Shown piece by piece: positions 1 through 36,938 of a DNA stretch of 36,938 nucleotides. Each line of letters begins with the position of its first letter. Within the stretch, counting starts at the first letter, position 1. The notes beneath the pieces were generated by a model, which worked only from the letters and a program-made list of their open reading frames with translations, was not told the DNA's origin and ran no database searches. The position numbers and the translations under genes are program-made. Source of the stretch: Anaerolineae bacterium (lineage in GTDB: Bacteria; Chloroflexota; Anaerolineae; J036; Brachytrichaceae); NCBI GenBank assembly GCA_018500105.2, contig JAHBAL020000139.1:1-36938 (forward strand), given 5' to 3'.

Positions 1-2
1 AA

Positions 3-1001
3 AGCCCGTCGACCCCCAACACTGGCAGCGCATCCACCCAACCCCCCCCCCACCCCGCCGCCACCGGCACGCCCCCACCCGCAACCCCCCCTGCCGCCAA
101 TGCCGCTGGGTTAGCTGCCGCAACGCCAGCGCCCACCCCCGCCCCACCTTGGAAGCCGCAAAATATTAAGCCATTTACCAAAAAGCAAGGCGAAGGCGAA
201 TGGACGGCGTATTTGAAAGACGGCAACGGTAACCCCGTCGCCTATCGCACTTTTCTTTCGCCCGATCTCAAACGCCCGTATGTTTCGGTGGGCGTGGTGG
301 CGTTCGATTTAAACCGCACCAAACTGCACTTTCTGCTCGGTTTCGACGAACCGCGCCCCACTGTGACAATTAACAGCGCCCGTCTCAACCGCACAGGCCG
401 CATCCCCAGCGAAGACGCAAAGCCAAAGCGCCTATTGGCGGCCTTCAACGGCGGCTTCAAGGCGCAGCACGGCAATTTTGGCGTGATGGTGAGTAATACC
501 GTATTACTGCCCCCGCGTGACGGCTTTGCGACGGTGGCGCTGCAAAAAGATGGCGGCGTGCGTATTGGGGCATGGGGCCGCGATGTCAGCGCCAATGGCG
601 ATTATGCGGCATGGCGGCAAAATGGGCCGCCCATTCTCGAAAATGGCAAAGTCAACCCATTGACCAATGTGATGACGGCGGCCAATTGGGGCGCGGCGCT
701 GGATGGAACTGTAGCGGTGTGGCGCTCGGCCTTGGGCATAGATAAAAACAACAAGGTGTTGTATTTTGCCGCCGGGGATGGGGTAATTTTGCCGACCATG
801 GCTGATGCGTTGTTGGCGGCTGGGGCCGACGACGCCATGCAACTCGACATCAACAACTATTGGGTGCATTTCACCGCCGTGCGCGACACCGCTGGCAAAC
901 TCAGCCCAGAGCCACTGTTCGACAGCATGAAACCCCAAGACCCCAACCGCTTCCTCAACGCCTACAGCCGCGACTTTTTTTATGTCACTGTCAGAGAGTG
1001 A
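3..1001 (+). CDS. Phosphodiester glycosidase (NAGPA/DUF2233-like) domain protein, 5' truncated by window edge, with Pro/Ala/Thr-rich linker
   Basis: The frame is open from base 3 through a P/A/T-rich stretch into FNGGFKAQHGNFGVMV...NGPPILENGKVNP...AALDG...AAGADDAMQLDINNYW, typical of NAGPA-family domains. The track ORF (213, TTG) is only the part after an alternative start. Confidence 0.75.
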   Translation, partial: SPSTPNTGSASTQPPPHPAATGTPPPATPPAANAAGLAAATPAPTPAPPWKPQNIKPFTKKQGEGEWTAYLKDGNGNPVAYRTFLSPDLKRPYVSVGVVAFDLNRTKLHFLLGFDEPRPTVTINSARLNRTGRIPSEDAKPKRLLAAFNGGFKAQHGNFGVMVSNTVLLPPRDGFATVALQKDGGVRIGAWGRDVSANGDYAAWRQNGPPILENGKVNPLTNVMTAANWGAALDGTVAVWRSALGIDKNNKVLYFAAGDGVILPTMADALLAAGADDAMQLDINNYWVHFTAVRDTAGKLSPEPLFDSMKPQDPNRFLNAYSRDFFYVTVRE

Positions 1002-1007
1002 GGAGCA

Positions 1008-1135
1008 GAGTTGCAGGTGGCAGGGGGCAGGTTGCAGGTTGAAAAGTGGCAAGTGGAAGGTTGCAACCTGCAACTTTGCAACTTTGCAACCTGCAACTTG
1101 CCCCTGCAACTTGCCACCTGCCACCTGCAGGACTT
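1008..1135. repeat. Heptamer-like TTGCAAC/CTGCAAC repeat cluster with inverted arms
   Basis: ttgcaggtggcaggg...ttgcaacctgcaactttgcaactttgcaacctgcaacttgcc...ccacctgcag: direct short-period repeats, and the left GCAGGTGGCAG is complementary to the right end CCACCTGC. Confidence 0.75.
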
Positions 1136-1150
1136 ATAATGGCTTAATTG

Positions 1151-1618
1151 ATGGCGAAAATAGTGACGGGTGACCGCGTGACCAAACATGCGCGGCTGAA
1201 GGGGGGTTGCGCGGCAGCGATTTTTAACGCAGCCCGCGACAAAATTTTGCTGACGCGACGCAGCGACAATGGGCTATGGTGTTTGCCGGGTGGTGGCATG
1301 GATCCCGGCGAAAGCGCGGCGGAATGCTGCGAACGCGAGGTGTGGGAAGAGACCGGCCTCATGGTCAAGGTCAAGCGTTTGATCGGGATTTATACCACCC
1401 CGCATGTCCTCATCGAGTATCGAGACGGCAATCGGGTGCAGATTGTGTCTATGCTGTTTGAAACCGAGATCATCGGCGGGCAAGCGGGGTTGAGCAACGA
1501 AGTAACTGAATACGGCTACTTTGGCCCTGACGAGGCCGCCAAGCTCGACCTCATGTATCACCACCGCGAGCGCGTCACCGACATTTTCGCCTATCCGAAA
1601 GAGGCGATAATCAAGTAG
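1151..1618 (+). CDS. Nudix hydrolase
   Basis: Canonical Nudix box GGMDPGESAAECCEREVWEETGL; ATG at 1151 (the track starts at an upstream TTG). Confidence 0.9.
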   Translation: MAKIVTGDRVTKHARLKGGCAAAIFNAARDKILLTRRSDNGLWCLPGGGMDPGESAAECCEREVWEETGLMVKVKRLIGIYTTPHVLIEYRDGNRVQIVSMLFETEIIGGQAGLSNEVTEYGYFGPDEAAKLDLMYHHRERVTDIFAYPKEAIIK

Positions 1619-1737
1619 GAAGTGCTAAGTGCTAAGTCCTAAGTGTTTGGGGCTTGGTGATTTGCGCTTTTAGCTTTGAAACTTTATACTTAGGGCTTAG
1701 CACTTAGCACTTAGCACTTAGCACTTAGCACTTCCTA
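1617..1737. repeat. Inverted AGTGCTA heptamer repeats
   Basis: aggaagtgctaagtgctaagt ... acttagcacttagcacttcct; outer arms are perfectly complementary. Confidence 0.9.
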
Positions 1738-1738
1738 T

Positions 1739-2404
1739 ATGCTCAACCTAGAACTACACAGCCACACCCAATATTCGCCAGACAGCCTGAGCAAGTTGCC
1801 AGATGTCATTGCGCAATGTCGCAAGGTGGGGATTGACCGAATCGCCATCACCGATCACAGCGAGATTCGCGGGGCGTTGCAGGCGCACAACATGGCCCCC
1901 GATTTGGTCATTGTGGGTGAAGAAGTGATGACGACGCAGGGTGAATTGCTGTGCTACTTTATTACTGAACTCATCCCGCCGTATCTTAGCCCGGAAGAAG
2001 CGTGTGAGCGCGTTCATGCGCAAGGTGGCATTATCGGCCCCTCGCATCCATTCGACCCGCGCCGCAGTGGGTTGGGTCGCAATAATCTGTTGCGCATCGC
2101 CGAGAAAATTGACTTTATCGAGGTGTTTAATGCACGGACATATGACAAAAGCAAAAACGACCTCGCGCACCAATTGGCCGAAGAACTAGATAAGCCGATG
2201 ATTTGCTGTAGCGACGCGCACACGCTCAAAGAAATTGGCGTCAGCCGCACCTGTTTGCACCGCGATTACACCTCGCCCCAAGATTTTTTGGCGGCCCTGC
2301 GCGAGGCGGATTATGTGCCACACACCAGCTCTCACCGCGTCAGCCTCAAATCCACCGCCGCCTCGATTGTCAAGGGCTTCGGTTTTCGGCAGCCGGATCT
2401 GTGA
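1739..2404 (+). CDS. PHP-domain phosphoesterase
   Basis: LNLELHSHTQYSPDSL...GIDRIAITDHSEIRGA...GGIIGPSHPFD...CCSDAHTLKEIG motifs; ATG start. Confidence 0.85.
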   Translation: MLNLELHSHTQYSPDSLSKLPDVIAQCRKVGIDRIAITDHSEIRGALQAHNMAPDLVIVGEEVMTTQGELLCYFITELIPPYLSPEEACERVHAQGGIIGPSHPFDPRRSGLGRNNLLRIAEKIDFIEVFNARTYDKSKNDLAHQLAEELDKPMICCSDAHTLKEIGVSRTCLHRDYTSPQDFLAALREADYVPHTSSHRVSLKSTAASIVKGFGFRQPDL

Positions 2405-2466
2405 CAGGGTGACATGGTGAGGGGGTGACATGGTGAATTTGTCACCTTGCCACCTTGTCACCCTGT
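2402..2466. repeat. GTGACAAGG-type inverted repeat between convergent genes
   Basis: tgacagggtgacatggtgagggggtgacatggtga ... ttgtcaccttgccaccttgtcaccctgtca. Confidence 0.85.
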
Positions 2467-3777
2467 CATTCCCAAACCCACGCCCAGCGCTGCGCAAACG
2501 GCGAGGGTAAGCAACATGCCGCGCCGAAGGCCAAAGAGCAGAATGAAGGCAACAGCAGAGATGAGCAACGCGGTCCCATTGAGGCTGGCCCAAACAGGGC
2601 TGGTGAGGTGAACCGCGCCCCACGTCACCTCATTCACCACACCAAACCAAGTGTGTAGTGCAAACCAAACCGCAAGGTTGAGCACCACGCCCACGACGGC
2701 GGCGGTGATGGCAGACAGGGCAGTGCTCAGCGCCTTAATCCCGCGCAATTGCTCAACATAGGGCGCACCCATAAACACCCACATAAACGACGGCACAAAA
2801 GTGACCCAAGTGGTCACCGCCGCACCCAAAGTGGCGGCCAACATCGGCGGCAACGCGCCGGGCTGGCGATAGGCCGCCATAAAACCAACAAATTGCACGA
2901 CCATAATCAGCGGGCCGGGCGTCGTCTCGGCCATGCCGAGGCCGTCGAGCATTTCGCTGGGGCGCAGCCAGCCAAACACCTCGACCACCTGTTGCGCGAC
3001 ATAGGCCAAGATCGAATACGCCCCGCCAAAGGTCAGCACAGCGGCCTTGCCAAAAAACCAACCGATTTCGCCGAGCACGGGGTTGCCTGTGAACGCCACA
3101 ATGAGCAGCACCGGCGCGACCCACAGCAAAACGCCAACCGCAAAAATGCGCAACGTGTGCACCCAATGAGGTGACCGTGAAACCTGATCGGGCGCGGCCT
3201 TGGCGGTAGATGACGCAACAGGGTCAAACTTGCGCCAGCCCAATTTGCCGCCCACAAACCCAATCAACCCCGCCGTTGCGATGAGGGCTGGAAAAGGCGC
3301 ATTAAAAAAGAAAATGGCGACGAAAGACAAGACCGCAATGCCGATCATGACCTCATTTTTCAACACCCGCCGCGCAATGCGCAACACCGCCTCGACCACC
3401 AACGCGATGACCGCTGCCTTGAGGCCGAAAAATAGCCCTTGCACAAACGTGACATGTTGAAAACCGGCATACAATACGCTGAGCAACCACACACTGACTG
3501 CCCCCGGCAACACAAACAAAATGCCCGCCGTCAGCCCGCCGCGGGTTTTGTGCAATAACCAGCCAAGGTAGGTCGCCAATTGTTGCGCCTCTGGGCCGGG
3601 CAACAACATACAATAATTCAGGGCATGCAAAAAACGCGCCTCGTCTACCCATTGCTTTTCTTCAACAATGAGCTTGTGCATGACGGCAATCTGCGCAGTG
3701 GGGCCGCCAAAACTCAGCGCCGCCACCCGCAGCCATACCCGCAATGCGTCGCGGTAGGGGATTTGTGAATTGGCCAT
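2458..3777 (-). CDS. chrA: Chromate transporter, ChrA family
   Basis: 439 aa, duplicated Chr domains: LSFGGPTAQIAVMHKLIVEEKQWVDEARFLHALNYCMLLPGPEAQQLATYLGW and LTFGGAYSILAYVAQQVVEVFGWLRPSEMLDGLGMAETTPGPL. Confidence 0.93.
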   Translation of the reverse strand: MANSQIPYRDALRVWLRVAALSFGGPTAQIAVMHKLIVEEKQWVDEARFLHALNYCMLLPGPEAQQLATYLGWLLHKTRGGLTAGILFVLPGAVSVWLLSVLYAGFQHVTFVQGLFFGLKAAVIALVVEAVLRIARRVLKNEVMIGIAVLSFVAIFFFNAPFPALIATAGLIGFVGGKLGWRKFDPVASSTAKAAPDQVSRSPHWVHTLRIFAVGVLLWVAPVLLIVAFTGNPVLGEIGWFFGKAAVLTFGGAYSILAYVAQQVVEVFGWLRPSEMLDGLGMAETTPGPLIMVVQFVGFMAAYRQPGALPPMLAATLGAAVTTWVTFVPSFMWVFMGAPYVEQLRGIKALSTALSAITAAVVGVVLNLAVWFALHTWFGVVNEVTWGAVHLTSPVWASLNGTALLISAVAFILLFGLRRGMLLTLAVCAALGVGLGMTG

Positions 3778-3792
3778 TTTGTGTGATGACGA

Positions 3793-3863
3793 GGTGACAA
3801 GGTGAAGGGGTGAGGGGGTGACAAATTCACCTTGTCACCCCCTCACCCCTTCACCTTGTCACC
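3793..3863. repeat. Perfect 32-bp inverted repeat, 7-nt loop, built of GTGACAAGG-type units
   Basis: ggtgacaaggtgaaggggtgagggggtgacaa / attcacc / ttgtcaccccctcaccccttcaccttgtcacc, exact complement. Confidence 0.97.
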
Positions 3864-5465
3864 AAAATCGCGTCTATCTTTCGCAATCAAAGCCGGGTCG
3901 CGGACGATAGGAGAGCCGTAGCCGCCGCCACCAGCGGTATCAACGGTTAATTCGTCGCCGTCGCGCAGTTCGTATGCGCCGGTCAATTGGGTGGCCTCAA
4001 GGCGCGTCAGCCAGCGCCCATTTAGCCGCACCCGCGCCGGTGCGCCTGCCTCGCCACCATGCAATCCTTCGGGCGCGGGGTCTTGGCGATGCGGCGAGGC
4101 CGACACGATGATATGAGCCGTGCTGCCCGGCAAACGCCGCACGCTGGTGCGCTGGCCCAAGCCGCCGCGATATTGCCCCGCCCCGCCGCTGTCGGGGATG
4201 AGTTCCTTTTCGCTGATCAACACCGGCGCAGCCACCTCAAATAATTCAACTGGCACATTACTAGCGCTGCTGGGAAAAACCGTCGTGTGCAGCCCGTCAT
4301 TTCGCGCCGTCGCGCCCAATCCCCCCGCATTGAACAAACTGGCGTTAAAGCCACGCCCATCGGCCTCGCGCCCATACACGCTAATGGCCCCCATCAGCCC
4401 GCCCGCCGCAAACACTTGCTTGGGCAAAGCCTGGCTGAGGGCCGTCATGATGAGCGGGGCGATATACCAGCCGCTTTTGGTGCGGTTCATGGTGCTGGCC
4501 GGACGAATACAATTGAAAATGCTGCCCGCCGGTGCGCAGATGGTAAACGGCGCATAACAGCCCTCGTTGCTCGGCACATCGGGCAACAAGGCGCATTTGA
4601 GCGCGTAGCAAGCATGGGCGGTGGTGTAACTGAGCGTCGAATTGATGCCGCCACGCGGGTGCTGGGGCGCACTGCCCGCAAAATTCACCGTCAATTGGTC
4701 ACCCGCCACCATCAAAGTCAATTTGGCGGTCAATGGCCCATCTAGCTCATCAAAGGCGATCGCGGCGGCATACTCGCCATCTGGCAAGGCCCGCACCGCC
4801 GCCCGAATGGCCGCCTCGGAGCGGGTGTGAATCTCGTGCGCCAATTCGCCAAATCCCGCCAAAGCATATTCGGCCAGCAAGGCCAAGGCTTTTTGCGCCC
4901 CGACATGGCAGGCGCTTACTTGGGCATGAACGTCGCCAATCACCATTTCGGGGTTGCGCACGTTGTGATGAATGAAGTCGAGCACGACGCTGACCTCTTG
5001 CCCACCCGAATACAGCCGCGTCAGCGGAATAAACAAGCCTTCCTCATAGCTTTCGCGGGCACGATTTTGGTCGAGGATGCCGCCAATGTCGGCCATGTGG
5101 GCTATGCTGGCGGCGAAACCCACCCGAACCCCATCCTTGAAAAATGGCAAAACAATGGCGATATCGGGCGTGTGCCCGACCAATAGCCAAGGATCATTGC
5201 AAATGAAAATATCGCCCTCGCGGATGCCATCGCCATATTTTTGAATGACGGCCTTGCACACGCTGGGCATGAGCAAATTAAAGACCGGCATACTGCGGGT
5301 GGCGTGGGCCAAGCCGTTGCCGTTGGCGTCGAGCAGTTCGCAGCCAAAATCATTGGCCGCGCCGATGACGGTGCTAAACGAGGTGCGCAGCAACGTCGCC
5401 GCCATCTCGTCCACCAGCGCAATCATGCGCCGCCACAAAATTTCGAGGGTGAGGGGGGTGAGCAT
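3843..5465 (-). CDS. hyuB: Hydantoinase B / 5-oxoprolinase-type subunit (HyuB)
   Basis: 540 aa: LEILWRRMIALVDEMAATLLRTSFSTVI...ICNDPWLLVGHTPDIAIVLPFF...HMADIGG, typical HyuB. Confidence 0.93.
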   Translation of the reverse strand: MLTPLTLEILWRRMIALVDEMAATLLRTSFSTVIGAANDFGCELLDANGNGLAHATRSMPVFNLLMPSVCKAVIQKYGDGIREGDIFICNDPWLLVGHTPDIAIVLPFFKDGVRVGFAASIAHMADIGGILDQNRARESYEEGLFIPLTRLYSGGQEVSVVLDFIHHNVRNPEMVIGDVHAQVSACHVGAQKALALLAEYALAGFGELAHEIHTRSEAAIRAAVRALPDGEYAAAIAFDELDGPLTAKLTLMVAGDQLTVNFAGSAPQHPRGGINSTLSYTTAHACYALKCALLPDVPSNEGCYAPFTICAPAGSIFNCIRPASTMNRTKSGWYIAPLIMTALSQALPKQVFAAGGLMGAISVYGREADGRGFNASLFNAGGLGATARNDGLHTTVFPSSASNVPVELFEVAAPVLISEKELIPDSGGAGQYRGGLGQRTSVRRLPGSTAHIIVSASPHRQDPAPEGLHGGEAGAPARVRLNGRWLTRLEATQLTGAYELRDGDELTVDTAGGGGYGSPIVRDPALIAKDRRDFGDKVKG

Positions 5466-5468
5466 GGG

Positions 5469-5513
5469 TTATATCAGCGCGATCAAAACATTAGTGTCGC
5501 ATAAACTTTGCAT
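5469..5513 (-). pseudogene. Relic 5' end of a VapC/PIN-domain toxin gene
   Basis: ATG CAA AGT TTA TGC GAC ACT AAT GTT TTG ATC GCG CTG ATA TAA = MQSLCDTNVLIALI*, matching the PIN N-terminal signature (DTNVLI). It overlaps the 3' end of the antitoxin gene and stops after 14 codons. Confidence 0.75.
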
Positions 5514-5772
5514 ACGCAAGCGCTTCTTCCTCATCCTGTGCTGCCAAAGCTAAATTGACCATTTCATTCGTAATTGGCGGCAGTTCTTTTCGGGCCTTAA
5601 TCAAGGGAAATTCGACGGTATGCAGTTGACGCGGTGGATCCTCAGGCATCGGTTTGGCTAACGCATTGATAAGCGCTTGTGAAATAAAATCTTTTAGCTT
5701 GATACCTTCTAATGCCGCACACGATTTAACTTGTCGGAAAATATCATCGGGGATTTCAAGTGTCGTCTTCAT
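5491..5772 (-). CDS. VapB/RHH-type antitoxin-like protein (orphan)
   Basis: MKTTLEIPDDIFRQVKSCAALEGIKLKDFISQALINAL ribbon-helix-helix pattern plus an acidic C-terminal region; no intact toxin adjacent. Confidence 0.8.
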   Translation of the reverse strand: MKTTLEIPDDIFRQVKSCAALEGIKLKDFISQALINALAKPMPEDPPRQLHTVEFPLIKARKELPPITNEMVNLALAAQDEEEALAYAKFMRH

Positions 5773-5798
5773 AAATCCATTTTAGCAAAAAACCATAT

Positions 5799-7982
<2,184 letters not shown>

Positions 7983-7985
7983 ACG

Positions 7986-8282
7986 TTAGACCGCCCCACC
8001 CTCAAAATGCTGCACTGTCACATCGGCGATCAGATCGGCCTCGTCGGGGTCAATGAACGGGCGATTCCAATTATCGCCGATGAAGCCCTTCAGCGCGTCG
8101 AGATCGCGCCACACCGTGATCATGACATACTCATCCGAAACGCCGTCTATTGGGCTGCCCGCCGTCACCGAGACCAAACCGGCATGAGCGCGGACATTAT
8201 CAACTGCTTTGCCGCGAAAAAATTGCTCGAATCGTTCACGCTGGCCGGGCTGCACCCGAGATTTGAAGATGCGAATAATCAT
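7986..8282 (-). CDS. Antibiotic biosynthesis monooxygenase (ABM)-domain protein
   Basis: 98 aa, MIIRIFKSRVQPGQRERFEQFF...AGLVSVTAGSP...EYVMITVWRDLDALKGFIG. Confidence 0.75.
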   Translation of the reverse strand: MIIRIFKSRVQPGQRERFEQFFRGKAVDNVRAHAGLVSVTAGSPIDGVSDEYVMITVWRDLDALKGFIGDNWNRPFIDPDEADLIADVTVQHFEGGAV

Positions 8283-8523
8283 AGTGAGCCGGAGTATAGC
8301 CGAAGGTGGGTGATGCCGTGACCCTACCTTCCTTTAATATCAAAGAAAAATTTCACCAAACTCTCATCTTTATTTGTAAAATAAGTGCAATTAATTGATG
8401 TTAGCCGTTCATGTGTGTTGTGTTTGCTGTTCAGACGGAACCTGCGCCGCAGTGTCCCGCAGCAACCGCATTTGGCATGATTAAGGTTTAACGCATATCA
8501 TCATTCGCACCGATTGTAGTTGT

Positions 8524-8562
8524 AAAGAGGGGCAAAGCATTTGACTTTGCCCCTCTTTTTTG
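8524..8562 (+). terminator. Rho-independent terminator/attenuator immediately upstream of cysE
   Basis: AAAGAGGGGCAAAG CATTTGA CTTTGCCCCTCTTT followed by TTT; 14-bp perfect stem, ending ~8 nt before the ATG at 8571. Confidence 0.85.
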
Positions 8563-8570
8563 TTTGGTCT

Positions 8571-9413
8571 ATGAGCACTGAAAACTTAAATCGCCTATTT
8601 AAAAAACTCGACGCGCAACGCGACGTGTTGCACTCGTGCTTGCCGCCCAAGCAAGAGGTCAATCGTTTCGCCGACGATGTCTTCGACTTTCTCTTTCCGA
8701 TCAACTGCCAAGGCCGGCGCAAGGCGTCGGTTCAATATGCGCTGCTGCGTGACACGCTGGCGCAATTGGTGACGCCGGTGCTGCCGCCCGTGCCCACATG
8801 GCAAAGTGAAGTAGATGATACCGTCGAACAATTTTGCGCGGCCTTGCCCAATTTGTATGACACCTTGATGGAGGACGCCAAAGCCACGCTCAATTTTGAT
8901 CCTGCCTCCGAGAGTTTGGAGGAAGTTATCACGACCTATCCCGGCTTTTACGCGGTCGCCATTTATCGGGCGGCGCACCAGTTGGTGAAATTGGATGTGC
9001 CGCTGCTGCCGCGTATGCTCACCGAATATGCGCACGGCAAAACCGGCATTGACATTCACCCCGCCGCCAATATTGGGCGCTCGTTTTTCATTGATCACGG
9101 CACGGGATTGGTCATTGGTGCGACCAGCGTCATTGGCAACAACGTGAAAATTTACCAAGGTGTGACCCTTGGGGCGTTGCAAGTCGAGAAATCGCTGGCC
9201 GAAACCAAGCGCCACCCCACCATCGAAGACAATGTCATCATTTACGCCAACGCCACCATTTTGGGCGGGCACACCGTCATCGGGCACGATTCGATCATTG
9301 GCGGCAATGTCTGGATCACCGACAGCCTGCCGCCGTATTCGCTGGTTTATCATCAAGCCAAGGTCAGCGTGCGCAACAAACTCGACAAAGAAGTATTGAA
9401 TTGGGTTATCTAA
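8571..9413 (+). CDS. cysE: Serine O-acetyltransferase (CysE/EpsC type)
   Basis: Left-handed beta-helix hexapeptide region GIDIHPAANIGRSFFIDHGTGLVIGATSVIGNNVKIYQGVTLGAL; ATG at 8571 rather than the TTG in the terminator stem used by the track. Confidence 0.9.
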   Translation: MSTENLNRLFKKLDAQRDVLHSCLPPKQEVNRFADDVFDFLFPINCQGRRKASVQYALLRDTLAQLVTPVLPPVPTWQSEVDDTVEQFCAALPNLYDTLMEDAKATLNFDPASESLEEVITTYPGFYAVAIYRAAHQLVKLDVPLLPRMLTEYAHGKTGIDIHPAANIGRSFFIDHGTGLVIGATSVIGNNVKIYQGVTLGALQVEKSLAETKRHPTIEDNVIIYANATILGGHTVIGHDSIIGGNVWITDSLPPYSLVYHQAKVSVRNKLDKEVLNWVI

Positions 9414-9415
9414 AG

Positions 9416-9483
9416 AGTAACAAGTGCTAAGTGCTAAGTGCTAAGTATCAATACTTAGCACTTAGCACTTAGCACTTGTTACT
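9416..9483. repeat. Perfect 33-bp inverted repeat (2-nt loop) of AGTGCTA heptamers
   Basis: agtaacaagtgctaagtgctaagtgctaagtat / ca / atacttagcacttagcacttagcacttgttact. Confidence 0.97.
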
Positions 9484-9499
9484 TAGCACTAATAAAATT

Positions 9500-10411
9500 A
9501 TGAAAGCAAATAACATTCTCGAAACGATTGGCAATACGCCACATGTGCGGTTAAACCGCTTGTATCCACAGGGTTATGAAGTGTGGGTGAAACTCGAACG
9601 CACGAATCCGGGCGGCAGCATCAAAGACCGCATCGGTTTAGCCATGATCGAAGATGCCGAAAAGCGTGGCGTGCTTAAGCCCGATACGGTCATCATCGAA
9701 CCAACCAGCGGCAACACCGGCATCGGTTTGGCGATTGCGGCTGCGGTCAAGGGCTACAAGCTGGTATTGACCATGCCCGAAAGCATGAGCCTTGAGCGCC
9801 GCCGCCTGTTGGCGGCCTACGGGGCCGAATTGGTCTTGACCCCGCGTGAGAAGGGCATGAAGGGCGCGATTGCGCGAGCGGTGGAATTGGCCGCCGAAAA
9901 CCCAAATTCGTGGATTCCGCAACAATTCGAGAACGCCTCGAACCCCGACATTCACGCCCGCACCACTGCGCTTGAGATTTTGAACGACTTCCCCGAAGGT
10001 TTCGACGCGCTGATCACCGGCGTCGGCACAGGCGGTCACATCACCGGCGTGGCCAGCGTGCTCAAGCAACACTTCCCCAATCTCAAGGTGTTCGCGGTCG
10101 AACCCGCTGCCTCGCCTGTCATCAGCGGCGGCAGCCCAGCCCCGCACCCGATTCAGGGCATCGGCGCGGGCTTTATCCCGCAAAACCTCAACACTGGCCT
10201 GCTGGATGGCGTGATTCAGATCACCAAAGATGAGGCGTTTGATTTTGCACGCCGCGCCGCCTTGCAAGAAGGCATTTTCGGCGGCGTATCGTCAGGCGCA
10301 TCCTTGGCTGCTGTCGCCAAAAAACTGCCCGAACTCGGCGCTGGCGCTCGCGTGCTCACCTTCAACTACGACACCGGCGAACGCTATTTGTCGGTAGAAG
10401 GGCTGTTCTAG
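9500..10411 (+). CDS. cysK: Cysteine synthase (O-acetylserine sulfhydrylase)
   Basis: [17 protein letters not shown]...[24 protein letters not shown]...[12 protein letters not shown]...[14 protein letters not shown] at 9500. Confidence 0.93.
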
Positions 10412-10599
10412 GAATGAGTGATTGACTGAATGAGTGAGTGACTGAATGAGTGAATGGGTGATTGAGTGATTGTTTAGAGATTGCTGTCCGACACATCTGC
10501 ATTCATACTTCATCATTCCCCAATCACTCATTCAGTCATTCACCCATTCCCCCATTCCCCAATCACTCATTCAATCATTCACCCATTCACTCATTTGAC
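10412..10599. repeat. GAGTGATT/GAATGAGT short-period inverted repeats between convergent genes
   Basis: aatgagtgattgactgaatgagtgagtgactgaatgagtgaatgggtg ... caatcactcattcagtcattcacccattcccccattccccaatcactcattc. Confidence 0.88.
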
Positions 10600-11088
10600 A
10601 TCAAAGGCCGTGTGAAAGCTGATTTCGCCGCGCGAGGTGTGGGGGCGCAGGGGGTAAATGCGAAAATGAACGGCGGGGAAGGGCGAATAAAACCGGGCGG
10701 GGCTGGGCAAGAAACCATAACGCTGCAAAATTGCGGGGGTCGCCGAAGGCCAGGGGGCGGGTCCCCCAAGTTGGCGCAAGGCAGCGAGGCCATGCGCCAC
10801 CAATTGCCGCCCAATGCCGCGCCGTTGCAGCAGCGGCGACACCGAGATCGGCCCCAAAGCAAACCACCCCGTGCTGCCATCTGAAATCGTGGCAGGCGAA
10901 AACGCCACATGCCCGACCACCTGCCCCTCATGCTCAGCCACCAGCGACAACGTGAGCGCCCCCTGCTCACGCAAGGCGTTGACAATCAAATGCTCGGTTT
11001 TATCGCTAAACGACATCGGCGCAAACGCCGTGCGCGTCAGCTCGTAAATCGCATCAATATCGTGCGGGGTTTCGGGGCGAATGATCAT
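10591..11088 (-). CDS. GNAT-family N-acetyltransferase (possible internal compensating frameshifts)
   Basis: MIIRPETPHDIDAIYELTRTAF...WFALGPISVSPLLQRRGIGRQLVAHGLAALRQLGG...LQRYGF. Confidence 0.88.
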   Translation of the reverse strand: MIIRPETPHDIDAIYELTRTAFAPMSFSDKTEHLIVNALREQGALTLSLVAEHEGQVVGHVAFSPATISDGSTGWFALGPISVSPLLQRRGIGRQLVAHGLAALRQLGGPAPWPSATPAILQRYGFLPSPARFYSPFPAVHFRIYPLRPHTSRGEISFHTAFDVK

Positions 11089-11097
11089 TTGAATGAT

Positions 11098-11236
11098 GAG
11101 TTATGAGTTATGAATGATGCTATTATCAGTCACATGGAGAGGGAACGAGTAATGAGTAATGAGTAACGAGTGATGAGTCATTACTTGTTACTCGTTACTC
11201 ATTACTCGTCATTCATAACTCATAATTCATCATTCA
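11098..11236. repeat. Nested heptamer inverted repeats (TTATGAG and GAGTAAT families) between divergent start codons
   Basis: Outer arms atgatgagttatgagttatgaatgatg / cattcataactcataattcatcattcat; inner arms gagtaatgagtaatgagtaacgagt / cattacttgttactcgttactcattactcg. Confidence 0.9.
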
Positions 11237-11242
11237 TAGTTC

Positions 11243-12193
11243 ATGCAAAGCATTATTCAGCAACTACGGGCCAATATTCAAAAAGTGATTGTTGGCAAGG
11301 ACGAGATCATTGATTTGGCGCTGGTGGCGCTGCTGTGCGAAGGGCATGTGCTGATCGAGGATGTGCCGGGCACAGGCAAAACCACACTCGCCAAGGCCAT
11401 CGCACGCAGCCTAAATTGCACTTTTCGCCGCATCCAATTCACACCCGACCTGCTACCCAGCGATGTGACCGGTGTATCGTATTTCGATCAAAAAAAGCAA
11501 GCGTTTGAATTTCGGCCCGGCCCCATTTTCGCTAATGTGTTGCTGGCCGACGAGATTAACCGCGCCACGCCACGCACCCAATCGGCCTTGCTTGAGGCCA
11601 TGCAAGAGCGACAATGCACGGTGGATGGTGAAACGTTGGCGTTGCCGCGCCCGTTCTTGGTGCTTGCCACCCAAAACCCCATTGAGCTAGAGGGCACTTT
11701 TCCGCTGCCCGAAGCCCAAATTGACCGCTTTTTGCTGCGCATCAAGTTGGGCTATCCCACCGCCGATGAGGAATTGCAAATTTTACGGCGCTTTGAGCGC
11801 CCGCCCGATGCGCAAGGCGATTTGCTCGACACGTTGGGCAGCGTGATCGAAATTGGACAATTGGCGGCCATGCGGGCCGAGTGTCAGGCGGTGCGGGTCG
11901 AGCGAAGTGTGGCCGACTATATCGTGGCGCTGTGCCGCAACACCCGCGAGGCGGCGGGCGTGATGTTGGGCGTCAGTCCCCGTGGCACGATGGCGCTGTA
12001 TCGCGCCACTCAAGCCTTCGCCGCCATGCGCGGGCGCGGCTTCGTTTTGCCCGATGATGTCAAGACGCTTGCGCCCTACGCCCTCACCCACCGCATCGTC
12101 ATTGACGGGCAAAGCCGCCTGCGCGGTCGCCGCGCTGAAGACATTCTGCGCGATGTGATGGAGCGCACGCCTGTGCCAGTGGATAGCATATGA
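11243..12193 (+). CDS. MoxR-family AAA+ ATPase
   Basis: LIEDVPGTGKTTLAKAIARSL...RIQFTPDLLPSDVTGVSYF...FVLATQNPIELEGTFPLPEAQIDRFLL. Confidence 0.93.
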   Translation: MQSIIQQLRANIQKVIVGKDEIIDLALVALLCEGHVLIEDVPGTGKTTLAKAIARSLNCTFRRIQFTPDLLPSDVTGVSYFDQKKQAFEFRPGPIFANVLLADEINRATPRTQSALLEAMQERQCTVDGETLALPRPFLVLATQNPIELEGTFPLPEAQIDRFLLRIKLGYPTADEELQILRRFERPPDAQGDLLDTLGSVIEIGQLAAMRAECQAVRVERSVADYIVALCRNTREAAGVMLGVSPRGTMALYRATQAFAAMRGRGFVLPDDVKTLAPYALTHRIVIDGQSRLRGRRAEDILRDVMERTPVPVDSI

Positions 12194-12204
12194 GCCTTCG
12201 GCAG

Positions 12205-12330
12205 CCTTGAGCCTTGAGCCTTGAGCCTTGAGCCTTGAGCCTTGAGCCTTGAGCCTTGAGCCTTGAGCCTTGAGCTTTGAGCCTTGAGCTTTGAGCCTTG
12301 AGCCTTGAGCTTTGAGCCTTGAGCTTTTGA
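12205..12330. repeat. Direct tandem repeat, ~18 units of CCTTGAG/CTTTGAG (7 nt)
   Basis: Continuous ccttgagccttgagcc... with ctttgag variants. Confidence 0.95.
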
Positions 12331-12407
12331 GTTGTGAGGTTTTTAGCTTGAGAATAAAATATACTCATAGCCTAAAGCTCATGGCTCATGGCTCATGGCT
12401 GCCTCCT

Positions 12408-13673
12408 ATGACTAACCTCTCCCCCGACCGTATGGAGCGCGTCGTCAGCTTGTTGATGCTGATGGGTGTGATCGGCGTGCTGTGGCGCGTGCCGGCGCTG
12501 ATTGTGCTGGCGGTGTTGCCGTTGATGGTATTTGGCATGGCAACGGTTTTGCAACGGCGCGTGCTACGCCCGATCACCTATCGGCGGCGCATCAGCCAAA
12601 ACCGCGCGTTTGTCGGCGAAACCTTGACTGTGACCAGCGAAGTGACCAACACAGGGCGCTTGCCAGTGCTGTCGCTCGAAATTGTGGATCAGTCGCCGAA
12701 GGGGTTTCAAAAACCAATGATTAATGATCAATGGTCAATGGTTAATGAAGGGAAGACCCAATCCCCAATCCCCAATCCCAATACGTCAGACGCGCTATTT
12801 GAACAGGTATTTTTCTCGCAGTTGCTATCGCTCAAACCGCGTGAACGGGTGCTGCAACATTTTCAAATTCAAACCAAACGACGCGGTTATTTTACTTTTC
12901 CACAGCCTTTGCTCACCGCCACCGAATTATTTGGCCTATTCGAGACCGAGCGCCATGAAAATATTCGGGATGCGGTGCTGGTTTATCCGCGTGTCTACGA
13001 CCTCGACGAAATCGGCATCCCCACTCGCACCCCCAATGGCGCACTTTCGGCCTTGCGACGGCTGATCGAAGACCCCTCGCGCACCATCGGCGTGCGCGAT
13101 TATCAATACGGCGATTCGTTTCGCAGCATCCATTGGAAGGCCAGCGCCCATCGCGGGCAATTGCAAACCCGCGTGTATGAGCACACCAGCGAGCCAACCG
13201 CCATGATTTTGCTCAATGTCATGACGTTTGAAAGCGACTGGGTGGGGGTTGACCCAGAGGTGTTTGAATGGGCAGTATCGGTGGCAGCTAGTTTGTCGAA
13301 ATGGGCGCACGAGTCGGGTTGCATCATCGGCATCTCGTCGAATGGGGCCGCGCCAAATATGCCCGAAGCCATTCAAGTGCGTCCGCGCCGCAGCCCCGAC
13401 CAATTGACGCATGTGCTAGAGGCATTGGCGGTGCTCATTCCGTTCGCCATCGGGCGCTTCGACGAATTTCTCATCAGCGAGCAACGCAGTTTGCCCTACG
13501 GCGCTGCCCTCATCATTATCAGCGCCATGCTCACGCCACAAGTCGAGATTGCGCTACGGCGGCTGCACAACGCTGGCAAGCGCATCGTTCTGGTCATCGT
13601 CGGTCGCCAGCGGCCTGCGTTGGATGGCTTGCCGTTTGCGGCTTATTATGTGGGGATGTTGGATAATTTCTAA
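12408..13673 (+). CDS. DUF58-domain protein (MoxR partner)
   Basis: RTIGVRDYQYGDSFRSIHWKASAHRGQLQTRVYE is the DUF58 signature; ATG at 12408 (codons upstream in the track ORF are repeat-derived). Confidence 0.9.
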   Translation: MTNLSPDRMERVVSLLMLMGVIGVLWRVPALIVLAVLPLMVFGMATVLQRRVLRPITYRRRISQNRAFVGETLTVTSEVTNTGRLPVLSLEIVDQSPKGFQKPMINDQWSMVNEGKTQSPIPNPNTSDALFEQVFFSQLLSLKPRERVLQHFQIQTKRRGYFTFPQPLLTATELFGLFETERHENIRDAVLVYPRVYDLDEIGIPTRTPNGALSALRRLIEDPSRTIGVRDYQYGDSFRSIHWKASAHRGQLQTRVYEHTSEPTAMILLNVMTFESDWVGVDPEVFEWAVSVAASLSKWAHESGCIIGISSNGAAPNMPEAIQVRPRRSPDQLTHVLEALAVLIPFAIGRFDEFLISEQRSLPYGAALIIISAMLTPQVEIALRRLHNAGKRIVLVIVGRQRPALDGLPFAAYYVGMLDNF

Positions 13674-13688
13674 TTTTTTATTATTTCG

Positions 13689-14999
13689 CTATTTATCTTC
13701 AAAACTTGAAATTTGAAACTCAAGCTCCAATTGCTGAGCATCCGGCTCAAAAAAATCCTTATTCTGTTTTTCCACATAAGACCATGACAGTTTTGATATT
13801 CCTCTTGAAGGGTCATAATTTTTTTTATAGTCTTCTACGACTTTCCTTGCAGGCAAGAATAATTTATCCAAATTATTTTCTATTTCCTCAATACTCCACC
13901 ATTGCCAATCCTCATTTTGATCAAATTCCTTCAGTTTTGGATTACCGTCATAGTCGCGCAACAAAAAACCTAGTGATAAAACTTTGGGTTTATCTTGAAA
14001 GTGTTGAATGTCACTAGAGATTGGAATAAAATATGACTTTTTATCATCATCGGTTGTTATTTTAGAGACTGTTAGCCCAGTTTCCTCTCTAAGTTCACGC
14101 AAAACACCATTTATTAAGTTCTCGCTGGGGTTAATCTTTCCGCCTGGAACCCCGTAAAGGTCTTTCCCGAATCCCATAATCCTTCTACTAAATAAAAAAC
14201 TTACCTTGCCATTTATTGCATTTTTTTGAAGAACGAGAATATGACAAACAACATACGGTTTTTTTCTTGTTGAATGTATTTTAAAAACAGGAGGATCCAA
14301 AAAAACGGGCTCAACTATCCAGAACAGATTATTATCTCTTTTTATACGATTTTTCTTTAAATCTACAAGCAGTGGAAGGCCGAAAAATGCGTGATACTTT
14401 ATCGGCAAACTAGATTTCCTCTTTGAGCTTTGAAATAAAAAAAAGGAAAGCTGTTCATCTCGATTTTCCGTCTTATCATCAATTGTTTGTTGAACTGTTA
14501 TGCTTGTTGCCGAATTGATACTTGATGTTGATAATGTAAAGTCTTTCGGCTCCCATATATTCAAATTTGGTGGAGAATCGTTTACATCACTTAATTCAGC
14601 ACGTTTTATATATGGCATATCTTGGTCTATCTCACCATCTTTGTAGGCCATCTCAACAAGAGCGTTCAAAACCAAGTTCTTTATATCAGTTGGATATTTT
14701 TGACGAACATGCCAAAGCGAAGGACGTGTTGGGAGATTAATCTTATTAGCCTTGGTTTCGTCTATATTAACAAAATCACAAAGCTCTTGAAGCTGCGGTT
14801 TCTCTGCCAGTTGTTTTGCAAGATCACGTTCACTTTGGATTTTAGTTAAAAAAGGTAACGTTAAAAGTTTAATAAGACTTATAAAGCTATATCCATTATA
14901 TCTATATGATGATAAGTTCTTGCCCCCTCCATTACCCATTTTACCTAACTCAGCCCAATTAACCCTAGAGTAAATCTCCTTTAACTGGTTGTAGTCCAT
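13689..14999 (-). CDS. Nudix hydrolase with N-terminal transposase-N-terminus-like (DUF772/IS5-type) domain
   Basis: Perfect Nudix box GKINPSENLINGVLRELREETGL; N-term YSFISLIKLLTLPFLTKIQSERDLAKQLAEKPQLQELCDFVNI...LPTRPSLWHVRQKYP resembles transposase N-terminal domains. Confidence 0.8.
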   Translation of the reverse strand: MDYNQLKEIYSRVNWAELGKMGNGGGKNLSSYRYNGYSFISLIKLLTLPFLTKIQSERDLAKQLAEKPQLQELCDFVNIDETKANKINLPTRPSLWHVRQKYPTDIKNLVLNALVEMAYKDGEIDQDMPYIKRAELSDVNDSPPNLNIWEPKDFTLSTSSINSATSITVQQTIDDKTENRDEQLSFFLFQSSKRKSSLPIKYHAFFGLPLLVDLKKNRIKRDNNLFWIVEPVFLDPPVFKIHSTRKKPYVVCHILVLQKNAINGKVSFLFSRRIMGFGKDLYGVPGGKINPSENLINGVLRELREETGLTVSKITTDDDKKSYFIPISSDIQHFQDKPKVLSLGFLLRDYDGNPKLKEFDQNEDWQWWSIEEIENNLDKLFLPARKVVEDYKKNYDPSRGISKLSWSYVEKQNKDFFEPDAQQLELEFQISSFEDK

Positions 15000-15011
15000 A
15001 TAATTAGCTCA

Positions 15012-16193
15012 TTAACTATTTCGAAGTAATTTAATTAGTGAAGCTATTGTGGTTACAATAACTATTATAGTTTGAATTAATGTAGCCCAATTAGCATAAC
15101 GTGACAGCACAGGATCGGTCGGGTTTAACATCAAAAGCAATGGTGCCGGGACTAGTATTAAGACCAACAATAGAAAAAAAATCAGCCATTTTTTTGTAAA
15201 ACGGCCACCTAATGCTGTCAAAATCTTGCCTTCTTGCTCAAAATTTTTAGCATTTTGGGTTATATATTTTATTAAGTCAATATTCCAGTCCTTAAACAAG
15301 GTCGGGGTCGACTTCATAATTTTCTCGTTATTGCGGCCAGAGCACTTTTCAATTTCCGTTTGATCAAACCAGCGATATGTGTTTATATTAACAACTCTCC
15401 CATTTACATCTAACCGTTTTTCTTTAAGCAACTGTTTTAAATGCTCATTGATATCAACATTTAGAGAGTCAATAACTCGTAATGTATATTCATACCTTGT
15501 AAATGCTCCTGTTGTTTTCGATACCATATCTACTACTTTGACAGGAGGAATAATAGTAGGTTCAATTTTGTATAAATTTTTACTTAATCCCAATTGAGTC
15601 TTCATTGCATCTTCTATCTCTTCACTCACATTAATAGGAGGATAGGGTTTGTTACTTGCTCCAATCAAATGATACTCATCCCATTCCGGATGAAGAGCAA
15701 ATAAAAACACATCTACAACTTGGTAGTTTCTTATTTGCTTGCCCTTAATTAGAACATTTGTAATACTTCTATTGTGAATTGGATCTTTTTCTAAAATTGA
15801 TGAACTATGCTCTCGTAGTTCTTCTAAAATTTTGGTGAATCCTATTGAGAAATTTCTTTCTGCGTCCGTTGAAAATCTAATCTTCAAACCCGATGTGTTT
15901 TTAAAAAATTTTGTCAAACTACCGATCACAAAGTAACTACTTCTTGATGTTACGCGAATAACATCTTCATTCTCGATTCTAAAAATTCCTAATCTCGCAA
16001 AAAAAAAGATAAAAGATTGAATTTGTAACCACTCGCCTAATTTATCAGCTTTAAATTGTGATTTAAAATCATGTAGGCTAATATTGGGCAACTCCGAGTT
16101 GAGCTTAACATGTTCCTCATTTTTTTGCAAGAGGTGCGTTAGAAGATTAGAGATATTTTCGATAAAAACATCATTTTGGCTTCGATTAAACAT
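15012..16193 (-). CDS. Hypothetical protein: putative wHTH N-term, degenerate Nudix-like middle, two C-terminal TM helices
   Basis: VVDVFLFALHPEWDEYHLIGASN...INVSEEIEDAMKTQLGLS...YRWFDQTEIE; TM segments WLIFFLLLVLILVPAPLLLML and WATLIQTIIVIVTTIASLIKLL. Confidence 0.6.
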   Translation of the reverse strand: MFNRSQNDVFIENISNLLTHLLQKNEEHVKLNSELPNISLHDFKSQFKADKLGEWLQIQSFIFFFARLGIFRIENEDVIRVTSRSSYFVIGSLTKFFKNTSGLKIRFSTDAERNFSIGFTKILEELREHSSSILEKDPIHNRSITNVLIKGKQIRNYQVVDVFLFALHPEWDEYHLIGASNKPYPPINVSEEIEDAMKTQLGLSKNLYKIEPTIIPPVKVVDMVSKTTGAFTRYEYTLRVIDSLNVDINEHLKQLLKEKRLDVNGRVVNINTYRWFDQTEIEKCSGRNNEKIMKSTPTLFKDWNIDLIKYITQNAKNFEQEGKILTALGGRFTKKWLIFFLLLVLILVPAPLLLMLNPTDPVLSRYANWATLIQTIIVIVTTIASLIKLLRNS

Positions 16194-16252
16194 AATGCTT
16201 TATTTGAAATGAGATAAAACTTTAGACAGGTGAATTTAAATAAGTTCTTTAG

Positions 16253-17467
16253 TTATAATTTTGGGGACAATAATTGCTTAGTTGCTTCCCATGTAATCTC
16301 TTGCACCTCATCTATGGGATGATTCGCGTCTATCTTTGTTGATTTTATGAAATAAAAATTATTGTCAAATATATCCAGATATGCCTCTCTCAATTTTGTT
16401 ATTTTATCCAGCGTTTCGTATATTCCTGTTTTTCTGCCTCGTGTTTCTATTCTAGAAATTGCATTTTCAGGTGTTACATCATAGAGTAATACTAGATTAG
16501 GAATAGGAATAAATTGATGTTGAAAAGCTACTTGTGCTCTTTCCCAATTATTTTTACATTGATATACTAAGGTGCTAATATAACTGCGGATAGAAATTAC
16601 AATCTTCCCATTGGCTAAAGCCGGTTTAACAACCTTACTAATTTGTTCGTATCGATCTGCCAAGAGCAGATGGCTCATAATAACAGGATCATCTAATTCT
16701 TTATCACTGTTATTCGCCGACGCCCAAGCATTTCGATAATTTTTATACATTTCCGTTGGTTCAGATATGCAAACTACTGAGTACCCCTCCTTTTCAAGGC
16801 GTTTTTTTAACAATTGTGCTTGCGTATCCTTTCCAGAACCACTGACCCCTTCCAACACTATATATTTTCCATTGTGAGTAAATGCCTCAAAAGGTGGCTG
16901 ATATCTTAGATGCTCAAGAAACATTCTTGCCATTAATGTCTCATTTCGCGCAATTTGTTGACTTTCAACAAATAATAAGCTATTCAAACGTTTTGGCATA
17001 CGATTTTGTAAGCGATCCAAAATCTGCGAAACACCACCTCTAGTTTCACCTGCCCATAAGGCAATTCGCAATACCCCCCAAGCTCCAAAACCTGCTAAAA
17101 AATCTGCCTCTTTGAGAATTAAACCTTCAAGAGAGTTAGGTGATAAATCAGGCTGATCATGTTCCTGAATTGCCTGTATAACCCTACGTTTTTGTTCCAC
17201 TGTAAGGTTCACTGAATTTAAAATCTCCTCTGCTTGTCTTATGGAACTATTACGACTAGCTTCGCCATGTAAATTATCTGGATCACTCCGTCCTAGGTCA
17301 TGAAGTAACGTAGCTGCAATGATGACATCTAAGTCGCCTCCATGTCGCGAATGTAAAAAGTTGGCAAAGCTTAGTACACGATCTATGTGCCAATGATCAT
17401 GGCTCACACTTAAAAACTTACTTGCTATGGTTTTCCATAATTTTGCTTCTATTGAGTTATTAATCAT
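16253..17467 (-). CDS. HD-domain phosphohydrolase fused to thymidylate kinase-like P-loop kinase
   Basis: HD part: SHDHWHIDRVLSFANFL...AATLLHDLGR...IQEHDQP...LKEADFLAGFG. Kinase part: KYIVLEGVSGSGKDTQAQLLKKRLEKEGYSV...ISIRSYISTLVYQ...SRIETRGRKTGIYE. Confidence 0.85.
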   Translation of the reverse strand: MINNSIEAKLWKTIASKFLSVSHDHWHIDRVLSFANFLHSRHGGDLDVIIAATLLHDLGRSDPDNLHGEASRNSSIRQAEEILNSVNLTVEQKRRVIQAIQEHDQPDLSPNSLEGLILKEADFLAGFGAWGVLRIALWAGETRGGVSQILDRLQNRMPKRLNSLLFVESQQIARNETLMARMFLEHLRYQPPFEAFTHNGKYIVLEGVSGSGKDTQAQLLKKRLEKEGYSVVCISEPTEMYKNYRNAWASANNSDKELDDPVIMSHLLLADRYEQISKVVKPALANGKIVISIRSYISTLVYQCKNNWERAQVAFQHQFIPIPNLVLLYDVTPENAISRIETRGRKTGIYETLDKITKLREAYLDIFDNNFYFIKSTKIDANHPIDEVQEITWEATKQLLSPKL

Positions 17468-18143
17468 GTTTATATTCCTTAAATGTTCGAGTGCCTTTTG
17501 AACCGAGACAAGACAAATCTCTATAAAAAAAATATTTTATATTTTCATCTTTGATGTTAAATTTAGCTGCTATATTCTCGGGCACATCATTTTTTGTGTT
17601 GTAACGATACATTCTCTTTTCCTCAGACGATAACTGTGCTCCTGTTGGGTAGTTTTTTACATCTTTCCATTCGCAAGCTATAGGGACAAGAGGCGTTTCA
17701 ACACCTTCGATAGCAATAACTTTCACTTTTTGAATTCCTAAGTTTTGTGCAACACAACAACGATGTAACCCATCAACTAAGCCCACTTTCCATCCATTCC
17801 GGCCTACATTAAGGTGTGCATTTTCGTAAAACATCTCCACCACGGGCGGTGCTATTTTCTGAATATTGTCCGTTTCATATTGAAACTCAACAATGCCAGA
17901 TAAATTAAAGAGATCTAATCCAGCTTTTAGAAAAGATTTATATAACTCTTGTGTTTCTAAAATTCTATTTTGCAATGTGTATAACGCAAGAGGGGTTAAA
18001 TCTTCAGGGTTATAAAATGCTTCTGTGATTGAACAACCAGCATATGGATAGTGATTTGTGTCACCTTTAAGCTGCACTTTTCGCAATTGGGTCGCCATAG
18101 TTTCCCAATCAATAATATTTAGGATATTAAGCTCATTAGACAT
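17460..18143 (-). CDS. ParB/sulfiredoxin-like domain protein
   Basis: GWKVGLVDGLHRCCVAQNLGIQKVKVIAIEGVE matches the ParB-like 'vvDGhHRl.Aa..lG...vpv' motif; 8-nt overlap (ATGATTAA) with the next gene. Confidence 0.65.
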   Translation of the reverse strand: MSNELNILNIIDWETMATQLRKVQLKGDTNHYPYAGCSITEAFYNPEDLTPLALYTLQNRILETQELYKSFLKAGLDLFNLSGIVEFQYETDNIQKIAPPVVEMFYENAHLNVGRNGWKVGLVDGLHRCCVAQNLGIQKVKVIAIEGVETPLVPIACEWKDVKNYPTGAQLSSEEKRMYRYNTKNDVPENIAAKFNIKDENIKYFFYRDLSCLGSKGTRTFKEYKHD

Positions 18144-18257
18144 AAATGAATCACGATTAACCTACATTTCATCAAACAAATAATCATCACAAGTAATCTT
18201 GTGTTATAACTTGTTAAATGGGCAGATCTAATTTGAAAATCAAACAGAAATTGGATA

Positions 18258-18277
18258 GATGCATTATACGATGCATT
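18258..18277. promoter_or_regulatory. Candidate operator: two GATGCATT direct repeats 12 bp apart upstream of the ParB-like gene
   Basis: gatgcattatacgatgcatt; each contains palindromic ATGCAT; a minus-strand TATAAT lies between them (18263-18268). Confidence 0.35.
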
Positions 18278-18289
18278 CAATGCTATAAT

Positions 18290-19309
18290 TTAGCTGGGCG
18301 CTTTATTGCGCCTGATGCGTTTTAAATTTTTTGTTCTAGTATTGTTTAATGTTCTCACAAAAGGAATACGTGTTGGACCATCTCCTAAAGAAGGAATATC
18401 CGTTAAAGGGCCAACAACGCTCATTCCTACATGGGGTAAATTTGGCTTATAACCATGGTTATAAGATAGTATCCGATTACTAAAGAACAACTCACGCCCA
18501 ATAAAACTGTTTCCTCCAATTGGGTTAGCTGAATAAGTTTGATCAATGACACACCCATATATACCTGTCAAACCATCATAAAGTTCACGGACTTCCGGGG
18601 CATCATCATAAGATAACATCCATGGTAATGAAAGTTTAATTACATAATCACGCAACTCACAATGCATCCTCTTGTTAAAAACGTATTCATATAATTTAGG
18701 AGCGCGGTGATAATATGGGGGGTCCATATACAAATAGGCAAACTTTGTGTTCTCATATAAACTACAAAACGCTCTCCAATCCATATTTTCCACACAATCA
18801 ACCTGATCCCGATAATCATACAGTTTTTTCAGTTTCTGAATAATCTTTTCGCGGTTGAATCGAACACTAATCAATCTATTTTCTTGCTTCCATCCGCCGA
18901 TTGGCCCAGATTTATGCAAAATGCCATTAAAACTTGTGCGATTAATAAAGAGGCACTTCCAAGCTAATTCACGAACATTCTGAGGCTTATAGTTTCTTTG
19001 GCGAACCCATTCCTCAACTGAAATATCACTCGACTCAACTTGATCTATCAGCCATTGAATATCATTATGTGATTTACAACTTTTGCCAAACACTACTTTC
19101 CAAAAACTGGCAACTAAAGGGTCAATATCGTTCAGCGCAATTCGTTTTATTTTCTTTGACTCTAAAAGCGCAATTGCAGCACCAGCACCACCACAAAATG
19201 GCTCAACAAATACATCAGCAACTTCACCTGAAGTTTTTATTGAGTCAAAAATAAAGTGAGTGAATCGTGCTTTTCCGCCAGGATAACGTAATGGAGATGT
19301 TGAAATCAT
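18290..19309 (-). CDS. D12-class DNA N6-adenine methyltransferase (Dam-like)
   Basis: SPLRYPGGKARF, FVEPFCGGAGAAIALL, ALNDIDP, FINRTSFNGI, YLYMDPPYY (motif IV). Confidence 0.93.
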   Translation of the reverse strand: MISTSPLRYPGGKARFTHFIFDSIKTSGEVADVFVEPFCGGAGAAIALLESKKIKRIALNDIDPLVASFWKVVFGKSCKSHNDIQWLIDQVESSDISVEEWVRQRNYKPQNVRELAWKCLFINRTSFNGILHKSGPIGGWKQENRLISVRFNREKIIQKLKKLYDYRDQVDCVENMDWRAFCSLYENTKFAYLYMDPPYYHRAPKLYEYVFNKRMHCELRDYVIKLSLPWMLSYDDAPEVRELYDGLTGIYGCVIDQTYSANPIGGNSFIGRELFFSNRILSYNHGYKPNLPHVGMSVVGPLTDIPSLGDGPTRIPFVRTLNNTRTKNLKRIRRNKAPS

Positions 19310-19426
19310 CTATCAAAAAAGAAAATTTAAATTTTAATTAATTGCATATACTACCGCAAAACAGAGATTGTTACATTAAATTAATTTGACAAATCTTCCA
19401 ATAACCCGCTTAAATTTAGAATGAGG

Positions 19427-19672
19427 TCAGATTTTCCGATCATATTCGTCATGCTTGCCGACCCAATACCAAAAAACGGTGTCGTCTTCAATAAATCCGA
19501 GCGCTCGATAATTTCTGTCCACACGAGCGGATACATCACTGCCCACCCGTTTAAACCGCCGCGCATTGGGGTTTTCCTTCCACTCGCGATAAGCATAGCG
19601 AATTCTGGCGCGAATTTCAGGCGACAACGCCCGAAAAGCTTCGATAAAACCCGGCAGCAATTTTGATTTCAT
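19427..19672 (-). CDS. RelE/HigB-like toxin
   Basis: 81 aa, ...RFKRVGSDVSARVDRNYRALGFIEDDTVFWYWVGKHDEYDRKI; typical RelE-fold C-terminus. Confidence 0.75.
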   Translation of the reverse strand: MKSKLLPGFIEAFRALSPEIRARIRYAYREWKENPNARRFKRVGSDVSARVDRNYRALGFIEDDTVFWYWVGKHDEYDRKI

Positions 19673-19998
19673 TTCAACACAAACTCGCCATTTTCATCAT
19701 ACGCCGGAATTGCTTTACCAGCCTTGGCGTCAACCCTAGCCTTGGCTTTTAGCTCAGCAAATTTATCTGCATGACGCGCCATAGAAGCCGCCCACAATTC
19801 ATCTTCTTGCGCCAACTCAGCATCGCTAATAAAGTTAATATCGTCCTCTATCTCTACCGATGGTGTCACAAAATCATCAGCGGATAAAAAACGAGCAAAC
19901 GCATATAGTTGCGCTGCTTTCTCAACCGGAAGGGTTTTGACCAATGCAGCAATTAATTGTGAGTAATTCGCTACAGGGCTTGTTAATTGAGTTTGCAT
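19669..19998 (-). CDS. Putative cognate antitoxin
   Basis: 109 aa protein directly upstream of the RelE-like toxin with ATGA stop/start overlap. Confidence 0.6.
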   Translation of the reverse strand: MQTQLTSPVANYSQLIAALVKTLPVEKAAQLYAFARFLSADDFVTPSVEIEDDINFISDAELAQEDELWAASMARHADKFAELKAKARVDAKAGKAIPAYDENGEFVLK

Positions 19999-20050
19999 AC
20001 ATTTTTATTCTACAAAAAATCTAAAGCTTTGTGCAAAAAAGCCGCTCTCA

Positions 20051-20476
20051 TCACCCCACAATTGCCCGTAACCCCACCGCCTCGATGCCAGCCAAGGCGC
20101 AGGCTTCGTCATTCACACCCGTATCACCCGAAATACCGACCGCACCAATCACCGCGCCATCGGCCCCGACGATGAGCACCCCGCCCGGCGACGGGATCAT
20201 GCGGCCCTGTGTCGCCATCGCAATCGCTGCAACAAAGGTGGGAAATTTGGCCGCCCGATCCATCAATTCGCGTGTGCCAAACCCCATACCCAACGCACCC
20301 CACGCCTTGCCATAGGCAATATCATAACGGGCAAACCCCGCGCCATCCTCGCGCTGAAACGCCACCAAATGCCCGCCCGCATCCAGCACCGCCACCGCCA
20401 GCGCCGTCAAATTGCGCTTGCGGCCTTCGGCAATCGCCGTATTAATAATGGTATTTGCTTGAGAAAGTGTCAACAT
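20051..20476 (-). CDS. GlcG/HbpS heme-binding family (DUF336) protein
   Basis: LTALAVAVLDAGGHLVAFQREDGAG...AYGKAWGALGMG...GGVLIVGADGAVIGAVGISGDTGVNDEACALAGIEAVG. Confidence 0.88.
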   Translation of the reverse strand: MLTLSQANTIINTAIAEGRKRNLTALAVAVLDAGGHLVAFQREDGAGFARYDIAYGKAWGALGMGFGTRELMDRAAKFPTFVAAIAMATQGRMIPSPGGVLIVGADGAVIGAVGISGDTGVNDEACALAGIEAVGLRAIVG

Positions 20477-20484
20477 TGTTTTTA

Positions 20485-20588
20485 AAATTACGAATTACGA
20501 ATTACGAATTACGAATTGTTAGGCATTAATTCATCACTCATTACTCATTACTCATTACTCATCATTCATAATTCATAATTCATAATTC
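20485..20588. repeat. Heptamer repeats AATTACG, TTACTCA, ATTCATA (three families in series)
   Basis: acgaattacgaattacgaattacgaattg ... cactcattactcattactcattactcatcattcataattcataattcataattc. Confidence 0.93.
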
Positions 20589-21254
20589 CTACCCTTCCAC
20601 AATGATATCAAAAAGCATGGTTCCCGCCGACCAAAAGATGACGGCGAAGGCGACGAGCACACCGAGCCACGAACCAAATTGCGCAAAATCGGCGCGGTCA
20701 ACAAATCCAGACGTGACCAACACCGCCGCCACCACCATTGGCAAGATGAGCGGAAAGAGTAAAATGGGCAAAAACACCTCGCGTGAGCGGGTGCTGATGG
20801 CAATAGCGGCAATGAGTGTGCCAGCGGCGGCATAGCCCAGCACGCCAACGACGATGGCGAACAATACGCCCCACGTAAACAACCGCTCATCAAACAGCAT
20901 GGCCGTCACTGGCCACGCCACCGCCGCCATTGCCAACATAAAAATAACATTGGTGATGGCCTTGCCGATGAAAATGAGCGAACGGTCGTGCGGGGCCAAC
21001 AAAATGCCCTCAATCGCCATGTTGAGTTGCTCGACCGCCATGCTGCGGCTGAGGCCCAGCGTGCCCGCAAAAGCCAATGTCACCCACAACACGCCCGGCG
21101 CCAACACGCGCATATCATCGGCCCGCAAACGCATGGCAAAATTGAGCATCACAATCGCCATGATGGCAAACACCGTCATGGCCGAAAACGACTCGCGCCC
21201 CCGCGCTTCGAGCAACAGATCTTTACGGATGAGGGCAAAAATAGCGTGACGCAT
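20589..21254 (-). CDS. ccmB: Heme exporter protein CcmB (ABC permease)
   Basis: IFALIRKDLLLEARGRESFSAMTVFAIMAIVMLNFA...GVLWVTLAFAGTLGLSRSMAVEQLNMAIEGILLAPHDRSLIFIGKA. Confidence 0.85.
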   Translation of the reverse strand: MRHAIFALIRKDLLLEARGRESFSAMTVFAIMAIVMLNFAMRLRADDMRVLAPGVLWVTLAFAGTLGLSRSMAVEQLNMAIEGILLAPHDRSLIFIGKAITNVIFMLAMAAVAWPVTAMLFDERLFTWGVLFAIVVGVLGYAAAGTLIAAIAISTRSREVFLPILLFPLILPMVVAAVLVTSGFVDRADFAQFGSWLGVLVAFAVIFWSAGTMLFDIIVEG

Positions 21255-21267
21255 AAGTAACAGGGCG

Positions 21268-21975
21268 CTATTCTAAACCCAACTGCTTGCGCAACACCCA
21301 CACCGTCACCTCGGCGTGTTGGGTGGGCACTTGGTGCGTGTTCAGGGCAAAGCCCAATTGCGCCACTTTGGCCGCAAAACGTGCGGCGGCGGCGCTTTCT
21401 TGCACGATCTCGGCTGGTTTTCGCCCCGATTGTTGGTTGGTAATGCGATACAGCCAGCGGATGAAAGCCGGCAGCGGCCCGTTACCAGTCAAGGTAATGC
21501 TCGGCACAATGACAAATACACCATCGCCCGCCAGCACACGCCGCGCCTCACGCAAGGTGGCCTGTGCCGAGATAAATTCGGTGGGAAAAGTGGCGATCAG
21601 ACAATCGAAACTGGCATCGGCAAACGGCAAACGCATGACATCGGCGCGGGCCAGACGCGGCACAACCCCGCCCCGCGCACAACGCCAATACGCCATTCGT
21701 CCCATTTGTGGCGACAGGTCAATTCCAATTGGACTATATCCTTGTTTGTATAATGCCATGTGTAAATGACCCGGCCCATGCGCAATTTCCAGCACCCGTA
21801 TTGGGTGTTGGGGGGCAGCGGGTGTGGTTTGGCTGGATGAAGTTGGGATAAAGCGCAGCGCCGCCGCGCCCCATGTTTTCCATTCGCCAAACGACACACT
21901 GGTTGCGACCAAGTCATAAAGCCATGCAAAATGGGTATAAAGCAGGGTAAAAGCAAAACGGATTAGTTTAGACAT
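21268..21975 (-). CDS. Class I SAM-dependent methyltransferase
   Basis: RVLEIAHGPGHLHMALYKQGYSPIGIDLSPQMGRMA...ARADVMRLPFADASFDCLIATFPTEFI. Confidence 0.85.
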   Translation of the reverse strand: MSKLIRFAFTLLYTHFAWLYDLVATSVSFGEWKTWGAAALRFIPTSSSQTTPAAPQHPIRVLEIAHGPGHLHMALYKQGYSPIGIDLSPQMGRMAYWRCARGGVVPRLARADVMRLPFADASFDCLIATFPTEFISAQATLREARRVLAGDGVFVIVPSITLTGNGPLPAFIRWLYRITNQQSGRKPAEIVQESAAAARFAAKVAQLGFALNTHQVPTQHAEVTVWVLRKQLGLE

Positions 21976-22025
21976 AACGTGTTTAGCAAATTCAACTTTT
22001 AATTATTGTAAAATTCCCCTTCATT

Positions 22026-22217
22026 ATGAAACAGTTGCAAGGCCAATGGCCCCTCATCGTATTTGCATTAATGTTCTTGGTTGTGCCGCTGTCAACACTC
22101 GGAAATGGTTGGTTCGAGCCGATCTTCGTTGTGTTAGGCATTTTTACGGCAGCAATCGCCATATTATTGGTTGCGTCAATTGTTACGGCGAGAAATCGCC
22201 AAAATAAAGAAAGTTAA
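22026..22217 (+). CDS. Small membrane protein (63 aa), function unknown
   Basis: ATG start; two hydrophobic segments (LIVFALMFLVVPLSTL; IFVVLGIFTAAIAILLVASIV). Confidence 0.5.
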   Translation: MKQLQGQWPLIVFALMFLVVPLSTLGNGWFEPIFVVLGIFTAAIAILLVASIVTARNRQNKES

Positions 22218-22242
22218 ATTTGTATCTTTAAATAAAATGGGA

Positions 22243-22297
22243 TGCCGATTTCACTATTCCCTCCAAGCGTGGCTTGGAGGGAATAGTGAAATCGGCA
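22243..22297. repeat. Perfect 26-bp inverted repeat, 3-nt loop
   Basis: tgccgatttcactattccctccaagc / gtg / gcttggagggaatagtgaaatcggca. Confidence 0.97.
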
Positions 22298-22390
22298 AAA
22301 AATTTATCATCGTTAACCTGATGACAAGCGACAATAAACGACAAAAGATACATAAAATTAAAAAAACAAAATAGGAGTATAAGCAAACGA

Positions 22391-24088
22391 ATGAAACGAC
22401 GAATTGCATCATTAGTCATGGCTGCCGCGATGGGAAGTGCATCGGTATTTACCGTTAACCCCGCCGTGATGCTCGCGGGCGAGATTAACGCCCCAGTGCA
22501 GCAAACTTCATCTGTCACGGTCACATCCGACTATCTCAACGTTCGGGCAAGCGCCGGTTTTGATGGCGCGATTGTGGGGCGGCTCAACAAAGGCGAATCG
22601 GTGCGCGTATTAGATGCGTCTAACCCAAATTGGTATAAGATTGACTACAAGGGGTATCAGGCTTACATTTATGCGCCATTGACCTCGGCAGGCGGCACGC
22701 CAAGTGCCCCAGCCGCCAGCGCCCCAGCCGCCAGCGGCAGCTATGTGCAAGTCACCTCAGACTTTTTGAATGTGCGCAACGGCCCCAGTGTTAATAATAA
22801 CAAGATTGGCGAATTGAAGAAGGGCCAAGTCGTAGCCTATTCTGCCAAGGAAGGCGATTGGTATCGCATTAGCTATAACGGGCAAACCGCCTATATCTTC
22901 GCCGATTACACCACGCCAGCATCTGCCCCAGCGGCCTCGGCTCCGGCAGCTTCGGCCCCCGCCGCCGCTGCGCCTGCTGCCCCAGCCGGTGGCCCACCAC
23001 AGGTCTCCGCTTACCGCACTTACGACGAATACCTAACCGCCTATTACGCCTATATTCGTGCGCCCCGCCCCGCAGCCTCGGCTCCGGCAGCGTCTGCGCC
23101 CGCCAGCTCAGCACCGGCGGCATCATCGCCGCCACCAGCCCCCTCCACCGCGGGCGGTGGCTCGTTTGAAATGGGTGCACATATCAAAGACCCAGAGCGA
23201 CTGGGCGAGATGAAGGGCAACGGTATGGACTGGGTGAAATATCAAGTCGTGATGCCGGGTGGCGCGCCAGACTTAGGTGGCATCATCGGCACCGTGCGTG
23301 GATCGGGCATGAAGATCTTGATCGGCGCGATTGGTGATCGTGGTCGCGCCAACGATACTGGCTATCACAAGGAATTTGCCGCCGCGCTGGCCAATGTCGC
23401 CAAGCAAGGCGTGGATGCCATCGAAGTGTGGAACGAGCCAAACCTCGACCGCGAATGGGGCGGCAGCGGCGCCAACGGCGTCAATCCTGAAAATTTCGCC
23501 AACATTTTGCGTGAATCGTATAACGCCATTAAAGCCGCTAACCCCGGCGTGATGGTGATTGCGGGTGCGCCCGCCCCAACCGGCTACAAAGGCGGCAATT
23601 GTGGCGGCGATGTGTGCGACGACAAGCCATTCTTAGAGCGTGTTCACCGTGCAGGCGGCACAAGCTATATGGATTGCCAAGGCGCTCACTATAACGGCAG
23701 CCCGAACCCGCCTAACGTGCGCAGTGGTGGCCCAACCGGCGATCACTACTCGTGGTATTTCTGGGGCACATTCGACACCACCTATAACGCCATCGGCGGG
23801 GTGAAGCCTTTGTGCTTTACCGAAATGGGGTATGTGACCAAAGACGGCATTTCTGGCTCGTTGCCCGGCGGCTTCGCTTGGGGCAATCACATCACACTGC
23901 AAAATCAAGCTGATTGGCTCGGCCAATTGGTGACCAACTTGCGCAGCAGTGGCCGCGCCCGCCTCGGCATCGTGTGGAACTGGAACTTCCGCCAATACGA
24001 CGACGACCCACAAGCTGGCTACTCGATTCTTCGCCCGAACGGTAGCTGCCCAGCCTGCGCTTCCATCAAGAGCGCGATGGGCCGCTAG
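22391..24088 (+). CDS. Secreted protein: two bacterial SH3 domains, Ala/Pro/Ser linkers, clan-A-like glycoside hydrolase domain
   Basis: Signal peptide; VTSDYLNVRASAGFDGAIVGRLNKGESVRV and VTSDFLNVRNGPSVNNNKIGELKKGQVV; EVWNEPN and LCFTEMGY candidate catalytic Glu motifs. Confidence 0.85.
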   Translation: MKRRIASLVMAAAMGSASVFTVNPAVMLAGEINAPVQQTSSVTVTSDYLNVRASAGFDGAIVGRLNKGESVRVLDASNPNWYKIDYKGYQAYIYAPLTSAGGTPSAPAASAPAASGSYVQVTSDFLNVRNGPSVNNNKIGELKKGQVVAYSAKEGDWYRISYNGQTAYIFADYTTPASAPAASAPAASAPAAAAPAAPAGGPPQVSAYRTYDEYLTAYYAYIRAPRPAASAPAASAPASSAPAASSPPPAPSTAGGGSFEMGAHIKDPERLGEMKGNGMDWVKYQVVMPGGAPDLGGIIGTVRGSGMKILIGAIGDRGRANDTGYHKEFAAALANVAKQGVDAIEVWNEPNLDREWGGSGANGVNPENFANILRESYNAIKAANPGVMVIAGAPAPTGYKGGNCGGDVCDDKPFLERVHRAGGTSYMDCQGAHYNGSPNPPNVRSGGPTGDHYSWYFWGTFDTTYNAIGGVKPLCFTEMGYVTKDGISGSLPGGFAWGNHITLQNQADWLGQLVTNLRSSGRARLGIVWNWNFRQYDDDPQAGYSILRPNGSCPACASIKSAMGR

Positions 24089-24111
24089 TCGGTGACTGGG
24101 TGACAAAATGA

Positions 24112-24147
24112 GGGGGTGACAAGGTGACTTGTTACCCCCTTTTTATT
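24112..24147 (+). terminator. Rho-independent terminator made of GTGACAAG repeat
   Basis: GGGGGTGACAAG GTGA CTTGTTACCCCC TTTTTATTT (one G.T pair). Confidence 0.8.
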
Positions 24148-24159
24148 TGACAAGGTGAG

Positions 24160-24243
24160 GGGATGTCAGAGTGTCAAGGTGTCAAAGTGTCAGGTGTCAA
24201 AGTGACGCTTCGACACTCTGACACCTTGACCCTTTGACACCTT
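24160..24243. repeat. GGTGTCAAAGTGTCA-type short-period repeats with inverted arm
   Basis: gtcagagtgtcaaggtgtcaaagtgtcaggtgtcaaag ... ctctgacaccttgaccctttgacacctt. Confidence 0.88.
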
Positions 24244-25423
24244 ATCTCCCCAACTTCAGATCGGGCAACACGTCGAGATCGAGCGAGTCGCGGATGCCGC
24301 GCAGGTAGGAGAAATGGGCAGCAGCGCCGATCATGGCGGCATTGTCAGTGCAAAGCGACATGGGCGGGAAGAAAACAGGAATATTGTCGGCCTTGTCGCT
24401 ACGCTCTTTTACATCGGTATTTCGCGCCACCGACGACGGGAAAAGTGGATGCGGGTTGAAGGTGGCAGTCATCTTTTGACGCAGTAATTTATTGGCCGAC
24501 ACCCCGCCGCCGACCAACACCGCCTTGGCCCCAAAACGCTTGACCGCCGCCAACGTCTTCTCCACCAACCAATCTACCGCCGCCGCCTGAAAACTAGCTG
24601 CAATATCGTTGACCGGAATCGGCGTTTGTTTGGTGGGCGTGTTGACAAACTGCGTTTGTAATAAATTAAGCACCGCCGTTTTGGCCCCGCTAAACGAAAA
24701 ATCAAATTCGCTGTTGTATGAGCGCGCCTGCCCATTGCGCACATTGCCGCTGATGCGCGGGCGCGAAAAGGCGAATGCGTCGGCATTACCGGCCCGCGCC
24801 ACCCGCTCGATGGCTGGCCCACCGGGATAACTCAGCCCCAACATTCGCGCCACCTTGTCAAACGCCTCGCCCACCGCGTCGTCAATCGTATGCCCCACCA
24901 GTTCGTAATCGCCATGATCGTGCATGCGGATTAGCTCGGTATGCCCGCCCGAAACAATTACGACCAACATCGGGAAATGGGTCAGCACCACCGATTGCGG
25001 GTTGGCGGCGGTGGTCGGCTGCCCAGTCGCCGTCATCAGCCAATGCGAATAAATGTGGCCTTCGAGATGATTGATGCCGAGCAACGGCAAGCCGCGCATG
25101 AGCGCGATGCCCTTGGCGGCATTCATGCCCACCACCAGAGACCCCGGCAAGCCCGGCCCTTTGGTCACCGCGACGGCGGTCAAACTCTCCCATGTCGCCT
25201 TGGCCTCGTCCATCGCTTGTTTAATCACCGGCCCAATCGCCTCGACATGCGCCCGTGATGCCATTTCGGGGAAAACGCCGCCGTATTGCTGATGCAAATT
25301 GATTTGCGAAGCGATGATATTCGAGCGGATGATGCGCCCATTGTCAATCACGGCAGCAGCGGTCTCGTCGCACGAGGTTTCAAGCGCAAGGATACGGGTA
25401 TTGGCGGTTGGCAAAGTTGACAT
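24242..25423 (-). CDS. tsaD: tRNA N6-adenosine threonylcarbamoyltransferase TsaD
   Basis: RILALETSCDETAAAVIDNGRIIRSNIIASQINLHQQYGGVFPEMASRAH...GGHTELI...CTDNAAMIGAAA; start placed at 25423 (MSTLPTANTR). Confidence 0.95.
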   Translation of the reverse strand: MSTLPTANTRILALETSCDETAAAVIDNGRIIRSNIIASQINLHQQYGGVFPEMASRAHVEAIGPVIKQAMDEAKATWESLTAVAVTKGPGLPGSLVVGMNAAKGIALMRGLPLLGINHLEGHIYSHWLMTATGQPTTAANPQSVVLTHFPMLVVIVSGGHTELIRMHDHGDYELVGHTIDDAVGEAFDKVARMLGLSYPGGPAIERVARAGNADAFAFSRPRISGNVRNGQARSYNSEFDFSFSGAKTAVLNLLQTQFVNTPTKQTPIPVNDIAASFQAAAVDWLVEKTLAAVKRFGAKAVLVGGGVSANKLLRQKMTATFNPHPLFPSSVARNTDVKERSDKADNIPVFFPPMSLCTDNAAMIGAAAHFSYLRGIRDSLDLDVLPDLKLGR

Positions 25424-25451
25424 TTTTTTCGCTGATAATACACCACGTTTC

Positions 25452-26594
25452 ATGTCGGTTCAAATGAACACCCTCACTCGTATTTTGGTCAAGGCGCTGC
25501 TGCTGTTTGTCGTTGTCAACCTCATTTTTGCCGTTGGCAACCCCATGCCGCTGCTGGGCAAACTCTCGGTTTACAACGGCCTTGTGCCCGGGCGGCAACG
25601 CTTGTCGTTTGGCTATCGCCCCGACCGCGATTACAACCTCGTCACCCATCACTTCGACGCGCTCTTTGCCGCGCACGAAATCGCCCGCCCCAAAGCCAGC
25701 GACGAATTTCGCGTGCTGCTGATCGGCGATTCGGCGACATGGGGCTATTTGTTGCCGCCGCAGCACACCCTCGCCGCCACACTTAACCAGCAACAATTGC
25801 GCAGCAAAGATGGGCGCAAACTGCGCGTTTACAACCTCGGCTACCCCGACTTTTCACTGACCAAAGACGCGCTGATTTTGCAACGCGCCCTTGCGTATCA
25901 GCCCGATCTGGTGTTGTGGCTGGTCACGCTCAACTCATTGCCGCTCGACCGACAAAGCGAGCATGTGTTGGTGCGCCGCAACCCCGATGCGGTGAGCAAA
26001 CTTATTGCGGCAGCGCCCCCCGCCAGCATTCGCTCGGTTGACCCCACCGCACCCAATTTCGAGCGCCCAACGTGGTGGGAGCGCACACTCGTCGGGCAAC
26101 GCCGCGATTTGGCCGATTTGCTGCGCCTGCAATTATTGGGGGTGATGTGGGCCGTGACCGGGGTTGACCAAGATTTCCCCGATGCCAATGAGCGCTATAG
26201 CCGCGATCTTGAGGCCGACGACGGGATGCGCGGGCTGTCCGCCGCCAGCATCGGCAGCAAAACCCTGAGCGAGGCCGACTTGGCGCTCGATCTATTGGCA
26301 GCCGGACACGCCATTGCCAAGCAAGCCAATGTGCCACTGGTGCTGGTCAATGAACCCATCGCGGTTACCAATGGCAAAAACAGCGACCGCCGCTACAACT
26401 CATTTTACCCGCGTTGGGCCTACGATCAATATCGCGGGTTGATGTCGGCGCTGACGCAACGCAACGGCTGGCGCTATCTCGATGCGTGGAACACGCTGCC
26501 GCCCGATGAATTCACCAACACGCCAGTGCATCGCACCCCACGCGGCGAAAACATTTTGGCGCAGCAGCTTTTGCCACTGCTGCAAGGGGATTAA
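25452..26594 (+). CDS. SGNH/GDSL-like hydrolase domain protein with N-terminal TM
   Basis: FRVLLIGDSATWGYLLPPQHTLAATL...LRVYNLGYPDFSLTKDALILQRALAYQPDLVLW; start 25452 or 25464. Confidence 0.7.
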   Translation: MSVQMNTLTRILVKALLLFVVVNLIFAVGNPMPLLGKLSVYNGLVPGRQRLSFGYRPDRDYNLVTHHFDALFAAHEIARPKASDEFRVLLIGDSATWGYLLPPQHTLAATLNQQQLRSKDGRKLRVYNLGYPDFSLTKDALILQRALAYQPDLVLWLVTLNSLPLDRQSEHVLVRRNPDAVSKLIAAAPPASIRSVDPTAPNFERPTWWERTLVGQRRDLADLLRLQLLGVMWAVTGVDQDFPDANERYSRDLEADDGMRGLSAASIGSKTLSEADLALDLLAAGHAIAKQANVPLVLVNEPIAVTNGKNSDRRYNSFYPRWAYDQYRGLMSALTQRNGWRYLDAWNTLPPDEFTNTPVHRTPRGENILAQQLLPLLQGD

Positions 26595-26595
26595 T

Positions 26596-27330
26596 ATGCG
26601 AATTTACCAATCTATTTATATCGTCGGCAGCTACGAATTGGGGTTGAGTGATGCGTGGGATTGCCACGTGTATGCGCTCGATTATGGCGATGGGCTGGCA
26701 CTGATTGATGCCGGTGGCGGGCGTGAGATTAGCATTCAGCGCATCGAGCAAAACTTGCGCGATGACGGTCTCGATCCAGCCAATATCCGGCATGTCATCT
26801 TGACACATTGGCACAAAGACCATGCGGGCGGGGCGCATATTTGGCAGCAAAAATATGGCGCAACAGTGTGGCTGAACGCCATCGAAACGCCTTTGCTCGA
26901 AGGCCGAAATGCTCAATTTAGTGGGGCCGTGCCGGTGTGCAAAATTGACCGCCAACTGCACGACGGTGACGAGATTGCATTGGGGCAAATGCGGCTCAAA
27001 ACCATTCAAGTGCCCAGCCATAGCGACGGCATTTGCGCCTTTTTGCTCGATCTCAACGGCTATCGCGCCATTTTCAGCGGCGATATTGTCTTTGCCAACG
27101 GGCTGTATGGCCTCATCAATTATCACGGATCGAGCATGGAGGGGTATCGCAAACATCTACACAAATTGGCGCATTTAAATATTGACGGGTTCTACCCGGG
27201 GCATCTCATGTTTTCGATACACGGCGGGCAGCGTCATATTGATGTTGCCATGCAGCGCGTCAGCGGGCCGTTTATGCCACCCAGCATTGGGCAAAGCGGC
27301 ATCACCTATTTGATGGCGGATGATTATTGA
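26596..27330 (+). CDS. MBL-fold metallo-hydrolase
   Basis: HVILTHWHKDHAGGAHIWQ, GYRAIFSGDIVF, FYPGHLMFS; ATG at 26596. Confidence 0.9.
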   Translation: MRIYQSIYIVGSYELGLSDAWDCHVYALDYGDGLALIDAGGGREISIQRIEQNLRDDGLDPANIRHVILTHWHKDHAGGAHIWQQKYGATVWLNAIETPLLEGRNAQFSGAVPVCKIDRQLHDGDEIALGQMRLKTIQVPSHSDGICAFLLDLNGYRAIFSGDIVFANGLYGLINYHGSSMEGYRKHLHKLAHLNIDGFYPGHLMFSIHGGQRHIDVAMQRVSGPFMPPSIGQSGITYLMADDY

Positions 27331-27333
27331 CGC

Positions 27334-28095
27334 ATGAAGCTAAACGACAAAGTGATATTAGTCACCGGCGGGGCCACTGGCATTGGCCGCGCTTGCGCCC
27401 AGTGCTGTTTGGCGGATGGGGCGCGGGTGGTCATCGCACAGCCGACCTTGGCCCAAGCCCAAACTGCCGCTGCTGAAATGGGCACACCCGATCGCGTCAT
27501 CGGGCTGGCCTGTGATGTCACCCAGCTTTGGCAAGTGCAAACGCTCGTGACCGACACGGTGGCGCATTTTGGGCGGCTCGATGCGCTCATTCACAGCGCG
27601 GCGTTGGTGGCGGGGGCATCGCAGCCTACTGCATTTCTAGATGAAACCGCAGCCCATTGGCAGCGCATTTTAGATGTCAATTTGACCGGCGCATTTTTGT
27701 GCGCCCAAGCCGCCGCCCGGCAAATGGTGGCACAGGGCGACGGCGGCAGCATCGTGCTGATTTCGTCGGTGGCCGAGTTTGCCGCGCAAGAGTTGGCCGC
27801 CGCCTATTGCAGCGCAAAATCAGGTTTGGGTGGGCTGAGTAAGGTCGCCGCCATCGAGCTTGGCCCGCATCGCATTCGTGTTAACAATATCGCGCCCGGA
27901 GATATTGACACAGCCGCCGCGCACGCCCTGCCAACTGCTCACGGTGCAAGCGGCAAATTTATGCGCCACACCCCGCTCGGTCGGCGTGGGCAACCCGCCG
28001 AAGTCGGGCATGTTGCAGCCTTCCTAGTCAGCAATGATGCGTCATTCGTCACTGGCGCAACTTGGCTGGTGGATGGCGGTTTTTTGAGTTATTGA
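27334..28095 (+). CDS. SDR-family NAD(P)-dependent oxidoreductase
   Basis: KVILVTGGATGIGRACAQ...ISSVAEFAAQELAAAYCSAKSGLGGLSK...TGATWLVDGGFLSY. Confidence 0.93.
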   Translation: MKLNDKVILVTGGATGIGRACAQCCLADGARVVIAQPTLAQAQTAAAEMGTPDRVIGLACDVTQLWQVQTLVTDTVAHFGRLDALIHSAALVAGASQPTAFLDETAAHWQRILDVNLTGAFLCAQAAARQMVAQGDGGSIVLISSVAEFAAQELAAAYCSAKSGLGGLSKVAAIELGPHRIRVNNIAPGDIDTAAAHALPTAHGASGKFMRHTPLGRRGQPAEVGHVAAFLVSNDASFVTGATWLVDGGFLSY

Positions 28096-28137
28096 AGATT
28101 AAGCATCATCTTTTATAATTAGGATTAGCGCAAAATT

Positions 28138-28236
28138 TTATTTTCACCGCCAAACACACGAAGAACTCAAAGATTATCGTCATAAATCTTTATGATCCTT
28201 GTGCCCATTGCGCTCTTTGTGGTGAAAAATTTCATG
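28138..28236. repeat. Degenerate inverted repeat of TTCACCnCnAAnnCAC...GTGGTGAA type
   Basis: ttttcaccgccaaacacacgaagaactcaaag ... ccttgtgcccattgcgctctttgtggtgaaaa. Confidence 0.6.
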
Positions 28237-28260
28237 CGTCAAACCAGATCTTAACCAGCC

Positions 28261-30717
28261 GTGCTTGCCAAACACCTAAACACCCTCGAACTGCCGAAAA
28301 TTTTAGAGCAGCTTGCCAAAGAATGCAGCTTTAGCGCCAGCATCGAATTGGCGCACGCCTTGCGCCCCAGCACCCACCCCACCGAGGTGAGGCAATGGTT
28401 GGAGGAGACGAGCGAGGCGCGGCAAGCCATGGAAACCAATGACACGCTCGGCATTGGCGGGGCGCGGGATGTGCGCGACATGGTGATGCGGGCCGGACGT
28501 GGTGGCATGATGGAGCCAAGCGAATTGCTGGACGTGCGTGAAACGCTGCACAGCGCCCGCAATTTACAACGCGCCATCACCCGTTACGCCGAACTATACC
28601 CGCGCCTAAACGATCTTGTGGTGCTAATTGAGCCACAGGTCGAATTGGTCGAAAGCATCAGCCACTGTATTGATGATCGCGGCGAAGTGCGCGACAGTGC
28701 GTCGCCCGAATTGCGCAAAATTCGCGTCGAGGTGCGCATCGCCCATGACCGGTTGCTGCAAAAGCTACAAAATATCGTCAATAGTAATGGCAGCTATTTG
28801 CAAGAATCGCTCATCACCCAGCGCAATGGGCGCTATGTCATTCCAGTCAAGTCGGATTTCAAAGGCCGCGTGGCGGGTGTGGTGCATGATCAAAGCGCAA
28901 GCGGGCTGACCATGTTTATCGAGCCGTTAGCAACGCTGGAGTTAAATAACACATGGCGAGAATTGCAATTGGCCGAACAACACGAAATTCGCCGCATTTT
29001 GGTAGCATTGTCGAACCAAGTCGGGGGGCAGCGCGATTCGATTTTGCGCACGGTTGAGCAAATCGCACGCTTTGATTTGGTGCTGGCAAAGGCCAAATAT
29101 GCCGATCGCCTACGCGCCAAGCCCGCCAGTTTGCGGCTAAAAGCCCAAAATACAGCGCCAACGGTGCAGTTTTCGATCGAACAAGCCCGTCACCCGTTGC
29201 TCGACCCCGAAAAGGTAGTGCCGATTGACATCACGCTCGATCCCAGCACACGCATTTTGGTCATTACTGGCCCCAATACCGGCGGCAAAACGGTGGCAAT
29301 GAAAACCATCGGCTTGCTCGGCATGATGACCCAGTGTGGGCTACACCTGCCCGTCGAAAGCGCCATTTTGCCTATTTTCGATGCCGTTTATGCCGATATT
29401 GGCGACGAGCAAAGCATCGAGCAAAGCCTGTCTACCTTCAGCGCCCATCTCACCAATTTGGTGTCGTTTTTGTCCAAAGTAGATGCCAATTCGTTGGTGT
29501 TGATGGACGAATTGGGGTCAGGCACAGACCCAATTGAAGGCGCGGCCTTGGCGCGGGCCACGCTCGATTATTTGCTGCGTTCGCAAGCCATTTGCGTGGT
29601 AGCAACCCATTATGCCGAGCTAAAGGCGTGGGCCGCCATGACCGAAGGCGTGGCAAATGCCAATGTGGCATTTGATGTCAAGACGTTGCGTCCCCTTTAC
29701 AAGCTGACCATCGGCTTGCCGGGCAAGTCGAACGCCTTTGCCATCGCCCAGCGGCTGGGGTTGCCGCAACCCATTCTCGACGACGCACAACAGCATTTGA
29801 CGGGCGAGCATATGAAGGCCGAAGACATGTTGTCGGAGATCGAGAAAATGCGGCGGCAGACCGAAGCCGCCCGCAATGCAGCCCGTCGCGCCGAGCGCGT
29901 GGCCGAAGACAACGCCGACAAATTGCGGGCGCAATTGCGCAAGATTGACGAGGAACGACAGCGTGTAATGGCCCAAGCGCATGACGAGGCCGAGAAAGAG
30001 ATCGAATTGTTGCGGGCCGAGGTGCGGCGTTTGCGCGGGCGTGTGGTGGCGGCGGGTGAGGCACTGGATGAGGTGCGCGAGATCGAACGCGAGTTGAATT
30101 TGGCCGAGGAATTTGCAGAAGAGGAAAGGGAAAAGAGCCAAGAACCAAGAACCAAGAACCAAGAAGTAAGCGCCAAAAGCCAAGCGCCAAGAGAAGATCG
30201 TCCAACGCCAAGTCAAAAAAACCTGCCTTCGAACCAATCTAAAATCCAAAATCTAAAATCTAAAATTCAGGTGGGTGACACGGTGCGGGTCAAGGCGCTC
30301 GATTCGTTGGCGAGCATCACCAGCATCAGCGACGATATGGCCGAGGTGCAGATTGGGCGGATGCGCATGAAGGTGAAACTGCGCGATGTGGAGCGTGCCA
30401 AAGCGCCGGAACCAGTCGTCGTTGATAATACCAGCAAGTATGAGCGAGGGCACGTTGAGCCATCGCCCGGCATGGAACTGGACATGCGCGGCATGATGAG
30501 CGAAGAGGGCGTTGAGCGCGTGCAAGATTACCTCGATCGTGCCTCACGGGCCGGCTTGCCGTTTGTGCGCATTATTCACGGCAAGGGAACAGGCGCATTG
30601 CGCCGCGCCGTGCGTGAATCAATCAAAGACCATGCCGCAGTCAAGTCGTTTGAGACGGGGTTAGATGGTGAGGGCGGCGACGGCGTGACGGTGGTTAAGT
30701 TACATGCGTTGATGTAG
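28261..30717 (+). CDS. mutS2: Endonuclease MutS2 (MutS-type ATPase + C-terminal Smr domain)
   Basis: GTG start; LVITGPNTGGKTVAMKTIGLLGMMTQCGLHLP; DELGSGTDPIEGAALA; C-term ELDMRGMMSEEGVERVQDYLDRA...IHGKGTGALRRAVRE. Confidence 0.95.
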   Translation: MLAKHLNTLELPKILEQLAKECSFSASIELAHALRPSTHPTEVRQWLEETSEARQAMETNDTLGIGGARDVRDMVMRAGRGGMMEPSELLDVRETLHSARNLQRAITRYAELYPRLNDLVVLIEPQVELVESISHCIDDRGEVRDSASPELRKIRVEVRIAHDRLLQKLQNIVNSNGSYLQESLITQRNGRYVIPVKSDFKGRVAGVVHDQSASGLTMFIEPLATLELNNTWRELQLAEQHEIRRILVALSNQVGGQRDSILRTVEQIARFDLVLAKAKYADRLRAKPASLRLKAQNTAPTVQFSIEQARHPLLDPEKVVPIDITLDPSTRILVITGPNTGGKTVAMKTIGLLGMMTQCGLHLPVESAILPIFDAVYADIGDEQSIEQSLSTFSAHLTNLVSFLSKVDANSLVLMDELGSGTDPIEGAALARATLDYLLRSQAICVVATHYAELKAWAAMTEGVANANVAFDVKTLRPLYKLTIGLPGKSNAFAIAQRLGLPQPILDDAQQHLTGEHMKAEDMLSEIEKMRRQTEAARNAARRAERVAEDNADKLRAQLRKIDEERQRVMAQAHDEAEKEIELLRAEVRRLRGRVVAAGEALDEVREIERELNLAEEFAEEEREKSQEPRTKNQEVSAKSQAPREDRPTPSQKNLPSNQSKIQNLKSKIQVGDTVRVKALDSLASITSISDDMAEVQIGRMRMKVKLRDVERAKAPEPVVVDNTSKYERGHVEPSPGMELDMRGMMSEEGVERVQDYLDRASRAGLPFVRIIHGKGTGALRRAVRESIKDHAAVKSFETGLDGEGGDGVTVVKLHALM

Positions 30718-30742
30718 CGAAATGCGGTATCATCGCGCCTGA

Positions 30743-32932
30743 ATGACCACAGCACCCTATTCACATCTCCTCGACGGCCTAAACAGCGGCCAAAGCCAAG
30801 CCGTGCAGGCCAAAGACGGCCCCACGCTCGTGATTGCCGGGCCGGGCAGCGGCAAAACCCGTGTGCTCACCAACCGCGTGGCCTACCTGATTGAGGCTCG
30901 GCGCGTGTTGCCGTATCGCATTATGGCGGTGACATTTACCAACAAAGCCGCCCGCGAAATGCGCGAACGGCTGGGGCACATTGTAGGGGAGGCGCAGGTG
31001 AAAGAGGTGGCAATGGGCACATTTCACAGCATTTGCGGGCGGCTCATCCGCCGCGATGCGCCGCTAATTGGCCTTGACCGCAATTTTGTCATTTACGACA
31101 CCGATGACCAATTGTCGGTGGTGAAAGTGGTGCTGACCGAGCTAAACATTGACGACAAAAAATATAAGCCTGCGGCCTTACACGCCCGCATCAGCAACGC
31201 CAAAAACGAGTTGTTGACGCCAGAGTTTTTTCAGGCTCAGTCGTATTTCGATGAAGTTGCAAAACGGGTGTATGCCCGTTATCAACAAATTTTGCGGGCC
31301 AACAATGCGGTAGATTTTGACGACTTGCTGATGGAAAGCGTGATGTTGCTGCGCAACAACCCGCCCGTGCTGGAAAAAATGCAAGAACGCTATTTGCATG
31401 TGCTGGTGGATGAGTTTCAAGACACCAACATTGCCCAATACGAATTAGCCAAGCTTATTTCGGGCAAAAATCGCAATTTATTTTGCGTCGGCGACCCAGA
31501 CCAAGGGATTTATTCGTGGCGCGGGGCCGATTATCGCAATTTGCTAAAGCTACGCGACGAGTATCCCGATCTCAATATCATCCCGCTCGACCAAAATTAT
31601 CGCAGCACCCAAACCGTGCTCGATGCAGCAATGGCGGTGATTAAGCGCAACCCCAATCGCCAGCATATCGAGTTATATACCGAACGCGGCAAAGGGCCAA
31701 AAATCGTCTTGTGTGAGTTGTTTAACGAATCTGAAGAAGCGCAATACGCAGTTGACACGATCAACGAACTGGTGCGGCAAAAAGCGGCGGGATTGGGCGA
31801 AATTGCGGTAATGTATCGCACCAACGCCCAATCGCGGGCAGTTGAAGATGCCTTTGTGCGGGCCAAAATTCCGTATCGGCTGGTGGGCGGCACACGCTTC
31901 TATGGGCGCAAAGAAATCCGCGATGCCTTGGCGTATATGCGCATCGTCAACAATCCCGCCGATACGGTCAGCCTGCGCCGCATCATCAACACGCCCACAC
32001 GTGGCATCGGCGATAAAAGTTTTGAGCAACTCGAAAGCGCGGCCAAGCAACACGGTATTGGTTGCCTCGATGTCATTCGCCGCGAATTGCTGACCGGACG
32101 CGGGGCAAAAGCCTTGGCCGAATTTGGCGAAATGTGGACAAAATGGCTGACCTTGCGCGACGAGTTGAGCGTTAGCCAGCTTTTTGATCGCATCATCCGC
32201 GATGTCGGCTACCGCGAGCATTTGTTGGATGGCACATCGGAGGGCGAAGATCGCTGGGCCAACGTGATGGAATTGCGCAATGTGACCGCCGAGGCGGGCG
32301 ACACGCTATTACCCGAATTTTTGGCGGAATTGGCGCTGGTGAGCGAGCTAGACGGCATCGAAGAAAATGTCAATGCGCCGACCTTGCTCACCCTGCACGC
32401 CGCCAAAGGGCTGGAATATCGGGTGGTGTTCATTTTGGGGCTAGACGAAGGCACATTGCCGCACATCCGCAGCCTCGACGACCCCGAACAATTGGCCGAA
32501 GAGCGGCGCTTGATGTATGTCGGCATTACTCGCGCCAAAGAGCGGTTGTATTTGCTGCGGGCGTTTCGACGCGGGCAATGGGGCGTGACCGACGCCACGG
32601 AGCCATCGCGCTTTTTAGAAGATTTGCCAGCCGCGTTGGTAGATGGCGTGGTGCGCAAACCGAGCCAAGCCGCACAAGCGATGAGCACATGGGGCAGCAC
32701 TTCTAAGATCAACAACCCGCTCGTTATGAAGCCAGCCGCATCGCCCAGCAACACCTATACCGAACAAACCCAATTTAAGCCGGGCGACCGCATTTTGCAC
32801 CCAACCTTCGGCGAGGGTTTGGTGCTGCGTAGCATTCGTTTGCGCAACGACGAAGAAGTAGATGTTGTATTTGGCACACAGAAGAAAAGATTATCTGCGA
32901 CAATTAGTGGTATAAAGAAGATAAAAGTGTAG
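30743..32932 (+). CDS. UvrD/PcrA-type superfamily 1 DNA helicase
   Basis: LNSGQSQAVQAKDGPTLVIAGPGSGKTRVLTNR...VDEFQDTN...YRSTQTVLDAA...LLTLHAAKGLEYRVVF...LMYVGITRAKERLYL. Confidence 0.96.
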   Translation: MTTAPYSHLLDGLNSGQSQAVQAKDGPTLVIAGPGSGKTRVLTNRVAYLIEARRVLPYRIMAVTFTNKAAREMRERLGHIVGEAQVKEVAMGTFHSICGRLIRRDAPLIGLDRNFVIYDTDDQLSVVKVVLTELNIDDKKYKPAALHARISNAKNELLTPEFFQAQSYFDEVAKRVYARYQQILRANNAVDFDDLLMESVMLLRNNPPVLEKMQERYLHVLVDEFQDTNIAQYELAKLISGKNRNLFCVGDPDQGIYSWRGADYRNLLKLRDEYPDLNIIPLDQNYRSTQTVLDAAMAVIKRNPNRQHIELYTERGKGPKIVLCELFNESEEAQYAVDTINELVRQKAAGLGEIAVMYRTNAQSRAVEDAFVRAKIPYRLVGGTRFYGRKEIRDALAYMRIVNNPADTVSLRRIINTPTRGIGDKSFEQLESAAKQHGIGCLDVIRRELLTGRGAKALAEFGEMWTKWLTLRDELSVSQLFDRIIRDVGYREHLLDGTSEGEDRWANVMELRNVTAEAGDTLLPEFLAELALVSELDGIEENVNAPTLLTLHAAKGLEYRVVFILGLDEGTLPHIRSLDDPEQLAEERRLMYVGITRAKERLYLLRAFRRGQWGVTDATEPSRFLEDLPAALVDGVVRKPSQAAQAMSTWGSTSKINNPLVMKPAASPSNTYTEQTQFKPGDRILHPTFGEGLVLRSIRLRNDEEVDVVFGTQKKRLSATISGIKKIKV

Positions 32933-32938
32933 CAAACT

Positions 32939-35014
32939 GTGCGAATCGAAAATTTATTTCAATATTCATACTGGTTCAATACGCCAACCTCCGACCTTTC
33001 GCCGCTGGTGAATGGGTTATTGGTGGCGCTGGCTGGGCTGTGGTGCATCGTTCACGTGGTTTGGGGTCGCCCAGCTTGGCGGCGCTGGGCCAATATTTTG
33101 GCGGGCTTATTGTTCGGCAGCTCGGTCTTTGCCCGCGTGGCTGGCATCCCCATTTTAGAATTGCGCGGCTGGTGGCTGCTGGCGGCCTTCATCATTGTGC
33201 TGAGCTACACATCACAATGGTTGGGTGTGTTACTCAAGCTCTTTTTCGTCTACCTCCTCAATCCACTGGCAAAACGGCTCACGCACCCCATTGCGACACA
33301 AGCGATAGCAACTGCGTTACTGGCCTTCAGCTTTGGCTGGGCCGTCTGGGTAGCGTGGGTGCTGCGCACACATGGCGTCACCGGCAGCGACCCTTACGCC
33401 TATGCGCAAATGGGCGTTGATTTGGCGACCAACGGCACGGTTTATCACGCTTTTCCCTTGGTTCGCATCACACATGATCTGAGCATTGACGCGCCGATGG
33501 TCAATTCATACCCGATCACCCACATCGGCTACCGTTTGCCCGAAGATGCACGGCGGATTTCGACCACTGTTTGGCCGCCGGGCTACGCGGTTTTCACTGG
33601 GTTGGCCTATTTGTTGTTTGGCGAAGTGGGTTTGTATTGGGTCACGCCGTTTGTGGGATGGCTGTCGCTTATCGTCGTTGGCTTGCTGACCTATTTGTTA
33701 GTGGGCATTTTCAAAAGCGGACGCTGGACGTTGGCCTTGCGCGAGCCGGAAATTGGGCAGTTGAGCGACCCGATGCCACATCACGAATGGAATATGCCCG
33801 ACCCGACGCAGTTGCTGGCCGCCGCCATCGCGATTTTCATCACCGCCACCTCATATCAGCAAGTGGAATGGCAAATGACGCCGATGGCGGACCTCGCCGC
33901 CCAATTAACCTCGCTTTTGGCGTTGTTGCTGGCGTTTAATGCCGAACGCGCCTCGCATGTCGAGCAAAAACAAGCGGAACAACTGGCGAATCAACGGGTG
34001 CGCAATCGCACGCCTGCCCCGCCACTGTATCGCCTCAAATCACTGCGTTTGGCGGTGTTGAGTGGGCTTTTGCTCGGCGCCGCCTTCACCATTCGTTACA
34101 CCCAAGTGCTAATTGCGCCGGCGCTGGCTATTGCGTTGTGGCAATGGCACAAACCCGTTTTGTCCATTCGGCGGGTGTTGCTGTGCGCCTTCAGTGCCTT
34201 TATTGCCATTATTCCGCTGCTCATTTACCACACCAATGCCTTTGGCTTGCCTTGGGTCACCGGCTCAGATGAATTAAGCAACTTTTCACTCAGCCGTTTC
34301 CCCGAAACGGTCGAGCGCTTTTTCGACGAGATGAACTCGCACCGCGAATTTGGCTATTTATGGCTGCTCATGCTGATCGGCAGCATTGTGCTGGCATGGC
34401 GCAATGTGCGGCATTTCTTGGCGGTTGCGTTTTATGTGTTGCCGCTGCTCATTTTTCACCTTTTCTATGATTATTTGCGCCCGCGTGATTTGTTGTCTAT
34501 CTTCCCGATGGGGGCAACCTTGGTCGCATTGGGTTTTGCCACACTATATTCGTTGCGCTGGCGCGTATTGCGTTTGGCGGCGGTCATTTTGGTGGCGGCA
34601 CTGCTGCTCGGGCGTTCTAGCCAAACCTTGGTGTTGCCTGTCACCCGTGCTTTCGGCGCATTTGGCCATTTGGTGGCCGAGCAACGCGCCTCATTCGAGC
34701 ATATCCGCCTCAACACCCCTGCCAACGCCGTCATCGGCTGCTCGCTCAACAGCGGCGCAGTAGATTTGCATTCGCAGCGCCAAACTTTCCGCCCTGCAAC
34801 CTGGAAAGCCACCGAATTGGTGCGGTTTATCCACGCAGTCAAAGCCGAAGGCAAACCCGCTTATCTGCTGTTCGACGGCGATGAGTTGCGCGGCACAATT
34901 GATACGCTACAATTTAATTTCCGTATGACCGAGATCGGGCGCTTCGACATGCCCTATTATTTTCATGGCGGTGGGTCAGAAAACCGAAAAGTGCCGCTTT
35001 ATCGGTTGGATTGA
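32939..35014 (+). CDS. Polytopic membrane protein, glycosyltransferase family 39/PMT-like
   Basis: GTG start; many TM segments; GVTGSDPYAYAQMGVDLATNGTVYHAFP and LRLAVLSGLLLGAAFTIRYTQVLIAPALAI pattern. Confidence 0.6.
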   Translation: MRIENLFQYSYWFNTPTSDLSPLVNGLLVALAGLWCIVHVVWGRPAWRRWANILAGLLFGSSVFARVAGIPILELRGWWLLAAFIIVLSYTSQWLGVLLKLFFVYLLNPLAKRLTHPIATQAIATALLAFSFGWAVWVAWVLRTHGVTGSDPYAYAQMGVDLATNGTVYHAFPLVRITHDLSIDAPMVNSYPITHIGYRLPEDARRISTTVWPPGYAVFTGLAYLLFGEVGLYWVTPFVGWLSLIVVGLLTYLLVGIFKSGRWTLALREPEIGQLSDPMPHHEWNMPDPTQLLAAAIAIFITATSYQQVEWQMTPMADLAAQLTSLLALLLAFNAERASHVEQKQAEQLANQRVRNRTPAPPLYRLKSLRLAVLSGLLLGAAFTIRYTQVLIAPALAIALWQWHKPVLSIRRVLLCAFSAFIAIIPLLIYHTNAFGLPWVTGSDELSNFSLSRFPETVERFFDEMNSHREFGYLWLLMLIGSIVLAWRNVRHFLAVAFYVLPLLIFHLFYDYLRPRDLLSIFPMGATLVALGFATLYSLRWRVLRLAAVILVAALLLGRSSQTLVLPVTRAFGAFGHLVAEQRASFEHIRLNTPANAVIGCSLNSGAVDLHSQRQTFRPATWKATELVRFIHAVKAEGKPAYLLFDGDELRGTIDTLQFNFRMTEIGRFDMPYYFHGGGSENRKVPLYRLD

Positions 35015-35037
35015 CGGCAATATCTGTAAATTGTCAT

Positions 35038-35385
35038 TTACAACGCCCACGAAAGCAATATCACATTGAGAATACACCCCATCACATTCACTACCACCGC
35101 AGCGGACAAGCTTTTAATATCGTAGATTGCTTCTCTTCGTTTTACTAATTTAACACATAAAAAAATAAGAAACGCGGTAATAAGCAACCCAATCAGCAAC
35201 GAAATTGCGAGTGCTTGCACTGAGGTTAACCCCAACGCCGCATATCTCGATGGGGTTGTAGCAAACAAGAAAAAAATACTACTATAGATGAAAGACAAAA
35301 AAATGAAGTAATCTTTCCTCTGTTTTTTGACTGAAACAACAAGACACAGAAGAAAGAAAACAAGTAAAACACTAATGAATAACAT
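35038..35385 (-). CDS. Small integral membrane protein, function unknown
   Basis: 115 aa with several hydrophobic helices. Confidence 0.45.
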   Translation of the reverse strand: MLFISVLLVFFLLCLVVSVKKQRKDYFIFLSFIYSSIFFLFATTPSRYAALGLTSVQALAISLLIGLLITAFLIFLCVKLVKRREAIYDIKSLSAAVVVNVMGCILNVILLSWAL

Positions 35386-35490
35386 GTCTTGCTTTTCAGC
35401 CGAAGAAGAGAAAGATTAATGATCTCTCTTCTTTGGAGTGACGCTTTAAACTTTGAATCTATTAGAAAGCAAGTCAAAATATGTTAATTT

Positions 35491-36150
35491 TCACTTACTT
35501 TTTTCTCTTATTTTTGCTTCTAAATCGCCAAGTGTTTTAGGTCTGCTCGCAGATTGATTCTCGCTAAATGAATTGACGTTATTTCCGCTAATTTTATATC
35601 TACCGGCTGGATTTACTATTCGGTAGAGTGTTCTGCCATTTGCATGAATATTGTCATGCGAAATATCCACCAAAAACAAAACGTATTCTTCGCCCGCTTT
35701 ATACAACGGGTCGTCACGTATCTCAAATTTTGCCGACCACATTTGTCTGCCGGTTTGCATCACAATTATTTTAGATTGTGCTTGACCTTGATAAACTTGA
35801 AGCACATCAAATGTCGTATCCGTAAAGGGTAATTCGTCAACATGTGTGCCGACAACCTTCGTCCCTTCCATCATTGGGAATTCATTTCTTAATATTCTGG
35901 TTTCTTTCGTGCTGGTTGCCCTAACTTTTACGACAAGCTGAGATTCAGATTTCAGCGCTTCAATTGTTGAGGCTTTGGATACCCATTCGGCAATTGATAC
36001 GACATCAGCACTTGGCAAATCGCCTAAAGCCCCTTCGGAGAGAGGATATTCTTTTGAAGAATCTACAACCGGTTGTGTTTTATAGACCTGCCCGCCAACG
36101 ACCATCATTAAAGCAACAATTATCGCCAGCACCTTCAAATTGATTGTCAT
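35491..36150 (-). CDS. Hypothetical exported/membrane-anchored protein
   Basis: 219 aa with N-terminal hydrophobic segment; strong SD AAGGAGG upstream of the ATG (minus strand, ~36151-36166). Confidence 0.65.
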   Translation of the reverse strand: MTINLKVLAIIVALMMVVGGQVYKTQPVVDSSKEYPLSEGALGDLPSADVVSIAEWVSKASTIEALKSESQLVVKVRATSTKETRILRNEFPMMEGTKVVGTHVDELPFTDTTFDVLQVYQGQAQSKIIVMQTGRQMWSAKFEIRDDPLYKAGEEYVLFLVDISHDNIHANGRTLYRIVNPAGRYKISGNNVNSFSENQSASRPKTLGDLEAKIREKSK

Positions 36151-36371
36151 GATTAGCCTCCTTAAAACGCTTCACTTGCCCAACTACACATAACAACAGT
36201 TATTTACACAACAATATTCTAGCAGTTGGTCTTTAATTTAGTCAAAAAACGGTAAATTGTCAAAAAAATTTAAGTTTAATGACACGCCTCGTGCATTCCC
36301 CCCCACAAGCAACTTTTGCGTTTTTTTGCATCACGCCTCAAACAACCCGCTATACTCAGACGCTTAGAAAA

Positions 36372-36938
36372 ATGATGAAAATATCCCTTAAGCAACTCTT
36401 ACTCGTGGCTGTCCCACTCACCGTCATCACCTGGAACGGGGGATCGGTGAACACACAAGCCCAGCTTATGCCGCTAAATTCATCGCCCAACACCGCACCC
36501 CAACGCACCGAGGTATGTAATGGCGGCAAATGCTTTACCATGCGCATGTATGCCAGCACCAAGAAAACCTGCGGGGTCACCGACACACTTTATGTCACCA
36601 GCGACACGCCGGTTTACTTTTGTTATATCGGGCGCAATGGCAGCATTGACCCAGTCACGATGGGCCAACACACCCTCATCAGCACCGCCACCGGAACCCG
36701 CCGAACGGTATTCAGCGACTTGGGCGTGTATCTCAACAATGGCGACGAATATGAATACGTTGACCCAACGCCCTACACTTTCGCCAGCACGTCCATTATC
36801 GAATCAGAGTGGACAACGCGCTTCTCACATTATCAATTGACCGCCTACGAGTCGGCGACAGTGAATATTGTGGCAGCCAGCCCGACGCCTGTGCCGCCCA
36901 CCGCAACCCCGTTGCCAGCCACTGCCACATTCACCCCC
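36372..36938 (+). CDS. Secreted protein with Thr/Pro-rich tail, 3' truncated by window edge
   Basis: Open frame from ATG 36372 to the end: MMKISLKQLLLVAVPLTVITWNGG...VCNGGKCFTMRMYASTKKTCGVTDTLYV...SPTPVPPTATPLPATATFTP. Absent from the ORF track because no stop is reached. Confidence 0.8.
   Translation, partial: MMKISLKQLLLVAVPLTVITWNGGSVNTQAQLMPLNSSPNTAPQRTEVCNGGKCFTMRMYASTKKTCGVTDTLYVTSDTPVYFCYIGRNGSIDPVTMGQHTLISTATGTRRTVFSDLGVYLNNGDEYEYVDPTPYTFASTSIIESEWTTRFSHYQLTAYESATVNIVAASPTPVPPTATPLPATATFTP

Follow-up and report, generated by a model that had tools for sequence, protein, structure and literature searches.

An AT-rich five-gene island in an Anaerolineae genome, possibly a PD-Lambda-5-like defence operon

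What does a compact block of five AT-rich genes, with domains for DNA methylation and nucleotide handling, do in a GC-rich Anaerolineae genome? The block lies at 13689-19309 of a stretch of 36,938 nucleotides (contig JAHBAL020000139.1), which as a whole is called the window here. All five reading frames are present and on the minus strand; they are named P5 to P1 in the order of transcription (Table 1). P5 and P4 are separated by 146 bp, P4 and P3 overlap by 8 bp, and the remaining gaps are 59 bp (P3 to P2) and 12 bp (P2 to P1).

Table 1. Genes of the island and of its two edges, by position in the window.
Feature	Position	Strand	Length (aa)	Description
Left edge	12312..13673	+		DUF58-type backbone gene (DUF58 name assigned by eye and from the neighbourhood)
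P1, last gene	13689..14999	-	436	Nudix hydrolase, complete Nudix box, DUF772-like N-terminus
P2	15012..16193	-	393	Orphan protein, two C-terminal transmembrane segments (hydropathy)
P3	16253..17467	-	404	HD phosphohydrolase fused to a thymidylate-kinase-like (TMPK) domain
P4	17460..18143	-	227	ParB/sulfiredoxin-superfamily protein, Parb-CE domain
P5, first gene	18290..19309	-	339	D12-class adenine-N6 DNA methyltransferase, PD-Lambda-5_B-like
Right edge of variable site	19427..19672 and 19669..19998	-		ParE-like toxin and partner

The initial annotation had described an AT-rich island in a GC-rich backbone, and GC and codon usage computed along the window agree with this. The GC is 0.32-0.38 across 14-19 kb, compared with about 0.51-0.61 on both sides, and 0.33-0.38 in each island gene. 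GC3 is 0.27-0.30 in all five genes but 0.58-0.71 in the flanking genes, and a codon bias is also common to the five. The matching GC3 therefore indicates a single compositional source for P1 to P5. Misassembly is judged unlikely as the origin of the island, because backbone GC flanks it on both sides within one contig.

The DUF58-type gene is convergent with P1, with the ends of the two reading frames 15 bp apart, and the ParE-like toxin on the other side is identified by a match to PF24732 (1e-5). No tRNA genes were found in the window. Repeats at the island borders that might point to an integrative element are only short, imperfect and chance-like, and a promoter scan gave a result equal to that for shuffled sequences.

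A genome of the same genus (G305) shows what else can occupy the site. Its DUF58 orthologue has 85.5% nucleotide identity to the window gene, and at the same point after it there is AT-rich DNA encoding a DUF3427 C-terminal tail (PF11907, 5e-5; PADLOC mREase_IV, 0.0036, at the C-terminal end of the profile). In SauUSI, a type IV restriction enzyme, the C-terminal domain is DUF3427 (PMC3874153). Further, the partner of the ParE-like toxin is found in G305 on the HbpS side, with 57 of 85 residues identical. Since the same site in G305 holds the tail of a SauUSI-like enzyme, these data, read from two contig ends and not from an assembled alternative allele, suggest a defence hotspot with a different restriction-type gene in the congener.

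The first gene of the unit is the one that is most easily placed. P5 matches MethyltransfD12 (PF02086, 5e-16) above the Pfam cut-off, with intact motifs (PFCGGAG at residue 37, DPPY at 196), and its best match is PADLOC PD-Lambda-5_B (9e-66, 220 bits). We searched for homologues in 301 Chloroflexota genomes, the source genome included. A PD-Lambda-5_A-like ParB protein directly adjoins six of the seven closest Chloroflexota relatives of P5; among D12 methyltransferases that are more distant, this holds for one out of 12 (Fisher p=0.0017, for genomes that are not phylogenetically independent). Two loci (L090 and L092) have the methyltransferase, the ParB gene and a third gene in the same succession as the window. 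The seventh relative, which is also the closest in the genomes searched (L088, in Chloroflexota genome G118; 41% identity), adjoins HerA and NurA, neighbours that also point to a defence role. The data support a pairing of the P5 subfamily with ParB proteins in Chloroflexota, like that of the PD-Lambda-5 defence system. PD-Lambda-5 itself has been described as a compacted RM+Abi-like system (PMC9519451). With regard to type II restriction-modification, no endonuclease family was found among P1 to P4 in Pfam or PADLOC; a nuclease role of the ParB-type P4 is possible.

P4 belongs to the ParB/sulfiredoxin superfamily by its match to Parb-CE (PF24392, 6.8e-10, above the Pfam cut-off) and by DGLHR at residue 124, a ParB motif of the GxHR/GxRR type. 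In conflict contexts, ParB domains have nuclease or NTPase activity (PMC5512222; PMC10853773). The island resembles PD-Lambda-5 in that P5 is of the same PADLOC methyltransferase family, has a ParB-superfamily neighbour on the same strand and shares the gene order of L090 and L092. However, this neighbour is a short Parb-CE protein, while PD-Lambda-5_A is about 370-490 aa in the relatives, and the island has three extra genes. P4 has no PADLOC match at E<=1, and thus none to the PD-Lambda-5_A family; its hhalign comparison with six Chloroflexota PD-Lambda-5_A-like proteins is not significant, and no relatives were found in the 300 other Chloroflexota genomes, in plasmids or in phages.

P3 joins an HD domain (PF01966, 3e-6) to a thymidylate kinase domain (Thymidylate_kin, PF02223, 4e-31), both above the Pfam cut-off. 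The HD residues H27, H56, D57 and D122 are all present, and the solved relatives of this part are YpgQ (5dqv), a nucleotide pyrophosphohydrolase (PMC11592144), and YedJ (3gw7). In the other half, family and fold are those of a kinase, the AlphaFold2 model of the C-terminal half resembling TMPK structures, but the motifs of dTMP kinases (Walker A GK[ST], a P-loop Asp/Glu and DR) are absent: the Walker A Ser/Thr position is D214 (GKD), the P-loop Asp position is S209 and the Asp of the DR motif is I293 (I293-R294). P3 shares its domain families with the HD nucleotidases YpgQ, YedJ and PenF and with canonical dTMP kinases, and keeps the H..HD..D residues; unlike them, it fuses both domains and has a kinase half that lacks the three residues. 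PADLOC matches of P3 to PDC-M51B and VakA were dismissed as generic TMPK matches, because control kinases reach scores like these with PDC-M51B, and VakA is matched by one of them as well.

The HD-TMPK fusion is found elsewhere without the partner genes, and its relatives lie in ordinary chromosomal contexts, beside another tmk in G301 and beside ffh in G009 and G140. It is found in none of 135 other genomes of the class, and one scan of genome contigs (query A1) gave HD-TMPK relatives only. In the four family members observed, the P-loop Asp is always replaced (by S, N, S and S), a sequence change that suggests altered specificity. The fusions make up a small family in Chloroflexota, in which the two domains appear to decay alternately. 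The G301 gene was read from two contig-end fragments (C244 and C464) with the middle missing; the end of C464 may be imperfect, as a different family gives a weak match to its first residues.

The initial annotation had called P2 a probable degenerate-Nudix-like protein with two transmembrane segments. The segments are clear (C-terminal, about 335-357 and 369-391; hydropathy peaks 3.0 and 2.2), but no library supports the Nudix label: P2 has no family match in Pfam, PADLOC, NCBIfam or PHROGs, an NCBIfam match at E=0.1 being noise. No homology between P1 and P2 was found, and neither the 300 other Chloroflexota genomes nor the plasmids and phages yielded a homologue of P2. In P1, on the other hand, the Nudix domain is intact (PF00293, 2e-13, above the Pfam cut-off), with a complete Nudix box, GGKINPSENLINGVLRELREETGL, at residues 286-309 that fits GX5EX7REUXEEXGU. 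The transposase-like N-terminus proposed for it is reduced to a match to DUF772 that stays below the cut-off (20.4 bits against 23.1; E=5e-4), in a region with no homologues in the 300 other Chloroflexota genomes.

CBASS has 2TM effectors that are toxic by damaging the membrane, among them Cap16, which carries a NUDIX domain (PMC10419184). P2 is like them in having a soluble domain and two transmembrane segments and in adjoining a nucleotide-processing enzyme. In contrast to CBASS, none of the five island proteins has a CD-NTase (cGAS/DncV-like) domain. As for the Cap16 architecture of a 2TM part joined to a NUDIX domain, two hydrophobic segments are seen in P2, no library gives it a Nudix or PADLOC match, and its single-sequence AlphaFold2 model (pLDDT 39) is too poor to be informative.

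No second locus with the whole five-gene set was found in the sets searched, and two scans of viral contigs found nothing. Conservation of the set is unproven, because P2, P4 and the N-terminal region of P1 have no homologues in the 300 other Chloroflexota genomes. The co-occurrence of P1 to P4 elsewhere, expected if the four formed a nucleotide module, was accordingly not seen, and this module is left with the tight packing and the P4/P3 overlap in its favour. The domain families proposed for P5, P4 and P3 were recovered; ordinary prophage metabolism genes, raised as an alternative, are not indicated. No PADLOC model covers the set, in line with the view that it matches no named system. The broader idea of a foreign conflict or DNA-modification island gains from the pairing of the P5 subfamily with ParB proteins and from the restriction-type gene in G305.

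Taken together, the set probably represents an unrecorded form of bacterial defence whose general type is known. We tentatively read the island as a conflict operon against phages or plasmids that was acquired horizontally and lies in a chromosomal defence-gene hotspot; it would be PD-Lambda-5-like, but with another ParB and an additional nucleotide/membrane module. To this reading we give slightly less than even confidence. P5 would methylate host adenines as a self mark, and P4, with an NTP-binding or NTP-hydrolysing domain, would be its partner, acting on DNA that lacks the mark or responding to it. There is no large PD-Lambda-5_A subunit; P4 would instead be translationally coupled to the HD-TMPK protein, after which come the 2TM and Nudix proteins. 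The HD domain of P3, with its active-site residues intact, would most likely hydrolyse a nucleotide under control of the TMPK-like domain, which has lost catalytic residues and may now mainly bind nucleotide. The nucleotide change would lead P2 to permeabilise the membrane and halt the cell under infection; P1, the Nudix enzyme, would remove the nucleotide and reset the system. Against this stand the lack of detectable similarity of P4 to PD-Lambda-5_A, the absence of a second locus, the P3 relatives without partners in ordinary contexts, a nucleotide binding by P2 that is hypothetical, and a hotspot seen in G305 at two contig ends only. It is rather improbable that the genes form an undescribed methylation-gated immunity, in which D12 self-marking feeds through Parb-CE to an HD nucleotidase whose nucleotide sensor derives from a TMPK, to a 2TM effector and to a dedicated Nudix off-switch, as a nucleotide-signalling abortive response.

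The 146 bp before P4 also mean that P5 could be an independent orphan methyltransferase. A possible, although less likely, explanation is accordingly a loose accretion in a defence island, where P5 (orphan or derived from restriction-modification) and P4 to P1 were acquired separately through a common hotspot and an AT-rich donor pool; P4 to P1 may then be one or two small unrelated systems. This would fit the varying partners of the P5 subfamily (ParB or HerA-NurA), the HD-TMPK genes that stand alone and the behaviour of the site. It fits less well with GC3 and codon bias that are alike in all five genes, with one strand, small gaps and the P4/P3 overlap, or with a methyltransferase beside a ParB-type protein, which is the pairing in P5 relatives. 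That HD, TMPK-like and Nudix domains occur together can also be explained by nucleotide sanitation or DNA hypermodification: the three would process a non-canonical (deoxy)nucleotide, and the methyltransferase and ParB protein would act on the DNA product. The changed P-loop Asp in four HD-TMPK members agrees with this, as do two Streptomyces plasmids on which a B12-radical SAM gene and a TMPK-like kinase are directly followed by a Nudix gene. However, the island has no base-modifying enzyme of the thymidylate synthase-like, TET/JBP, radical SAM or glycosyltransferase kinds, the window kinase domain has neither the Walker A Ser/Thr nor the DR Asp, and one would not expect a 2TM protein in a pathway of this kind, so we consider it improbable. 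Least likely are salvage or housekeeping genes that are AT-rich by chance and have no conflict role: the tmk and ffh neighbours of HD-TMPK relatives are what one would expect of them, but the foreign composition, the absence of the fusion from 135 other genomes of the class, the restriction-type gene in the congener and the pairing of methyltransferase and ParB are not.

If the proposed defence operon is real, DNA-modification systems and nucleotide-signal/membrane-effector systems, usually separate branches of immunity, would be joined in one operon. The methyltransferase, HerA and NurA unit around L088 likewise places a close P5 relative in a putative multi-gene defence unit, but its effector is a helicase-nuclease pair and not ParB, HD-TMPK, 2TM and Nudix proteins. 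A D12 methyltransferase subfamily with interchangeable partners (ParB types, HerA-NurA) gives a testable rule for finding more systems.

The initial annotation had placed five consecutive minus-strand genes in AT-rich DNA within a GC-rich backbone. All five open reading frames were found there, and GC is 0.32-0.38 inside the island versus about 0.51-0.61 outside; GC3 is 0.27-0.30 in each of the five genes versus 0.58-0.71 in the flanking genes. Codon usage diverges strongly from the backbone, and alike across all five (0.76-0.89 bits). Judged by composition, the genes share a common origin. In order of transcription they are P5, 146 bp, P4, an 8-bp overlap, P3, 59 bp, P2, 12 bp and P1. The assembly comprises 5.3 Mb in 574 contigs. 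A second AT-rich stretch (GC 0.41), near the contig end, encodes an orphan protein with no Pfam match.

Positions of features in the window and, where named, in fetched loci
Feature	Position	Strand	Content
Left edge	12312..13673	+	DUF58 gene
P1	13689..14999	-	Nudix hydrolase
P2	15012..16193	-	2TM protein
P3	16253..17467	-	HD-TMPK fusion
P4	17460..18143	-	Parb-CE protein
P5	18290..19309	-	D12 methyltransferase
Right edge	19427-19672, 19669-19998	-	ParE-like toxin, partner
Second AT-rich stretch	35491-36150	-	219-aa protein
L008	1042-2181		TMPK-like protein
L009	1060-2196		TMPK-like protein
L088	3691-7983		D12 methyltransferase, HerA helicase, NurA nuclease
L090	1438-4388		D12 methyltransferase, PD-Lambda-5_A-like ParB, 309-aa protein
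L092	1065-4031		as L090
L091	173-4510		C5-cytosine methyltransferase, HhH-GPD glycosylase-like protein, PD-Lambda-5_A-like ParB, D12 methyltransferase
L096 (NZ_CP108576)	12096-15483		four-gene run
L097 (NZ_CP108380)	3035-6423		four-gene run

In a genome of the same genus, G305, the DUF58 orthologue has 85.5% nucleotide identity across the longest match, which ends at window position 13658. After this orthologue come 251 bp with GC 0.37, encoding the last ~60 residues of a DUF3427 protein, convergent to DUF58 as P1 is. The PADLOC type IV restriction model mREase_IV aligns to this tail at the model's own C-terminal end, and SauUSI, a type IV restriction enzyme, has DUF3427 as its C-terminal domain (PMC3874153). 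The G305 contig with HbpS starts within an orthologue of window gene 19669-19998 (57/85 identical). Given these flanking matches, the interval from DUF58 to the ParE-like pair holds different AT-rich, restriction-type DNA in the congener. A defence hotspot would be expected to look like this; the evidence in G305 consists of two contig ends rather than a complete alternative allele. The ParE-like toxin has an unusual partner, which is kept beside HbpS in G305.

P5 is indeed a D12 adenine methyltransferase: its DPPY and PFCGGAG motifs are intact, and its top PADLOC model is PD-Lambda-5_B (220 bits). Its seven closest Chloroflexota relatives (E 1e-52 to 8e-28) were fetched together with their neighbours. 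A ParB-domain protein adjoins six of them, directly or, at L089, across one small gene; five scanned ParB neighbours match PD-Lambda-5_A models, and the remaining one, at L092, shares 64% identity with a member of those five. The closest relative, at L088, adjoins HerA and NurA rather than ParB, in a three-gene unit of Chloroflexota genome G118. Among more distant D12 methyltransferases such a ParB protein is directly adjacent in only 1 of 12 (close versus distant, one-sided Fisher p = 0.0017, the genomes being related). Since close relatives recurrently adjoin ParB proteins, P5 beside P4 conforms to an arrangement seen repeatedly, and two of the six ParB-paired loci, L090 and L092, have the window order of methyltransferase, ParB and third gene.

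The units in L090 and L092 are conserved. Their 309-aa third protein, without Pfam or PADLOC match in the L090 copy scanned, is a candidate for the third component in systems resembling PD-Lambda-5. The single run in L091 has the appearance of two adjacent modification systems.

P4 was rightly called ParB-like: it belongs to Pfam Parb-CE and carries the ParB motif DGLHR. As a PD-Lambda-5_A protein it was rejected, and because the A-subunit test failed the island is not counted as PD-Lambda-5. The island shares with that system a B-family methyltransferase beside a ParB-type protein, but is without a PD-Lambda-5_A protein; we file it with methyltransferase and ParB-type conflict systems, outside PD-Lambda-5. 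ParB domains in other conflict contexts are reported as NTPases and/or nucleases (PMC5512222; PMC10853773). At E<=1e-3, neither P4 nor P2 has a relative in 300 other Chloroflexota genomes, nor in plasmids or phages, and no second example of the island was found.

P3 joins an HD phosphohydrolase to a thymidylate-kinase-like domain, in agreement with the fusion proposed earlier. Solved relatives of the HD part include YpgQ and YedJ, and the C-terminal half of an AF2 model (built from five sequences, mean pLDDT 69) retrieves thymidylate kinases. The HD residues H27, H56, D57 and D122 are present. In the kinase half, D214 occupies the Walker A Ser/Thr position, S209 the P-loop Asp position, and I293 replaces the Asp preceding the DR-motif Arg; in canonical TMPKs the P-loop carboxylate contacts the 3'-OH of dTMP. 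We take this half tentatively for a domain that binds or regulates, or for an enzyme whose specificity has changed.

Relatives of P3 occur in three other genomes (G301, G009 and G140; loci L038 and L039 are the latter two reached again), and none of the 135 other genomes sampled from the class has the HD-TMPK form. In G301 the gene, pieced together from two contig ends, retains the visible HD residues and adjoins another tmk-like gene. The G009 and G140 copies are preceded by ffh and have a degenerate N-terminal half, with the Walker A Thr kept in the kinase half. P4, P2 and P1 are adjacent to none of these three copies. The TMPK-like proteins of L008 and L009 (Chloroflexota family f20) follow ffh with a degenerate N-terminal half; they retain the Walker A Thr and have lost the HD motifs, the opposite of P3.

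The two remaining descriptions held in part. P1 has a complete Nudix box, but its supposedly transposase-like N-terminus, DUF772-like, falls below the Pfam cut-off, and a search of 300 other Chloroflexota genomes gave no relative of it at E<=1e-3. In P2, two strongly hydrophobic segments lie close to the C-terminus, but no family match bears out a degenerate Nudix domain.

What was observed of the island is thus borne out, and its interpretation as a nucleotide/DNA-modification or conflict system is supported in part. We infer that P5 would mark self DNA and that P4, by analogy with the conflict ParB domains reported as NTPases and/or nucleases, would respond to unmarked DNA. The HD half of P3, controlled by the kinase-derived half, might alter a nucleotide pool, P2 might damage the membrane in the manner of CBASS 2TM effectors, which do so (PMC10419184), and P1 might remove the nucleotide; the order of these last three steps is a proposal, each held with low confidence.

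Two Streptomyces plasmids carry, in identical order, genes for an AlkA/HhH DNA glycosylase-like protein (a likeness by eye; no Pfam match), a B12-binding radical SAM protein, a dTMP-kinase-like protein and a Nudix hydrolase. This run may form a pathway for a modified nucleotide that includes self-protection.
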